Shown piece after piece: positions 1 through 64,000 of a DNA stretch of 64,000 bases. The notes beneath the pieces were generated by a model, which saw only the letters and a program-made list of their open reading frames with translations, was not told where the DNA came from and made no database searches. Source of the stretch: a bacterium. GTDB lineage: Bacteria; Patescibacteriota; Patescibacteriia; 2-12-FULL-60-25. Location: positions 1,429,580-1,493,579 of the forward strand of contig JAJYXM010000016.1 in assembly GCA_021796435.1 (NCBI GenBank), in the 5' to 3' direction. The translations under genes and the position numbers were made by a program. The first letter of the stretch is position 1. Each line of letters starts with the position of its first letter.

Positions 1-16
1 GGGATGACAGCGACGA

Positions 17-238
17 CTAGTCAGGATAGATCTGATTACCCTCTTCGTCGAAGAGCTTTATGGCTTGGACCGGGCAGGCTTGTGCAGCGAGCAAGATATT
101 ATCGTCATCATCAGCCTTAGGATCCACGACGTACGCCTTGTTCTCGTCATCCAACTGGAATACGCCGGGCGCAACAGTCACACAGGGTGCGGCACCGATG
201 CAGGCTTCGCGATCTATCTCTATCCTTGCGATCTTCAT
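17..238 (-). CDS. Ferredoxin with a three-cysteine cluster site
   Basis: Small electron carrier of 73 residues, last gene of the isc operon. Cys13 and Cys19 (motif CIGAAPC) and Cys55 (ACPVQAI) are the only cluster ligands visible; Ala16 stands where the second Cys of a usual CxxCxxC motif would be. Ferredoxins of this shape normally carry a [3Fe-4S] cluster, or a [4Fe-4S] cluster with one non-Cys ligand. An acidic run at residues 43-46 fits a docking surface for a redox partner. Its ATG overlaps the stop of the iscU-like gene (ATGA), so the two are translationally coupled. A role as electron donor for cluster assembly is inferred from position; the partner is unknown. Confidence 0.85.
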   Translation of the reverse strand: MKIARIEIDREACIGAAPCVTVAPGVFQLDDENKAYVVDPKADDDDNILLAAQACPVQAIKLFDEEGNQIYPD

Positions 239-894
239 ACGCCAAAATATTTTTCCTTATAGAATCTTATGAGCTGCTCGACTTCCGGGATGCAGGACGG
301 GTTTCCGATCCCGACCTTAAGTTTGGCTTGGACCTTCTCCAGCGTATCCGCACCATCAAGCACGGCGTGTTCGATGTCCTTATCCGTGACTTTGGTCTCG
401 GGATCGACGATACGGCCATGTTCTTCCTCGACCTTATCCAAGCGTCCTGCGCGACGATACCAATCGTTGATGGCGGCACGCAACGCCTTATCGCCCAAGA
501 CGGAACAATGGATCTTACGAGCCGGCAACCCGCCAAGCCGTTCCATGATGTGCTGCGGTTTGAGCAGGCGAGCTTCATCCAAAGTCATGCCGCCGTTCTC
601 GGTCACCATGACCGACATCATGGAGGTCGAAGCGATGGCGGAGCCGCATCCGAAAGTCTTCCACTTGCAGTCGATAATCCTTTCCGTCTCGGGATCGACC
701 TTTATCCAGACTTTCATGGCATCACCACAAGCCGGACTGCCGACCAAGCCCATGGCTGCATCAGCATATGAGGATTCGTCCTGCATGAAATTACGCGGAT
801 TGAAGAAGTGGTCCTTGACCGCGTCGGAATAGAACCAGCTCTGCGTCCCTGTGCGGCTGACGATGTCGCCAGCCTGTTTATTGTCGGTGTCCAT
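235..894 (-). CDS. iscU: IscU/NifU-type Fe-S cluster scaffold protein
   Basis: Scaffold on which [2Fe-2S] and [4Fe-4S] clusters are built from sulfur supplied by IscS. The start of the conserved fold is visible (YSDAVKDHFFNPRN), followed by the three cluster cysteines in GSPACGDAMK, TFGCGSAIAS and KIHCSVLGDKA. The C-terminal about 60 residues (TDKDIEHAVLDGADTLE ... GIGNPSC) resemble the BFD-like [2Fe-2S] domain of NifU, but only part of its cysteines are present. The reading frame is open back to 969, but that stretch is a dispersed palindromic repeat (905-967), so I place the start at the ATG at 894; 909 is the alternative. No clear ribosome binding site precedes either. It lies between iscS and the ferredoxin gene. 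Confidence 0.88.
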   Translation of the reverse strand: MDTDNKQAGDIVSRTGTQSWFYSDAVKDHFFNPRNFMQDESSYADAAMGLVGSPACGDAMKVWIKVDPETERIIDCKWKTFGCGSAIASTSMMSVMVTENGGMTLDEARLLKPQHIMERLGGLPARKIHCSVLGDKALRAAINDWYRRAGRLDKVEEEHGRIVDPETKVTDKDIEHAVLDGADTLEKVQAKLKVGIGNPSCIPEVEQLIRFYKEKYFGV

Positions 895-904
895 ATCAAG
901 AAGT

Positions 905-967
905 GTCATTTCGAGCCTGTCGAGAAATCTTCCATCTGGAAGGTCTCTCCGCTTCGGTCGAGACGAC
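905..967. repeat. Dispersed palindromic repeat between iscS and iscU
   Basis: Two adjacent palindromes: ATTTCGAGCCTGTCGAGAAAT and then GTCTC...GAGAC around CCGCTTCGGTC. This is the style of the common GTCATTTCGAG-type intergenic repeats of many bacterial genomes. It sits between two co-transcribed genes, where it could form an mRNA hairpin that affects processing or the iscS:iscU ratio; that effect is inference. Confidence 0.7.
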
Positions 968-975
968 AATTATTT

Positions 976-2193
976 TTAAGCAAAATGTCTCATATCCAGA
1001 TTAACCGGACTCATCTGACGCAGCTTCTTGACGATGTCCGGGATGGTCTTAAGCACGTACCCTATATCGGATGGTCTGGTCGAATGGCCTAGCGTGAAAC
1101 GCAGTGAACCATGGGCTGCTTCATACGAAACACCGGTAGCCAAGATCACATGGGACGGATCGAGCGAGCTCGAGGCGCATGCGGAACCGGTCGAACAATA
1201 GATACCCTTGGCATCGAGATACAGGACAGCGGCTTCACCTTCGATATCCATGAAAGAGACGTTCACGTTGTTCGGCAGACGTTCAGTCGGATGGCCATTC
1301 AGCCTCGTCTTTCCGATGGTCAGCAGTCCGTTGATGAGATCGTCACGGAGCCTGATGAGCCGCGCGTTCTCTTTATCTTTTCCAGCTTGCGCGAGTTCCA
1401 GTGCTGCAGCGAGACCGATGATGCCTGGCACGTTTTCGGTTCCTGAACGTAGTCCCCGCTCTTGTCCGCCGCCACGTATCTGCGGAGCAAGCTTCATGCC
1501 CCGTCTGACGAAAAGCAGGCCGATACCTTTGGGGCCGTAGATCTTGGAACCGTTCAGAGTCAACAGGTCTACGTGGAGTTTCTCGACATCAAGATCCAAA
1601 GCGCCAGCGGCTTGGCAGGCATCAGAATGGAAATACGGAAGTTGCGTAGCGTTGGTTTTGCGCCATTTGAGCAAGGCTCGGCCGATATCGGCAATCGGTT
1701 GGATAGTGCCGATCTCGTTGTTGGCGTACATGACGGAAACCAAGACAGTTTCCGGACGCAGTGCTTCCTCAAGATCGCTGACAGCAATTTTGCCGAATTT
1801 ATCTACGGGTAAAACAGTGAGATCAATGGCTTTTGTCTTTGCGAGATATTGCAACGGTTCCAGGACGGCGTGATGCTCGACGGATGACGTTATGACATGG
1901 GGGATCTCGTACTGCGTACCGCGTACCGCGTGCTGTTGGGCACGGATAACGCCAAAAATAGCGAGGTTGTCCGATTCGGTCCCGCCGGAACAAAAAACCA
2001 TCTCATCGGCATGAGCATTCAAACTAGAGGCAATGGATTTACGCGCCTCATCGACCGCTTTTTTGGCCTCCAATCCAGGAGTATGGAAAGAGGAAGGATT
2101 AGCGAACTTCTCCGAAAAAAATGGCTGCATCCTTTCGAGGACTTCGGGATGTATGGGCGTGGTCGCCGCGTGATCTAGATAAACTTGGCGCAT
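976..2193 (-). CDS. iscS: Cysteine desulfurase IscS
   Basis: PLP enzyme that takes sulfur from L-cysteine and passes it as persulfide to IscU and other acceptors. The 405-residue length is normal. Visible landmarks: YLDHAATTPIHPEV at the N-terminus, GGTESDN, SVEHHAVL, the PLP-lysine segment LNGSKIYGPKG near residue 222, and the mobile active-site loop STGSACASSS near residue 334 with the catalytic Cys. Ser rather than His precedes the PLP lysine, a variant I do not consider disabling. The start ATG lies 9 bp after the iscR stop. Second gene of the operon iscR-iscS-iscU-ferredoxin and so probably controlled by the IscR operator upstream. Confidence 0.95.
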   Translation of the reverse strand: MRQVYLDHAATTPIHPEVLERMQPFFSEKFANPSSFHTPGLEAKKAVDEARKSIASSLNAHADEMVFCSGGTESDNLAIFGVIRAQQHAVRGTQYEIPHVITSSVEHHAVLEPLQYLAKTKAIDLTVLPVDKFGKIAVSDLEEALRPETVLVSVMYANNEIGTIQPIADIGRALLKWRKTNATQLPYFHSDACQAAGALDLDVEKLHVDLLTLNGSKIYGPKGIGLLFVRRGMKLAPQIRGGGQERGLRSGTENVPGIIGLAAALELAQAGKDKENARLIRLRDDLINGLLTIGKTRLNGHPTERLPNNVNVSFMDIEGEAAVLYLDAKGIYCSTGSACASSSLDPSHVILATGVSYEAAHGSLRFTLGHSTRPSDIGYVLKTIPDIVKKLRQMSPVNLDMRHFA

Positions 2194-2202
2194 GTAAGTC
2201 GG

Positions 2203-2601
2203 TTATTCATTTATGATGCTGGCCAGGGAAATGCCTTTGAGTGACCCATCGATCGCGGCTTGCACATCTGACCAGACTTTTTTGGATGGACATTTATGGC
2301 CGACCGGACACTCGACGGCACCCTGACATGAAACGAGTTCAAGCGGACCATCGACGGCCAAGAGGATGTCGGCCAAAGAGATTCTGGAGGCAGAACCAGC
2401 CAAAGCATACCCCCCGCCCCTACCCTGACGACCACTGATGAGCCCAGCTGACTTCAGTGCGCGTGCGATCTCTTCAAGGTATCCTTGCGAGATATGCATG
2501 CGCTGCGCGATGGCATCAAGACTCAACAATCCTTTGGCCAAAGCGAGCTCGACCATCAGGATGAGTGCATTATGTTCGCGGGAAGAGATGCGGAAAGCCA
2601 T
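2203..2601 (-). CDS. iscR: Rrf2-family Fe-S regulator IscR
   Basis: Winged-helix transcription factor that binds a [2Fe-2S] cluster and represses its own isc operon when clusters are plentiful. Of 132 residues; N-terminal HTH (SLDAIAQRMHISQGYLEEI) and wing (GRGGGYALA). The cluster ligands are Cys92, Cys98 and Cys104 in C-x5-C-x5-C spacing, the same numbering as the E. coli protein. First gene of the operon; the promoter is TTGACA-17-TATATT, and a 21-bp near-palindrome overlaps the -10 edge and the start region, as expected for autorepression. Function by family is firm; regulation here is inferred from the DNA. Confidence 0.93.
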   Translation of the reverse strand: MAFRISSREHNALILMVELALAKGLLSLDAIAQRMHISQGYLEEIARALKSAGLISGRQGRGGGYALAGSASRISLADILLAVDGPLELVSCQGAVECPVGHKCPSKKVWSDVQAAIDGSLKGISLASIINE

Positions 2602-2603
2602 AA

Positions 2604-2624
2604 TTCCTAGTTCGTAACAAGGAA
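2604..2624. promoter_or_regulatory. Probable IscR operator (21-bp palindrome)
   Basis: On the - strand the sequence is TTCCTTGTT-ACG-AACTAGGAA: nine-base arms with one mismatch around a 3-base centre, directly downstream of and touching the -10 box and running almost to the iscR start codon. The position suits autorepression. The match to known IscR type 1 or type 2 sites is only general. Confidence 0.6.
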
Positions 2625-2651
2625 TATAATCCTAGGCGAGATAAATGTCAA
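2623..2651 (-). promoter_or_regulatory. isc operon promoter
   Basis: TTGACA (2646-2651), 17-base spacer, TATATT (2623-2628): a near-consensus sigma-70 promoter. Predicted transcription start near 2616, giving a leader of about 15 bases. Confidence 0.85.
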
Positions 2652-2710
2652 AATACACACACAAACAGTGCCGCCCTCGCTTGAACTGGCGAGGGCGTTA
2701 GTGTGAGACA

Positions 2711-3199
2711 TCAGCGTGAGGACTGCTGGCGCAGCTCGTGATCGACGACCTCGCCGCAGGCGAAGGCGGAAAAGTAGCGCCGCAGCGCGTCTTCGTAGCT
2801 GTATTCGTTCGGCTTCCCGAACTCTTCACGCCGGAAGACGGGTGCGGGGTTGGCATGCATGAACGTGGTGCTGGCCAGGTCTTCGATCAGGTCGTTGATC
2901 GGAAGCAGGAACTCGACTCCCTGGGCGCGTGCCGCCATGGCGACCTTGTGCAGCATCGTGATGTAGAAGCCCCTCTCGTAGAGCGGCACACAACAGAGCT
3001 GGAAACGGCGCATGACGCCCCGCGCTTGATCGGCGGCGAAGCCATGAGGATTGAACCTTCCTTCGGGCTGGACAAAGCGCCAGCCCTTGCGTCGGTCATT
3101 CTTCCAGGCGTGATTCAGGAACTCGACGTAGTCGAGCGCGGGCAGCAACCGGCTGCAAGGAACGGTTATCTCTGGTTTTGTGTTGTTGGGATTGATCAA
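2711..3199 (-). CDS. Hypothetical protein, 162 residues
   Basis: I do not recognise this family. It is a soluble, basic, Arg-rich protein with no signal peptide or membrane segment; it has several aromatic/charged stretches (HAWKNDRRKGWRFVQPEGRF; YSYEDALRRYFSAF). I chose the TTG at 3199 because GGAGGT stands 5 bases before it, while the longer open frame to 3283 would run through the copA terminator at 3261-3293. It stands alone: 110 bp from iscR, and downstream of the copper operon terminator. Codon use is GC-rich, like other genes here with strong ribosome binding sites. Confidence 0.65.
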   Translation of the reverse strand: MINPNNTKPEITVPCSRLLPALDYVEFLNHAWKNDRRKGWRFVQPEGRFNPHGFAADQARGVMRRFQLCCVPLYERGFYITMLHKVAMAARAQGVEFLLPINDLIEDLASTTFMHANPAPVFRREEFGKPNEYSYEDALRRYFSAFACGEVVDHELRQQSSR

Positions 3200-3260
3200 G
3201 GGACACCTCCGTGCGGCAAGACTAGTCAAAGAAGGCCTATAAGTCAAGACAGGAAGGCGG

Positions 3261-3293
3261 AAAAAACGAAAGGGCACGATCAATCGCGCCCTT
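3261..3293 (-). terminator. Terminator of the copper operon
   Basis: On the - strand, the stem AAGGGCgCGAT/ATCGtGCCCTT with a 2-base loop is followed by TCGTTTTTT, 20 bp after the copA stop codon. Confidence 0.85.
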
Positions 3294-3313
3294 CCGATGA
3301 TAAACCGTCCACC

Positions 3314-5542
3314 CTATCTCATCCTCCTGGCTATGCGCAGAGAGTTGGACAATACGCTCACGCTAGAGAATGCCATGGCGAGTCCGGCGAAGATCGGATT
3401 CAACAAGCCGAACGCGGCAAGCGGGATACCGATGGCATTATAGACGAAAGCCCAGAACAGATTCTGTTTGATGGCACGGAAGGTCAGGCGCGCCAAGCGG
3501 ATGGCTTCCGCGGCTTTGGTCGGCGAACCGCCCATGATCACGATCTGTCCGGTCGCGATAGCGACATCAGTTCCGGTACCTACGGCTATACCTAAATCAG
3601 ATTGCGCGAGAGCTGGCGCATCATTCAAGCCATCGCCGACAAAGGCAACCTTCTTGCCTTTGGCTTGGAGCGCTTTTATCTCATCCGCTTTTCCGGTCGG
3701 CGTGACTTCGGCGAGAACGGTAGTGATGCCTAAAGTCTGCGCTATGGCTTCGGCGGTCGCTCGACTGTCGCCAGTGAGCAACGCCGTTTCGACGCCCATG
3801 GTCTTCAGGGTGCGTATCGCGTCGATAGCGTCCGTCTTAGGCCTATCCTGCGCGGCGATCAGCCCAAGCAACTTTCCATCATAAGCCACAGCCATGACAG
3901 TTTTCGCAGCAGAACGCAGATCCTTTATGGATGCCATGTCTTGGGCTCCAACGGCGGAAAAAACCCATTCAGGTTTGCCGAGCAAAGCAACTTTACCTTC
4001 AAGAGTGCCCTTAATCCCCTGTCCCGGTACGGCGGTGAAGCCGTCGATCGGCAGCTTGGCTAGGCTATGTGCTTGGGCAGCCTCCAGAACCGCCGTAGCC
4101 AAAGGGTGTTCGGAAACCGCTTCAAGCGATGCAGCGATCCGCAGGAGAGTATCCTCATCACCATCTGTCGCCACCACGTCCGTCACCGTCGGTTTGCCTT
4201 CGGTCAATGTGCCCGTCTTGTCGAAGACGACCATACCGATGTTCCGCGCAGCCTCGAGGGCTGAACCATCCTTCACCAAAATACCCTTCTTGGCGCCAGC
4301 TCCTGTCCCGACCATGATGGCGGCGGGCGTGGCGAGCCCCATCGCGCAGGGACAGGCGACGATCAAGACCGCGACGGCATGACGGATAGCTTCACCCAAC
4401 GGGGCGCCGGAAAAAAGCCAGGCGACGAAAGAGATTATCGCGATGATGATGACGGCAGGCACAAAGACAGAAGAAACCTTATCGACTATCTTTTCGACCG
4501 GCGATTTAGTGGACAGCGCGTGTTCGACGGTAGCGACGATCGCGTCCAAAGCGGTCTGGCCGGGCTCGACCGTCACCCTTAGCTTAAAGGAACCGGTCCC
4601 GTTGACGGTCGCGCCAAAGACCTTGTCACCGCTGTTCTTCTCAACCGGAATCGGTTCTCCGGTCAACATGGATTCGTCGACGCTCGAAACACCGTCCACG
4701 ATCTCACCATCGATAGGAATACGCTCTCCAGGTTTGACCAAACAGACGTCTCCTATCTTAAGCTGCGAGGGATCGACGTCTTCCGTAGAGCCATCTGCCT
4801 TCTGCTTATGCGCCAATTTGGCGTGCAGACCGAGCAGTGCCTGGATAGCGGCACCTGCCTTCATGCGTTGCCGTGCTTCAAGATATTTACCCAGCAACAG
4901 GAAGAGGATGATTATGCCAGCCGTCTCGAAATACACCTGATCATAGTGACCTACGAATAACGAGTAGGTACTCCAAAGCAATGCCGAGCCGGTACCGACA
5001 GTCACCAGCGTGTCCATGTTGGCGCGGTGATGCTTCAGTTCGTTCAGGGTACCGGTATGGAATTTACGGCCGAACCAAGCGACCAATAGCCAGGCAGCAA
5101 TCAGATCCAAGACAAGCCAAGCTGGGCGTCCGAGTATGGTGCCGACATCAGGCATAGTGAACATGCTGGCAATGAGCGGAAGACCGAGGATGAAGGAAAT
5201 GACCAAGCCTTTACGGTCGATGTATCCACCATGCGACAAATGGGAGCCGGAAGACGCGTCATGCGCCATGCCAGACATCTCGTGTCCACCGTGTCCCATG
5301 ATGTGGCCAGACATGGCGTGAGGCGTCGGATCTTCCAGGACAGCCTCATAACCATTATCGCGTATGACCTTGGCCAAAGAGTTTTGGTCCGCCTTCGATT
5401 CGTCGTACTCTACGGTGGCGCGCTCAGTCGCGAAATTCACGTTAGCGTTGACGACGCCAGGGCTTTTCTGCAGAGCTTTTTCCGTAGTGATAGCGCATGA
5501 CGCGCAATGCATGCCTTGGATCGGGATGATGATCTTTTTCAT
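3314..5542 (-). CDS. copA: Cu(+)-exporting P1B-type ATPase CopA
   Basis: Membrane pump that exports Cu(+) (or Ag(+)) at the cost of ATP. One N-terminal heavy-metal-associated domain (GMHCASC, Cys13 and Cys16), then a His/Met-rich linker at about residues 80-105 ([16 protein letters not shown]), eight expected transmembrane helices, TGEP, the metal site [10 protein letters not shown] in helix 6, the phosphorylation motif DKTGTLTEG, and the hinge [10 protein letters not shown]. 742 residues is normal. The ATG starts 1 bp after the stop of the upstream HMA-TauE-cupredoxin gene, so they are co-expressed; an intrinsic terminator follows. The linker may be an added copper-binding site. Confidence 0.95.
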
Positions 5543-5543
5543 A

Positions 5544-6866
5544 TCAGTCGATTACGTTGAATGAACCGCGGACCATGCCCATGCCGCACGAAAAGGCTAT
5601 GCGGCCCGTGTGCGTGGGCGTGAAGCGGAAGGTGTTGATGCCTGTATTTATCGGCGCAGAGATACCCAGCTCGCGTGACACGATAGAGTTCGTGCATCCG
5701 CCGGCGTGCGTGCCGTCGACTTCCCATCTGACGGGTACGCCCTTACGGATAGTCAGATCACTTGGTTCGTATCCGCTTGAAGTGATGGTCATATGGACGA
5801 CTTGTTCGGTAGCGTCAGAGGGAACAGCGGCTGCCTTGGCCGTCTCCGTATTCGCGAACGCCCCGTCGAACGAGATGCCAAGTACGCTGAAACCGGCTTG
5901 CACCTGACTGATGGCGAAAAAGAACATGACTGCTCCGACCATCAAGCGCAACGCACCGTGTTTAAGGCTGACTTTGGCGGCAAAGGCCGTCACACCAAGC
6001 AGAACCGGCAGGGTACCGAGAGCAAAACCGGTCAGCAGGAGGAATCCGTTCAAGGCGGATCCGGACGCCAAAGCCAGCGCCTGCGCCGTCTGAGTGAACC
6101 CGCAAGGCAAGACAAAAGTCACCGCTCCGACGAGGAATGGGGTCACGCCGCCGGGCCGTTTCTTGACCTTATCCGCGAAGACGTGAAGCGAAGAAGGAAG
6201 AGAAACCCCCAGCTTGGACAATGATGGCGAGAGGTCCAATAGGTTCAAAGCGACAGCCAAGAATCCGATACCCATGGCCAAAGCCAACACGCCATACCAA
6301 CCGGCTGTAGCAACAGGCAATGCGCCCCCGATGGAACCAAGGAGCGCGCCACCGACCATGAACGTCGCCAAGCGGCCTGCATGCATGAGCAGCGTCTTCT
6401 TTCGTGAGACGGATTCGGCACTATAAGCCAGCATGAAGCCGCCCGTAGTAGCCAAGCACGAGGAGAGCGAGGCGACGATCCCGAGGACGAACAACGCGCC
6501 GAAGGAAGCGCCAGCACTGACTGAGGGGAACATGTTTCGGATCGGCGACCATAAAACAGCACCGACGAAACCGATGATGATCAGGGCAATGAGGGCGCGG
6601 CGCAAACGACGGAAGAAGGGTTCGGAGCTAGATGGTAAGCGGCAGCCTTGCGGATACAGCTTATAACCATGGCTTTCAAGTTGACGGTTCAAAAGGTCCA
6701 GATCCGGATCTCGCGCTTCATCCTTGACCCTGACCGCGGCGCGTCCTTGTTTGACCGAAACCTCGGCCTCCATCACGCCGGCGATATCAAGCAAGACGTC
6801 AGAGATGAGTTTCTCGCAAGATTTACAGGTCATGCCTGTGACCTGATAGATGATTACACGTGGCAT
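5544..6866 (-). CDS. HMA-TauE/SafE-cupredoxin fusion, copper handling
   Basis: Single 440-residue chain with three parts. Residues 1-70 are a heavy-metal-associated domain with CKSC (Cys14, Cys17). Residues about 90-335 are a polytopic membrane domain of the sulfite-exporter-TauE/UreH-like or DsbD-like kind, with paired Cys/Pro motifs ([20 protein letters not shown]). Residues about 345-440 form a cupredoxin-like domain on the outside, with probable ligands in [10 protein letters not shown] and FSCGMGM. Such proteins are found in copper operons and probably move copper between HMA, membrane and outer cupredoxin, but the reaction is not established here. Second gene of the operon, 1 bp before copA. 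Confidence 0.85.
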
Positions 6867-6924
6867 AAGATAAAAATATCAAGATTTAAGGAGAATAACC
6901 AGAGAAGCAAAAAGTCTCCGATGG

Positions 6925-7263
6925 TCACTCCCTCTTGATACCGCCTTGTTCTTCGAATTTTCCTCTATCCGGGTGGAGCAGGGTGCTAAAATCCTGTCGT
7001 TGCTTCGGCGTCTCAAGAGGTCGAACGCAGGCTGTGTCTGACGTATCGAGGGCCGACAGGCGGAAAGGATGCTCGTCCAACAGATTATGGCCGCCCTCAT
7101 CCTCATGGGCATTCAAGCAACAGGGCATGACATCATACATGGCGGCATGGATCATGGTCTTTCCGTCCATGTCATGTACCTCCATGGCGTGCGCTAACGA
7201 ACCGCAAAAAGGCAGCGGCAGGAAGCCGAGCAGCAGAGCGAGGGTCACGATCGTCTTGCGCAT
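6925..7263 (-). CDS. Exported Cys/His/Met-rich protein, first gene of copper operon
   Basis: 112-residue protein with a signal peptide (MRKTIVTLALLLGFLPLPF) and a probable cleavage near LAHA. The mature part has a possible metal-binding region: MEVHDMDGKTMIHAAM, then MPCCLNAHEDEGGHN. I place the start at 7263, because the promoter -10 box (7276-7281) lies just upstream and an earlier in-frame ATG at 7317 would precede the promoter. The C-terminal half is charged and not recognised. Location before the HMA-TauE-cupredoxin and copA genes suggests an extracytoplasmic copper-binding protein; this is inference. Confidence 0.7.
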   Translation of the reverse strand: MRKTIVTLALLLGFLPLPFCGSLAHAMEVHDMDGKTMIHAAMYDVMPCCLNAHEDEGGHNLLDEHPFRLSALDTSDTACVRPLETPKQRQDFSTLLHPDRGKFEEQGGIKRE

Positions 7264-7275
7264 CTTGATTGATCC

Positions 7276-7304
7276 AGTATGCAGGCAGTCCGCATAACCG
7301 TCAA
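7276..7304 (-). promoter_or_regulatory. Copper operon promoter
   Basis: TTGACG (7299-7304), 17-base spacer, CATACT (7276-7281), with a start predicted only a few bases before the ATG at 7263. I see no CopY- or CsoR-like operator. Confidence 0.7.
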
Positions 7305-7334
7305 TCATAGCTATCAAATAGAGCGTCTTTTCGC

Positions 7335-7340
7335 TATACT
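7335..7340 (+). promoter_or_regulatory. Possible leaderless promoter of the lipoprotein gene
   Basis: TATACT ends 6 bases before the ATG at 7347, so transcription would start at or next to the start codon. No good -35 box is seen. Confidence 0.45.
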
Positions 7341-7346
7341 TATGCC

Positions 7347-8456
7347 ATGTTCATAAAAAGAATAGCTATCGTCATTTCGGTCCTGGCGCTCGTCGGTGCA
7401 GGTTGTAACCAAGATCTGACGGCGCCTAAGATCGCCGAGCCTTTCTCCAATCCGATCACGGAAAATGCGCAGATTCCGCTGAACCAAGGATTCGGGACGT
7501 TGCCAAAAATAGATTTTCCGAAAAGCTCAGCTTCCATCACTTTGGAGAACAGTTTGCCGAAACTCCCCAAGACGATCACCGTCCTTCGCCTGAAAAAAGG
7601 GCTGCCCAACGATACGGAAATGCGGCAGATCACGCGTGTCTTGGATATCCCGGCGGCGACGCTCGGCGATTTTTCCGTGGTATCGGAAACCGACCTGACG
7701 TGGACGGATAAGGACGGATACAAATGGAACTACCGCGGAGCTGACAATACATTGGAATTCTGGAGCGATGTCAACAGCAAACTCCTGACGGTCTCGAGCC
7801 TTCGGGATTATGACGAACTGGTGAATACTGCGACGGCTTTCATATTGGCGAAAGGCATTAAAAGCGCCTATTACCGTCCTGGTTTCGTATATCCGGACTG
7901 GAACCTGTGGTGGTATACGGCTGAGACGCAGAACCTCTGCATGACACGCGACATCGTGAACAGCATCCGAGCCATAGGCGCTTCCGTCTCGCTCGTCGCG
8001 GGGCAGCCGCCGACGCTCGTACCCAGGGCGAGCAATACCTGCGTCTCGCCGGAGTTCCCGACGCGGCAAGTCGTGCGTTTCCGCACGCTGATGGACGAAC
8101 GCGACGTGGTGAAGAACGACGGAAGTTATATGAATGGCGCGGAAATCGTCGTGGACAACACGGAGAACAAGGTCGTATCCGGCAAGATGACGCTATACAG
8201 CGACCCTGACAGGTCGGACTATTCGTCCATCGACGACAAGAAAGCCACCGAGCTGCTCAAGTCCGGCGGATTATCCGGGGCATCAGGTGAGATAACCTTA
8301 AACGATTATCAACTGGTCCTGTATCGCTTAGACGACACGAGCAAGGCACCGAACGAAACCTATCTCATCCCTGCACTGCTCGGCGTCGGCAAACGCAAGA
8401 CGACCAACGGAACACAGCAAGACTTCAGCATAGTCGTGCCGCTCTTGGCGCAATAG
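7347..8456 (+). CDS. Predicted lipoprotein, hypothetical
   Basis: 369-residue exported protein with a lipoprotein signal peptide: MFIKRIAIVISVLALVGAG followed by Cys20 (lipobox LVGAGC). The mature protein is rich in Thr, Asp and Leu; it contains WNLWWYTAETQNLC and a conserved-looking stretch RTLMDERDVVKNDGSYMNGAEI. I recognise no catalytic motif. The likely -10 box leaves almost no leader. The next gene (membrane protein) starts 2 bp after its stop, so the two form an operon. Candidate roles include a surface-anchored binding or envelope assembly protein; nothing in the sequence decides. Confidence 0.75.
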   Translation: MFIKRIAIVISVLALVGAGCNQDLTAPKIAEPFSNPITENAQIPLNQGFGTLPKIDFPKSSASITLENSLPKLPKTITVLRLKKGLPNDTEMRQITRVLDIPAATLGDFSVVSETDLTWTDKDGYKWNYRGADNTLEFWSDVNSKLLTVSSLRDYDELVNTATAFILAKGIKSAYYRPGFVYPDWNLWWYTAETQNLCMTRDIVNSIRAIGASVSLVAGQPPTLVPRASNTCVSPEFPTRQVVRFRTLMDERDVVKNDGSYMNGAEIVVDNTENKVVSGKMTLYSDPDRSDYSSIDDKKATELLKSGGLSGASGEITLNDYQLVLYRLDDTSKAPNETYLIPALLGVGKRKTTNGTQQDFSIVVPLLAQ

Positions 8457-8458
8457 AC

Positions 8459-10051
8459 ATGTCCAAGTGGTTGAAGCAACGACGCTTCGCGTGCCTCTTG
8501 GCAGCCGGTTTGGTCGCATTCGAGGCGTCGATATTCTTCTGCATATCCTTTTCGGCTCCGGCCGGAACACGCTGGCTGGGGGATACGATGTATTTCCCAG
8601 GAGATACGGCTGTCTATCTTTCCTATATACATCAGATCGCGGATGGGTCTTCCCTGCAGAATAACCTGTACGAAACAGAACACCACCTGCTCCGATTCAA
8701 TCCTTTCTGGACTGCCTTGGGCCTGTTGTCACGATTGCATATCTCACCGTTGAACATATATATCGCTACCAGCCTTGCGTTGACTTTCTGTCTGGTGATG
8801 ATTTTGTACGAGATCGCTCGACGCACGACCGGCTCGGTAGCCAACGCAAAATTAGCCACGACGATCGCCGTCTTAGGAGGAACCTCCGGTTGGATGTATA
8901 CGATATACATCACGCTGTTCAGCCATTGGGGATGGAAAACGGTTGCATCGCCTGACCTGGGATCGGAATTCTCGATTTTTCCCGTGCTCTTCGGTGGACC
9001 ACACAACATCCTTTCCACTGGATTGATTCTGTTGGGGATGTACCTGACATGGAAGGGGATGACAGAAGATACATCGATCAAGAGACTTTTCCTTTATAGC
9101 CTTCCTGCGGCCGTGCTCTTCAGCTATCACCCATACTTCGTGCCGCTCTTCATCATCTTCACCTCGCTCGCTATCCTGATGGATCTTTCCGCATGGAAGG
9201 AACGATGCATCAGGGCGATTGCCCTATTGGCGCTACCCGGCCTAGTGACCTTGGCGATATATATACCAGAAGCCTGGGACAGGACTTTAGTGCAACAGCA
9301 CCTGGTGACGAACCAACAGCCGCTAGCACCGCTCCTCGCTTGGGTAGCGACTCTCGCCATACCGGCATCGGCACTCATCTGGCGCTGGAAAAAACACCTG
9401 ACGCTAAAACCAGAAGAACATTGGGTCGTTGTCTGGCTCTTGTCGGTCATCGTCTTCATCCTGTTGCCGCTACCCTGGAAACGCAAAGCTACACAAGGTG
9501 TTGCGGTCGCTTTGGTGCTTTTGGGGTTGCCTCTGTGGTCTTACATGACAGAAAAAATCCGCAATATCAGCTTTAAGCCGATGCGGCATCTCATATCGCT
9601 AGTCTTCTGGATCTTCGTCGCGCTGACTCCCCTGCAACTCGTCGTGAGCCAGCTGTCTTGGATCGCGCAGCCGGATAGGCTCATCTGGTTCTACCGGCCG
9701 GAAAACGTTTTTGCGGCATGGAATTTTTTGCATGACAAGACCGACAGCACGTCGACCATCATGATGACGGATGACTCCTGGCTCAATCTCTGGTCGCCGG
9801 CTTACGCAGTACGGACAGTTTTCGTGGGGCATGACCATGAGTCGCCTGATTACGAAATAAAGATGGAGGAATGGAAAAATGCTTTGGCTGATGACGACAG
9901 CATCAAAGAGAAACACTTCCTGGAAAAAAACCACATCTCCGACATCATGCTGACGCAGGCCTCTTCCGACAAACTGGAGGCGATTTTACTGGACCTGAAT
10001 TGGCGCAAGGTTTTCGCGCAAGACGGGGTGCGGATATTGGAAAGACCGTAG
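8459..10051 (+). CDS. Polytopic membrane protein, GT-C glycosyltransferase-like
   Basis: 530 residues with about ten hydrophobic helices, an N-terminal TM segment, and a soluble C-terminal region of about 120 residues (from about LIWFYRPENVFAAWNFLH). After the first helix comes FPGDTAVYLSYIHQIADG, an acidic loop in the place where GT-C (lipid-linked sugar) glycosyltransferases hold their catalytic Asp; SIFPVLFGGPHN follows later. The overall plan fits a GT-C or oligosaccharyl-type enzyme, but no diagnostic motif lets me assign a substrate. It starts 2 bp after the lipoprotein gene and is probably co-transcribed. Confidence 0.6.
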   Translation: MSKWLKQRRFACLLAAGLVAFEASIFFCISFSAPAGTRWLGDTMYFPGDTAVYLSYIHQIADGSSLQNNLYETEHHLLRFNPFWTALGLLSRLHISPLNIYIATSLALTFCLVMILYEIARRTTGSVANAKLATTIAVLGGTSGWMYTIYITLFSHWGWKTVASPDLGSEFSIFPVLFGGPHNILSTGLILLGMYLTWKGMTEDTSIKRLFLYSLPAAVLFSYHPYFVPLFIIFTSLAILMDLSAWKERCIRAIALLALPGLVTLAIYIPEAWDRTLVQQHLVTNQQPLAPLLAWVATLAIPASALIWRWKKHLTLKPEEHWVVVWLLSVIVFILLPLPWKRKATQGVAVALVLLGLPLWSYMTEKIRNISFKPMRHLISLVFWIFVALTPLQLVVSQLSWIAQPDRLIWFYRPENVFAAWNFLHDKTDSTSTIMMTDDSWLNLWSPAYAVRTVFVGHDHESPDYEIKMEEWKNALADDDSIKEKHFLEKNHISDIMLTQASSDKLEAILLDLNWRKVFAQDGVRILERP

Positions 10052-10052
10052 G

Positions 10053-10082
10053 TTTTCACGGCCCTGTGCGGCATGCTAAACT
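10053..10082 (+). promoter_or_regulatory. Possible leaderless promoter of gpsA
   Basis: TTTTCA (10053-10058), 18-base spacer, extended -10 TGC-TAAACT (10077-10082), ending 7 bases before the ATG at 10090. Confidence 0.45.
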
Positions 10083-10089
10083 GCATGCC

Positions 10090-11085
10090 ATGAAACATAA
10101 AACTGCGATCTTAGGTTGCGGAAACATGGGCACTGCCCTGGCTTTGGTCTTGGCCGAGAGCGGACAGACGGTAAGCCTGTACTCGATCGAGGATGACGTG
10201 ACGCGCGAGATCAACACCAAACACAAGAACACTAAATATCTCGCTGGCATCAAGCTGCCTAAAGGGATCGACGCGACGGGCTCGATCGAAGATGCGATGC
10301 GCGGCGCGAGCATGGTCATCTTCGCCGTACCCAGCTTCGCCTTGGATGAAGTGGCGCAAAAAGCAGTCGCCTACCTGAAAAAAGACACCCTGATCGGCTG
10401 CATCACCAAAGGATTCGACAAGACTTGCGGCTCACCGCTCGGGCTCTGCATGGCGAGTTGGCTGCCGGCCGCGTTCCGTAAAAATTATTGTCTGATCGGA
10501 GGTCCGGCTGTAGCTTCAGAACTGGCCCACATGAAGCCTTCGGCCATCGAGATCGCCAGCACGAATCCGGCAGCGGCGAAAAAGATGGCAGCCGCCTTCC
10601 AAGGCGACATACTGAAAGCGGCGACGACACAAGACGTCACCGGTGTAGCCTATGCCATGGCGCTCAAGAACATCTATGCCATCGGCCTGGGCTTGTGCGA
10701 CGGCTTGAAATACCCCATGAACACAAAAGCCCTCATCACGACACAATCAATCATGGAGATGGGGACCATACTCAAGGCTGTGGGGGCAAAAAGCGAAACG
10801 GCGATGTCTTTGGCGGGCTTGGGGGACCTCATAGTGACAGGTTTCTCCAGCCATGGACGCAACCGGACATTCGGAGAAAGGCTGGCCAAAGCGAAAACCA
10901 AAGATCCGCGGAAGCTCGGGCTGACAACCGTCGAAGGTTTAGCGGCCTCCGTCATCGGCCAACGGTTGGCGCACAGACTCAAGCTCAAGACACCGCTCAT
11001 GGACGCGATATGCGACTGCCTTGCCGCGGAAAAGAAGTTCGAGCAACCATTCATCGACTATCTAAAGAAATTAAGATTGAACTAA
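10090..11085 (+). CDS. gpsA: Glycerol-3-phosphate dehydrogenase [NAD(P)+]
   Basis: Makes sn-glycerol-3-phosphate from dihydroxyacetone phosphate for phospholipid synthesis. The Rossmann motif GCGNMGTALA opens the protein, and GGPAVASE, the catalytic Lys region MALKNIYAIGLG and GLGDLIVTG are all present. The frame is open upstream to 10000, but that would overlap the previous gene; the ATG at 10090 puts the dinucleotide-binding strand at residue 5, as usual. The length of 331 residues is normal. The next gene begins 1 bp after its stop. Confidence 0.95.
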   Translation: MKHKTAILGCGNMGTALALVLAESGQTVSLYSIEDDVTREINTKHKNTKYLAGIKLPKGIDATGSIEDAMRGASMVIFAVPSFALDEVAQKAVAYLKKDTLIGCITKGFDKTCGSPLGLCMASWLPAAFRKNYCLIGGPAVASELAHMKPSAIEIASTNPAAAKKMAAAFQGDILKAATTQDVTGVAYAMALKNIYAIGLGLCDGLKYPMNTKALITTQSIMEMGTILKAVGAKSETAMSLAGLGDLIVTGFSSHGRNRTFGERLAKAKTKDPRKLGLTTVEGLAASVIGQRLAHRLKLKTPLMDAICDCLAAEKKFEQPFIDYLKKLRLN

Positions 11086-11086
11086 T

Positions 11087-11521
11087 ATGCAATTACCGCA
11101 AGAGCTCCAGAAATTCCCTTTAGCCACTTTGATAGTAGCGAGCGACAGCATGACCGCTAAATTCTACCTGGCCGGGGGCGATGCCATGGATGAAATAGGG
11201 GCTTTAATTCTGCCGAAAGAAAAATCCTCGGACAACGAGGGATCCTTCGCTTCGTCGGACGGCTCGCGCGTCGCCGGACCCGTGGAAGAAGACGACACGG
11301 AACGCCTGAAACATTTCGTCAAAGAAATCTCGAGCAAGATATCGGAGCTCGTGGGCAAACATGGGATCGAACAGATAGATCTGGTCATGCCGGCGGAAAT
11401 AGAGCACCTGCTGACAGAAACCTTATCCGCCGAAGCCAAACCGCTGCTCAAACGCATACTACAAAAAGACTTGATGAAAGAATCGACGGTCGAGTTGGTG
11501 ACGAGATTACTGGCTGCATAG
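11087..11521 (+). CDS. Host-attachment/baeRF-like protein
   Basis: 144 residues. The N-terminus (LATLIVASDSMTAKFYLAG) and C-terminus (IDLVMPAEIEHLLTETLS ... LLKRILQKDLMKESTVEL) follow the pattern of the 'host attachment protein' and bacterial eRF1-like (baeRF) families, whose C-terminus reads roughly LVLVAPPxxLGxLR...DKDLTxLPxxEL. Those proteins share the release factor eRF1 fold; their role in bacteria is not settled. It starts 1 bp after gpsA and ends at a strong terminator. A low-complexity acidic loop lies at about residues 45-75. Assignment is by eye. Confidence 0.6.
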   Translation: MQLPQELQKFPLATLIVASDSMTAKFYLAGGDAMDEIGALILPKEKSSDNEGSFASSDGSRVAGPVEEDDTERLKHFVKEISSKISELVGKHGIEQIDLVMPAEIEHLLTETLSAEAKPLLKRILQKDLMKESTVELVTRLLAA

Positions 11522-11539
11522 AAGAAAGTACCGCAAACC

Positions 11540-11573
11540 AAAAACGCCCCGGTCAACACCGAGGCGTTTTCTT
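11540..11573. terminator. Bidirectional terminator between convergent genes
   Basis: AAAACGCCcCGGT-caac-ACCGaGGCGTTTT: A-tract and T-tract flank the stem, so it can serve both the + gene ending at 11521 and the - gene ending at 11574. Confidence 0.9.
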
Positions 11574-12536
11574 TCATCTGGTCCAGAGACCATTGATATA
11601 GGTCGTGGTGCTCTTGTCGTCGCTCACGTAATCGGATGAGATGCCATGTCCGACCAGATGGAAAGCATGTTTGATGCCTAACGCATCCAAGTAGCTGGCG
11701 AGGACGACCAGACCGACACCGTTGTCCACGTGGTCGTCTTTGACGGTCGCAAAGAACGCCGTGTCAAAATCCTTCAGCTTATCGATGGTGACAGAATCGT
11801 TAGCCAGTGCGGTCTTAGCCGGCAAATAATGGCTCATATCGGACGAGATGATGATGACGGTGTGGCTATCGACCAGGCCAGCCAGACTTGTGCCGAAATC
11901 ACGCGCCAAGCCGCGATCCATCGTGCCTTGCAGGGCGATGCCCACGATCTTGGCTTCCGGGAATTCGCGCTGGATGAACGGAGCGAGCGCACCGACACCG
12001 TGTTCGCGTTCGAACATGGCGTTGTCCTCCAACGCCGCAGAAGTCGATGAGACCAGCTCGGCGACGAACGCCGTATCGGATCGCAGGAGACCGTCAGGCG
12101 TCGAATAATTCCGATCCAGCGTGGATATAGGGCCATGACCGGAAAAGAAGTGGTCCGGCGAAATGACGATGAAGCGCTGCGTCTGCGGGGCGGATCTTTT
12201 GAGAGACAGAAAAAAACCAGCCATAAGATCCGCCGCCAGGACATGGTGGTTAACGACGCCAGCGACGACTCCGGAAGATACATCGACTCTTTTGGCGTGC
12301 GACCACGACGACTCGAATGATCGGCGGTCAATGAAGGTGTCAGTCGATATCGCTTGCGTTGAAAAGCGCAAAATACCCTCTCGCTCCACCTTGTTAAGGG
12401 GGAGAGCGGACGGAACAAGGTCTGTCGTCGGATAATCCTTGTCCATCTGGCGAGACGACAGGATCGCGATGCCCAAAACGGCGGCCGCTAGGGCCGCCGT
12501 CAGGGAAAACACTAATATGGTGTTATGGCGTTTCAT
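11574..12536 (-). CDS. MEMO-family (AmmeMemoRadiSam protein B) exported protein
   Basis: 320 residues. An N-terminal hydrophobic helix (about residues 8-26) would anchor the protein in the membrane with the domain outside. The MEMO fold is clear: VVAGVVNHHVLAA, FIVISPDHF, EREHGVGALAPFIQ, IIISSDMSHYLP and ANDSVTIDKLKD. These hold the histidines, aspartates and cysteine-site residues of the extradiol-dioxygenase-like metal site of the MEMO/AmmeMemoRadiSam B family, though the substrate is unknown. Its ATG overlaps the stop of the alpha-2-macroglobulin gene (ATGA), so it belongs to the sigma factor/macroglobulin operon. Extracytoplasmic location of a MEMO protein is notable. Confidence 0.85.
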   Translation of the reverse strand: MKRHNTILVFSLTAALAAAVLGIAILSSRQMDKDYPTTDLVPSALPLNKVEREGILRFSTQAISTDTFIDRRSFESSWSHAKRVDVSSGVVAGVVNHHVLAADLMAGFFLSLKRSAPQTQRFIVISPDHFFSGHGPISTLDRNYSTPDGLLRSDTAFVAELVSSTSAALEDNAMFEREHGVGALAPFIQREFPEAKIVGIALQGTMDRGLARDFGTSLAGLVDSHTVIIISSDMSHYLPAKTALANDSVTIDKLKDFDTAFFATVKDDHVDNGVGLVVLASYLDALGIKHAFHLVGHGISSDYVSDDKSTTTYINGLWTR

Positions 12537-15500
12537 TTGATGGTCACGGTCTGCGATTTACTCAAGGCGGCGATGGATGGAGCGTCATTGCTCTGCAACA
12601 CCGCCGGTTCGGCCAGATAGGTGCCGCGCGATACGACACGAGCCTTGTACCTCACATCATTCTGGTTCTTGGAGAGATCCTTGTTCTGCGGATTGCAGAC
12701 GACGAACGACACCGCTCCGTCGCCAGCGTCAGCCGGATACCATATGAACCTGCTCCAGTTGTAGATGTCGAAGATGTTCACCACCGGAGCTAATGCTGCC
12801 GGCAGATGATCGCGCAAAGTGTAGCAGCCGCTTTGGGCGTTAGCGCCCCACTTTACGGTCAGATCGATATAGACCGGCTGATTCTCATGCAGTTCCTGGA
12901 TAGCCTTTCCGTCAGCGTCCTGATAACTGCGTTCGACGGAGATATCCGGATTCTGCTGCGGCAGGCCAGGTGTCTCGCGCATGAAGACCGCGACAGCCGG
13001 ACCATCGGCTTTGGTGATGCGGAATTTAGCCGCTTCATCAGCCGTCAATTTAAGGTTCTCTCCCCACCAACCGCCTTTCAGGGTGACGGTCTTTTCCGTA
13101 TCACCGAGCGTATATCCGACAACGACGTCGCGGCTGTACGACATGGGCACCACCTTATTCAGGTATGCGATCTTATCGAGCGGCGTGAAAGCGTCTTCGG
13201 TCCAGTTATGTTGCAGCCAGGCAGAGAGTTCGGATGCGCTCGGATGGAGCAGGTCGGCTGCTACGACGGCTGCTTCAGAAGTCGCCTCGAAATTATCACG
13301 TTTGGCGTCGCTCACGCGGATGAAGCGCAGACCGTCGTTGATTTCGCTCTTGGTGAGTAGCGTCTCCAGCATCTTGCGCGCACCGTCCTGGTCACCGAGC
13401 GAATCAAGGCCACGCATCACGGCGAGCTGTTCACGCCAGGTCAGGTCGGTGAGGGCGGCCATATCCTGCAGCTGCTGCAGGACAGGCGCACCGAGCGCCG
13501 CCATGCCTGACAAGGCACGCAGCTGTTCTTCGCGGCTCACGTCTTTTCGCTGCAGAATCGAGGCGAAGTATTGTTGCATGGAGACGCGGTCGAACATATC
13601 CGGCGCGATGGCCGCGACTTTGGCGGTGAGCTCGGGATCCTCGGAGCTGTAGGCCAAGAGCGAGAGCCCGCCGCTCGTCTTCTGGAATTTCTGGAGCGAT
13701 TCGGTGGGGATGGTGACCTTTTCCTGGCTGAACTGTTCCTTGAGGAGTGTCTTAGCCAAGCGTTCGGCGATCAGCGAATCAAGACGCTGCATCCAGCTGT
13801 AGCTCAAGCTCCAGACCTGATCGAGATATTGGGCGCGGGACTTGGGCAAGAAGGTAAGGTCGATCTCGCGTGAGTTACCGACGCTAGGCAGGCCTACGCC
13901 GGGGCCGAGTTCCACCTCGACCTTCTCCTCTTTCGAGAAACGCGTATCCACTACGGTGACCTTCTTCTCCATCGCATCGTTGCCCGAGGCGGTCTTCACC
14001 TTGAGGATGATGCTATGTTCTCCGGAGACCAGTTTATCGATACCGACGTAGACAGGTTCGAAAGCTTTGCCTTGGACCGTCTCATTCTGCAGTCCGAGGG
14101 TCGGCGCATCGACCTGGAACGTCACATCTTCGCCGGACTTCAGGGCCAAACCATAGGCACGCAGTTTGAGGACGGGCTTGTCCTGCGAGAGCAATGGCGT
14201 GGGCGCAACGGCGTCGACGAATACTGGTTTCGTGACTTTGATGTTATAGGTCGACATACCGGCGTAGAGGTTCGGCGTGATGCCGACCAAGGTGGCGCGC
14301 CAGCTTGTGATGTTATCGGGCAAATCTACGGTGAAGTCAGCTTGGCCATTCGAGTCCGCCGTGACGATCTGGAAAGCGGCGGTATCCTTGAAGTTACGGC
14401 GTATCTGTTCACCGCCTCCGCCGCCCATCTCGGCGCCGCCTCTCATCATGGCTTCTTCCGGGTTAGCCATGTGCGAGGCGCTTTCGAGCAAGATGCCGTC
14501 ACTGACCCAGGAGTACAAGGAGTACAGAGGGTCGGAACCACCCGTCTGCCCGTTGGCGGCGGCATAGACGGACTCGTCTACGACACCCATGACCAGGCGG
14601 GCATTCGAGGCCGGCATGCCGGACTTCGTCTTGAGCGAGACATGGAGCTTAGCCTGGCTGCCAGGCGCATAGCTTTCCTTATCGGCACTGACCTCGATAC
14701 TCATGTCCCGGAGGTTCTCATCGATCCCGGCGGAATAGTCACGGACGTAGAATCCACCATCACGGAACAGGATGCCGCGAACCGAGACATTGGGGACCAG
14801 GTCCTGACTGAAATCGAAATCATAAGTCGGCTGGTTGGTGACCACGAGGTCCTTCATCCCGAGATGGCTCTTCACGTAAAGGAAGACTGGCGTCTCGGTG
14901 GGCTGCAGCTTGTTTTCGCCTTGGTAGAAGGAGACCGTGACCTTGTCGTTCACGTCATAACCTGGTCGGTTCTCCTGTTCTTTAGGCGGCTGGAAATAAT
15001 AGTTCTTATCTTCCACGACATCAGGATTAGGAGCGCTAGTGTAATCATAACTGCGGTAACGGTTAGAGGAGAAATAAGACACGGTGTAGTCCTCGATCCC
15101 TTTTTCATCCTTGACTGAAGCAATGAGGCGATAGCTGGCAGTGCTGCTCGGGACAGCGAAGTCCATCACAGCCTGGCCTGATGGGTCGGTCGTAACATTG
15201 ACCGAAGCGACGTCACGCTTATGTTGTTCGTAACGGTATGTGGGATAAGTCTGCTTAGTCGTGTAATCGTATTGCGTACCGGTCTCGATCCTGACCCAGG
15301 TGCTCTCGATGATGCGCCCTGTGACGTTGGCGTTACGCAAAGGTTCGGCGAGTACGCTTGAGGTGTCGATGGCTTGCCCTTGATGCAAATCGACTTTGTG
15401 GGCAGTGAAGTGCAGCTTAGCCTGATTCCCGTTGACCTGCGCATAGCTCTCGAGCGATACGCGAGCGTGCCATACCGTAGCTCCGGCAGAGCCTGAAATA

Positions 15501-17911
15501 TCGCCCTCTTCGCCTTCAGTCGGCGAGACGTCGACCTCCAGAAATTTGGATGAAGGACAGTTGAACCAATCCTGATTGGGGTCGCAAGACCAGTTATCGG
15601 CCTTGAAGCTGAAACGCGCGATGCCGTTGGCGTCCGTCTTGACCTGCTGGGTACCGTCCTGCGAACCGCTCAAGTTGACGGTCAGGCCCATCTCGGCCAC
15701 CGGAGTACCGTCGAAGAATTCCACACGCGCTTCACCCGTGAGGGTGTCACCGGCGAATACCTGCTGCTGGTCGAGACTGACGTCGATGGAATAAGCCGGC
15801 TTGACGTAATCGCGTATCTCGAAATTATGGCTCGTCACGAGATTACCGTCGCGTTCGATGCGCAGCTGGTAATAGCCGGGGGCCAGTTTGCTCCAATCCA
15901 TGTCGGCGCGGAAGAACCCCTGATCATCGGTCGTCACCTCGACACGACGGTAGACCTTCTCCTGGTGCGTGAAGTAATCCCAGTAATATCCGGCCTTGAC
16001 CAGCTCCAAGGTCACGCCCGTAGCAGGCTTATCGGTCGCCCTGTCCTTGACCATGCCATAAGCCGAGAGCTTATCCGTGGTCTTGTAGAGCGGGCGGTCA
16101 TGGTAAAGATAAGATATCGTCTGGTCGTTGGTGTTGCTGCGCCAATAGGATCCGTAGTAATAGTTTTCGTTGCGCAACCAGATGACAGAAGACAGATCGC
16201 CGGAACCGACCTTGAGCGCGACACCCGTGCCATCTTTCGTATCGGTCGCGGTCAAGATCTTGGGCACAGGCATACGCGCCACACCGTCCTTATCGGTCCT
16301 TAAGCTCGTCTGTCCGTATGACACGGTGAGGTCACCCAAAGGGCGTTCCGTCTCTGCGTTCATGGCCCAGACGACCAAGGCGTTATCGTCAGCGATCGTA
16401 TATGTCAGTGAGCGCGTCACATCGATGAAAGTCCAGGCGTACTTGTCGGAGCCTTCAGTCTTGAGCCGAAGCAGATAATCACCGACGCCTAATACGTTAG
16501 GCAGGCGCAGCGCAGAGCCGTAATAGCCGTTCTTCTCCGGCGTCAATGTAACCTTAAACGCTTCGTGTTTGGTGTATTTGTCGTAATTCTCCTGACGTTC
16601 ACGGGTCACTACGGCGAAACTCGGGATCTTGTCATGCTCCGTGAGATAAGCGACTGCCTCATCCTGCGCCAGCGCATACGCGACGACCTCAACCTGCGGA
16701 GAGGACTGACTATACCAATTCACGTCGAGCAAAGCATCTTTCTTGACGACGAATTGGTTGTAGTCCTGCGAAGGCGTGACGATGGGCTTGTATTGGTAAT
16801 CGTTACCCTTGGATTGTTCCAGGCTTTGCGTCTCGAATTTGATCACCAGGTCCTGCGGCAAAGCATTGTCGCTGCCCTTCAGCTTCAGGCCCTGTTTCAG
16901 AGTAACGGTATAGACCTGCCCATAAGCGAGCGGCTTCTCCGGGACGAAGACAAGCGAACGTTCGTGTACCTCGAAACGTCCGTTGACTGCGGGTTGGATA
17001 CTGAAGAAAGGCGTCGGATCTTCCCAATCTACCTGGCTCATCTCGAACTCTATTCCGGTGTTTACCGGGACTGCAGAAGAAGCATCAGCTGGGATAGAGG
17101 AAACCACATGGAAGATGTTGCGCGTCTGCACAGCCCAACTGAAATCACGCTCATCACGGCTGCCGTCGGCCTTCTCCACGGCGGCCTGGATGACGACTTT
17201 GTAGACTTTGCCCGGCGAGAGCGCCTCTTGCGGCTGCACCTTGAACTGGCCATTACCCAGATCGGTGACGCTGACCGCCGACGGCTTCAGGGCGTCGACA
17301 TCCGTGGGATCGGCCGGGATTATCTGAAGATGTTGTTTCAGCACATCGGCGGTGACCGAGACGGTGGATGAAACCATGAAAGCCGTGGTCGTATCCACGC
17401 CGTCCTTACCGCCCGTCTCCGCGACCACGCTGAAAGCATCGGCAGCATGGACTTCCGGGATGAGCAGGCGGGAAATGGCCGCGCCATTAAGACCCGAAAG
17501 GCTGGGCATCGCGCCGGTACCGAACAGCTGACCGCGATAAAGGAAAACCGCCGCGACTAATATGGCGGCGACGGCGGCAAAACTGCCCGTCCACATGAAG
17601 AAACGGAAAGTGTTGGGCGGCAGGCGGAAGCGAGCACCGGATTTGGTGCTTGGAGCCTCCTGGGTTTTTTGTTCAGCCGGCGCCTGCGCCGACGAAACAG
17701 ACTCTGTCTTCTTTTCTTGTGCCATAGTGATCAATGCTGCGCGTTGTTTTGAGGCTACCTGCTTATCCAAACCAGGTACGCCGTCGGAGGCCTCGCGCTT
17801 CAGGGCCTCTGCCATCTGGTGCAACGGAACAAGCTCCGGATCATTACATCCGGCTCCAGACTTGAGGAGCTCTTCCATCTTCTTGGCTTCTTCTTCGTGT
17901 TTCATATTCAT
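12533..17911 (-). CDS. Giant membrane-anchored alpha-2-macroglobulin with anti-sigma-like N-terminus
   Basis: 1792 residues. Residues 1-100 are cytoplasmic and charged (ELVPLHQMAEALKREAS ... SKQRAALITMAQEKK), resembling the short helical regions that precede the membrane segment in some anti-sigma factors. A transmembrane helix follows at about residues 104-126. Outside are Ig-like domains, MG1-MG10-like macroglobulin domains (MG2 region near WTFIDVTRSLTYTIADDN), a Gly-rich bait-like segment near residue 1160 (GGAEMGGGGGEQIRR), and the alpha-helical thioester-domain region. The thioester motif is lost: YSWMQR stands where YGCxEQ is expected, near residue 1372. It starts 2 bp after the ECF sigma gene. 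I infer protease trapping or sensing outside and sigma control inside. Confidence 0.88.
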   Translation of the reverse strand: MNMKHEEEAKKMEELLKSGAGCNDPELVPLHQMAEALKREASDGVPGLDKQVASKQRAALITMAQEKKTESVSSAQAPAEQKTQEAPSTKSGARFRLPPNTFRFFMWTGSFAAVAAILVAAVFLYRGQLFGTGAMPSLSGLNGAAISRLLIPEVHAADAFSVVAETGGKDGVDTTTAFMVSSTVSVTADVLKQHLQIIPADPTDVDALKPSAVSVTDLGNGQFKVQPQEALSPGKVYKVVIQAAVEKADGSRDERDFSWAVQTRNIFHVVSSIPADASSAVPVNTGIEFEMSQVDWEDPTPFFSIQPAVNGRFEVHERSLVFVPEKPLAYGQVYTVTLKQGLKLKGSDNALPQDLVIKFETQSLEQSKGNDYQYKPIVTPSQDYNQFVVKKDALLDVNWYSQSSPQVEVVAYALAQDEAVAYLTEHDKIPSFAVVTRERQENYDKYTKHEAFKVTLTPEKNGYYGSALRLPNVLGVGDYLLRLKTEGSDKYAWTFIDVTRSLTYTIADDNALVVWAMNAETERPLGDLTVSYGQTSLRTDKDGVARMPVPKILTATDTKDGTGVALKVGSGDLSSVIWLRNENYYYGSYWRSNTNDQTISYLYHDRPLYKTTDKLSAYGMVKDRATDKPATGVTLELVKAGYYWDYFTHQEKVYRRVEVTTDDQGFFRADMDWSKLAPGYYQLRIERDGNLVTSHNFEIRDYVKPAYSIDVSLDQQQVFAGDTLTGEARVEFFDGTPVAEMGLTVNLSGSQDGTQQVKTDANGIARFSFKADNWSCDPNQDWFNCPSSKFLEVDVSPTEGEEGDISGSAGATVWHARVSLESYAQVNGNQAKLHFTAHKVDLHQGQAIDTSSVLAEPLRNANVTGRIIESTWVRIETGTQYDYTTKQTYPTYRYEQHKRDVASVNVTTDPSGQAVMDFAVPSSTASYRLIASVKDEKGIEDYTVSYFSSNRYRSYDYTSAPNPDVVEDKNYYFQPPKEQENRPGYDVNDKVTVSFYQGENKLQPTETPVFLYVKSHLGMKDLVVTNQPTYDFDFSQDLVPNVSVRGILFRDGGFYVRDYSAGIDENLRDMSIEVSADKESYAPGSQAKLHVSLKTKSGMPASNARLVMGVVDESVYAAANGQTGGSDPLYSLYSWVSDGILLESASHMANPEEAMMRGGAEMGGGGGEQIRRNFKDTAAFQIVTADSNGQADFTVDLPDNITSWRATLVGITPNLYAGMSTYNIKVTKPVFVDAVAPTPLLSQDKPVLKLRAYGLALKSGEDVTFQVDAPTLGLQNETVQGKAFEPVYVGIDKLVSGEHSIILKVKTASGNDAMEKKVTVVDTRFSKEEKVEVELGPGVGLPSVGNSREIDLTFLPKSRAQYLDQVWSLSYSWMQRLDSLIAERLAKTLLKEQFSQEKVTIPTESLQKFQKTSGGLSLLAYSSEDPELTAKVAAIAPDMFDRVSMQQYFASILQRKDVSREEQLRALSGMAALGAPVLQQLQDMAALTDLTWREQLAVMRGLDSLGDQDGARKMLETLLTKSEINDGLRFIRVSDAKRDNFEATSEAAVVAADLLHPSASELSAWLQHNWTEDAFTPLDKIAYLNKVVPMSYSRDVVVGYTLGDTEKTVTLKGGWWGENLKLTADEAAKFRITKADGPAVAVFMRETPGLPQQNPDISVERSYQDADGKAIQELHENQPVYIDLTVKWGANAQSGCYTLRDHLPAALAPVVNIFDIYNWSRFIWYPADAGDGAVSFVVCNPQNKDLSKNQNDVRYKARVVSRGTYLAEPAVLQSNDAPSIAALSKSQTVTIK

Positions 17912-17913
17912 GG

Positions 17914-26239: not shown

Positions 26240-26330
26240 AGAGCGCCTCCTGAAATGTGCCGATGACTTTTATCATACAAAGTTCTCTGCATCAAGCTGG
26301 AACCCATATCCATGATTCATCGTCTTAATC

Positions 26331-26359
26331 TGGACAAGATGCCTTTTTCTGTGTATGGT
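26331..26359 (+). promoter_or_regulatory. Promoter of the glycosyltransferase operon, leaderless
   Basis: TGGACA (26331-26336), 17-base spacer, TATGGT (26354-26359). The GTG start at 26367 is 7 bases further on, at the predicted transcription start. Confidence 0.65.
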
Positions 26360-26366
26360 CTGTTGC

Positions 26367-27566
26367 GTGAGAATCGTCAGCAATGAAAGTATTTTCAATC
26401 TCCCGGGGCAGAAGAAAAAAGCATACGGCGGTACGGCGATCTTCGCCAAGAACTTCTCGGATCATGTGACGATGCACGGCCATGAATGGATCGGCATCAT
26501 CGACAGGACCTCGAAAGGGAGTAGGACCTACATGAAAGAAGCGGGCAAGGATGGTCTGCGTAGTTTTCACTATCTTTTCTTCCCCTACTCGCGTTACAGA
26601 AAGATCATCCGAGCGAAGAAGCTCCTAGACACCAAGAAACTATTATCGAAAGAAATCCGGAGGACGGAAAGATTCTTCGTAGAGGCACGGCCCGATGTCG
26701 TATTCCTGAACGGATTCTCCGTGTCCGCCTGGATATTGCTCATGGCCGCAAAAGAAAAAAAAATCCCCGTAGTCATCCAACACGCCGGCATCTGGCAGGT
26801 GGAGATGGAAATCCACAAACGCGTGCACCCGCCCATGACGCGGAAGATTTTCCTCGAGATGGAGCGAGATACGGCTAGATACGCGGCATTGCACATATTC
26901 CTCAACGAATACAGCCAACAAGTCTTCGAGCGCAAGGTGATGACGACACCAGGAGGACGATCGTTAATCATACCCTTGCCATATCAGGCTGAGATGCTCC
27001 AGCAAATCCGGCATCAAAGAAAAAGCGGCATCAAACAGGAAATCGATCTCGGCAATGTCGCGCGCTGGGATCTGATAAAAGATTACGCGGCTTACCTGAA
27101 CGTGGCGAAGACCGCGCATGCAGACGGACTGCCGTGGAAATTCCACAGTGTTATGATCATCCCGGATACAAGATTCAAACGGCGGCTCAAAGCACAATAC
27201 AGGAAGCACATCCAAGTGCATGCACCCATGGGTCGGAAGGAACTAGCCGAGTTCTATTCGCGGATGGACATGTTGGTGCTGCCCTCGAAATTCGACGTTT
27301 CGCCGAATGTGGTGATGGAAGCGGCGTTGGCCGGCAAGCCGACGTTGATTTCGCCTAGCGTGGGGTGGGTCTCCGAATATAAGGCTTGCGGCATGGATGA
27401 TTGGATAATCGATTTCAAGGATCCGCAAAAAGTAGTCGAAAGGATAAAGAGCCTTTCCGGCAAACCTCAACCGAAGAGATTCCGCTCGTATATCCTCAAG
27501 AAACATGCACCACAGACCGTCTTCAAGAGATACATTGATTCATTCCAACAAGTCCATGCCATATGA
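26367..27566 (+). CDS. Glycosyltransferase, family 4-like
   Basis: 399 residues. Two-domain GT-B shape: N-terminal Rossmann part with KKKAYGGTAIFAKNFS, a middle region with hydrophobic YPxxVIQHAG-like FLNGFSVSAWILLM, and a C-terminal nucleotide-sugar part with LAEFYSRMDMLVLPSKFDVS and NVVMEAALAGKPTLIS. The E-x7-E motif is altered (SPNVVMEAALAGKP). I take GTG 26367 as the start, giving MRIVSNES, because the -10 box lies just before it; the earlier ATG (26355) lies inside the promoter. Its stop overlaps the ATG of the next glycosyltransferase. Confidence 0.8.
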   Translation: MRIVSNESIFNLPGQKKKAYGGTAIFAKNFSDHVTMHGHEWIGIIDRTSKGSRTYMKEAGKDGLRSFHYLFFPYSRYRKIIRAKKLLDTKKLLSKEIRRTERFFVEARPDVVFLNGFSVSAWILLMAAKEKKIPVVIQHAGIWQVEMEIHKRVHPPMTRKIFLEMERDTARYAALHIFLNEYSQQVFERKVMTTPGGRSLIIPLPYQAEMLQQIRHQRKSGIKQEIDLGNVARWDLIKDYAAYLNVAKTAHADGLPWKFHSVMIIPDTRFKRRLKAQYRKHIQVHAPMGRKELAEFYSRMDMLVLPSKFDVSPNVVMEAALAGKPTLISPSVGWVSEYKACGMDDWIIDFKDPQKVVERIKSLSGKPQPKRFRSYILKKHAPQTVFKRYIDSFQQVHAI

Positions 27567-28624
27567 AAATAGCCCAACTCGTTTCTAGCCTTTATCCGGT
27601 AGGTCCACGTTCCAACCACGCGATCTATTCGCACGTCAGCGCTCTGGCCGAGACTTTCGTGGCACAAGGCCATGATACGCATCTATATGCCTCGGGCGAT
27701 TCGCAGACGACGGCGAAACTGCATAACATAATCAGCTCGGCCAAAGATATCCGCCAGCTCCCGATTGATATCCAGCGTTACTATATCCATTCCCTCATCA
27801 GCCAATGCTATCAGGATTCGCCGGCCTACGACATCATACACAGCCATTTTTCCTTGTTGAGTTCGTTCTATGTCGGCCTGACCGAAACGCCAACCATCAT
27901 CTCGATACACAGTCCAATCCGGGAAGGGATAAAGCCCTTCCTCATGCGATACCGCAACCATAACTACGTCTCATTCAGCCACGCGCAACGCGAGCAGATG
28001 CCGGAACTCAATTGGGTGGCCAACATATACCATGGCGTAGATACCGAACTTTTCGCTTTCAATAAATTCCCTGAAGATTACTATCTCTATCTTGGCCGCG
28101 TCACGGAAGATAAAGGAGTCCACTTCGCTATAGAGGCGGCGAAGGCCGCGGGCGTGAACCTGGTGATCGCTGGCCGCAGCTATCCTAACGAGGGATACTG
28201 GCACAAAACCATCGAGCCGGAAATCAACGGCAAGACGATACGCTATATCGGGGAGGCCGACCTGGAGCACAAGATCGAATGGCTCAAGAACGCCAAAGCC
28301 CTCCTTTTCCCCACGCAGTACGATGAGACATTCGGCTTGGTGATGATAGAGGCCATGTCTTGCGGCACACCGGTCATAGCGTGGAATAAAGGTTCGGTTC
28401 CGGAGGTCGTACAGGATAAACAGACCGGCTATATCGTGGATAGCGTGGACGGAATGGTCAAAGCGATAAAGGCGATAGACAAGATCAGCCGCAAAGAAAC
28501 AAGGGAACGCGCGGAAATGTATTTCAGCCAACAAAAGATGACTTCCGGCTACCTGAAGGTCTACGAGAGGATCATCGAAAAGAACCGGAAAGCGAAAGCC
28601 AGGATAAGAGCCAAGAAGAAATAG
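27563..28624 (+). CDS. Glycosyltransferase, family 4
   Basis: 353 residues, GT-B type. MKIAQLVSSLYPVGPRSNHA at the start is the usual first strand and nucleotide-binding loop; YHGVDTELF, LYLGRVTEDKGVHFAIEAAK, and FPTQYDETFGLVMIEAMSCGTPVIAW (cut here after the E-x7-E region) give the donor site. Likely retaining transferase that adds a sugar to a surface glycan or lipid from a nucleotide sugar; donor and acceptor are unknown. Translationally coupled to the preceding glycosyltransferase (ATGA). Confidence 0.9.
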   Translation: MKIAQLVSSLYPVGPRSNHAIYSHVSALAETFVAQGHDTHLYASGDSQTTAKLHNIISSAKDIRQLPIDIQRYYIHSLISQCYQDSPAYDIIHSHFSLLSSFYVGLTETPTIISIHSPIREGIKPFLMRYRNHNYVSFSHAQREQMPELNWVANIYHGVDTELFAFNKFPEDYYLYLGRVTEDKGVHFAIEAAKAAGVNLVIAGRSYPNEGYWHKTIEPEINGKTIRYIGEADLEHKIEWLKNAKALLFPTQYDETFGLVMIEAMSCGTPVIAWNKGSVPEVVQDKQTGYIVDSVDGMVKAIKAIDKISRKETRERAEMYFSQQKMTSGYLKVYERIIEKNRKAKARIRAKKK

Positions 28625-28638
28625 CCCATCGGGCTATT
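28620..28638. terminator. Terminator-like hairpin shared by two convergent genes
   Basis: AATAGCCC-atc-GGGCTATT spans the stop region of both the glycosyltransferase (+) and arfB (-). The - strand side is followed by TTCTTCTT; the + side lacks a real T-tract. Confidence 0.55.
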
Positions 28639-29083
28639 CTTCATATCTACGGAATCTTTTCTTTTGCGCCTGTCTCTTCTTTTCATCCAATCTCCTTTCC
28701 CTTGAAGCACGCGTCGGTCGTGTAGGGATGCGTTCAGCTTGCGGAGTGAGGACTTCGTTGACCAGCCGGTTGAGTAGATCGACGACATCAGTGCGGTTAC
28801 GGAACTGCGAACGCAGGCGGTCAGAATCCAAGACCAACTCCCCTTCTTTGTTGATGCGGTTAGCCAGACGCTGGCGGATGATGGCTTTCTCTTCTCCAGT
28901 CAGGACGGAAGAGCCGTCGATACTCCAGTGCAGAACAGCCTTACTCGAAGTCTTGTTGACCTTTTGGCCGCCTGGACCGGAAGACCGCGCGAATTCGATA
29001 CGGTATTCGGATTCTGGGATGAGCCGTAGCGGAGGATCTTCAAGGTTTGCGAAAGGTGTGAAGGGCGGTTTATCGAAAGACAT
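28634..29083 (-). CDS. arfB: ArfB-type alternative release factor (peptidyl-tRNA hydrolase)
   Basis: 149 residues: a GGQ domain (ARSSGPGGQKVNKTSSKA) but no codon-recognition domain, followed by a basic C-terminal tail (TRASRERRLDEKKRQAQKKR). This is the ArfB/YaeJ layout: the tail enters the empty mRNA channel of a stalled ribosome while GGQ releases the peptide. The KVNKTSSKAV and NRINKEGEL segments match the family. Starts at ATG 29083; no strong ribosome binding site. Relevant to ribosome rescue; no partner gene nearby. Confidence 0.93.
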   Translation of the reverse strand: MSFDKPPFTPFANLEDPPLRLIPESEYRIEFARSSGPGGQKVNKTSSKAVLHWSIDGSSVLTGEEKAIIRQRLANRINKEGELVLDSDRLRSQFRNRTDVVDLLNRLVNEVLTPQAERIPTRPTRASRERRLDEKKRQAQKKRFRRYEE

Positions 29084-29112
29084 AGGTTAAAAGTATAGCA
29101 GCAACGCAAAAT

Positions 29113-29901
29113 TCAAGCAGCGCGTCCTTTGTATGGTTCGGAGACGGACCACAAACCATCGAACATCGTAGAAAGCAGATTATGGACTTCATCTGATTCG
29201 ATAAGGATCGCAGAGTGGGTCTTGAGAGACGTAATGATGGCGGCTTTATTGTCGAACAGGATGACGAGAGATTCGAACTTGCCATGCAAGGCGTCCGGCA
29301 GATAACGCGGATTGCGTTGGGCGATCTCCTGTTTGGTCAAAAGGCGATCATGCTCGGCCGTGCCGCGTTCCCACAGAGAACGGGCAACGATGCCACGAGC
29401 TTCGCGTGACTCCAAGAAATATTTCCTATAGTTCGGCTCGGATTCGGAGAAGAAGTTCTTACGCGGCGCAAGGATGTCCCAGCGACGTGACTTACAGTAC
29501 AAGGCTTCTTCGACCACCGCCTTTACGCCGTCTACACCATCGAATTGCGAGACGCGGACAGAGCCCGCAGCTTCATTGGACAGCTGCGACTCAAGAAGCG
29601 GCAGGGCGGAAAGGATCTTCTGCTTCTGTTCCTGTAGACGGCCGATTTCGCGTTCGATTAGATGCTCGAATTGGCGCGGTTTGGTCATGACGAACTCGAG
29701 ACGTCTGGATGTACCGTGCTTAGCAGCCAAACCTTTCTGCATCAACGTCTCGAGGGCGTGATAGACAGTGGGACGTTTGATGCGCGTTTCCGTCGTAAGT
29801 TCATGCACACCGATCGAAGGGCGCGCCAAGCCGGCAAGATAGACGGCGATTTCTGTCTTGGATAAACCCAGCTCGGCGAGGATGGTTTGGATGTCCTGCA
29901 T
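29113..29901 (-). CDS. TrmB-family transcriptional regulator
   Basis: 262 residues. N-terminal winged helix: IQTILAELGLSKTEIAVYLA, then RIKRPTVYHALETLMQKGLA; then a coiled-coil linker (ERLQEQKQKILSALPLLESQ region) and an effector-like domain. TrmB regulators usually respond to sugars, and multi-copy versions are very common in Patescibacteria. The start is fixed by the promoter: the -10 box ends 8 bases before the ATG, so the mRNA is nearly leaderless. Target is unknown; the divergent TANGO2/coa operon is the nearest candidate (untested). Confidence 0.9.
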   Translation of the reverse strand: MQDIQTILAELGLSKTEIAVYLAGLARPSIGVHELTTETRIKRPTVYHALETLMQKGLAAKHGTSRRLEFVMTKPRQFEHLIEREIGRLQEQKQKILSALPLLESQLSNEAAGSVRVSQFDGVDGVKAVVEEALYCKSRRWDILAPRKNFFSESEPNYRKYFLESREARGIVARSLWERGTAEHDRLLTKQEIAQRNPRYLPDALHGKFESLVILFDNKAAIITSLKTHSAILIESDEVHNLLSTMFDGLWSVSEPYKGRAA

Positions 29902-29909
29902 ATATTTGG

Positions 29910-29938
29910 ATAATGGCTCTGTTTCGCACTAGTGTCAA
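29910..29938 (-). promoter_or_regulatory. Promoter of the TrmB-like gene, almost leaderless
   Basis: TTGACA (29933-29938), 17-base spacer, CATTAT (29910-29915). The ATG at 29901 is 8 bases beyond the -10 box. Confidence 0.8.
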
Positions 29939-30067
29939 TCGCTCTTTGGAACAAAGAAGCTACTTTTGTTGAAGAATCTACGAGTGTCCATAATCGGTTA
30001 TGAACATATATTAAACATAATCAGGTGCCAGGCTAGCCTTTAGATGCACCTTCACAACGAGGCCAAC

Positions 30068-30853
30068 ATGTGTACGCTCATCGTGCTGAAAGACGTGTTC
30101 GAGAAATACCCGCTCGTCGTGGCGTCGAACCGCGATGAGAACCCAAAACGGCCATCCGCTCCCCCTTTGTTTTGGTTCGATGACCCGGAAATCTATGCGC
30201 CACGCGACTTAGTGCGAGGTGGGACATGGATCGGCGTTAACCGGCAAGGTGTGATAGCGGCTTTGACCAATCTGGATACGGTGGCGCACCGCAGAGGATG
30301 CAAATCGCGAGGGCAGTTGCTGGTCGAGATGCTTGACCTGGGAGCAGCCGACCAAGTCGATCGCCTCTTGGCTGGCGACATAGACAATGTCGGCGAGTTC
30401 GGTTCCACAAGAGAGCCCTACAACCTCCCGGTTGAATATAACGGACTGAATCTCGTGGTCGCGGACAGCGAATGTTGCACCTTGCTCGTGAACGACGGGA
30501 ACTCGACCAAGATAACAAGATTGGGTTCCGGTGCGCATATCATCACGGGCTACGGCGTGGGGCCTGACCACGCACCGCGAGCCAGCGAGATCACACGGCG
30601 CTTGCGGGATATCAAAGATCCGTCACCCGAGGGACTGGATAAGCTACTCAACTTCCACGCGGACGGGAGGCCGGAAGCCGCGGCGTGCGTGCATGATCCA
30701 AACGAATACCACAAGACCATCTCGTCCATGATCGTGCGTGCGGACAGGAATTGGACGAGGTTCGAGACGTGGTTCCGCGCCGGTCCGGCATGCAGCGGAC
30801 CGTTCGATGAACGTTTCGATGTCGAGTTCAGAAAGAACGGGAGCGAGTCATGA
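30068..30853 (+). CDS. NRDE/TANGO2-family protein
   Basis: 261 residues. The mature start is MCTLIVLKD with the Ntn-hydrolase-like Cys2, and the family signature NRDE stands at residues 21-24 (ASNRDENPKRPSAPPLFW). RGGTWIGVNRQGVIAALTN is the second conserved block. I chose 30068 because GAGG lies before it and the family begins with MC; the open frame from 30044 is not supported. The TANGO2 family has no agreed reaction; human TANGO2 has been linked to coenzyme A/lipid metabolism. Here its stop overlaps the start of coaB (ATGA), a direct physical link to CoA biosynthesis. Confidence 0.9.
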   Translation: MCTLIVLKDVFEKYPLVVASNRDENPKRPSAPPLFWFDDPEIYAPRDLVRGGTWIGVNRQGVIAALTNLDTVAHRRGCKSRGQLLVEMLDLGAADQVDRLLAGDIDNVGEFGSTREPYNLPVEYNGLNLVVADSECCTLLVNDGNSTKITRLGSGAHIITGYGVGPDHAPRASEITRRLRDIKDPSPEGLDKLLNFHADGRPEAAACVHDPNEYHKTISSMIVRADRNWTRFETWFRAGPACSGPFDERFDVEFRKNGSES

Positions 30854-31539
30854 ACATCCTCATCACAGCCGGTTCGACCGAAGTACCGATCGACAAAGTG
30901 CGTGTCATCTCCAACATCTTCCGCGGACGCACCGGAGTCGAGATCGCGCGGACCGCAGCCAATTTGGGGCATCGGGTCACATTACTCCATTCGCACCAGA
31001 TGGGCGTGGCCGACCAATTGCTGCGCGATCCGACGACGTACTTCAGCAATCCCATCGAGCTCTGCAGGTTCCGGACGTTCGACGATCTGGCCGAACGCAT
31101 GGAAGAGAAAATCCGCGGCGAGAAGTTCGACGCCATCATCCACTCGGCCGCAGTCAGCGACTATCGCGTCGCGTCCATAGGCGCCGCGGTCGGGGCCGGA
31201 GACGAGAGGCTGAATGAAGCCGAGACGGCAAACAAGATCGCATCGAACCACTGCTCGCTCCTCTTGGAGCTTGTGCCTACCGAGAAACTCGTGGACAAGA
31301 TCCGCAAGCCGTGGGGGTTCAGAGGCAAGCTCGTGAAGTTCAAGCTCCAAGTCGGCATCACAGACGAAGCACTCATCGACATCGCTTGCCGAAGTCGGCG
31401 CGCTTCGGAAGCCGACATCATCGTGGCCAACTGCCTGGAATGGGCCAAGGAGTATGCGTACATCATCGGCGAGGACGACAGGGCAGAACGCGTAGTGCGC
31501 CAGAAGCTGCCCAGAACATTGCTCAGGAGGCTGGGATGA
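30850..31539 (+). CDS. coaB: Phosphopantothenate-cysteine ligase, CoaB
   Basis: 229 residues. Joins 4'-phosphopantothenate and cysteine in CoA synthesis. Family features: MNILITAGSTEVPIDKVRVI and RGRTGVEIARTAANLG at the N-terminus, FDAIIHSAAVSDYRV, KFKLQVGITDEALIDIA, and ADIIVANCLEW near the end. In most bacteria this domain is fused behind CoaC; here it is a separate protein and comes first. Translationally coupled upstream to the TANGO2-like gene and downstream to coaC. The split is like the separate enzymes of some archaea and eukaryotes. Confidence 0.85.
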   Translation: MNILITAGSTEVPIDKVRVISNIFRGRTGVEIARTAANLGHRVTLLHSHQMGVADQLLRDPTTYFSNPIELCRFRTFDDLAERMEEKIRGEKFDAIIHSAAVSDYRVASIGAAVGAGDERLNEAETANKIASNHCSLLLELVPTEKLVDKIRKPWGFRGKLVKFKLQVGITDEALIDIACRSRRASEADIIVANCLEWAKEYAYIIGEDDRAERVVRQKLPRTLLRRLG

Positions 31540-32084
31540 ACATCCTACTAGGAGTGACTGGTTCGGTCGCAGCTGCGCTGACGCCGCAACTCGTGCGTGA
31601 GCTCGCAACACTCGGCGAAGTCCAGATTGCGGCAACACGTTCGTCACTATATTTCTGGCAGCCGCACAAGCTCGACTGCCGGACATGGCTCGAGGACGAT
31701 GAGTGGCCTGGCATGGGCTACGCCAAAGAGCAGAGCATCCCGCACATCGAGCTGCGTCGCTGGGCAGACGTCATGCTGATCGCGCCGCTCACGGCCAACA
31801 CGTTGGCCAAGCTGGCTCACGGTTTGGCCGACAACCTACTGACCTGCACGGCGCGGGCCTGGGACCGCGAGAAGCCGCTCATCATCGCGCCGGCCATGAA
31901 CACGTTCATGTGGCAGCATCCTGCGACCGCCGAACATATCACGACACTCAAGCGCTGGTACGGCGGAATATTCACACTCGTGGAGCCGATCGAGAAACGG
32001 TTGGCTTGCGGCGACACCGGCATCGGCGCCATGGCGCGGATCGAAACAATCGTACAAGCCGTCAGCCGAGCGCTCGAAAGGTAG
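31536..32084 (+). CDS. coaC: Phosphopantothenoylcysteine decarboxylase, CoaC
   Basis: 182 residues, FMN-dependent decarboxylase that makes 4'-phosphopantetheine. Family landmarks: MNILLGVTGSVAAALT, IPHIELRRWADVMLIAPLTA (catalytic His in the first part), NTLAKLAHGLADNLLT, APAMNTFMW (the conserved PAMN), and ACGDTGIGAMA. AGGAGG precedes the ATG, which overlaps the coaB stop. The typical CoaBC fusion is split and reversed in order here. A terminator follows. Confidence 0.88.
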   Translation: MNILLGVTGSVAAALTPQLVRELATLGEVQIAATRSSLYFWQPHKLDCRTWLEDDEWPGMGYAKEQSIPHIELRRWADVMLIAPLTANTLAKLAHGLADNLLTCTARAWDREKPLIIAPAMNTFMWQHPATAEHITTLKRWYGGIFTLVEPIEKRLACGDTGIGAMARIETIVQAVSRALER

Positions 32085-32107
32085 CCACGGAACAAACACT
32101 CCTCCAT

Positions 32108-32139
32108 TGACCTGCGATGAAACAATCGCGGGTCTTTCT
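32108..32139 (+). terminator. Terminator of the TANGO2-coaB-coaC operon
   Basis: GACCtGCGAT-gaaaca-ATCGCgGGTC followed by TTTCTATT, 23 bp after the coaC stop. Confidence 0.85.
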
Positions 32140-32149
32140 ATTCAAAACA

Positions 32150-32180
32150 GCAACGCCCGGCGGGAGTACCGTCGGGCGAG
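32150..32180 (-). terminator. Terminator of the CDP-alcohol transferase-like gene
   Basis: GC-rich hairpin built on CGCCCG/CGGGCG with an inner CGGG/CCG pairing; on the - strand TTGCTGTTTTG follows. Confidence 0.6.
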
Positions 32181-32185
32181 GTGAG

Positions 32186-32983
32186 TCAGAGCACGTCTTC
32201 GTGCTTGAAGTAGGGGTCAGCATGAGCGCTCGAGCGCTTGAGCCAAGCGAACTTGAACTTGCGCGAGATGATGCTCAAAATGCCGAAAGGCACTGACGCG
32301 AGGAACACATAGTCCGCAACCAGCGGAGCGTCCTTCCAGTGCAGATAGAACGGGACGAAGGCGAGAAGGCCGAAATCACGGACCATCGTCTTGATCTTCC
32401 CGATCCAGGAGGCGCGCGATTCCTGCGGCGGGCTCTTGGCTGCTTCGGCGCGCAGACGATCCATGAACGGCATGTCGCGCGGGTAGCGCAACAGCGCCGG
32501 GATGGTCGTGATGGGCTCACGGAAAATGATGCCGTACAGCTCAGGCAGGACGACGATGAGGACGACCCAGAGCTTGATGCCCCCCAGAGCGCAGAAGATG
32601 ATGAGCGGCGGCAGGCCGCGCAACTTGTCGGCAAGCGGGTCAAGCCACTTTCCTATCCAGCGATCGAGTGCACTGCGCACGATGCCAGCCTCGATCATCG
32701 CGGCGTTCATCTTGCCGTCGAAGATATCGAGCAGACAACCGATCGCCACAAGCTGCACGCCCCAATATGGACTGAGCAGAAAGAACACCGCGAACCCCAC
32801 CCAAGAGAAGTGCAGGCCCCACAGCGTGATCCAGTCCGGGCTGCACCCGGGCAAGCGACTGATCTGCGCCAGCCGCTTCTTCCTGAAGAACAGGAACATG
32901 AAGACAGCGATGGCCATGCCGGGCGCGAGGAGGATCGGAAGCTTCAACTCCCAATCCAGCGAAGAAATGAGTAGCTCGTCCAT
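32186..32983 (-). CDS. CDP-alcohol phosphatidyltransferase-like membrane protein
   Basis: 265 residues with about six membrane helices. The CDP-alcohol phosphotransferase signature is DGx2ARx8Gx3Dx3D. Here only part is clear: LLDIFDGKMNAAM, then a longer insert, then GKWLDPLADK (G-x3-D-x3-D intact). The AR pair is replaced. These enzymes move a phospho-alcohol (glycerol phosphate, inositol, choline) to an acceptor; the substrate here is unknown, and the loss of the AR site makes activity uncertain. GGGG stands upstream of the ATG. Large charged C-terminus (SAHADPYFKHEDVL). Confidence 0.6.
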   Translation of the reverse strand: MDELLISSLDWELKLPILLAPGMAIAVFMFLFFRKKRLAQISRLPGCSPDWITLWGLHFSWVGFAVFFLLSPYWGVQLVAIGCLLDIFDGKMNAAMIEAGIVRSALDRWIGKWLDPLADKLRGLPPLIIFCALGGIKLWVVLIVVLPELYGIIFREPITTIPALLRYPRDMPFMDRLRAEAAKSPPQESRASWIGKIKTMVRDFGLLAFVPFYLHWKDAPLVADYVFLASVPFGILSIISRKFKFAWLKRSSAHADPYFKHEDVL

Positions 32984-33298
32984 GTTTCCCCTTCAGAGCT
33001 GAGTTAACGCGGAAAAGAACAACCTTCGTGGTACCAGACTGTGGCGATTTTTTCAAGATATCTGGATGTGGCGAATCACAGCAGACCCGCGTGTCTGAAA
33101 TTTTGTCATGAGAATTTACAATTTCTATCGCAACATTCGTCCAATCAAAACAGGGTCGTACGCTTTTCTTTTTGAAAGAAGATTTCATATTCCGTAAAAC
33201 TCGACGACAAAAATAACATGCCCTGATATCTTGCGCCTCACGCACCTCGATAATCCGGCGCACGCTAAAACAAAACGAAAAGGAACAAGGCGAACAAA
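32984..33298. other. 315-bp gap, nothing recognised
   Basis: Between a - gene start and a + gene start. Mostly AT-rich, with some short A and T runs. I see one TACAAT at about 33116 without a -35 box at the right distance, and no tRNA, hairpin-terminator or coding frame. The two flanking promoters should lie here. Confidence 0.5.
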
Positions 33299-33616
33299 AT
33301 GCAGAACATGATCCTGACCATCAGCCTCGCAGCGTTCACGCTCGCAGCCGCCTGCACCCAGACGGGAAACGACACGACCACGGAAAAACCTCGTGCAGAA
33401 CCGCCGAGCTTGGCACAACCGCAAGATCCGCCCGGGGAGGTGGCGCTGCCCGGGCAAGATCGGCCCCCGCTGGGCGATCCGCCAGAGATCCCGCTGAACG
33501 ATGCGCCTCCTGGAGTCGTCCCTCTTCCCTACACAGAAGAAGGAACCGGATACGACCCAAGGCCGGCGGCGAGTTTTGCGCACGAACTCTGCCCCAAGAA
33601 GGCGAACAAACACTGA
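33299..33616 (+). CDS. Small Pro-rich predicted lipoprotein
   Basis: 105 residues. Signal peptide MQNMILTISLAAFTLAAA with Cys19 as the lipidated residue (LAAAC). The mature part is Pro/Asp/Gly-rich (PPGEVALPGQDRPPLGDPPE), probably unstructured, with one more Cys near the end (HELCPKKANKH). It ends in a bidirectional terminator. AAGGA stands upstream. No known family; probably an envelope-anchored spacer or linker. Confidence 0.6.
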   Translation: MQNMILTISLAAFTLAAACTQTGNDTTTEKPRAEPPSLAQPQDPPGEVALPGQDRPPLGDPPEIPLNDAPPGVVPLPYTEEGTGYDPRPAASFAHELCPKKANKH

Positions 33617-33646
33617 AGGACTTTCGCGCGACGCCGGATACCAAAA

Positions 33647-33671
33647 CCGCCTCGGTCGTACACCGAGGCGG
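33647..33671. terminator. Hairpin terminator between convergent genes
   Basis: Perfect 10-bp stem CCGCCTCGGT/ACCGAGGCGG with a 5-base loop; TTTTGG follows on the - strand, AATTCCATTTG on the + strand. Confidence 0.7.
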
Positions 33672-33706
33672 AATTCCATTTGAATGCACTCAGACTCGAG
33701 ACAATA

Positions 33707-34069
33707 TCAATGAAACAGCCCGTAATGTTCTATGGTCTTGAGATAGACGAAGGCGAGGACAAAAAAGACGGCCAATCCCACAGGGATGGCCTTGTTCGAG
33801 CCGATCTTCGGCGCAAGCAAAGCGACAGTCAGCATGTACGGCATCCAGGATACGAGCGTCCCGACCAAGACTAGCCAAGCATGTTCACTGACTGCAGCAC
33901 CGCCCTTCGTCTGACCGATGAAGAAATACGCGACAAGAGTGAAGACAGGGATCAGCGTCGCGAAACCGGAGAGCAGGCGGTTATCGCTTTCTTCGAAGTA
34001 CACGATGACCGTCGTCACGGCGCCGCCGACGAAAAAATAAAGGAGGTAATCTTTCAACTGACTCAACAT
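33707..34069 (-). CDS. Small GlpM/DUF3147-like membrane protein
   Basis: 120 residues, nearly all hydrophobic, in four helices with short loops; starts MLSQLKDYLLYFFVGGAVTT. The shape and the first helix resemble GlpM and related small inner-membrane proteins of unknown role. I chose 34069 rather than 34078 because the promoter -10 box (34077-34082) covers the latter ATG; this gives a leaderless mRNA with the ATG 7 bases after the -10. Function unknown; the assignment by similarity of shape is tentative. Confidence 0.6.
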   Translation of the reverse strand: MLSQLKDYLLYFFVGGAVTTVIVYFEESDNRLLSGFATLIPVFTLVAYFFIGQTKGGAAVSEHAWLVLVGTLVSWMPYMLTVALLAPKIGSNKAIPVGLAVFFVLAFVYLKTIEHYGLFH

Positions 34070-34076
34070 GATGCCC

Positions 34077-34105
34077 ATTGTACGCTTGATGAAAAATTAT
34101 GTCAG
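34077..34105 (-). promoter_or_regulatory. Leaderless promoter of the small membrane protein gene
   Basis: CTGACA (34100-34105), 17-base spacer, TACAAT (34077-34082). ATG at 34069 follows after 7 bases. Confidence 0.8.
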
Positions 34106-34130
34106 CTTTGTGGCAACACAAGACGGAACA

Positions 34131-34161
34131 AAAACAGGATCAGCGCGCGATCCTGTTTTTT
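34131..34161. terminator. Terminator, bidirectional form
   Basis: AAAACAGGATC-agcgcgc-GATCCTGTTTTTT: the - strand half ends the zinc-ribbon gene at 34177; the + strand half has the better T-tract but no gene upstream of it on that strand. Confidence 0.85.
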
Positions 34162-34176
34162 GCGTCGATTCCGAAG

Positions 34177-34488
34177 TTAAAGCTTCTTCATCGCTTCAGC
34201 GAATTCCTCGTCGCTAGCTTCCGAGCCTTCAAGTTCCGCGAACGGATGAGCCTGCCAATAAGGCAATGACTTCATGTTCTTGCGCGTAATGCGTTCGGCC
34301 AGGCTCCTGTCGCCAGGCGTAACAGAGGACAGGAAAAACCCTACTCCACCTTCAAAGATCTCTTGCGGTACCTTCATCTTGCCGTCGGTCGAATCATGAA
34401 TACAGACCGGGCCCTCGGCCATCACGAGGCCAGTATCATGTATGCCATCTTCGCTTAACGGCATACCACAGGTAATGCAAGTTTTCAT
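34177..34488 (-). CDS. Small protein with N-terminal zinc ribbon
   Basis: 103 residues. MKTCITCGMPLSEDGIHD carries a CxxCGMPL knuckle typical of small zinc-ribbon proteins; the second Cys pair is not complete (only VCIHDS). The rest is acidic and helical (EASDEEFAEAMKKL). Function unknown. No ribosome binding site is seen before the ATG at 34488. It is followed by its terminator at 34131-34161. Confidence 0.65.
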   Translation of the reverse strand: MKTCITCGMPLSEDGIHDTGLVMAEGPVCIHDSTDGKMKVPQEIFEGGVGFFLSSVTPGDRSLAERITRKNMKSLPYWQAHPFAELEGSEASDEEFAEAMKKL

Positions 34489-34680
34489 ATCGTTTCGGTT
34501 ATGTTTAGTGAATAGATATTACCGCCTGGATACTGCTCGCACAACACTTGAGACACAAAATCATTCCCCCTGACGGAGAGCGGAATAGTGGCTTAGTAAA
34601 GCCATAATTTTACAGAATGTAAATTAGGCTATTTTTTATCATTTTTAGCTAAATTTAGCAAAAATACTACCCCAGTCCCC

Positions 34681-34709
34681 TTGACAAAATGGTCAAAATA
34701 TGATTTAAT
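34681..34709 (+). promoter_or_regulatory. Promoter of the 3D-domain gene
   Basis: TTGACA (34681-34686), 17-base spacer, extended -10 TGA-TTTAAT (34704-34709). Confidence 0.85.
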
Positions 34710-34715
34710 GTCCGG

Positions 34716-34750
34716 TCACATTCGCAGACCGTTAGTCTGCTGCCTGTGAC
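34716..34750 (+). promoter_or_regulatory. Structured leader of the 3D-domain gene
   Basis: GTCACA-ttc-GCAGAC-cgtta-GTCTGC-tgcc-TGTGAC: a two-tier hairpin directly after the transcription start, ending 9 bases before the ATG at 34760. Both arms are perfect 6-bp stems around a 3x4 internal loop. It may protect the 5' end or regulate translation. Confidence 0.6.
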
Positions 34751-34759
34751 AAACCATAT

Positions 34760-35335
34760 ATGAAGATACCTAAAAATACCTTCAAGCTGACTCTTGGACA
34801 GCGTAAAGCCTTTGCGGTCCTTACCCTGGCCTTGGCATTGTCCAATTCACAGGTAGTCGAGGCTGCAAAATCGGCTGAGCCGACGAACGTATCGCCGGAT
34901 CCTTTGCCTGGCATCATCGTCCCGGAGGTAGAGACCGCTCCGGCCCCGGCCACCGAAGAGCAATCGCCGGCCTTGCGCACTAAGCGCACTACCATGACGG
35001 CGTATAGCTCTACTCCGAACCAGACGGACGGAACACCCTTCGTCACGGCATCAGGTTCCTGTGTGCGTGACGGCGTCATAGCTTCGAACGATTTCCGCAT
35101 CGGTACAAAAATCCGTTTTCCGGAACTCTACGGGGACAAGATCTTCGTGGTCGAAGACCGTATGAATTCACGCTATACCAACCGCATTGACGTCTGGATG
35201 AACGACATAGCCGATGCGCGTAAATTCGGACTCAAGCGTAACGTGCAGATCGAGGTCGTCGAAGAAGGCAACGGAGTGAAGCATTGGAATGAAGGCTGGA
35301 CGAATTCGGCTTGTGAGAAATTAAGCAACGCCTAA
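34760..35335 (+). CDS. Secreted 3D-domain protein
   Basis: 191 residues. Probable signal peptide at the start (LGQRKAFAVLTLALALSNSQ), a Pro-rich linker to about residue 75, then a 3D domain: TMTAYSSTPNQTDGTPFVTASG, RDGVIASNDFRIGTKI, VEDRMNSRYTNRIDVWMND. The three aspartates of the 3D (double-psi beta-barrel) fold are present; such domains are seen in MltA and YocH-type cell wall hydrolases. It lacks LysM or other wall-binding domains. Likely a peptidoglycan-acting or binding protein outside the cell. The promoter and hairpin leader above it are unusually clear. Confidence 0.85.
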   Translation: MKIPKNTFKLTLGQRKAFAVLTLALALSNSQVVEAAKSAEPTNVSPDPLPGIIVPEVETAPAPATEEQSPALRTKRTTMTAYSSTPNQTDGTPFVTASGSCVRDGVIASNDFRIGTKIRFPELYGDKIFVVEDRMNSRYTNRIDVWMNDIADARKFGLKRNVQIEVVEEGNGVKHWNEGWTNSACEKLSNA

Positions 35336-35342
35336 ACGGCAC

Positions 35343-35372
35343 AAAAATCCCTCGATTACTCGAGGGATTTTT
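35343..35372. terminator. Bidirectional terminator
   Basis: AAAAATCCCTCGA-ttac-TCGAGGGATTTTT between the 3D-domain gene and the convergent cold-shock gene. Confidence 0.9.
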
Positions 35373-35386
35373 GATTGATCGTGTTC

Positions 35387-35602
35387 TTATTGGGCGAGCT
35401 TCACGTGAGCTGCGCGAGGGCCTTTGTCCGACGGTTCTTCGTCGAATTCGACCATCGTGCCCTTCTGGAGTTCGTCGAATGAGACGCCCTCGAGCGAAGT
35501 GCTGTGGAAGAAGATGTTGTTATCGCGGTTATCTTCCTTGCCTTCCGGAGTGATGAAGCCGAAGCCTTTCTCTTCGTTCTTACCTGAAATAGTTCCCTTC
35601 AT
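35387..35602 (-). CDS. Cold-shock domain protein (CspA family)
   Basis: 71 residues. Single RNA/DNA-binding cold-shock domain with both RNP motifs: KGFGFITPEG and NNIFFHSTSL. Usual role is RNA chaperoning at low temperature or generally. The start at 35602 is preceded by an AT-rich leader of more than 50 bases with no clear ribosome binding site; long leaders are typical of cold-shock mRNAs, although I see no known cold-box. A bidirectional terminator follows. Confidence 0.93.
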   Translation of the reverse strand: MKGTISGKNEEKGFGFITPEGKEDNRDNNIFFHSTSLEGVSFDELQKGTMVEFDEEPSDKGPRAAHVKLAQ

Positions 35603-35747
35603 AAATTTTTACCAATGAATAAATTTTTAAATAAGTAAGGTTTCCTGCCTTAAGTCAGCAAAGATGAACCCGTCATTGGTCTTAGCATATACACTACACT
35701 ATTGGCGGAATATTGGAATAGCTGAGTGCGAAGGCGGGAAATCGGTC

Positions 35748-36407
35748 TTAATTACTCAAATGACAGAACTTTGATGCCGCCTCAAAAACAAGATTTATAT
35801 CTTTTTCTTTCAGCCACGTCTTATTAATCACAATTCGCAGCTTCTGATGTTGCGGATAGCCACCATCACGCGCGCCGTCCAATAAATCCTGGAATTCAAC
35901 ATTGAGCAGCTCTGTCAGAGATTCTTTTACGTCGTTGTAGCACTCCTTTGTCATACGACCGCTCTCGACTTCCAGATGGAACTTCCACCACGTCCAAAAG
36001 TGGAGCAACTCGTGCATAATGGTCCTGTTCTGGAATGGCCGCGAAGCACAAACGAAGAAATAACCATGGTCGATATTGTAGGAACAACGAGAATCAGTCG
36101 TAAGAAAAACTTTGATTTGGTCCAGTGGACTTGAGATGCCGAAAATCAACTCAACTCTTTTGAAGAACTCTACTTCAATCGGTTGCCACGCGGCACTGAT
36201 AAGTTTCGTCTGAATCGAGAGATCCAGCCCCTGTTCCACGATGAGCTGAGATACGAATGCTTCCAGTTTATGGTCTTCGAACTCACTACCGTATTCAGCC
36301 CTATATCGCGTCTCCATTTCTGTGGGCGTCCGGCTATTGGTTGATCGAGAGGCTCTTTTGTAGTTCTCGATATCTTTTTGCAAGTCGTAGGAAAAAAGCA
36401 GTTCCAT
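35748..36407 (-). CDS. Putative zinc metallopeptidase (HExxH)
   Basis: 219 residues. TIMHELLHFWTWWKFH holds an HExxH-type motif (HELLH), with Glu as the catalytic base; a third ligand may be Glu in the following helix (NDVKESLTELLN). No signal peptide, so probably cytoplasmic; no known family. I prefer the ATG at 36407; the longer TTG-start frame to 36452 has no better support. Substrate unknown, and the third ligand is a guess. Confidence 0.6.
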   Translation of the reverse strand: MELLFSYDLQKDIENYKRASRSTNSRTPTEMETRYRAEYGSEFEDHKLEAFVSQLIVEQGLDLSIQTKLISAAWQPIEVEFFKRVELIFGISSPLDQIKVFLTTDSRCSYNIDHGYFFVCASRPFQNRTIMHELLHFWTWWKFHLEVESGRMTKECYNDVKESLTELLNVEFQDLLDGARDGGYPQHQKLRIVINKTWLKEKDINLVFEAASKFCHLSN

Positions 36408-36493
36408 ATCAGAGTGGATCTTATAACAAAATTCGAACCCTTGCGAGTTCAAATTTTTATAGGGTTAGATTGTCGAGGATGCGTGATGCGCGA

Positions 36494-37039
36494 TTACTCT
36501 TTGTGTAAATGAAATGACTTTTCTTCGATGTAAGCGCTTTCTTCCTTACGGAAAATGCTGATCCGGTCGATCGTCAGTTGCTCGAACGGAAGTGGCGTAC
36601 GCTCAAGTAACTCCCCAATGTCAGAAAAAATCTCCAAGTTCAGTTCTTTGTGGGCAAGCGTAATATGGAAATGCGTCGCGAATCCCTTATCGTTATCTTT
36701 GATGCCAAGGCTGGATTCCATCGATCGCACGATACCTCTCTTGAGCTCGAATAGTTCATCGCTTTGTTCGACATCGATAAACCAAGTCTCCTTTTCAAAA
36801 TGGCCGTACTGAAGCACCTTGATCGAAAACGGGTGAAGTTGGCTTGCGACTTCGGATACAGTTTTTCCCAGTTCCTCATGGCGATCCGTCTCAAAAGGAT
36901 GGAAAAGCGTGATGTGCGGAGGATACTGCAACGACCAGGCGAGCTTGTGTGCTTGCGCGATCTGAAGCTTGAGATCCGTAACCCATTGCTTGGCGCCCTC
37001 CCGCAGAGCGTAGCCGATGAAATATTTCTGCATTCCCAT
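36494..37039 (-). CDS. 2'-5' RNA ligase/CPDase-superfamily protein
   Basis: 181 residues with the two HxT motifs of the 2H phosphoesterase superfamily: PPHITLFHPF and HFHITLAHK. They line an active site that acts on 2',3'-cyclic phosphates or 2'-5' bonds in RNA. The length is normal. The upstream frame to 37207 crosses a terminator-like hairpin (37061-37091) and is not supported; start 37039 (37033 possible). Substrate in this organism is unknown; RNA processing or repair is likely. Confidence 0.85.
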   Translation of the reverse strand: MGMQKYFIGYALREGAKQWVTDLKLQIAQAHKLAWSLQYPPHITLFHPFETDRHEELGKTVSEVASQLHPFSIKVLQYGHFEKETWFIDVEQSDELFELKRGIVRSMESSLGIKDNDKGFATHFHITLAHKELNLEIFSDIGELLERTPLPFEQLTIDRISIFRKEESAYIEEKSFHLHKE

Positions 37040-37060
37040 AGTCGAGACGAAGCATAAACC

Positions 37061-37091
37061 AAAACCCGACCATTTGCGAGGTCGGGTTTTT
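37061..37091. terminator. Terminator-like hairpin before the RNA-ligase-like gene
   Basis: AAAACCCGACC-atttgcga-GGTCGGGTTTTT. On the + strand no gene ends here; on the - strand it lies 22 bp before the start of the gene, so it could be an attenuator in that gene's leader, or the end of an unrecognised short transcript from 37092-37213. Confidence 0.6.
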
Positions 37092-37213
37092 ACAGGGTCG
37101 CGTCGTAGAAGGTTAAACAAGCAATAGATTGGCGTTGTGTCAGGACATGCATAAAATTCCCAAAAACCGAATTTCGATATAGCATTAACCAATAATCTAA
37201 CCATCACTTAGAT

Positions 37214-37795
37214 ATGGGGATCGAACAAACCGTGGGCATGGGTCTGCCGCCGCAACCCGAAGCAGAACCAAAGATCGAAACTGAGGAAGCGCTCGATTAT
37301 GAGACGCTTGAACCCATAATGGCTGATGTGATCAGCTCGACGATAGAGCGAGGCGGATACGACAAGAATTCACCAGACCCAAAAAGGTTGGCCGCCGACA
37401 TAATATCCATCTATAACACTCTGAATGCGGATGAACGGATCAGCGCCGACTCTTTCACGGCTGCTACATTAGCGAATATCATAAATGATTTCTGCGAAGA
37501 GCTCATGAGGGCAAGATATTCGGCTGAAAAGCTGTTCCAAGACGAAATGAAGAGCAAGATGGATGCGATCAAAGGGATGATAGACACCATGGAGCCACTC
37601 GATGCCCCTCGACCCGTAAGGACCAATTTCGCAGACGAATTCTCATATCACGAGAAGCGCGGGATATATTTCATGGGTGAACGAGTCGCGGAATGTACCG
37701 TCGATCAGGATGTGGTATTACTTGACGTACATTGGGATGAAGAGGAAATGGAGAAGGCTTTCGGTAAATTCCTGGAAAAAGCACAGAGCATATAA
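37214..37795 (+). CDS. Hypothetical acidic helical protein
   Basis: 193 residues, soluble, unrecognised. The N-terminal about 25 residues are Pro/Glu-rich; the middle is helical (MADVISSTIERGGYDKNS ... TLANIINDFCEELMRARYS), then a Met-rich segment (FQDEMKSKMDAIKGMIDTME). The C-terminal about 50 residues are beta-like and acidic (VVLLDVHWDEEEMEKAFGKF). No signal or membrane segment. ATG at 37214 has no Shine-Dalgarno. A terminator follows. Confidence 0.6.
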   Translation: MGIEQTVGMGLPPQPEAEPKIETEEALDYETLEPIMADVISSTIERGGYDKNSPDPKRLAADIISIYNTLNADERISADSFTAATLANIINDFCEELMRARYSAEKLFQDEMKSKMDAIKGMIDTMEPLDAPRPVRTNFADEFSYHEKRGIYFMGERVAECTVDQDVVLLDVHWDEEEMEKAFGKFLEKAQSI

Positions 37796-37853
37796 GGGAT
37801 CTCACACACATCCTTTCGCCTCTCGTGGACTCTTATCGGCAGTCGCGCATAAG

Positions 37854-37886
37854 AAAACTCCTTCCCAAAATTGGGATGGAGTTTTC
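37854..37886 (+). terminator. Terminator of the acidic helical protein gene
   Basis: AAAACTCC-tTCCCAAaaTTGGGAt-GGAGTTTTC, a two-step stem with a T-tract. Confidence 0.85.
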
Positions 37887-37998
37887 ATGGGGTCACATTG
37901 TCGAGGTTGTTCGCATCGCTATAGCGAATCTGCCGCCGTGTTCTTACATACCTGACTACTCGCTACAGAGGGTGAACTTGGTTTATTGATGGATGAGG

Positions 37999-39384
37999 CT
38001 ACCTGCCAATCCACCGAATCGTTTTCGGCTTGCCCTTCGGCCAGTCACGATTGATCCTCGGGGAGAATGTTTGGAACTCCCACAAGTCAACCTGATTGAT
38101 AGTCTCGGCCTCTTTTTGGTTTTCAACGGGAATATAAGTCAGATATTGCGGGTCATCACCGTCAACCCAGTCAATCTCCTCGTAAAACTCCTTGAGATAG
38201 AGCTGGCCGCACTGTTTGCACTTGAAAAGCCTGCGACTGAAATGCGAATCCTCGGAAAACGTATGCACCACGTCAAATGCGTTGTCGAGGTCTCCATCGG
38301 TCAGCTCCTCTTTTTTCCAGATATGACACTGTGTAGGTTTTTTACGATCCCGTTTCAAGCTAAAGAGAGCGTCGGATTTCTGCTTGTCATTTTTTGAGCC
38401 AGCCAATTTTTCATAGAAGTAGTGTACATCCCATCCGCACTCTCGATTGAACATGCGCTCGCCAACTACGGCATCATAGGGCACCTCTATCACTTCGATG
38501 TAGATGTAGAGCGAATCGTATCCCGTTTTGTCACGACGCGATGCCGATTTTGACAATACGACCTTGTTGAACTTGTTTGGGCTCTGGAATGGCGGCCGTA
38601 CTTGATCATCTCGTTCGAGTGGGTTCCAGTCTTCTTTCGTTTCCAACCGTTCTCTCACGCGAGCTTCCATTTCAGTGACCGCGTGAATATAAGCGGTACA
38701 CCGATCCTCGAAGTCTCCCAACACGGCAAAATCGTTGCCAAGTCCATCAATGTCAAACTCCTCTGTCCATTGAGTGACGACGTATCGCCATTGTTTTGCC
38801 AGCTCTGTTTTCTGCCTCTCTATTTCATCTTGGAGCTTGCCATACGCCGAGTAACCAACGTGTCCAAGCCGCAAGAGCAAAGGTGCTTTCACCTCGACCA
38901 TAAACTTTCGGTTTTCCAGCGATAATCCTTTTGATTGAGTGAGATTATCTGTGAGATCGGCGAGCTTGATGCGCCACGCATCGTCATCTTTTGTCTCCAC
39001 GAGACGTGCGATCATGCGTATCCATCGCTCGGTTTTGTCTTCGATGCTCGTGTCATGCGAGCAAAGACGAACGAGCTCGACCGTCCGTTTCGTAAAGCCC
39101 ATTTTTTCCAGTTCCTCTAACAAGACGCCACCATCCTCTACGATGTCGTGCAAAAGCGCGGCAATGAACAGATCGTAGTCTGGATCATCCCAGTGATGGC
39201 TCGCACTGACGAGATCACGCACGCGGAAGGAGTGGAGATAGTTCTGTTCATCGGGGAGACCTTTCCGAGTCCCTTTGATGAGTTCCCGTACCAAATCTTC
39301 GGCCTTTTTCGTGAGCTTGTCGCATGCATCCCAGTATTCCTGCCACGGGGAGACTTTTTTTGAATTGTTTTGATTGTTTTTCAT
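37999..39384 (-). CDS. HD hydrolase (SpoT/MESH1-like) fused to a C-terminal zinc-ribbon domain
   Basis: 461 residues. The first about 170 form an HD domain of the (p)ppGpp hydrolase kind: YLHSFRVRDLV, ALLHDIVEDGG (His-Asp and Glu-Asp), and WRIKLADLTDNLTQ with the late Asp. No synthetase domain is seen. The C-terminal half is different: a long helical link, a strand-rich part, and a zinc knuckle (LFKCKQCGQLYLKEFYEE) near residue 390, then YLTYIPVENQKEAETINQ. A role in alarmone removal is inferred from the HD part only. ATG at 39384 lies about 250 bases downstream of a strong promoter. Confidence 0.75.
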   Translation of the reverse strand: MKNNQNNSKKVSPWQEYWDACDKLTKKAEDLVRELIKGTRKGLPDEQNYLHSFRVRDLVSASHHWDDPDYDLFIAALLHDIVEDGGVLLEELEKMGFTKRTVELVRLCSHDTSIEDKTERWIRMIARLVETKDDDAWRIKLADLTDNLTQSKGLSLENRKFMVEVKAPLLLRLGHVGYSAYGKLQDEIERQKTELAKQWRYVVTQWTEEFDIDGLGNDFAVLGDFEDRCTAYIHAVTEMEARVRERLETKEDWNPLERDDQVRPPFQSPNKFNKVVLSKSASRRDKTGYDSLYIYIEVIEVPYDAVVGERMFNRECGWDVHYFYEKLAGSKNDKQKSDALFSLKRDRKKPTQCHIWKKEELTDGDLDNAFDVVHTFSEDSHFSRRLFKCKQCGQLYLKEFYEEIDWVDGDDPQYLTYIPVENQKEAETINQVDLWEFQTFSPRINRDWPKGKPKTIRWIGR

Positions 39385-39635
39385 AGTGGTAATCGCTAAA
39401 GAGTGAGAAGCCGATTCGTTCTCCCCGCTCTTAGGCGGACGACCTTTGAAAAACAAAACGCGGCTGAAAGATTTGATCCAGCAAAAAGCTGAATGAAATC
39501 TCCCAACCGCGTGCGGTTAGTCGCCGTTCTTCATATGGCTCGCAGCAGATTTCCCTGTTTGCCTATCCGCCCGAAGCGGAAGAAGACGACGGCTCATTGA
39601 ACTGCGAGCGACAGTGGAAGTTGTAATGACCTTAT
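39385..39635 (-). promoter_or_regulatory. Long structured leader, candidate cis-regulatory RNA
   Basis: From the predicted start near 39635 to the ATG at 39384. Besides the terminator-like part, an 8-bp stem joins 39602-39609 with 39538-39545 (GCTCGCAG/CTGCGAGC) and encloses a small CCGC/GCGG hairpin. No match to a known riboswitch class that I can recall. Confidence 0.5.
39449..39512 (-). promoter_or_regulatory. Terminator-like element in the HD gene leader
   Basis: On the - strand, nested stems ACGCGG/CCGCGT (39507-39512 with 39458-39463), AGATTT/AAATCT (39496-39501 with 39469-39474) and CAGC/GCTG around TTTTT, followed by TTTTGTTTTT (39449-39458). It lies inside the leader, 65 bases before the start codon, as an attenuator would. 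Confidence 0.6.
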
Positions 39636-39641
39636 ATATTC

Positions 39642-39670
39642 AAGATAGCCGGTTATGCCGGAAAAGTCAA
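39642..39670 (-). promoter_or_regulatory. Promoter of the HD/zinc-ribbon gene
   Basis: TTGACT (39665-39670), 17-base spacer, TATCTT (39642-39647). Confidence 0.75.
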
Positions 39671-39689
39671 CGTGAAAGAGCTATGTGCC

Positions 39690-40001
39690 TTATTCCAAAT
39701 TAAATTTTCCGCAAACAACGTAATAAAAAATGCCCCGTATCAACCAGAGAAAAAAAAGCACTCCAAAAAAGGTCACCAACGCTCCAATAACTGCACTAGA
39801 CCATGATCCAGTAGTTAGACTTTCCTGAATAGTGGAAAAGTATGTTGTACGAGGCATGCCCTCATTAAAGGCTGTCCATGGCCCAAATACCAAACTAGGA
39901 ATACCAACAGCTAAGTATCCCACCTTGAGGAGCCTATACCACCATTTATCTTCAAGCCACTTCTTTTCACGTATGACAATCGCTGCATCACTTTGCCTCA
40001 T
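39690..40001 (-). CDS. Small membrane protein, two TM helices
   Basis: 103 residues with two strong hydrophobic helices: about 27-43 (YLAVGIPSLVFGP) and 68-95 (AVIGALVTFFGVLFFLWLI). It starts MRQSDAAIVIREKKW. Unrecognised. Transcript is leaderless: -10 box TATAAT 7 bases before the ATG. No partner. AT-rich coding compared with the neighbours. Confidence 0.65.
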   Translation of the reverse strand: MRQSDAAIVIREKKWLEDKWWYRLLKVGYLAVGIPSLVFGPWTAFNEGMPRTTYFSTIQESLTTGSWSSAVIGALVTFFGVLFFLWLIRGIFYYVVCGKFNLE

Positions 40002-40008
40002 ATTTTTA

Positions 40009-40038
40009 ATTATAAATCAAAAATCGAGTTGTTTCCAA
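40009..40038 (-). promoter_or_regulatory. Leaderless promoter of the small membrane protein
   Basis: TTGGAA (40033-40038), 18-base spacer, consensus TATAAT (40009-40014); ATG (40001) 7 bases further. Confidence 0.8.
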
Positions 40039-40049
40039 TTCGATTTTTG

Positions 40050-40067
40050 ATGGGGTGGCCAACGGGG
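40050..40067 (-). repeat. Copy of the tRNA-His 3' end (18 nt)
   Basis: The 18-base string TGGGGTGGCCAACGGGGG, the + strand complement of the last T-arm/acceptor bases plus CCA of tRNA-His, occurs here and again at 40226-40243 inside the tRNA. The 159 bases between hold no gene. Such copies are typical of tRNA attachment sites left by integrated elements. Confidence 0.7.
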
Positions 40068-40190
40068 GATCTCAGTCGCTTTGCTCCCACGAAAGGGCTT
40101 CAGCCCTCTCGTGAACTCTCCCCAGCAATAGTGGGAACCTTCCGGTTTCCAAACCCTCCCCGTTCGACCCCCATCTCGGTCAACCCGACA

Positions 40191-40225
40191 TGAATAAAGC
40201 ACCCCGATAAGGAGTGCTTTATTCA
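40191..40225 (-). terminator. Terminator-like palindrome abutting tRNA-His
   Basis: Perfect 12-bp arms TGAATAAAGCAC/GTGCTTTATTCA around an 11-base loop, starting directly at the CCA end of tRNA-His. Confidence 0.75.
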
Positions 40226-40300
40226 TGGGGTGGCCAACGGGGGTCGAACCCGTGATAGCAGAGCCACAATCTGCTGTGATACCGCTTCACCATGGCCACC
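40226..40300 (-). tRNA. tRNA-His (GTG anticodon)
   Basis: Clover-leaf of 75 bases with encoded CCA. The anticodon arm GCAGA-TTGTGGC-TCTGC shows GTG; the acceptor GTGGCCA/TGGCCAC is preceded by the extra 5' G that marks tRNA-His, opposite C73. The T-arm (GGGTTCGACCCC) is normal. Confidence 0.95.
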
Positions 40301-40358
40301 ACGATAATCAATGCCAAATGACGAATGACGGAAAGTCTTATCCGATATTGGCTGCGTA

Positions 40359-40387
40359 TTTATATCGTAAAAAAACGGTTTTGGCAA
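40359..40387 (-). promoter_or_regulatory. tRNA-His promoter
   Basis: TTGCCA (40382-40387), 17-base spacer, TATAAA (40359-40364). Confidence 0.75.
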
Positions 40388-40401
40388 GGCCTGACGCTCG
40401 A

Positions 40402-40430
40402 TTGACCGTGACGCTTTTTTCCTATATATT
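40402..40430 (+). promoter_or_regulatory. tRNA-Arg promoter
   Basis: TTGACC (40402-40407), 17-base spacer, TATATT (40425-40430), 13 bases before the tRNA. Confidence 0.85.
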
Positions 40431-40443
40431 CGCACAGACTCAT

Positions 40444-40518
40444 GTCCCTGTAGCACAATGGATAGTGCACCAGCCTTCTAAGCTGGCCATGATGGTTCGA
40501 TTCCATCCGGGGACACCA
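40444..40518 (+). tRNA. tRNA-Arg (TCT anticodon)
   Basis: 75 bases with encoded CCA. Anticodon arm CCAGC-CTTCTAA-GCTGG shows TCT (reads AGA/AGG). Acceptor GTCCCTG pairs with CGGGGAC across a wobble; T-arm GGTTCGATTCC is normal. Confidence 0.95.
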
Positions 40519-40520
40519 TG

Positions 40521-40555
40521 ACAAAATCTCGCGAGTAGCGGGATTTTGTGTTTTT
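40521..40555 (+). terminator. tRNA-Arg terminator
   Basis: ACAAAATC/GATTTTGT stem with a 13-base loop, then GTTTTT. Confidence 0.9.
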
Positions 40556-40564
40556 AAGGACGTG

Positions 40565-40591
40565 AAAGGCGGAGCTTATAGGCTCCGCCTT
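40565..40591 (-). terminator. Terminator of the Cys-rich lipoprotein gene
   Basis: AAGGCGGAGC-ctata-AGCTCCGCCTT on the - strand, then TCACG; a strong stem with a short T-tract. Confidence 0.75.
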
Positions 40592-40611
40592 GAGGCAGTA
40601 GGGGGAGGGAT

Positions 40612-41730
40612 TCAACCCTGAGGACAGCCGTAGCAGTCTCCCGCGCTGCAGCAATCGCCGTAAGCGCACGAGTTCCCGCAGGTACCGCAGTTGCTGTCAT
40701 CGTTCTGTAGGTCGACACAGGTAGTTCCACCGCACTTGGCGCAGCCACAGGTACCTTGTTCGCATACTTCTCCCGTATCGCATTTCGTACCACAGGTTCC
40801 GCAGTTCTCCGCATCGCTCTGCGTGTCGACGCACGCTTGGCCGCATGCCGTCTTCCCGTCGGGGCAGATGCACGACCCGCTTGTGCAAGCAGAACCGCTG
40901 GGGCAGACATGGCCGCACTCGCCACAGTTGTAGAAATCCGAGCCGATGAACCAGCAGGAATCGCCACATCGTTTGGTGCTTGGCGGGCATTCGCAGACGC
41001 CGTTCTTGCAGTCCTCGATTCCGCTGCAAGAGTGGCCACAGGCGCCACAATTGGCAGGGTCGATGAGAGTATCCGTGCAGTTGTAGTTGCAGAGGTTCTC
41101 CGGCTTGCACTTGCAGCTGCCCTCCCTGCATTGGAAGAGCGTGCCTGCAGTAGATTCGCACCAGGCATCAGAAGCGGGCGTGCCGTCAGGCGCCCCGTCG
41201 CAATCCTGATCCTTGCCGTCGCAATTCTCGTCAGCGCCAGGATGGAAATCCTTGTCGCTGTCATCGCAGTCCGCACCGCCGCAGACCGGTGGCGGATATC
41301 CGTCATGATCCTTGTCGAGGATGTCGAACAGGCAGACGGAAGAGGCCGGGTCACAGCGCACATTGGATTTGCAGGCGTCGCCCTCGAAGGCCTTCTGGCA
41401 GTCGGCGTCGTCGGCACAAGCAGGCGCGGCGATACAGCCTTGGTCAACCGTACAGTATTGCCCACTGGGACACGCCGTCGCGCCCGTGTTCGGACCGATG
41501 GAATGGGTGCACTGACCCATCGAGCCACAGGTGTCGACCGTACAATTGAAGCCGTCGTCGCAGTCCGAGGCGCATGTCGTACCGGAATCTCCGGCCGAGC
41601 CCCCTCCTGTTCCGGAGGTACCTGCGTCGGAGCCGCCACCCCCATCACCCGAAGGCGCGGGATCACTGCCTCCGCAGCCCAGCAGAAATACGGTCGCGAC
41701 GGTGATGCACGCAAGCAATCGAATACTCAT
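40612..41730 (-). CDS. Cys-rich repeat lipoprotein (MopE/Stigma-type)
   Basis: 372 residues. Lipobox LLGC with Cys19 after MSIRLLACITVATVFL; then a Gly/Ser linker and a long Cys-rich body. DDSDKDFHPGADENCDGKD resembles the 'putative metal-binding' motif of myxobacterial MopE-like proteins, and the tail has repeats of the form NCGxCGxxC about every 30-45 residues (ANCGACGHSC, YNCGECGHVC, ENCGTCGTKC, SNCGTCGNSC). These are extracellular proteins of myxobacteria and relatives, role unknown. AGGAGG stands 7 bases before the ATG. In a Patescibacterium it would suggest transfer or surface interaction with other cells. Confidence 0.8.
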   Translation of the reverse strand: MSIRLLACITVATVFLLGCGGSDPAPSGDGGGGSDAGTSGTGGGSAGDSGTTCASDCDDGFNCTVDTCGSMGQCTHSIGPNTGATACPSGQYCTVDQGCIAAPACADDADCQKAFEGDACKSNVRCDPASSVCLFDILDKDHDGYPPPVCGGADCDDSDKDFHPGADENCDGKDQDCDGAPDGTPASDAWCESTAGTLFQCREGSCKCKPENLCNYNCTDTLIDPANCGACGHSCSGIEDCKNGVCECPPSTKRCGDSCWFIGSDFYNCGECGHVCPSGSACTSGSCICPDGKTACGQACVDTQSDAENCGTCGTKCDTGEVCEQGTCGCAKCGGTTCVDLQNDDSNCGTCGNSCAYGDCCSAGDCYGCPQG

Positions 41731-41940
41731 GTTTCCTACCTCCTGAACGTCTGGCTAAGTTTCCTCTTATCCCATCATTACACTCTTCATACTGAAAGGT
41801 CCCATCACCTTGCCATTCAGTGCCCACTAAACACCGCGAGCAACACGACAAAGCGTTCCGATACGAGTGGTACCATCCTGCTGTCAGCAAGTCAAAAATC
41901 TTGAATATCGAGCTCTCCCCAGTTTCCGGACACACCACCC

Positions 41941-41969
41941 TTTACAAAAAGGCTGGAATGTGTTTAGTT
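41941..41969 (+). promoter_or_regulatory. Promoter of the 101-residue protein gene
   Basis: TTTACA (41941-41946), 17-base spacer, TTAGTT (41964-41969). Confidence 0.55.
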
Positions 41970-41991
41970 TTCACTGCGAAAGCAGGAAACA

Positions 41992-42297
41992 ATGACAAAA
42001 GAAACCGAAGGCTCCGCTCCTTTCGCCGTGATCATCGACCTAGCGAAAAAAAGGGAAGATCTGGAAAAACCCTTACGGCTGATAGCCTGGGTCATGCGCC
42101 TGGATGGTGCGCGGATCATCTCGCGACGGCCAGGACGGATCGAGATGACGAAACAGAACAAGCGCAGCGTGATACGCATCACGCTTGCGAATCCCTTCGA
42201 ACGCGAAGCGGCTCTCTACGTCGAGAAAGGCGAAGCAATACCACAGGCGGTACTCTACGACCTTGCTCTCTGGCGGCGCGAACACGGCCTGGGATGA
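41992..42297 (+). CDS. Small hypothetical protein
   Basis: 101 residues, soluble, basic, unrecognised: MTKETEGSAPFAVIIDLA, then LRLIAWVMRLDGARI and RIEMTKQNKRSVIRITLANP; a final helix (LYDLALWRREHGLG). The AGGA before the ATG and an upstream promoter support it. A rho-independent terminator follows at once. No partner gene in the same direction. Confidence 0.6.
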   Translation: MTKETEGSAPFAVIIDLAKKREDLEKPLRLIAWVMRLDGARIISRRPGRIEMTKQNKRSVIRITLANPFEREAALYVEKGEAIPQAVLYDLALWRREHGLG

Positions 42298-42308
42298 CCC
42301 ATACGACA

Positions 42309-42345
42309 GCGGCTCCACACACTCGTGGAGCCGCGCTTCTTTTTA
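42309..42345 (+). terminator. Terminator after the 101-residue protein
   Basis: Perfect 10-bp stem GCGGCTCCAC/GTGGAGCCGC, then GCTTCTTTTT. Confidence 0.88.
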
Positions 42346-44127
42346 TCCGACCAACCGGCTGACACGGGCGATATCTTCGGGACTCGGATTGGTCAGACTG
42401 GATTTACTGGGGAAGGCCTGCCTGAACTCTCTGCCTGGCGCGTCGCGATCGCTCGGTGAAGAACCTTTTTTTGTCTTGGCGAAGCGAATAAGCAGTTTCT
42501 TCTTGGCGGCCATGAACTGCATGGCATCATCCTTCCAATCAGCTGGCAAAAAGCCGTAAGCCTTCAGCATATCCGAAGTGAACAATCCTACGAGGTTCTC
42601 CGGTGGCCAACCACCGGACTCAAGTTTCTTCTCTTCTTTTTTCTTACGACGCTCCTCGGCTTTACGCGCTTTCTCTGACGCCTCTGCCGCCAATCTCTTC
42701 TTTTCGGCTTCACGCCCTTCTAGCACGAGCTTCTCCGCTTCACGTTCGCGTTGTTTGGCTTCAAGCCTTTCCTGTTTAGCTTTCGCGAGAGCTTCGCGTT
42801 CGGCTTGGGCATCAATCGCCGCCTGGCGCTCACGTTCCTTGATCGCCTCGGCTTTAGCCAGCTCTTCCTGCCTCTCCTTTTCCCTTGCGGCCTCCGCCTC
42901 TGCGATACGCATATCGTCTTCGATCTCTCTTTGCTTCCAAGATCCCCTGATGCGACCGATTTCCCGCTCCCGCTGGGCTAAAGCTTCTGCTTCGCCCGCG
43001 ATATCCTGTTCACTTAAACTAAAGAGCTTCAAAACGCCTGCACCGAAGGCTTCCTTGAGAGTCTCCAGCACCGGTCCCAGGGCCTCCAGTTTATTCAACC
43101 TGACGATGTCCTGCGCATTATCGTTAGCGACGGACGAACCAAAGGCACGTTCGACCAGTTCCTTATCCAAAGTCATGAGCAACGTATCGCTGTCAGCCGC
43201 CTTTTCAGCTGCCCGGTGCAGGGACGCCAGCTGTATCTCACGAGCTTCCACGCTGGCTGCGCGTCTGAAAGTCTTGAGTTGGATCAAGAAAGGCTGGCCA
43301 GCCACATCGAGTTCGATGTCATAACCGCCCATGTCCGGACGCAAATCGATACGAGGTGAAGCATGATATACAGAGACCAGATGCCCTTCGTCCGAAGCGT
43401 GGATGAGACGACGTATCAGATAAATCACCTCAAGCTCAAAGCGTTTGCCTCCCTGCCCCGGAGGTAACTCAGAGATCAGATCCATTAGTTCATCGTCCAA
43501 TTTAGCCAGGGCCTTCTTCCGCTCTTCGGGATCAGTAATCCTTTCAGCCTGCCTCGTCTTCAGATCATTCACCAGGCCCTCAACATCACCCCGAGTAATC
43601 TCGATTTTCTCCCTTTCTTCAATATCATCAGCCTTCTTGTCGACACGAAGACTCGAGAATTCCGGTATAGCTAGCAGCTCCTGGTAGTACAGCAGCACCA
43701 TCTTCTCGGATTCGAGCATGCGATCACGGAAGTCGAAACCGGCGAATTCAGCTGCAACCTCCTCTCTGCTCAGCCTCTCGGGCGGTTTCGGTATGGCTGG
43801 CCTGCGGCTATTCTGGCGATGCAATGCGGCTTGCCAGGCGCCACCGAATATCTGGTCAGCCTTCTCCTGAGCCTTGATGCCTTTAAGCAGAGGAAGCAGC
43901 GACTCAAGCTGCCGATCCTTGGCTTCGAATTCCTGCAGAGAAGCTGTCTTGATCTTGGGAGCTATCGCGTTGGTGATATCAATATCATCAAGCTTGTCCG
44001 TCCGATAAATGAAGCGCCTCGCCAAGGAACGGACAAGCGTCCGATATGCCAATGCGGCGTCCTCATGCCACTCGGGTCTCCCGAACGGATTCGTCTGCAT
44101 GCGACGCGTAATACCTGATTCGAACAT
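42343..44127 (-). CDS. Coiled-coil protein with nuclease-like motif
   Basis: 594 residues. The start at 44127 (MFESGITRRMQTNPF) has AAGG 5 bases upstream; the longer frame to 44259 overlaps the divergent rfbC promoter. About residues 269-285 (MGGYDIELDVAG ... LIQLKTFRR) look like the PD-(D/E)xK core with GYD and a QxK variant. Residues 390-500 are a charged Glu/Lys/Arg coiled coil (REREAEKLVLEGREAEKKRL). The rest is helical. No membrane or signal segment. A nuclease or DNA-associated role is only suggested by the motif, which could be chance. Confidence 0.6.
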   Translation of the reverse strand: MFESGITRRMQTNPFGRPEWHEDAALAYRTLVRSLARRFIYRTDKLDDIDITNAIAPKIKTASLQEFEAKDRQLESLLPLLKGIKAQEKADQIFGGAWQAALHRQNSRRPAIPKPPERLSREEVAAEFAGFDFRDRMLESEKMVLLYYQELLAIPEFSSLRVDKKADDIEEREKIEITRGDVEGLVNDLKTRQAERITDPEERKKALAKLDDELMDLISELPPGQGGKRFELEVIYLIRRLIHASDEGHLVSVYHASPRIDLRPDMGGYDIELDVAGQPFLIQLKTFRRAASVEAREIQLASLHRAAEKAADSDTLLMTLDKELVERAFGSSVANDNAQDIVRLNKLEALGPVLETLKEAFGAGVLKLFSLSEQDIAGEAEALAQREREIGRIRGSWKQREIEDDMRIAEAEAAREKERQEELAKAEAIKERERQAAIDAQAEREALAKAKQERLEAKQREREAEKLVLEGREAEKKRLAAEASEKARKAEERRKKKEEKKLESGGWPPENLVGLFTSDMLKAYGFLPADWKDDAMQFMAAKKKLLIRFAKTKKGSSPSDRDAPGREFRQAFPSKSSLTNPSPEDIARVSRLVG

Positions 44128-44172
44128 ATCAGCCTTCAGTGTAGGGAAAATGTATGCTTTGAGCAATAAGAC

Positions 44173-44201
44173 TTTACTGGTCAGCAAGCGAAGGATAAGA
44201 T
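44173..44201 (+). promoter_or_regulatory. rfbC promoter, almost leaderless
   Basis: TTTACT (44173-44178), 17-base spacer, TAAGAT (44196-44201); ATG at 44211 9 bases further. It overlaps the 5' end of the divergent coiled-coil gene region. Confidence 0.55.
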
Positions 44202-44210
44202 TGGCTGAGT

Positions 44211-44759
44211 ATGAAAATCGAAGAGACGAAGTTAGCAGGCGTCTTCCTGCTCGAACCAAGAAAATTCGAGGATGATCGAGGATACTTCTTCGAGTCCTTC
44301 AAGAAAAACATCCTCGCTGAAGGCGGGATCACGTGTGAATTCGTGCAGGAAAACCAATCGGTCTCCAAATTCGGCGTCATCCGCGGATTGCATTATCAAA
44401 GGAAGCCCCATGCGCAAGCCAAGCTGGTACGCATGCTGAAAGGCAAAGCGCGCGACGTGATCGTCGATCTGCGCCATGACTCGCCTACATATAAACAATG
44501 GATCAGTTTCGACATCTCTGACGAGAACCTGCTGCAGGTATTCATCCCGCACGGTTGCGCGCACGGCTTTTGCGCGCTCTCGGACGACGCTGTTCTGATG
44601 TACAAATGCGACGACTATTATGCGCCGGAGACGGAAGGCGGGATAAGGTACGACGATCCGGGACTGAACATCGATTGGGGCATAGCCAAAGACAAGGCGA
44701 TCGTCTCGCCCAAGGATCTGGAATTGCCCTTGCTGAAAGATGCTCCCCAGGATTTCTAG
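44211..44759 (+). CDS. rfbC: dTDP-4-dehydrorhamnose 3,5-epimerase
   Basis: 182 residues, cupin fold. Converts dTDP-4-dehydro-6-deoxyglucose to the L-form in dTDP-rhamnose synthesis. Landmarks: FEDDRGYFFESFKK, ENQSVSKFGVIRGLHYQ (catalytic His), GKARDVIVDLRHDSPTYKQW, FIPHGCAHGF, and YKCDDYYAPETEGGIRYDD. The promoter lies within the divergent gene's 5' region. Followed 2 bp later by rfbD. Confidence 0.95.
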   Translation: MKIEETKLAGVFLLEPRKFEDDRGYFFESFKKNILAEGGITCEFVQENQSVSKFGVIRGLHYQRKPHAQAKLVRMLKGKARDVIVDLRHDSPTYKQWISFDISDENLLQVFIPHGCAHGFCALSDDAVLMYKCDDYYAPETEGGIRYDDPGLNIDWGIAKDKAIVSPKDLELPLLKDAPQDF

Positions 44760-44761
44760 GT

Positions 44762-45607
44762 ATGAAGATGCTGATCACCGGCGCAAAAGGACAGCTCGGT
44801 ACGGAGTTAGCCGACAAAGCAGACCGTTCGAAATACGAATTGGTCTTGGCAGACATGGAGGAATTCGATCTGACCCATGAGGCTTCAACCGTTTCTTTTC
44901 TGGAGAAAGCAAGGCCCGAAATAATCATCAACTGCGCGGCATACACGCAAGTCGATGCGGCTGAAGCGAATGAGGAGTTGGCGAAAAAAGTGAATGCGGA
45001 TGCGCCGGCCGTATTGGCCGATTGGTGCGCCAAGAATGGCGCGAGATTCATCCACATATCTACGGACTACGTCTTTTCCGGCAAGCATTTTTTACCGTAT
45101 GCGGAAGAAGATGAACCAGATCCGCAGAGCGCATATGGACGGACGAAACTTGAGGGTGAAAACCGAGCGCTGGAGTCGAATAAGGGTACGATAATCATTC
45201 GGACGGCCTGGCTGTACTCGCCGTACGGGAAGAACTTCGTTAAGACGATACTGAAACTTACGGCGGAGAAAGAAGAAATAAAAGTCATCGCCGACCAGAT
45301 CGGGTCGCCGACCTCGGCAGCTGACCTAGCCCGTGCGATCCTGGCGCTTTTGGAGAGGGCCGACGCCATCGGAATCCATCATTTCACCAATGAAGGCGTG
45401 GCTAGTTGGTATGACTTCGCGTATGAGATAGCTTCTGCCTCCGGCAGTGCGTGCCACGTCCTGCCGATCAAGACGAGCGAATATCCGACCCCGGCCAAGC
45501 GACCGGCATACAGCGTGCTTGATAAGAGCAAAATCAAAAAACTGATCGGTCCGATCAGGCATTGGCGCGAGGCATTGCAGGAATGTTTGGAAGAATTGAA
45601 TAAATAA
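44762..45607 (+). CDS. rfbD: dTDP-4-dehydrorhamnose reductase
   Basis: 281 residues, extended SDR. Makes dTDP-L-rhamnose. MKMLITGAKGQLGTEL (NAD(P)-binding), INCAAYTQVDAAE, ISTDYVFSG and YGRTKLEGE (Tyr-x3-Lys catalytic pair), PSPTSAADLARAI-like IGSPTSAADLARAI. The real start ATG at 44762 is 2 bp after the rfbC stop; the open frame upstream overlaps rfbC. rfbA and rfbB are not in the window. Product probably feeds the glycosyltransferases elsewhere. Confidence 0.95.
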   Translation: MKMLITGAKGQLGTELADKADRSKYELVLADMEEFDLTHEASTVSFLEKARPEIIINCAAYTQVDAAEANEELAKKVNADAPAVLADWCAKNGARFIHISTDYVFSGKHFLPYAEEDEPDPQSAYGRTKLEGENRALESNKGTIIIRTAWLYSPYGKNFVKTILKLTAEKEEIKVIADQIGSPTSAADLARAILALLERADAIGIHHFTNEGVASWYDFAYEIASASGSACHVLPIKTSEYPTPAKRPAYSVLDKSKIKKLIGPIRHWREALQECLEELNK

Positions 45608-45615
45608 TTTTCCTT

Positions 45616-45700
45616 TTCGTCATCCCCGAGGAGGAATTGCCGACGTCGGGGATCCAGTAGTCCAGGCGGCCTGGATTCCCGCCTGCGCGGGAATGACGAA
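45616..45700. repeat. Dispersed palindromic repeat, GTCATCCCC type
   Basis: About 85 bases with perfect TTCGTCAT/ATGACGAA ends and two inner palindromes (CCCCGA...TCGGGG; CCCGCctgcGCGGG). This family of intergenic repeat is widespread in bacterial genomes. It fills the space between rfbD and xerC. Confidence 0.85.
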
Positions 45701-45710
45701 TTGTAGAAAA

Positions 45711-46646
45711 CTATTCCTCTTCTTTCCTCCTCCTGGCATGGAAGGCTTGATGCACTTCCTTAAGCTGTTGATTGGTGACGTGGGTGTAGATCTGCGTCGT
45801 CGTGATGGAAGAATGCCCAAGCATGGATTGCACGCTGCGCAGATCGGCGCCGTTCATCAGGAGATCCGTGGCGAACGAGTGGCGCAAAGTGTGAGGAGAG
45901 ACTTTTTTCGGGATACCGGCGGCAGCCGCGTATTTTTTAACCAATCGCTCGATGGAGCGCGGAGTGAGCGAACCGACTTCCTCGGCCCCTGACTTGGCGC
46001 GGTCATGACGGACGAACATATATGGGCATTCGTCGTTGCGACGCTTCAGGTATTCGCGCAAGAAGTGGCGCGCCTGGTGCGACAAGAATACCACGCGCGT
46101 CTTGTCGCCTTTGCCGCGGACGGTGAATTCTTCACGGTCGAGGTTTATCTGATCCTTCTTGAGCGTCGCGAGCTCGGAGACACGCATACCGGTCGAAAAG
46201 AAAAGTTCGAGGATGGCGCGATCGCGTGCCTTGATGATATCGCTCGCATCCGTCTTTTCCGGCGCAGCCAAAAGCCTTTCGAGGTCAGTCGCATCCAAGA
46301 AAGAGACGTCCCGGCTCCCCTGTTTGGCCAGCTCTATCTTTTCCGGCGACATGGTCTGGATATCATGACGCGCGAGATATTTGAGGAAAGAGCGCAGCGC
46401 GATCAGATGATAGTTCTGCGTGGTTTTTTTAAGCGTACCGCGCTGGGGATCCTCGAGCCTGTTCAGGTAAAGACGGTACTGACGGATTTTTTCGTAATCT
46501 ATCTCATCGGTCTTGGGGTCCTGCGCCCATTCGATGAAACGCTGGAGATAAAAATCATAATTACGGACAGTCAAAGGCGAACGGCCTTTTTCGATCTCGA
46601 GATATTCGAGGAACTTGCGTAGATGGTTGGAGATCGGGAGCGACAT
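45711..46646 (-). CDS. xerC: Tyrosine recombinase (XerC/XerD-like)
   Basis: 311 residues. N-terminal SAM-like domain (LRKFLEYLEIEKGRSPLTVR), catalytic domain with GMRVSELATLK, HTLRHSFATDLLM, LGHSSITTTQIYTHV: the R...K...H-x-x-R...H...Y set. Likely resolves chromosome dimers at dif. No transposon context, so a housekeeping Xer is likelier than a mobile integrase. Leader short, no Shine-Dalgarno. Confidence 0.92.
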   Translation of the reverse strand: MSLPISNHLRKFLEYLEIEKGRSPLTVRNYDFYLQRFIEWAQDPKTDEIDYEKIRQYRLYLNRLEDPQRGTLKKTTQNYHLIALRSFLKYLARHDIQTMSPEKIELAKQGSRDVSFLDATDLERLLAAPEKTDASDIIKARDRAILELFFSTGMRVSELATLKKDQINLDREEFTVRGKGDKTRVVFLSHQARHFLREYLKRRNDECPYMFVRHDRAKSGAEEVGSLTPRSIERLVKKYAAAAGIPKKVSPHTLRHSFATDLLMNGADLRSVQSMLGHSSITTTQIYTHVTNQQLKEVHQAFHARRRKEEE

Positions 46647-46663
46647 AGATGATTTCAGTCGAG

Positions 46664-46693
46664 ATTGTAACGCATGCGTCGGAAAATGGACAA
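46664..46693 (-). promoter_or_regulatory. xerC promoter
   Basis: TTGTCC (46688-46693), 18-base spacer, TACAAT (46664-46669). Confidence 0.6.
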
Positions 46694-46884
46694 TCTAAAA
46701 AGTTGGATCGTTGACTTTTATGCCGAGTTCTGGTAGAGAAGTGCCGACGCACCTTACAATATTCGTAACGTTTCCCCTCCATATTCTCGCGCATCCACTG
46801 TGGGGTGCTCGGGATCCATGGAGGAGAAGCGGACGCTCTTTCCAGGATACTGCTGCTGGTCCGCACTGCTGGCTGAGGACGATT

Positions 46885-48492
46885 ATGACACACACATATT
46901 TCATCGGTACGGTCGGGAGCATCAAGACCCAACAGGGCTACGGGTTCATCACCATCGGAAGCGTGAGCAAGGAGGATGGGTCGGAGCACGGTCTCGCGAC
47001 CGAGCACGACATCTTCATCCACCAGGAAGAATGCACGGCAACCTTGCGCGTTGGTCTGGAGGTCAAATTTCGGGCCGTGCCAGACACGAAGCGCGGCGTA
47101 GGCTACTTCCGAGCACTGACCGCGCAAGAGATCCCGATGACGGAACTTTTGCCCGACGAAGGTGCTGCCATTTCGGGGCTCGCAGTCGTCGCGACGACGC
47201 AGGGCAACATCGCTCTCATCAAGGAGCGATCCCCGCACTACGGGATGAAGGATATCCCAGCCGAAGCGGTGGCGAAGGCTGCGGCGAATGAGCCGCTCAA
47301 GGATGTACCTCGCGAAGAACCGGCGAGCGTGGAGCTGAACGGCAGCACCTCACAGCTGGCGGACATCTTAGGTGCATACCTATTTACGCAGTTCCCTGGC
47401 CTCCAGAATCTCGGACTGAACCATCAGGTCGTTGAATTCATCGTCCCGGCAGAAGATGCGCTCGTGGCAGATGCAGTGCAGGGTTACCGCGAGATGGGCA
47501 TGGAAGACCAAGCAAGCCTCACGGAAGAGGAATACAAGCGCTACATGGCGACGCGCGAACTGCTCGCCTGGATCCACCAACAGGGCTGGTTCCTGCCGGG
47601 CGCTCGTGTGTCCCCCGCTGTCATCGGCAGCCTGGTCGCGACCATCCGAGATATCCCGGACTCGGCGGCAAAAGCCGAGACTATCGGCAAGCTCAAGCAA
47701 GTCTTCGGCTTCATGGGAGACCACGGCCTGATCCGGACAAGCACCGTCTTGCCGCTGCGTTTTCTGCCCGACCTGTTCGTCGCAGCGCCAATCTGGTTCT
47801 TCGACCTGCAGGGCGCTGCTCTCGAGAAAGCGAACGAAAGCATATCGAAGAAGGTGCGCGATCCCAATGTGCAGCAGGCGACCAAAGACATCTGCGCACT
47901 CTTCCCTGATAACCCACGCTGGCATGACACGTTCCAGATGTTCAATCGACGTTGTCGTCCGATCCAAGCATTCAAGGGGGACATCATCCCGCCAGCGATC
48001 ATCCGCCTCATCCGCGAGGCACGGGACGTGTTCGACCGCGTCGTGATCATGACTCCATACCTGGACATCGCAGGTGCCGACTGGATGGATCTCGCCTGGA
48101 TCCGCTCCATCGACCCATACGTCGTGGGATTCAAGAAAGGTTGCCCGGCGTTCTTCGTCCTAGCGCGCTTCTCGAATACCGGCGTGTTTCCGCTCCTCAA
48201 CGAGCTCACGGCGGATACGATGAGGTTCCTGCAGGAGAATTCGCAAAAGCTGCTGAGCTTCAATGCCGCCAATCGTCCCTTCTGGTATCAGCGTTGCGCC
48301 GACTGCTGGGAAGGCCGAGACAATGCTCGGCTCGGAACGCATCTTGTCGCCATGGTTGCGGAGATGCTGCGCGCTTATGAGGCCAACCACCTCTTTGACT
48401 GGTTGCGCAACGAGTGGACCGAGGAGGCGTTCCTGAATCGAAGCGGCCAGCAAATCGCCGTCACCGCTCCAGGACAGCGCCTCCAGAGCTGA
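46885..48492 (+). CDS. Cold-shock-domain fusion protein, hypothetical
   Basis: 535 residues. The N-terminus is a cold-shock-like barrel: GTVGSIKTQQGYGFITIG and DIFIHQEECTATLRVG. The rest (about residues 100-535) is soluble, mixed helical/strand, and unrecognised: RFLPDLFVAAPIWFFDLQG, MTPYLDIAGADWMDLAWI, and a C-terminal WYQRCADCWEGRD with two Cys. The start at 46885 is set by the GAGG before it; the frame upstream to 46711 is not supported. Perhaps RNA-related by the CSD, but the main domain is unknown. Confidence 0.7.
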   Translation: MTHTYFIGTVGSIKTQQGYGFITIGSVSKEDGSEHGLATEHDIFIHQEECTATLRVGLEVKFRAVPDTKRGVGYFRALTAQEIPMTELLPDEGAAISGLAVVATTQGNIALIKERSPHYGMKDIPAEAVAKAAANEPLKDVPREEPASVELNGSTSQLADILGAYLFTQFPGLQNLGLNHQVVEFIVPAEDALVADAVQGYREMGMEDQASLTEEEYKRYMATRELLAWIHQQGWFLPGARVSPAVIGSLVATIRDIPDSAAKAETIGKLKQVFGFMGDHGLIRTSTVLPLRFLPDLFVAAPIWFFDLQGAALEKANESISKKVRDPNVQQATKDICALFPDNPRWHDTFQMFNRRCRPIQAFKGDIIPPAIIRLIREARDVFDRVVIMTPYLDIAGADWMDLAWIRSIDPYVVGFKKGCPAFFVLARFSNTGVFPLLNELTADTMRFLQENSQKLLSFNAANRPFWYQRCADCWEGRDNARLGTHLVAMVAEMLRAYEANHLFDWLRNEWTEEAFLNRSGQQIAVTAPGQRLQS

Positions 48493-48519
48493 CGTGAAAC
48501 TAGTACCTTCCGACCTTCT

Positions 48520-48560
48520 GCCCCCACATCCTCTCTACGGGTGTGGGGGCTTCGTATTTC
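48520..48560 (+). terminator. Terminator of the CSD-fusion gene
   Basis: GCCCCCACA/TGTGGGGGC stem with a 13-base loop, then TTCGTATTTC. Confidence 0.8.
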
Positions 48561-48619
48561 ATAAACACTTTAAAAAGATTCAGGGTCAATTAGATCCCAT
48601 CTTTTTCGGAAACAAACCA

Positions 48620-48649
48620 TTGACAACCAAGCGATTTTCGGACTAGCAT
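48620..48649 (+). promoter_or_regulatory. Promoter of the 154-residue protein gene
   Basis: TTGACA (48620-48625), 18-base spacer, TAGCAT (48644-48649). Confidence 0.7.
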
Positions 48650-48675
48650 CTTCTGGTCACGTTAGGGGGGGTAAC

Positions 48676-49140
48676 ATGGCAAACCAGTTCAAGTTGACGG
48701 TCCATTCGTCCAATGGGAGTGAGTGCGAGTACACGCCAACGACGCACGGCCCGATAAGCATCGGCAATGTGCGGGGATGCACAGTCCTCATCCAGTCCGA
48801 GGTGCCGTTCGTATTCACATTCATCCACTACGATCCAAGACGGGATGAATATTGCTTGTTCCTTACAGATGCGATGAAAGGAGAATTGTTCGCTGACGGT
48901 GAGGCAAGACCGTTCCATGCATTCATCCGCGACGGTTCTGCGAAGGGCGTCGAATCATTGGGGATTTGGCGCTTAGTCCTGCCGATCCCTTGTTCCGGAT
49001 ATCTTTCCGCTGCCGGCGTCGTGATCCATTTCGAGATCGAAGCCGATGGAGAACGTGAATCACACTTCAGGCAGATACTAGCTCCGTCCGAGCAGGGACT
49101 GAAACACAGCGATGCCGAACGCGAGCGAAAAACCGCCTAG
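48676..49140 (+). CDS. Hypothetical protein, perhaps FHA-like
   Basis: 154 residues, soluble, beta-rich. A pattern like an FHA fold is seen: TTHGPISIGNVRGCTVLIQS, then VFTFIHYDPRRDEYCLFLTD, GELFADGEARPF. The GR-S-H residues of true phosphothreonine-binding FHA domains are not clear, so this is only a hint. A G-rich ribosome binding site (GGGGGGGT, 3 bases before ATG) and the promoter at 48620 support the gene. Unknown function. Confidence 0.6.
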   Translation: MANQFKLTVHSSNGSECEYTPTTHGPISIGNVRGCTVLIQSEVPFVFTFIHYDPRRDEYCLFLTDAMKGELFADGEARPFHAFIRDGSAKGVESLGIWRLVLPIPCSGYLSAAGVVIHFEIEADGERESHFRQILAPSEQGLKHSDAERERKTA

Positions 49141-49206
49141 AGGACTACAGGCGAACGGGGTCACGGGATGATCTACGAACGCCGACTCTACGGCTCAGAG
49201 ACAAAA

Positions 49207-49246
49207 AAGACCCGACGGGTTCACCGTACGGGTCTTCTTCTTTTCC
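49207..49246 (+). terminator. Terminator after the FHA-like gene
   Basis: AAGACCCG-a-CGG-gttca-CCG-ta-CGGGTCTT, then CTTCTTTT. Confidence 0.8.
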
Positions 49247-49334
49247 CAAGAGGTTCCGACAAAGCACATGCGATCGCGAGAGAGTGCGGTCACGTGCGCT
49301 GTATCAGACTTCTTCGTGGATACATGAGCTTGGT

Positions 49335-49488
49335 TGCTCATTCGGCCAGCCGAATCAATCCATCGCGATAAAGGCGATTTCAGCTCTCCGAACGAGCAGA
49401 GGAGACGGAAGTCTTCCATCTCCTCGAGAACTTTCCCGATAACGCCGGGGCAGCGGATCCGATTGAACGCCGGATCAGACGATTGAGG
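49335..49488 (-). repeat. Conserved 3' element, copy A
   Basis: 154 bases after the stop of paralog B1. 147 of 154 bases equal copy B (50359-50512). Contains hairpins ATTCGGC/GCCGAAT, GAGGAGA...TCTCCTC with an inner GGAA/TTCC, and GATCCG/CGGATC. No long reading frame shared by both copies. Confidence 0.75.
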
Positions 49489-49502
49489 TAGGTAGGGGGC
49501 CG

Positions 49503-50282
49503 TCAGTAGTAGAACTCGTAACCCTCGTGCTCCTGACCGAGCTCGCGCGTCGCAACACGCCAGAGCGTATTCGCTGCGCCGCAGTAGCCGTCCCCGAACC
49601 TGGAAGTCTTCTCATACACGAAGACTTTCTCCAGGGCCTTCATCCAAGGACCGAAGAAGACGGTTTTGCAGATGCCGAACCTCAGAATCACCTCGGAAAG
49701 CCTCCGGCTAGCTTCATCGAGATCGAACCCCTCAATCAACCTGACGCGCCCGCCATCGGTCGCGACCTTCCACCCGAGTGCCGTCCGGAGGTTCGGCGCC
49801 GCCTCGTAGTCGAAGTCACCGTCCGAGTCGACATGTCCGATGCACTTACCGTTGAGCTCGATGGCGATTCGCAACGAGACCTTGCCAGGATCGACACCAA
49901 ACCGTTTGGCCAAGCCGCCGTGTCGCAGGCCGCAGAGGTCCGACAGGAGCATCTCGACCCGTCCCGCTTCTCTTCCATCGCGGAAACGTACGCCGTTCGG
50001 GAAGCGCTCGTTGTTCGAGAAGTAGAGCACCCCGATCACGATCATATCTTGGATTCCGAGACGAGCGAGGTTATCGCGGATCAGATGAGGAGTCAGCGCG
50101 TCGGCCTCCCAGTAGAGACGGCTCGCCAACTGGTCGAGCGACTTGTACTCGGGGTCGTCCTGGGCATCGCCCAGGCTGATTCCGTTCATCCTGGAGACGT
50201 GGTCGCGCCTGGCCGAGGCCTGATCGCGCGCCGTACGTGACTGGGACGAAAGCTCGAAGAAACGATTGACGTTTTCGTTCAT
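49503..50282 (-). CDS. Hypothetical protein, tandem paralog B1
   Basis: 259 residues; unrecognised. A helical N-terminus, then VIGVLYFSNNERFPNGVRFR, REAGRVEMLLSDLCGLRHGG, LGWKVATDGGRVRLIEGFD and a C-terminus LWRVATRELGQEHEGYEFYY. Paralog of the gene at 50536-51315. AGAGG lies before the ATG. No signal or membrane segment. Well-kept blocks (EAGRVEMLLSDLCGL, WRVATRELGQEHEGYEF) suggest a functional core. The 154-base element that follows is almost the same in both copies. Confidence 0.75.
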   Translation of the reverse strand: MNENVNRFFELSSQSRTARDQASARRDHVSRMNGISLGDAQDDPEYKSLDQLASRLYWEADALTPHLIRDNLARLGIQDMIVIGVLYFSNNERFPNGVRFRDGREAGRVEMLLSDLCGLRHGGLAKRFGVDPGKVSLRIAIELNGKCIGHVDSDGDFDYEAAPNLRTALGWKVATDGGRVRLIEGFDLDEASRRLSEVILRFGICKTVFFGPWMKALEKVFVYEKTSRFGDGYCGAANTLWRVATRELGQEHEGYEFYY

Positions 50283-50358
50283 GGCTACCTCTTTCGAGCA
50301 GTTTCATCTGACATGTCTCTCGGATATTCCACCGATCGATCATGTTTTGATTCCTAAC

Positions 50359-50512
50359 TGCTCATTCGGCCAGCCGAATTAATCCATCGCGTTAAACGCG
50401 ATTTCAGCTCTCCGAACGAGCAGAGGAGACGGAAGTCTTCCATCTCCTCGAGTAGATTCCCGATAACGCCGGGTCAGCGGATCCGATTGAACGCCGGATC
50501 AGACGATTGAGG
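50359..50512 (-). repeat. Conserved 3' element, copy B
   Basis: 154 bases after the stop of paralog B2; see copy A. The inner hairpin reads ATCGCG/CGCGAT here (5-6 bp) and ATCGC/GCGAT in copy A. Confidence 0.75.
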
Positions 50513-50535
50513 GTTGGTGACGCGAGGGGCAGCCG

Positions 50536-51315
50536 TCAGCACCAAAACTCGTAGCCCTCGTGCTCCTGACCGAGCTCGCGGGTAGCGACGCGCCAGAGCG
50601 GGATTGCTGCGCTGAGATAGCCGTCTTTGGACTGCGAAGTCTTTTCGCACACGAAGATCCTCTTGAGGGCGTCGAAGTAGGGGCCGAAGAATGTCGGTTT
50701 GTCGGTCCCGTGCGTGCGGATCGTCTCCAGCAGCAATCGCCCTGCGGTGTCGGGGTCGAAACCCTCGATGAGACGAGTACGTCCACCGTCGGTGGCGACT
50801 TTCCATGCCAACGCGGTCTTGAGACTTGGAGCTTTCAAGAAGTCGAAGACACCAGCTGCATCAATCCTGCCGACAACCATTCCATCCTTCTCGATGTTGA
50901 TGTCAAATGAAACAGCTTCTCTATCAACTCCCAACTTCACTGCCAGGCCTTCACTACACAGCCCACAAAGATCAGACAACAACATCTCGACCCGCCCAGC
51001 CTCTTGGCCGTCGCGTCTACGAATGCCCCTCGGGGTGCGCTCGTTCTCTGAGAGATGAAGCACTCCAGTCACGGACATGTCTTCGATGCCCATGTTACTG
51101 AGGTTTGCGCGGATCGCCTGGCTTATGAGAAGCCGCTCCTCGCACAAGAGAAGATTGAAGACATGCTCGAGAGCCTTGTATTCGGGATCAGATCGGTAGT
51201 CGTAGTCACGCCCCCGAGCCTCAAGCAGCTCGAACTCTTTGGCGCTCACCCTCTTCCATGCAGCATTAACTGCGGTTGCCATTGTTCGAATCTTCACAAG
51301 AATCTCATTGTCCAT
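50536..51315 (-). CDS. Hypothetical protein, tandem paralog B2
   Basis: 259 residues, same length as its neighbour B1 and clearly related, about half of residues identical by eye. Shares EAGRVEMLLSDLCGL, WKVATDGGR, FFGP and WRVATRELGQEHEGYEF. GGAGG stands 8 bases before the ATG. Divergence at the N-terminus (MDNEILVKIRTMATAV against MNENVNRFFELSSQSR) suggests different partners. Function unknown. Confidence 0.75.
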   Translation of the reverse strand: MDNEILVKIRTMATAVNAAWKRVSAKEFELLEARGRDYDYRSDPEYKALEHVFNLLLCEERLLISQAIRANLSNMGIEDMSVTGVLHLSENERTPRGIRRRDGQEAGRVEMLLSDLCGLCSEGLAVKLGVDREAVSFDINIEKDGMVVGRIDAAGVFDFLKAPSLKTALAWKVATDGGRTRLIEGFDPDTAGRLLLETIRTHGTDKPTFFGPYFDALKRIFVCEKTSQSKDGYLSAAIPLWRVATRELGQEHEGYEFWC

Positions 51316-51405
51316 GGTCCAAACCTCCCGACACCATCGTTCCTGCGGAATGCAGGGTTATCGACAGTGCCCGACCTGAAACGACGACTATTTTTTTTGA
51401 CCATG

Positions 51406-51434
51406 AGATTCCCCGGTTAAACCGTGGAATGACA
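51406..51434. repeat. Dispersed palindromic repeat, AACCGTGG type, copy 1
   Basis: GATT-CCCCGGTTAAACCGTGG-AATGACA; almost identical to 51866-51894. Confidence 0.7.
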
Positions 51435-51516
51435 TGGACGAAAAATCATTGGTTTTCATCGACTCGGGTCGTATTAAATTGTCAAAGTTTCGTAGGGGTT
51501 TACCCTAGTGCAGATT

Positions 51517-51540
51517 TTTACGTTAATTTACGTAAAAAGC
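51517..51540. promoter_or_regulatory. 24-base palindrome TTTTTACGT...ACGTAAAAA
   Basis: Arms TTTTTACGT and ACGTAAAAA (9 bp, perfect) around TAATTT, overlapping the T-run of the small-RNA terminator. May be an operator or part of the terminator. Confidence 0.5.
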
Positions 51541-51586
51541 GGCTAGGTGCGTGGGCACTCAAAGAGAGACCACACACCAAACCGCC
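51534..51586 (-). terminator. Terminator of the candidate small RNA
   Basis: Two-part stem GGCGG...GGTGTGTGG with CCCACGCACC...GCCGC, followed by TTTTT at 51534-51538. Confidence 0.8.
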
Positions 51587-51671
51587 TATTTTACCTATCC
51601 TATGCCTGCTCTCTCCTTCAGACATGGGATGTCTTTAGTTTTCAAGCACGACCTTCCATTTCAGCTTTAAC
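51534..51671 (-). ncRNA. Candidate small RNA, about 138 nt
   Basis: Complete transcription unit on the - strand: promoter TTGACA-17-TATAGT and, about 85 bases on, a terminator GCGG...GGTGTGTGG/CCCACGCACC...CCGC then TTTTT. No protein of credible length or ribosome binding site. Inside, the hairpin ATGTCTG/CAGGCAT (one G-U pair) shows AAGGAGAGAG in its loop. Class unknown; it is not SRP, RNase P or 6S by any motif I can see. Confidence 0.65.
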
Positions 51672-51677
51672 AAAAAC

Positions 51678-51706
51678 ACTATAACACAGTTTTCATATTT
51701 TGTCAA
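51678..51706 (-). promoter_or_regulatory. Promoter of the candidate small RNA
   Basis: TTGACA (51701-51706), 17-base spacer, TATAGT (51678-51683). Confidence 0.85.
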
Positions 51707-51723
51707 GAGTAATGTTTACAAAA

Positions 51724-51739
51724 GATATAATTATATCTA
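51724..51739. repeat. 16-base perfect palindrome
   Basis: AGATATAATTATATCT in an AT-rich stretch upstream of the small-RNA promoter; possible operator. Confidence 0.5.
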
Positions 51740-51865
51740 TATTTAGCTGTTTTTATCGTAAATATGTAAATTTAGAGTAATTTATATTGTGCACATATTT
51801 TCAGAATCCCGGACCTGGCTGGAATGGCAAGTGGCGCGGGAATCACTGAAAGAACAGCCGGCACA

Positions 51866-51894
51866 AGATTACCCGGTTAAACCGTGGAATGACA
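51866..51894. repeat. Dispersed palindromic repeat, AACCGTGG type, copy 2
   Basis: Same core as 51406-51434: CCCGGTTAAACCGTGG-AATGACA, about 460 bases away. Confidence 0.7.
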
Positions 51895-52017
51895 AAGGGG
51901 TTGTGCCTTGCTATTTTATGAGCATTCTGGTAATTTTGCAGCACTTAATAACTACGCCTTTTCGGTCCGCAACGACGGACTGATCAGAGCGCGAATCCGG
52001 GCTCACTCGCCTATTCG

Positions 52018-52053
52018 TCATTCATCTAGATTCCGGGTCAAGCCCGGGATGAC
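52018..52053. repeat. Dispersed palindromic repeat, GTCAT...ATGAC type
   Basis: GTCAT at one end, ATGAC at the other, core CCGGGTCAAGCCCGG. In the leader region of rpsO; the rest of 51895-52093 shows no gene or promoter that I can support. Confidence 0.7.
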
Positions 52054-52093
52054 AAGAAGGGATGACCACTAAGCGATTGAGGCCGACAAAGAC

Positions 52094-52354
52094 ATGTTGG
52101 ATCCCAACAAGAAGAAGCGAGTCATAGAAAAATTCAAGACTCATGCGACCGACACCGGTTCGCCACAGGTGCAGATTGCGTTGCTCACCGAGGAAATCAA
52201 ACAGTTGACCGAGCACTTGCGCACACACAAGAAGGACTTCTCCTCACGTCGCGGCTTGATCAAGATGGTCGGCGATCGCCGTCGTCTGATGAAGTATCTG
52301 AAGCGCGAAGATTCGAAGGCGTACGACGAACTGATGGCTAAGCTGAAAATCTGA
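52094..52354 (+). CDS. rpsO: 30S ribosomal protein S15
   Basis: 86 residues, binds the central domain of 16S r[47 protein letters not shown] and [17 protein letters not shown] are typical. The usual rpsO-pnp order is kept but with two other genes between. No strong ribosome binding site. Terminator follows at 52486. Confidence 0.97.
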
Positions 52355-52485
52355 CTTCCAGTTTTGGCGCATAGCATCGTCAGTGTCTCCGCGACTCGTT
52401 CTACGTACGCTTAAGTACGCATCACTCCGTTGCTCAACCCTTCTTGCTCTGCATCCAAAACTTAAAGTCAGCAATACATAAAAAG

Positions 52486-52518
52486 AAATCGCTCCGGTAA
52501 AACGGGGCGATTTTGCTT
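52486..52518 (+). terminator. rpsO terminator
   Basis: AAATCGCtCC-ggtaaaac-GGgGCGATTT, then TGCTTATTC. Confidence 0.75.
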
Positions 52519-52526
52519 ATTCTGGG

Positions 52527-52555
52527 TTGACGAGAATGTAGAAATGTGGTGAATT
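52527..52555 (+). promoter_or_regulatory. Possible promoter of the SLT-like gene
   Basis: TTGACG (52527-52532), 17-base spacer, TGAATT (52550-52555). Confidence 0.5.
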
Positions 52556-52588
52556 AACGCATCGCTCATTTCATGAAAGGAGCGTCAC

Positions 52589-53806
52589 GTGATCAACAAA
52601 AAACTAGCTGTCCTCTCGGTCGTCTGCGGAGTCCTCGCGATGATGTTCATTGCCTTGGCTCTGCACGGCATGAGCTGCCGAAACGCTATGTCCAGCGGCG
52701 ACCTACTGGTACCTCCAGGACCGGAGGCTCTCGGTGATTCCCCCAAAGACCTGCAACGCACGGTCAGACTCGGACTGGAGCGCCTGGAAAAGGAGGATTT
52801 CGACCAGTCGCGTTGCGGAGGCAAGGGATCCGGGCTCGAACGCTGCGTCAGCGACTACATCCTGGTCGCGGTCAACAAAGAGGCCGAGCAAACCCTGGTG
52901 TATGTGTACCAGGGCTCAAGATCGGAGCCTCCGGATTACACGGTCGCTCTGGAGCCGGGCTGGCAGAGGACGCGAGTGGGCATCAACGTGCCGTTCGCGA
53001 TCACGCATCCGCCAGGCCAAACCGTCGTAGCATTGCTCACCGCAATCAAGGTAGACGGGCAAGTCCGCGAGATGGTCTACGCGCCCTACAGTTCCTCGCT
53101 CGATACGCCTGAGATGCGGACGGCTGGTCTGCGTTATCTCGAATCTCTCTACGACCAGGCGGCAAGCGAGCTGGACACGAATGGCGTGAAGTCGATGTAC
53201 ATCGATGGCCCCGCCACGGAAACGGGAGACAAGACGCACGTCGTCAGCCTCATCCTTACGGAGCAGGTGTTCAGCGATACACGCTTCGTCGACGGTGACG
53301 ACAAGGCGCGGCTCGACATGGTCAACCGCACGCTTATCCTCTTCGCGGCCAATGGGCCAAACGCGTATCCGATCAGCCGGAGCCGTGTCGGAGCGGTAGG
53401 CATAGCGCAAATCATGCCCACGACCTACGCCAATCTCGCCTCCGCATATCCGAGCGCTTTGCTGCCGCAGGATTCAGACGAAGGGCGCGTCGTACACGGG
53501 AATGCCGTCAAGGCAATGATCCTACATGCCGACAACCAATGGTGGGCGCTGCAAAGCAATAAGACGTACATCAGCTGGCTGAAAGACCACCCGGAGGACA
53601 AGTCATTCGTCTTTGCGGCTGGCTACAATGCCAGCATGTCGACCGTCAGGGACGCCATCTACAGCTGCAAGGCCAACTGGCTCGATGAGAGCTGCAAGAA
53701 GCTGCCCAGCGAAACCCGTCGGTACATCACGAAGTATCGTTGGATCAGGAGCCTCCTGACCGAAGCAAGCTTCAGGCATGACGTCGAAAAAAACGCGGGT
53801 CACTGA
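52589..53806 (+). CDS. Exported lytic-transglycosylase-like protein, degenerate
   Basis: 405 residues; GTG start with AAGGAG 6 bases upstream. A membrane anchor or signal (LSVVCGVLAMMFIALAL) then an acidic domain of about 200 residues, then an SLT-like C-terminal domain: SRSRVGAVGIAQIMPTTYANLA, AAGYNASMSTVRD and ETRRYITKYRWIR. In true SLT enzymes a catalytic Glu stands about 12 residues before the GAVG strand; here that position is not acidic. So a wall-binding or non-catalytic role is likely. Six Cys suggest disulfides outside the cell. Confidence 0.75.
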   Translation: MINKKLAVLSVVCGVLAMMFIALALHGMSCRNAMSSGDLLVPPGPEALGDSPKDLQRTVRLGLERLEKEDFDQSRCGGKGSGLERCVSDYILVAVNKEAEQTLVYVYQGSRSEPPDYTVALEPGWQRTRVGINVPFAITHPPGQTVVALLTAIKVDGQVREMVYAPYSSSLDTPEMRTAGLRYLESLYDQAASELDTNGVKSMYIDGPATETGDKTHVVSLILTEQVFSDTRFVDGDDKARLDMVNRTLILFAANGPNAYPISRSRVGAVGIAQIMPTTYANLASAYPSALLPQDSDEGRVVHGNAVKAMILHADNQWWALQSNKTYISWLKDHPEDKSFVFAAGYNASMSTVRDAIYSCKANWLDESCKKLPSETRRYITKYRWIRSLLTEASFRHDVEKNAGH

Positions 53807-53831
53807 GCACTCCCATCCCCGTCCTACCTCA

Positions 53832-53866
53832 TTGGACCCCGAGACTTTCGGGGTTCAATTCGTTTT
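53832..53866 (+). terminator. Terminator after the SLT-like gene
   Basis: TTGgACCCCGA-gact-TCGGGGTtCAA, then TTCGTTTTC; weak T-tract. Confidence 0.6.
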
Positions 53867-53886
53867 CAGCTAAAAACACCTAAATA

Positions 53887-53915
53887 TTGACAAAAATAGG
53901 TAAATACTGTATTTT
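53887..53915 (+). promoter_or_regulatory. Promoter of the NYN gene
   Basis: TTGACA (53887-53892), 17-base spacer, TATTTT (53910-53915); a second -10-like TATAAT is nearer to the gene. Confidence 0.75.
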
Positions 53916-53961
53916 TCCACTGTTAAATTTTTATAATCGTTATCTGTTTTAAACGACAATT

Positions 53962-54588
53962 ATGACCAATCTAGACCAACGCGTGGCTGTGCTTATCGAC
54001 ACGCAAAACATGTATCATTCGGCGAAGCACATCCATAACGCACGTTTGGCATTCGCCAAAATCGTGGACGCACTGACCGGCGGTCGCCCGCTCATCCGTG
54101 TCTTCGCTTATGTCGCGAAGTCCAAGACCGGCGAGGAGCAGGCTTTCTTCGGAGCATTGCAGGAAGCCGGCATCGAGCTTAAAGTTAAGGACATCCAGGA
54201 ATTCGCCAGCGGCGAGAAAAAAGCCGACTGGGACGTGGGCATGACTGTGGATGCCATACGCCTGGCACCGAAGGTGGACACGATAATCCTCATGACGGGC
54301 GACGGGGACTTCGTACCGCTGGTTCACTTCCTCCAGCAACAGGGCGTGCGCGTAGAGGTTGCGGCTTTCGGCGAATCCACGAACGCACAACTCAAGGCAT
54401 CGGCCGACAAGTTCTACGACATCTCTACCGAAGGACGCACTTTCCTCATGACATCCAAGGGTTCGCGCACCAGACACTCCGATGCATATGACGATGCCTT
54501 CGATGAGGAACCGCGACCGATGGCGCAGAGAAGGGGCGATGATAAGGATAAGATGTCACCAGGGAAAAAAGTGAGAGTAACCTTTTAA
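53962..54588 (+). CDS. NYN-domain (LabA/DUF88-like) protein, putative RNase
   Basis: 208 residues. NYN/PIN-like fold: AVLIDTQNMY (first Asp), DWDVGMTVDAIRL, MTGDGDFVPLVHFLQQQGVR, with further acidic residues at the C-term side. Such proteins are metal-dependent RNA nucleases or related. The C-terminal 40 residues are basic/acidic low complexity (RRGDDKDKMSPGKKVRVTF). Between rpsO and pnp, in the RNA metabolism cluster. Leader about 40 bases, no Shine-Dalgarno. Confidence 0.88.
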   Translation: MTNLDQRVAVLIDTQNMYHSAKHIHNARLAFAKIVDALTGGRPLIRVFAYVAKSKTGEEQAFFGALQEAGIELKVKDIQEFASGEKKADWDVGMTVDAIRLAPKVDTIILMTGDGDFVPLVHFLQQQGVRVEVAAFGESTNAQLKASADKFYDISTEGRTFLMTSKGSRTRHSDAYDDAFDEEPRPMAQRRGDDKDKMSPGKKVRVTF

Positions 54589-54700
54589 AAAACCGACGGC
54601 GACCTCAGCTCGTATACCGAAGCTCGGTCGCCTTCCCTTGATCCGCGATGAAGTTCGTCACGGGCCAAGGGGAATGCTCCCCTGCTTAATAATTCAAATA

Positions 54701-54749
54701 CTTGTCTCGAGACATCGATCTGCATAAGCAGATTCAGTTTCGAGACAAG
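54701..54749 (+). promoter_or_regulatory. Long hairpin in the pnp leader
   Basis: CTTGTCTCGAGAC pairs with GTTTCGAGACAAG (13 bp, one G-U), a 4x3 internal loop, then ATCTGC/GCAGAT with tetraloop ATAA. It lies about 60 bases before the pnp ATG. In E. coli a similar RNase III-cut hairpin mediates pnp autoregulation. Confidence 0.75.
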
Positions 54750-54810
54750 AGATAGGCCAAACCTTACGCGAAGTTACGCGGGGCGTCGGTCCTAGAACAT
54801 ATTTTATAGT

Positions 54811-57171
54811 ATGCAAAACCAGAAAGAGTTTTCCATCGAATGGGGTGGCCGCACGCTTACGATCGGCGTCGGACGCCTGGCCCAACAGGCCAACGGCTCA
54901 TGCACGGTCCGCTATGGCGATACCCTCGTCCTCTGCACCGCGACCATGGGTGAGCTGCGTGAAGGCATCGACTTCTTCCCGCTGCAGGTCGATTTCGAAG
55001 AACGCATGTATGCCGCGGGGCGCATCAAGGGCTCCCGCTTCATCAAACGCGAAGGCCGTCCGACGGATGAAGCCATCCTTTCGGGACGTCTCATCGATCG
55101 CGCCATCCGTCCGCTGTTCGATGACCGTATGCGCAACGAGGTCGCGGTCGTGAGCACGGTCTTCTCGCATGACCAAGAAAACGACGCGGACATCCCAGGC
55201 CTCATCGGCGCCGCCTGTGCGCTCGCCATCTCAAACATCCCTTGGTATGGCCCGATCGTCGCTTTGCGCGTGGGCCGCATCGACGGCAAATGGATATTGA
55301 ATCCGACATATGCCGAGACCGACACGGGTGATCTGGACTTGGTCGTGGCCGGAGCAGACGGCAAGACGGTCATGCTCGAGGCTGGCGCCAAGCAAGTTTC
55401 GGAAGATGATGCCTATGCGGCCGTCGCCTGGGCGCTGGAACAGATGAAGCCGGTCATCGACTTGATCAACCAAGTCAAACAAGAGGTCGGCAAGACCAAG
55501 CTGGATCCGTTCTCACCCAAGACCGACGAAGAAAAGACAGCGCGCGCCGAACTCGACGCTCTACTCGAGACAGCACGCCAGTTCCTCATGACCCGCAAGA
55601 GCGAAAGCCTTTTCGCCGCTCCCCTGAAGACAAAGGCCGATCGCAAAGCTGCGGTCTATCGTCTGAAAGCGGAATTGGATGCGCACCTCACGGAAGCACA
55701 GACGCCGAAGGAGCTGCGCAAGAAGGCGCTCGATATAGTGGATGAATTCGTGGACAACGAAATCACGCATCTGATTCTGGATGAAGGACGTCGCGCAGAC
55801 GGTCGTGCTTTGGATGAGATCCGTCAGCTCACGGCTGAAGTGGATCTGATACCGCGCACGCATGGTTCCGGTTTGTTCCAACGCGGAGCAACGCAAGTCC
55901 TCTCTTCCGTGACCCTCGGTTCGCCTGGCATGGAACAGACCCTGGACACCATGGAATACCAGGTGAAGAAGAGATATTTCCATCACTACAATTTCCCCAG
56001 TTACTCGGTCGGCGAGACCAAGGGCAACCGCGGTCCGGGACGTAGGGAGATCGGACACGGCGCTTTGGCCGAACGCGCGATCATGCCGGTATTGCCGACA
56101 CGTGAAGATTTCCCGTACACGATCCGCGTAGTCTCGGAAGTCCTGGGCTCCAACGGTTCCAGTTCTATGGGCGCGACTTGCGGTTCGACCCTGGCCTTGA
56201 TGGATGCCGGCGTCCCGATCAGCGCACCGGTAGCGGGCATCGCCATGGGCGTCGCCAGCGACGAGAAGACTGGGCGCTTCCGCGTCTTCACTGATCTGCA
56301 AGACCTCGAAGACGGCGAAGGCGGCATGGACTTCAAGGTCGCGGGCACGCGCACCGGCATCACCGCGATACAGATGGACACCAAGACGCACGGCATCCCG
56401 CTCGAGACCGTCAAAGAGACGCTGGACATGGCGCGCGACGCGCGTTACAAGATCCTGGACGTGATCGAAACCGCATTGCCAGCGCCGCGCAGCGAGCTCT
56501 CCAAGTGGGCGCCGCGCATCGAATCGTTCCATATCAACCCAGACAGGATCCGCGACGTCATCGGACCGGGCGGCAAGATAATCAACGAGATCATCGCACA
56601 ATGCAAAGTACAGATCGACATCGAAGATGATGGCTTAGTCATGATCACGGCCAACGATCCGGAAGGCATGAAGAAAGCCGTGGATTGGGTCAAACAATTG
56701 ACGCGTGAAATCGCAGTCGGCGAGATCTTCACCGGACCGGTGACACGCATCATGGACTTCGGCGCATTCGTCGAGATCGCCCCGAAACAGGAAGGCCTGG
56801 TCCACATCAGCGAACTGGCGCCGCATCGTGTCGACAAGGTAGGAGATATCGTGAAGATCGGCGACATGGTGACAGTCAAGGTATATGAGATAGATTCCAT
56901 GGGTCGCATCAACCTATCCATCAAACGAGCTTCACCTGACTACAAGGAAAGCGATCGCGACAGCCAGCCGTTACGTCGCAGCAACGGACCACGTCGCGAT
57001 GGCAATGGCGGAGGCGGCCGCGGATTCGATCGCGGACCACGTCGCGATGGCTTCGACAGAGGCCCACGTCGGGACGCTAACGGACCACACAGGAACGATG
57101 GATTCGATGCACCTAAAAGGGATAACGAGCCGCCGAAGCCCCCGGCAGACCCATCTATTTTAGGGTTCTAA
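54811..57171 (+). CDS. pnp: Polyribonucleotide nucleotidyltransferase (PNPase)
   Basis: 786 residues. Phosphorolytic 3'-to-5' RNA exonuclease and polymerase. Two RNase PH domains (first with RYGDTLVLCTATMGELREGI; second with RTHGSGLFQRGATQVLSSVT), KH domain with VIGPGGKIINEI, S1 domain with GAFVEIAPKQEGLVHISEL, and then a Gly/Arg/Asp-rich tail of about 70 residues (RRDGNGGGGRGFDRGPRRDG), longer than in E. coli. Such an RG tail may bind RNA or partner proteins. ATG at 54811; leader hairpin at 54701. Confidence 0.97.
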   Translation: MQNQKEFSIEWGGRTLTIGVGRLAQQANGSCTVRYGDTLVLCTATMGELREGIDFFPLQVDFEERMYAAGRIKGSRFIKREGRPTDEAILSGRLIDRAIRPLFDDRMRNEVAVVSTVFSHDQENDADIPGLIGAACALAISNIPWYGPIVALRVGRIDGKWILNPTYAETDTGDLDLVVAGADGKTVMLEAGAKQVSEDDAYAAVAWALEQMKPVIDLINQVKQEVGKTKLDPFSPKTDEEKTARAELDALLETARQFLMTRKSESLFAAPLKTKADRKAAVYRLKAELDAHLTEAQTPKELRKKALDIVDEFVDNEITHLILDEGRRADGRALDEIRQLTAEVDLIPRTHGSGLFQRGATQVLSSVTLGSPGMEQTLDTMEYQVKKRYFHHYNFPSYSVGETKGNRGPGRREIGHGALAERAIMPVLPTREDFPYTIRVVSEVLGSNGSSSMGATCGSTLALMDAGVPISAPVAGIAMGVASDEKTGRFRVFTDLQDLEDGEGGMDFKVAGTRTGITAIQMDTKTHGIPLETVKETLDMARDARYKILDVIETALPAPRSELSKWAPRIESFHINPDRIRDVIGPGGKIINEIIAQCKVQIDIEDDGLVMITANDPEGMKKAVDWVKQLTREIAVGEIFTGPVTRIMDFGAFVEIAPKQEGLVHISELAPHRVDKVGDIVKIGDMVTVKVYEIDSMGRINLSIKRASPDYKESDRDSQPLRRSNGPRRDGNGGGGRGFDRGPRRDGFDRGPRRDANGPHRNDGFDAPKRDNEPPKPPADPSILGF

Positions 57172-57176
57172 GAAGG

Positions 57177-58298
57177 ATGGATAGTCAGCTACCCAACAAC
57201 TTAACCCAAGGATCAGCGATATTAGGTTACGGCGAAACGAAACGCAGCTACGTTAAATATGTAGCTGCGTTTTTCGCTGCAGTCTTTTTGTCGGCGATAG
57301 GAGCCTTTGTTGCATGGGCCCTACTTTCTCCGTTCAGCTTGCCTGCGGGGACTTTGGCGACCATCGCCTTACCAGGAAAAACTAATCTGCCGGATTCAAC
57401 ACCAAATGTATGGAGAAAAGCTGCGCTGTCCGGCTCGCCCATCATGCTGGGCTTAGCCAGGAGCGGAAAAGGTCTTGAGTATTTCGTGGTCGAACCACGC
57501 TGGATCGCATCAGATGATGCGATATCGATCAGTTCAGGGCTATTGAAGACAGTCTTCGCAGGCGCTGAAATACCGACGATAAACGAACGTCCAGCGACAT
57601 CATTTCTTTCACAGGCCTTGCTCAAAGCAAGAGGCAATAGCGCGTTCCTGACGCTATGGCCAGAGCAGGATACGACCAGGAAACCAGTATCAGGCAACAT
57701 CAAGGACTCCCAGTGGAAAACCGACCTAGCGGTCAGCACAATTAATGACGACATCGTGCTTGAGGGAGATAACTACATCGATCTCAGAGCTTTACCCGAA
57801 GCCTGGACGACGGTTTCGCCTACTTTGATGGATCGCTTTGCTTTAGACATACGACAAATCCCAGACGCTATCGGTTGGGATGGCATCGATAAACACGATC
57901 CCACCCTCAAACTCGTCTTCACTGAGCCTCTGAATGATGAAACGCTGGATGAACTTTATGCTGCAGCAGGACAAACCAAGACGGCAAACTACAGACTAGC
58001 TGACGGCAGCGTGGTTCCGGAACTGCTGACGCCTGATGCGACTGAGGATAAAGCCAGAATCAACTCATTAGGTATGCCATTAGAGGTGATACTTACCGGT
58101 AATAACCTGATTTTTCAAAAATATATCCCTACAGAAACCAAGACTAGCTGCGGCGAAAGACGGATTGCAGCCATAGACACTGAATCGTTACCCACTTCTA
58201 TCCCAGAGTTACGGGCTATGCAGGAAAGACGTGCAAAACTCATTTTTTCGGTTGATAGAGGGAATCTTTTAGTTTGCTACCAAGTTATCAACAAGTAA
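57177..58298 (+). CDS. Single-TM hypothetical protein downstream of pnp
   Basis: 373 residues. One TM helix (about 27-51: YVAAFFAAVFLSAIGAFVAW), rest outside or inside, rich in Leu/Asp/Thr; no family recognised. WDGIDKHDPTLKLVFTEPLN and TSCGERRIAAIDTESLP are landmarks. It starts 6 bp after the pnp stop with AAGG in the gap and is probably co-transcribed. Function unknown; the only Cys residues are at the C-terminal end. Confidence 0.7.
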   Translation: MDSQLPNNLTQGSAILGYGETKRSYVKYVAAFFAAVFLSAIGAFVAWALLSPFSLPAGTLATIALPGKTNLPDSTPNVWRKAALSGSPIMLGLARSGKGLEYFVVEPRWIASDDAISISSGLLKTVFAGAEIPTINERPATSFLSQALLKARGNSAFLTLWPEQDTTRKPVSGNIKDSQWKTDLAVSTINDDIVLEGDNYIDLRALPEAWTTVSPTLMDRFALDIRQIPDAIGWDGIDKHDPTLKLVFTEPLNDETLDELYAAAGQTKTANYRLADGSVVPELLTPDATEDKARINSLGMPLEVILTGNNLIFQKYIPTETKTSCGERRIAAIDTESLPTSIPELRAMQERRAKLIFSVDRGNLLVCYQVINK

Positions 58299-58442
58299 TC
58301 AACATTTTGTTTTTTATTTTGTCAGAGCTTAAATTCTGATTATTTTTTTGCTTATTTTAGAAGGATTGATAGTTCTTGCAAAAAGGAATATCATATATCC
58401 ATACGGTCGTCGCGACTGTATTATCCACAACCATGTGGAAAA
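58285..58442. other. DnaA-box-like cluster, possible origin region
   Basis: TTATCCACA (58421-58429) faces TGTGGAAAA (58434-58442; complement TTTTCCACA), both fitting TTWTNCACA. TTATCAACA (58285-58293) and TAATCAACA (58296-58304) are near-matches. Between them is an AT-rich stretch (58300-58375). dnaA itself is not in the window, so this is a hypothesis only. Confidence 0.35.
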
Positions 58443-58629
58443 GCTCTTTCTCTGCAGAAATCGCGTAAATCGCGAAACAAACTTCAACGGAAGCCTTCGG
58501 GCTGACTACCTCAAGCACTTTTTGCCTGCAACTGGACTGATTACCGTGCCTGTTACAACGGTAATCGATCTCATGCCTTGACTCGTTCCGCTCCCCAGGG
58601 AGCCAGAAACGAAATAACAAAAGTAAAAC

Positions 58630-64000: not shown

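Follow-up and report, generated by a model that had tools for sequence, protein, structure and literature searches.

The three-gene block and its proteins

The window, the whole 64,000-nucleotide stretch of a patescibacterial genome that was analysed, carries on its forward strand a compact block of genes encoding a TANGO2/NRDE-family protein and the stand-alone enzymes CoaB and CoaC (Table 1). The original prediction that these genes overlap one another by ATGA was borne out, the open reading frames (ORFs) and both overlaps being present in the sequence. An alternative in-frame ATG at 30044 would lengthen the TANGO2 ORF and is the less likely start, because the family requires a Met-Cys N-terminus and the start at 30068 supplies Cys2. 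A sigma-70-like site lies on the minus strand (29938-29910) of the divergent intergenic region, the number of such sites being close to shuffle expectation, and the hairpin after coaC is plausible by position rather than by count, since two terminator-like sites were found in the region vs 2.3 expected in shuffles. The window is part of a 1.52-Mb contig of a 1.63-Mb genome, which rules out a stray small contig as an explanation. The Pfam and NCBIfam annotation of the window ORFs shows no heme gene adjacent to the unit, and PADLOC returned no defence-system match for TANGO2, CoaB or CoaC. Two tRNA genes, candidates for tRNA-linked integration, lie 8 kb away from the block.

Table 1. Features of the TANGO2-coaB-coaC locus, in window positions
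Feature	Position	Strand	Details and basis
TrmB-type regulator, divergent; possible regulator of the unit	29113..29901	-	Pfam TrmB 39.5 bits
Divergent intergenic region, presumed promoters	29902..30067	.	166 bp; position
TANGO2/NRDE-family Ntn-hydrolase-like gene	30068..30853	+	261 aa; Pfam PF05742 92 bits (cut-off 22.6), AlphaFold2 model, residue mapping
ATGA stop/start overlap TANGO2-coaB	30850..30853	+	sequence
coaB, stand-alone phosphopantothenate-cysteine ligase	30850..31539	+	229 aa; Pfam DFP 89.3 bits (cut-off 22), invariant residues
ATGA stop/start overlap coaB-coaC	31536..31539	+	sequence
coaC, stand-alone phosphopantothenoylcysteine decarboxylase	31536..32084	+	182 aa; Pfam Flavoprotein 123.2 bits (cut-off 22.7), invariant residues
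Terminator-like hairpin 3' of coaC	32109..32134	+	10-pair stem, T-rich tail; consensus match only

TANGO2 deficiency is a life-threatening human disorder; the reaction of the protein is not agreed upon, and roles in heme, lipid and coenzyme A (CoA) metabolism are disputed. The window TANGO2 is a predicted N-terminal-cysteine hydrolase, whose substrate and reaction we infer below. Its AlphaFold2 model (mean pLDDT 91.6) has the Ntn alpha-beta-beta-alpha fold and matches human TANGO2 with a Z of 25.2 (rmsd 2.7 over 233 residues, 23% identity). Among enzymes with an established reaction, it comes closest to acyl-CoA:isopenicillin N acyltransferase (Z 19.8). The NRDE motif (N21, R22, D23 and E24) is invariant in 41 alignment rows, and Cys2, R28 and R81 are likewise kept. 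With the catalytic set of cysteine Ntn-hydrolases taken from PMC13044924, human Cys2, Asn25, Asp27 and Lys/Arg166 correspond to C2, N21, D23 and R171, whereas the oxyanion-hole Asn157 is replaced by Gly161. The other cassette TANGO2s, i.e. those encoded with coaB and coaC, have G, G, P, Q or N at this position, and 65 of the 78 non-cassette rows have Asn. Because of the replacement, hydrolysis by cassette TANGO2s may be weak or altered, and we have lowered the claim of an active cysteine Ntn-hydrolase for the window protein. Human TANGO2 thus shares with it the whole-length fold, Cys2, Asn25, Asp27 (in NRDE), Arg32 and Arg88, but differs at Asn157, at Lys166 (Arg171 here) and at Lys56, which has no equivalent residue; the window gene differs further in sitting with coaB and coaC. 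Sulfate is bound on Arg32, Lys56 and Arg88 of human TANGO2 in the structure described in the passages retrieved from PMC13044924, and two of these residues are invariant here, so that cassette TANGO2s possibly hold a phosphate site. The Shewanella homologue HtpA, of the same Pfam family by the account in the retrieved part of PMC10470608, is reported there to act in heme trafficking and cytochrome c, whereas the annotated neighbours of the window unit include no heme gene.

Among NCBIfam models, the window CoaB and CoaC are nearest to the split streptococcal-type enzymes and to CoaBC, and both score below the equivalog cut-offs (CoaB: TIGR02114, 87.4 against 217.2 bits, and PRK06732, 105.1 against 265; CoaC: TIGR02113, 135.1 against 261.4 bits, and TIGR00521, 142.6 against 219.7). 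Judged by these scores, CoaB is a divergent family member. Residues R18, N22, A101, D104 and K129 of CoaB, which we take to be the phosphopantothenate-binding residues with the lysine, are invariant in a 14-row alignment including E. coli Dfp, as are H70, N122 and C158 of CoaC in 11 rows, presumably the key functional His, PAMN Asn and ACG(D) Cys. Streptococci and enterococci also have CoaB and CoaC as separate proteins in the order coaB-coaC (TIGR02114 and TIGR02113), and the Enterococcus faecalis pair overlaps as in the window, with identities of 28% for CoaB and 44% for CoaC. The bifunctional CoaBC (Dfp) of most bacteria has the same two domains and conserved key residues, but it is fused in the order CoaC-CoaB, and no TANGO2 lies alongside E. 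coli dfp. Viral CoaB proteins are nearer to that of the window than the E. faecalis enzyme is (identity up to 56%), and plasmid matches reach only about 30% at most. In trees, viral sequences and those of G423 and G415 form a 13-row clade with the window CoaB (support 100/97), and a 25-row clade composed likewise holds the window CoaC (support 100/98). Besides the window, the clade consists of large viral contigs and a few related bacteria with small genomes, the label 'viral clade' being limited by sampling, as cellular relatives were drawn from the window's own phylum.

Distribution in bacteria and viruses

TANGO2 was found in one of 379 sampled genomes of the phylum, that of the window. In a class sample of 380 genomes it was matched at E<=0.001 in eight and above the cut-off in five, namely G423, G463, G572, G585 and the genome of the window; the other three matches, weaker, partial and within frames of about 590 aa, were dropped. 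DFP/CoaB passes its cut-off in six of the 144 class genomes searched and in nine of the 379 from the phylum, and TANGO2 is absent from the same-genus genomes of the class sample, G314 and G500. Given this rarity and the absence of TANGO2 from its congeners, the TANGO2-coaB-coaC unit looks acquired. Co-occurrence of DFP and TANGO2 in the class sample has a p of 0.004 with the window and 0.069 without it, and only the latter is fair, the window having been selected on account of this co-occurrence. The stretches of G463 and G572 that were read hold TANGO2 and no coa genes, and the G585 contig is too short to tell.

Enrichment of NRDE-family genes beside coa genes across bacterial genomes had been proposed as a check on the original prediction, and as a general bacterial rule the neighbourhood fails. 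Among GTDB contigs at least 585 TANGO2 relatives were matched, and a profile search of flanks of up to 6 kb around the best 80 of them found coaB or coaC near none (0/80); both 6-kb flanks were whole at 51 loci, at least 3 kb was available on each side at 58, and the positive controls worked. The TANGO2, CoaB and CoaC profiles derive from small sets, the window sequences among them, and CoaB and CoaC profiles without the window again gave 0/80.

The viral survey led to another picture. The first scan, with the window TANGO2 alone as query, found nothing; the window CoaB retrieved one contig (50% identity) and the window CoaC six (44-55%), while the CoaC alignment retrieved 24 contigs and the CoaB alignment 11, only one of them new. 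Among the 24 CoaC contigs, coaB lies beside coaC in 23 and an intact TANGO2 directly upstream of coaB in four (L132, L135, L137 and L148). Their order, TANGO2-coaB-coaC, is that of the window, so the window gene order is not due to chance; a short ORF separates TANGO2 from coaB in L137, and no other gene family intervenes. In a further contig, L140 (1/24), a C-terminal TANGO2 remnant occupies the same place upstream of coaB. L132, L135 and L148 form one phage group with further neighbours in common, and L137 and L140 another. Across the full 24 records there are four TANGO2 matches, all within the block. A TANGO2 scan of viral contigs with cassette-derived patterns, which bias the outcome, returned just the four cassette contigs; cellular-derived patterns returned six others (L165-L170), none with coa genes within 8 kb (0/6). 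The overlap expected by chance is about 8e-5 contigs, by a hypergeometric estimate over 2.9 million contigs that ignores their relatedness and lengths.

Large phages carry cofactor genes, and the cassette resembles the metabolic genes of huge phages in this respect, yet the viral CoaB, CoaC and TANGO2 proteins that were tested match no PHROGs v4 family. Eight of the 24 viral records have a Terminase_6N match, seven of them above the cut-off. The coaB gene of L197 is separated by about 650 bp from the gene for a major head protein and also has a head maturation protease close by. CoaC matches in INPHARED reach 43% identity, in records named Enterococcus and Listeria phage, many of which resemble host DNA; LR756501 and LR756500 were opened, and the former, a 735-kb phage record, has a CoaC-M23 fusion overlapping coaB.

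In the TANGO2 tree the window protein joins G463 and G572 (99/91) and the viral TANGO2s form one clade (100/96), with G423 apart. Nevertheless, a forced single group of cassette TANGO2s was not rejected by the AU test (p 0.34 with G423, 0.367 without it). As one cassette origin is not rejected, the TANGO2-coa linkages may not be independent, and on these trees we claim no independent origin.

Companion genes and host CoA chemistry

TANGO2 is one of several partners of the CoaB/CoaC pair. An M23-fold domain occurs at many of the 24 viral loci (fused to CoaC in eight, nearby in five, a fragment in one), by a profile built from five of the loci that it later found; Pfam M23 is above its cut-off for L129, L131 and L133. 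The model of this partner superposes on M23/LytM domains (Z 15.1, rmsd 2.4 over 121 residues), and its invariant H31, D35 and H129 are presumably metal ligands. E87 and M127 occupy two positions that we take to be catalytic His in LytM, which makes the partner unsure as an amide hydrolase. M23-like and TANGO2 partners occur together at none of the 24 loci, and the Fisher p of 0.006 overstates their exclusivity because the loci with M23 and those with TANGO2 belong to different CoaB lineages as well; five loci have neither.

Among bacteria, G423, of the same class, has the order coaB-coaC-radical SAM-TANGO2, and G041 the order CoaE-CoaD-transglutaminase-CoaB-CoaC, each with a divergent TrmB-type gene (at loci L111 and L184, respectively) whose likeness to that of the window lies mainly within the HTH part. 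In G419 the order is coaC-transglutaminase-coaB; a homologue of its transglutaminase-like protein, with no Pfam hit, stands beside coaC-coaB in G230, and in G415 an amidohydrolase gene precedes overlapping coaB-coaC. In the viral contig L151, coaB and coaC overlap a CoaD-CoaE fusion gene. Such companions, e.g. CoaD/CoaE in G041 and L151, tie the CoaB/CoaC clade to CoA chemistry. Pantetheine-building genes thus occur in large phages, one of which apparently encodes all steps from phosphopantothenate to CoA; no report of either was found in the literature searched, in which no title pointed to phage CoaB/CoaC and no paper was found on viral phosphopantothenate auxiliary metabolic genes or joining TANGO2, hydrolase and pantetheine.

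The pathway from pantothenate to CoA in the host genome is incomplete as judged from searches for CoaD, CoaE and, as pantothenate kinase (PanK), CoaX. CoaE and CoaX were undetected (no match to PF01121 or PF03309), and the best CoaD match, 22.5 bits to TIGR01510 with a cut-off of 103.3, covers 37 residues inside another nucleotidyltransferase-like ORF and is not convincing. An ACPS-type phosphopantetheinyl transferase (PPTase) was found in none of the 18 records searched, own genome included. CoaB and CoaC can therefore not complete CoA here via the bacterial enzymes searched. They probably yield phosphopantetheine, which a partner or host would finish; alternatively, the missing steps are divergent.

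Possible roles of TANGO2 beside CoaB and CoaC

The block, in a bacterium and in very large bacterial viruses, offers a concrete and testable link between TANGO2 and coenzyme A. CoaB and CoaC, which together form the cysteamine end of pantetheine, stand exactly beside TANGO2, and the recurrence of the block narrows the candidate TANGO2 substrates to a handful of accessible compounds. The link itself is well supported, and the window TANGO2 probably acts in pantetheine/CoA metabolism, with its exact reaction a matter of inference. The role in CoA metabolism advanced in the original prediction therefore holds in part: the same order in four viral contigs and a rearranged one in G423 speak for it, and the 0/80 cellular and 0/6 other viral loci, together with undetected CoaE and CoaX and a weak CoaD, speak against its broad form. 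The viral connection, the interchangeable partners and the missing last CoA steps go beyond that prediction.

As a tentative leading interpretation, with a chance somewhat short of even, the three genes would form a horizontally moving module for building or salvaging pantetheine, of a type that large phages carry as well. In such a module, CoaB would join 4'-phosphopantothenate to cysteine and CoaC would decarboxylate the product to 4'-phosphopantetheine. In (phospho)pantetheine that is old, damaged or acylated, TANGO2 would most likely cut the amide, or a thioester, of the cysteamine end, and the pantothenate-side product could then be re-armed with fresh cysteine by CoaB and CoaC. The last CoA steps would be left to host enzymes, both for a cell without CoaD/CoaE and for the phages. 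The gene block and its recurrence, the companions and the Ntn fold speak for the module; against it stand the 0/80 cellular and 0/6 other viral loci, the oxyanion-hole replacement, E87 and M127 of the M23-like partner, the possible common origin of the linkages, the undetected PPTase and the five viral loci with neither partner. That TANGO2 catalyses this specific end replacement is rather doubtful, and it is distinctly unlikely that the target of the TANGO2 family at large is the cysteamine end of pantetheine and acyl-pantetheine compounds, phages and tiny symbiotic bacteria carrying the family as the 'remove' half of a cassette in which CoaB and CoaC are the 'rebuild' half. If true, human TANGO2 would serve CoA salvage as an amidohydrolase or thioesterase, and its acyl-CoA binding and the benefit of pantothenate in TANGO2-deficient patients would be explained. 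In the passages retrieved, pantothenate helps TANGO2 deficiency models and patients (PMC12782551; PMC11179719) and a CoA-salvage defect has already been suggested (PMC11179719). Term searches of the retrieved text of PMC7824862 and PMC7162821 gave no match, and that of PMC7674155 matched one passage on acyl-CoA dehydrogenase.

TANGO2 might instead free CoA or pantetheine by thioester deacylation, or cysteine by amide hydrolysis, while CoaB and CoaC top up phosphopantetheine. This would still be a CoA-linked role, but no end-replacement cycle. Binding of acyl-CoA by human TANGO2 through NRDE, reported in the retrieved part of PMC11867700, and a fold nearest to an acyl-CoA-using acyltransferase favour deacylation, although the same authors state there that acyltransferase activity was ruled out; the transglutaminase-like partner in G041, G419 and G230 could equally release cysteine. 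We hold this account to be rather unlikely. It is quite improbable that CoaB and CoaC of this clade have been repurposed to place decarboxylated cysteine on another carboxylate, with TANGO2, M23-like, radical SAM and transglutaminase-like proteins as tailoring enzymes. The carboxylate would belong to a small molecule or peptide of the phage or episymbiont. The own genome, without detectable CoaE, CoaX, PPTase or convincing CoaD, the CoaC-M23 fusions and the radical SAM gene in the G423 block are all in keeping with repurposing, but CoaD and CoaE accompany the pair in G041 and L151, and the CoaB residues presumed to bind phosphopantothenate show no variation between E. coli and the window.

A chance neighbourhood in the window genome, for which it might speak that 378 of the 379 phylum genomes sampled lack TANGO2, is extremely improbable in view of the overlapping reading frames and is refuted by the recurrence of the link in viral contigs and G423. 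It is also very improbable that TANGO2 is a heme-handling protein or other passenger that hitch-hiked incidentally beside coaB and coaC in one phage lineage. The reported heme-trafficking homologue HtpA (PMC10470608), the lack of the link in 80 cellular relatives and the unrejected single origin fit such a passenger, whereas the minute chance expectation for co-occurrence and the order kept while flanks differ between L132/L135/L148 and L137/L140 do not. Nor do the degrading TANGO2 remnant at the same place in L140 and the arrangement in G423, where TANGO2 lies 3' of the radical SAM gene rather than 5' of coaB.

Variants of the TANGO2-coaB-coaC unit

The decayed TANGO2 remnant lying directly before coaB in the viral locus L140 suggests that TANGO2 was lost there while coaB and coaC were retained. 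The phage of L151 appears to encode all steps from phosphopantothenate to CoA. In the bacterial genome G041, the position of the window TANGO2 is occupied by a transglutaminase-like protein and a TrmB regulator is divergent to the operon; in genome G423, CoaC bears a Cys-rich N-terminal extension and a radical SAM gene separates coaC from TANGO2. The CDP-alcohol phosphatidyltransferase gene is a neighbour of the window unit, its membership being unsupported.

Features of the unit, its variants and its neighbour
Feature	Location	Remarks
TANGO2 C-terminal remnant, decayed	L140:6637-6831	immediately upstream of coaB
coaB-coaC-CoaD/CoaE fusion	L151:2780-5195	viral, 104 kb; genes overlapping
CoaE-CoaD-transglutaminase-like-CoaB-CoaC operon	L184:5982-10253	genome G041
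CoaC, then radical SAM gene	L111:8741-10642	genome G423
CoaC-M23/LytM-fold fusion	L187:5001-6065	735-kb phage record
Viral TANGO2	L132:5019-5741
CDP-alcohol phosphatidyltransferase gene	window 32186-32983	convergent with unit; Pfam 39.3 bits

CoaC fused to an M23/LytM-fold domain

Such a domain is also joined to CoaC in viral loci L129, L131, L134, L136, L138, L145, L149 and L150. The presumed metal ligands are kept in these fusions, and the catalytic histidines, at the positions we assume for them, are missing. The combination is odd, uniting a cytosolic CoA enzyme with the fold of cell-wall peptidases.

Viral TANGO2 genes

The C-terminal part of the L132 protein matches Pfam DUF4879 (27.9 bits; cut-off 22.7), hinting at a hidden relationship. 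A second phage TANGO2 group (L165-L170) resides in large GC-rich phages, with no coa genes nearby and a downstream gene judged GroEL-like by eye.

Follow-up and report, generated by a model that had tools for sequence, protein, structure and literature searches.

A conserved, terminator-bounded non-coding RNA beside rpsO in a patescibacterial genus, a candidate leader RNA of variable orphan genes

The minus strand at 51534–51706 of the analysed DNA (the window, a stretch of 64,000 nucleotides from a bacterium with a tiny genome) is predicted to harbour a genuine non-coding RNA unit that is under selective constraint and has a promoter and a terminator of its own. The locus shows the features of a discrete bacterial sRNA unit, namely its own putative promoter, a 3′ intrinsic terminator and conservation without a coding pattern. 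As an RNA family it would be new, though of a type already described, and within the genomes examined it is confined to a single genus. Our preferred reading, held with a little less than even confidence, is that of a terminated 5′-leader small RNA that gates variable orphan genes located behind it. In the following, G000 denotes the genome of the window, G001 and G003 belong to the same genus and G002 is a sister species.

Genomic context and transcript boundaries

All elements reported in the initial annotation for 51534–51706, which gave no strand, were found at these coordinates on the minus strand. The sigma-70-type promoter at 51678–51706 (−35 at 51706–51701, −10 at 51683–51678) reads TTGACA-17-TATAGT and deserves its earlier description as near-perfect, with 11 of 12 positions matching the consensus and a TG preceding the −10 element. 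With up to one mismatch allowed, 64 kb would be expected to contain this pattern 0.07 times; the exact form occurs once in the window. The promoter hexamers are the same in the homologous locus of G001. At the other end, the strong intrinsic terminator claimed previously was recovered on the minus strand at 51534–51586. It consists of a stem of 7 + 9 pairs around a U-U mismatch, the 14-nt loop UCUCUCUUUGAGUG (51569–51556) and a UUUUU tract (51538–51534), with a folding energy of −31.1 kcal/mol (z = −7.3). This hairpin was overlooked by the automatic terminator scan because its loop exceeds 8 nt. From the presumed start at about 51671 to the end of the U-tract at 51534 the distance is exactly 138 nt, in line with the approximately 138 bases proposed earlier; the 5′ end of the putative RNA (51534–51671, minus strand) is thus derived from the promoter and the 3′ end from the terminator.

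The gene order rpsO, divergently oriented RNA, cargo gene, FHA-like gene and xerC-like gene is common to G000 and G001 (the names of the last two genes were assigned by inspection). In G002, an orthologous promoter (TTGACAAAACC), conserved also upstream of its −35 element, is followed directly by an orthologous leader, a Shine-Dalgarno (SD) sequence and a gene, and the RNA is missing from the −10 element to the U-tract. G003, the fourth genome of the genus, is uninformative here, its contig ending 63 bases upstream of rpsO. On the plus strand, a divergent promoter-like site recognised by its sequence pattern (TTTACA-17-TATATT, 51715–51743) faces rpsO and implies a 5′ UTR of about 340 nt for this gene.

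Conservation and distribution of the RNA

Comparison of 51534–51653 with G001 yielded 115 identical positions out of 120, including two stretches of 55 and 50 nt without a single difference. The background identity between the window and the G001 contig is 77.8% on average over 13,730 fully aligned segments of 120 nt. The RNA stretch is the single best of these 13,730 segments and exceeds both rpsO (91% identity between G000 and G001) and pnp (83% overall and no more than 60% at third codon positions). At the background rate, 115 matches in 120 positions have a probability of 3e-8, uncorrected for the number of segments. Conservation has a sharp edge at the U-tract, with 95.8% identity inside and 78.8% right beyond it; just upstream of the promoter, the value is 68%. 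All 55 bases of the terminator region (51534–51588), loop included, are the same in G001. Since terminator stems normally drift, this hairpin probably does more than stop the polymerase. Other very conserved stretches shared by G000 and G001 lie around the start of pnp on the plus strand (54623–54651 and 54808–54851); the first of these, upstream of pnp, may be a regulatory leader.

A covariance search for homologues, as suggested in the initial annotation, was run with a model built from two sequences against 380 genomes from the class and 41 from the family, and retrieved only G000 and G001. Three additional weak matches (21–26 bits) were rejected as chance; two are located at the starts of coding genes, one of them isoleucyl-tRNA synthetase-like, and the third in an unrelated inverted repeat. 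Apart from G001, a DNA search of 57 relatives brought up nothing but short chance matches and promoter-like fragments rich in AT. When the exact core pattern was searched across the genome contig collection, the one match was the public record of G001 (Patescibacteria MAG Ess09-17, JAVHLR010000002.1), so the sole homologue stems from a metagenome-assembled genome. Viral contigs, searched twice, contained no match, and phages contained chance fragments only. Rfam 15 returned no family for the whole window at the gathering threshold; families such as 6S, riboswitches and abiF were among those with no match at or above it. Nothing credible was found either in the 801 nt around the RNA (E up to 5) or at the G001 and G002 loci (E up to 1). 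A limited literature search yielded no reports on small RNAs of Patescibacteria.

Predicted structure and loop–loop complementarity

The entire minus-strand RNA folds with a z-score of −3.2. For the 84 nt that precede the terminator, the gain over shuffled sequences is small or nil (z about −0.9 in G000 and −1.6 in G001). Exposed GGA motifs had been noted before, and the RNA indeed contains GGA motifs as well as the loop AAGGAGAGAG. In the predicted fold, the loop belongs to hairpin 1 (UCCCAUGUCUG-AAGGAGAGAG-CAGGCAUAGGA, 51598–51629, minus strand), which has 10 pairs and one mismatch and whose loop at 51618–51609 contains the SD-like motif AAGGAG. Hairpin 1 competes with a short AGACAU...AUGUCU hairpin and is part of one of two near-isoenergetic folds (−46.6 vs −47.3 kcal/mol). 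Its pairs are invariant between G000 and G001, so these two homologues, the only ones at hand, lend no covariation support to the fold of the RNA itself.

The loop AAGGAGAGAG is complementary to the sequence UCUCUCUUU in the terminator loop over 9 bp (−11.9 kcal/mol), a value matched by 0.5% of shuffles in run length and by 0.03% in energy. An independent repeat search identified the two loop regions as a 15-nt inverted repeat. Given that both loops are identical in G000 and G001 and complementary over 9 bp, an intramolecular kissing contact between AAGGAGAGAG and UCUCUCUUU is plausible as the core of the function of the RNA. In a search for an antiterminator helix, the 9-bp matches to the terminator arms were only GU-rich or differed between the genomes.

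Region downstream of the terminator

Two further hairpins follow on the minus strand. The first, UUUUUACGU...ACGUAAAAA (51515–51538), reuses the U-tract of the terminator as part of its 5′ arm and shows one compensatory double change and one consistent single change relative to G001. The second, UAGGG-UAAAC-CCCUA (51493–51507), emerged from the comparison with G001, in which three of its five pairs are changed on both sides and all are still paired. Taken together, 4 of the 15 pairs carry double-sided compensatory changes in G000 and G001, and 96.7% of cells are paired, as against 37–60% when the alignment is slid by 1–3 columns; in this comparison of two sequences, 32 of 500 control shuffles reached the same compensation count. 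RNA-level selection beyond the terminator would imply readthrough; most simply, part of the transcripts would continue past the terminator, and the two hairpins would belong to the readthrough RNA. The compensation could instead reflect DNA palindromes.

Next on the minus strand is the structured leader of the downstream gene (51313–51485), which ends in the SD sequence GGGAGG and an ATG. It folds with z-scores of −3.4 to −4.9 in G000, G001 and G002, with the same helices in all three species and 96% of cells paired. A REP-like dispersed repeat, ATTCCACGGTTTAACCGGGGAAT, occurs at 51391–51425, at 51868–51895 and in about ten further copies in G000; one copy is inserted into the leader in G000 only.

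The cargo behind the leader differs by genome. G000 encodes two 259-aa paralogues that are 53% identical (50536–51315 and 49503–50282, both minus strand), G001 a 178-aa protein and G002 a 108-aa protein; the genes of G001 and G002 look unrelated to the cargo of G000. Searches against Pfam, NCBIfam, PHROGs and PADLOC, including those with the first 259-aa protein, assigned the cargo to no known family and no toxin family. The structural model, obtained from two sequences and of moderate confidence (pLDDT 70), has no PDB match with E below 0.7. A tie between the RNA and the 259-aa paralogues was rejected, as the paralogues are absent in G001, which keeps the RNA.

Adjoining rpsO, the region 49503–51315 (minus strand), together with loci in G001 and G002, is a cargo-swapping site, in which the orphan genes differ from species to species and are flanked by a structured leader and a structured trailer that are both conserved. 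The non-coding trailer is present behind each cargo gene (50350–50520 and 49335–49488, minus strand) and contains the hairpins GAGGAGAUGGAAGACUUCCGUCUCCUC and UGCUCGUUCGG...CCGAAUGAGCA. Its two copies are 95% identical to each other, compared to 53% for the proteins, and identity is 94% in G001 and 87% in G002. The trailer is possibly a second RNA element or a recombination site.

A terminated leader RNA as the preferred reading

The mechanism that we infer from the sequence, covering transcription, readthrough, loop–loop contact and regulation, builds on the predicted placement of the RNA and its terminator in the 5′ leader of a gene that follows on the same strand. Most transcripts started at the strong promoter would stop at the intrinsic terminator and be released as a stable small RNA, while a fraction would read through into the structured leader and one or more orphan genes, so that the terminator would set the level of cargo expression. 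Kissing between AAGGAGAGAG and UCUCUCUUU might compete with the binding of an external partner (an mRNA, a protein or the anti-SD sequence of 16S rRNA) and thereby tune termination, shield the released RNA or do both. Alternatively, the contact may keep a CU-rich seed hidden until a partner opens the RNA.

Two observations suggest that the RNA heads a longer transcript, because in G002 the promoter and the leader flank the place where it is absent, and because the hairpins past the terminator show compensatory changes. The description as an independent transcription unit was therefore retained in part. The unit has its own promoter and terminator, but the orthologous promoter of G002 would directly drive leader and gene. 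The term independent is probably incomplete, since the cargo operon seems to be what this promoter serves. In G000, scans of the minus strand from 51678 to the start of the cargo gene revealed no second promoter-like site, and neither did those of the matching stretch of G001; a leader promoter of a non-consensus type is possible.

Two characterised RNAs have a comparable layout and function in the manner that we propose for this locus. Rli51 of Listeria monocytogenes is a 121-nt sRNA in the mpl leader that acts both as an attenuator and in trans (PMC11394854). As in our locus, a promoter is followed by an RNA of about this length whose intrinsic terminator lies within the 5′ UTR of the following gene; Rli51 features conditional readthrough, and its short RNA is also trans-acting (PMC11394854). 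The likeness is one of layout, no relation in sequence being known. Here, the downstream gene varies by species, and no convincing antiterminator fold was found. IsrK of the Salmonella prophage Gifsy-1 yields a short terminated RNA and a readthrough mRNA from one promoter (PMC4825925). The single promoter and the variable genomic region are shared, and two isoforms are likewise presumed here. Unlike our locus, IsrK is prophage-encoded and operates in an antQ/anrP circuit, nothing similar to which was seen.

Alternative explanations

The main rival of the gating reading, in our view unlikely but to be taken seriously, is a self-standing trans-acting sRNA that ends at the terminator and has no regulatory link to the cargo. 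Such an RNA would use either its 5′ segment, which is conserved and single-stranded, or the CU-rich loop of the terminator to pair with mRNAs, and the cargo would have a separate, unrecognised promoter. This would account for the finding that the RNA is nearly invariant while the cargo is swapped completely between G000 and G001, which is unexpected for a dedicated cis regulator and thus speaks against gating. It is also consistent with the arrangement in G002, in which the cargo would be expressed without the RNA, and with the fact that both loops and the 5′ segment UCGUGCUUGAAAACUAAAGACAUCC are fully conserved. What speaks against it is the failure to find a second promoter in G000 and G001 and the absence by family search of Hfq, the usual helper of sRNAs, from G000, G001 and G002. 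In addition, a seed-target scan with CTTTAGTTTTCAAG in three genomes gave no excess of matches over the reversed control. The sole antisense match of 18 out of 20 positions (41954–41973, to nt 28–47 of the RNA), just upstream of an ORF at 41992–42297 on the plus strand, has an E value of 0.85 and no counterpart in the syntenic contig of G001. It is likely due to chance, yet this genome offers no better single target candidate. With the SD of the cargo gene, the loops and the 5′ segment mostly paired no better than shuffles did (for the 5′ segment, 18 of 500 in G000 and 151 of 500 in G001). Small RNAs with CU-rich loops, e.g. RNAIII and RsaE, bind Shine-Dalgarno regions. The invariant CU-rich loop UCUCUCUUU on a strong stem is similar to these, but it is not UCCC, and its pairing with the cargo SD does not exceed that of shuffles.

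It is improbable that the RNA is the antitoxin of a type III toxin-antitoxin system of the ToxIN/AbiF kind, in which an RNA and an attenuating terminator precede a toxin gene whose product is bound by the RNA. The order of promoter, RNA, terminator and gene is that of the AbiF system of C. difficile, with its 132-nt RCd22, four-U terminator and readthrough into abiF (PMC12373285). Both systems have a structured RNA of about 132 nt, a short-U terminator and readthrough into the next gene, the latter being presumed for our locus; they differ in that the abiF motif (Rfam RF03085) is absent here in Rfam scans, the cargo has no Abi_2 domain and the cargo is not constant. Judged by the features of type III systems (PMC8860590), the terminator between RNA and downstream gene is present, but tandem repeats in the RNA and a ToxN/CptN/TenpN/Abi_2-type toxin are absent. 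The cargo has neither a toxin family in the four databases nor a fold match, and a constant RNA beside unrelated proteins argues against a cognate pair.

We regard it as quite improbable that the locus yields a short mRNA encoding either a peptide of 35 aa (MSEGESRHRI...) or a leader peptide of 5 aa (MEGRA/MENRA) instead of a non-coding RNA. Both frames are open in G000 and G001 and end at the same stop. Neither ATG is preceded by an SD sequence, however, which upholds the earlier statement that a credible ORF is lacking, and the longer frame extends through the terminator. Conservation in the 35-codon frame does not look like protein constraint because the substitutions fall 6/0/3 across the codon positions. 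Four codons changed synonymously and four non-synonymously, and the central 17 codons are without a synonymous change, which fits constraint on the RNA.

There is little to be said for a DNA-level element, such as a recombination or integration site of the cargo locus, that is not transcribed. The swapping of cargo between conserved flanks and the presence of inverted repeats would agree with it, but a consensus promoter and a terminator in the right order and at the right distance, together with the sharp end of conservation at the U-tract, would not.

An SD mimic that titrates 30S subunits via AAGGAGAGAG is hardly credible. The part of the earlier SD-mimic proposal that stood is the complementarity: AAGGAG in the invariant loop is a perfect 6-nt complement of the anti-SD in the 16S tail of the same genome (CACCUCCUUUCU; −9.1 kcal/mol). 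However, this is a single site of ordinary strength, the 9-bp partner inside the RNA is stronger, and one RNA would have to rival all mRNAs.

CsrB, CsrC and RsmY are RNAs that sequester CsrA, and the suggestion of a CsrA sponge of this type has practically no probability left. The discrete, predicted terminated transcript and three GGA motifs, one of them in a predicted loop, resemble these RNAs, but the proposed check for a CsrA gene found no match by family search in the genome (100% complete by its estimate), the same search being positive in control genomes, and the sponge reading thus fails, barring a CsrA-like protein that shares no sequence similarity; furthermore, there is one such loop instead of an array, and two of the three longer motifs (AUGGAAGG and AUAGGAUAGG) are altered in G001, which keeps only their GGA cores.

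Significance for the genus

A more far-reaching form of the gating reading, which we consider rather doubtful, is that a constant RNA with an internal kissing loop gates any orphan gene swapped in behind it, making the locus a regulated cassette site next to rpsO. If true, such a site, bounded by the conserved, structured leader and trailer, would exist in a genus that lacks Hfq and, in the genome of the window, also CsrA. A short RNA that is more conserved between two species than the ribosomal-protein and pnp genes would point to RNA regulation under strong selection in these bacteria. The locus is compact and would be suitable for testing riboregulation free of Hfq and CsrA in a heterologous host.
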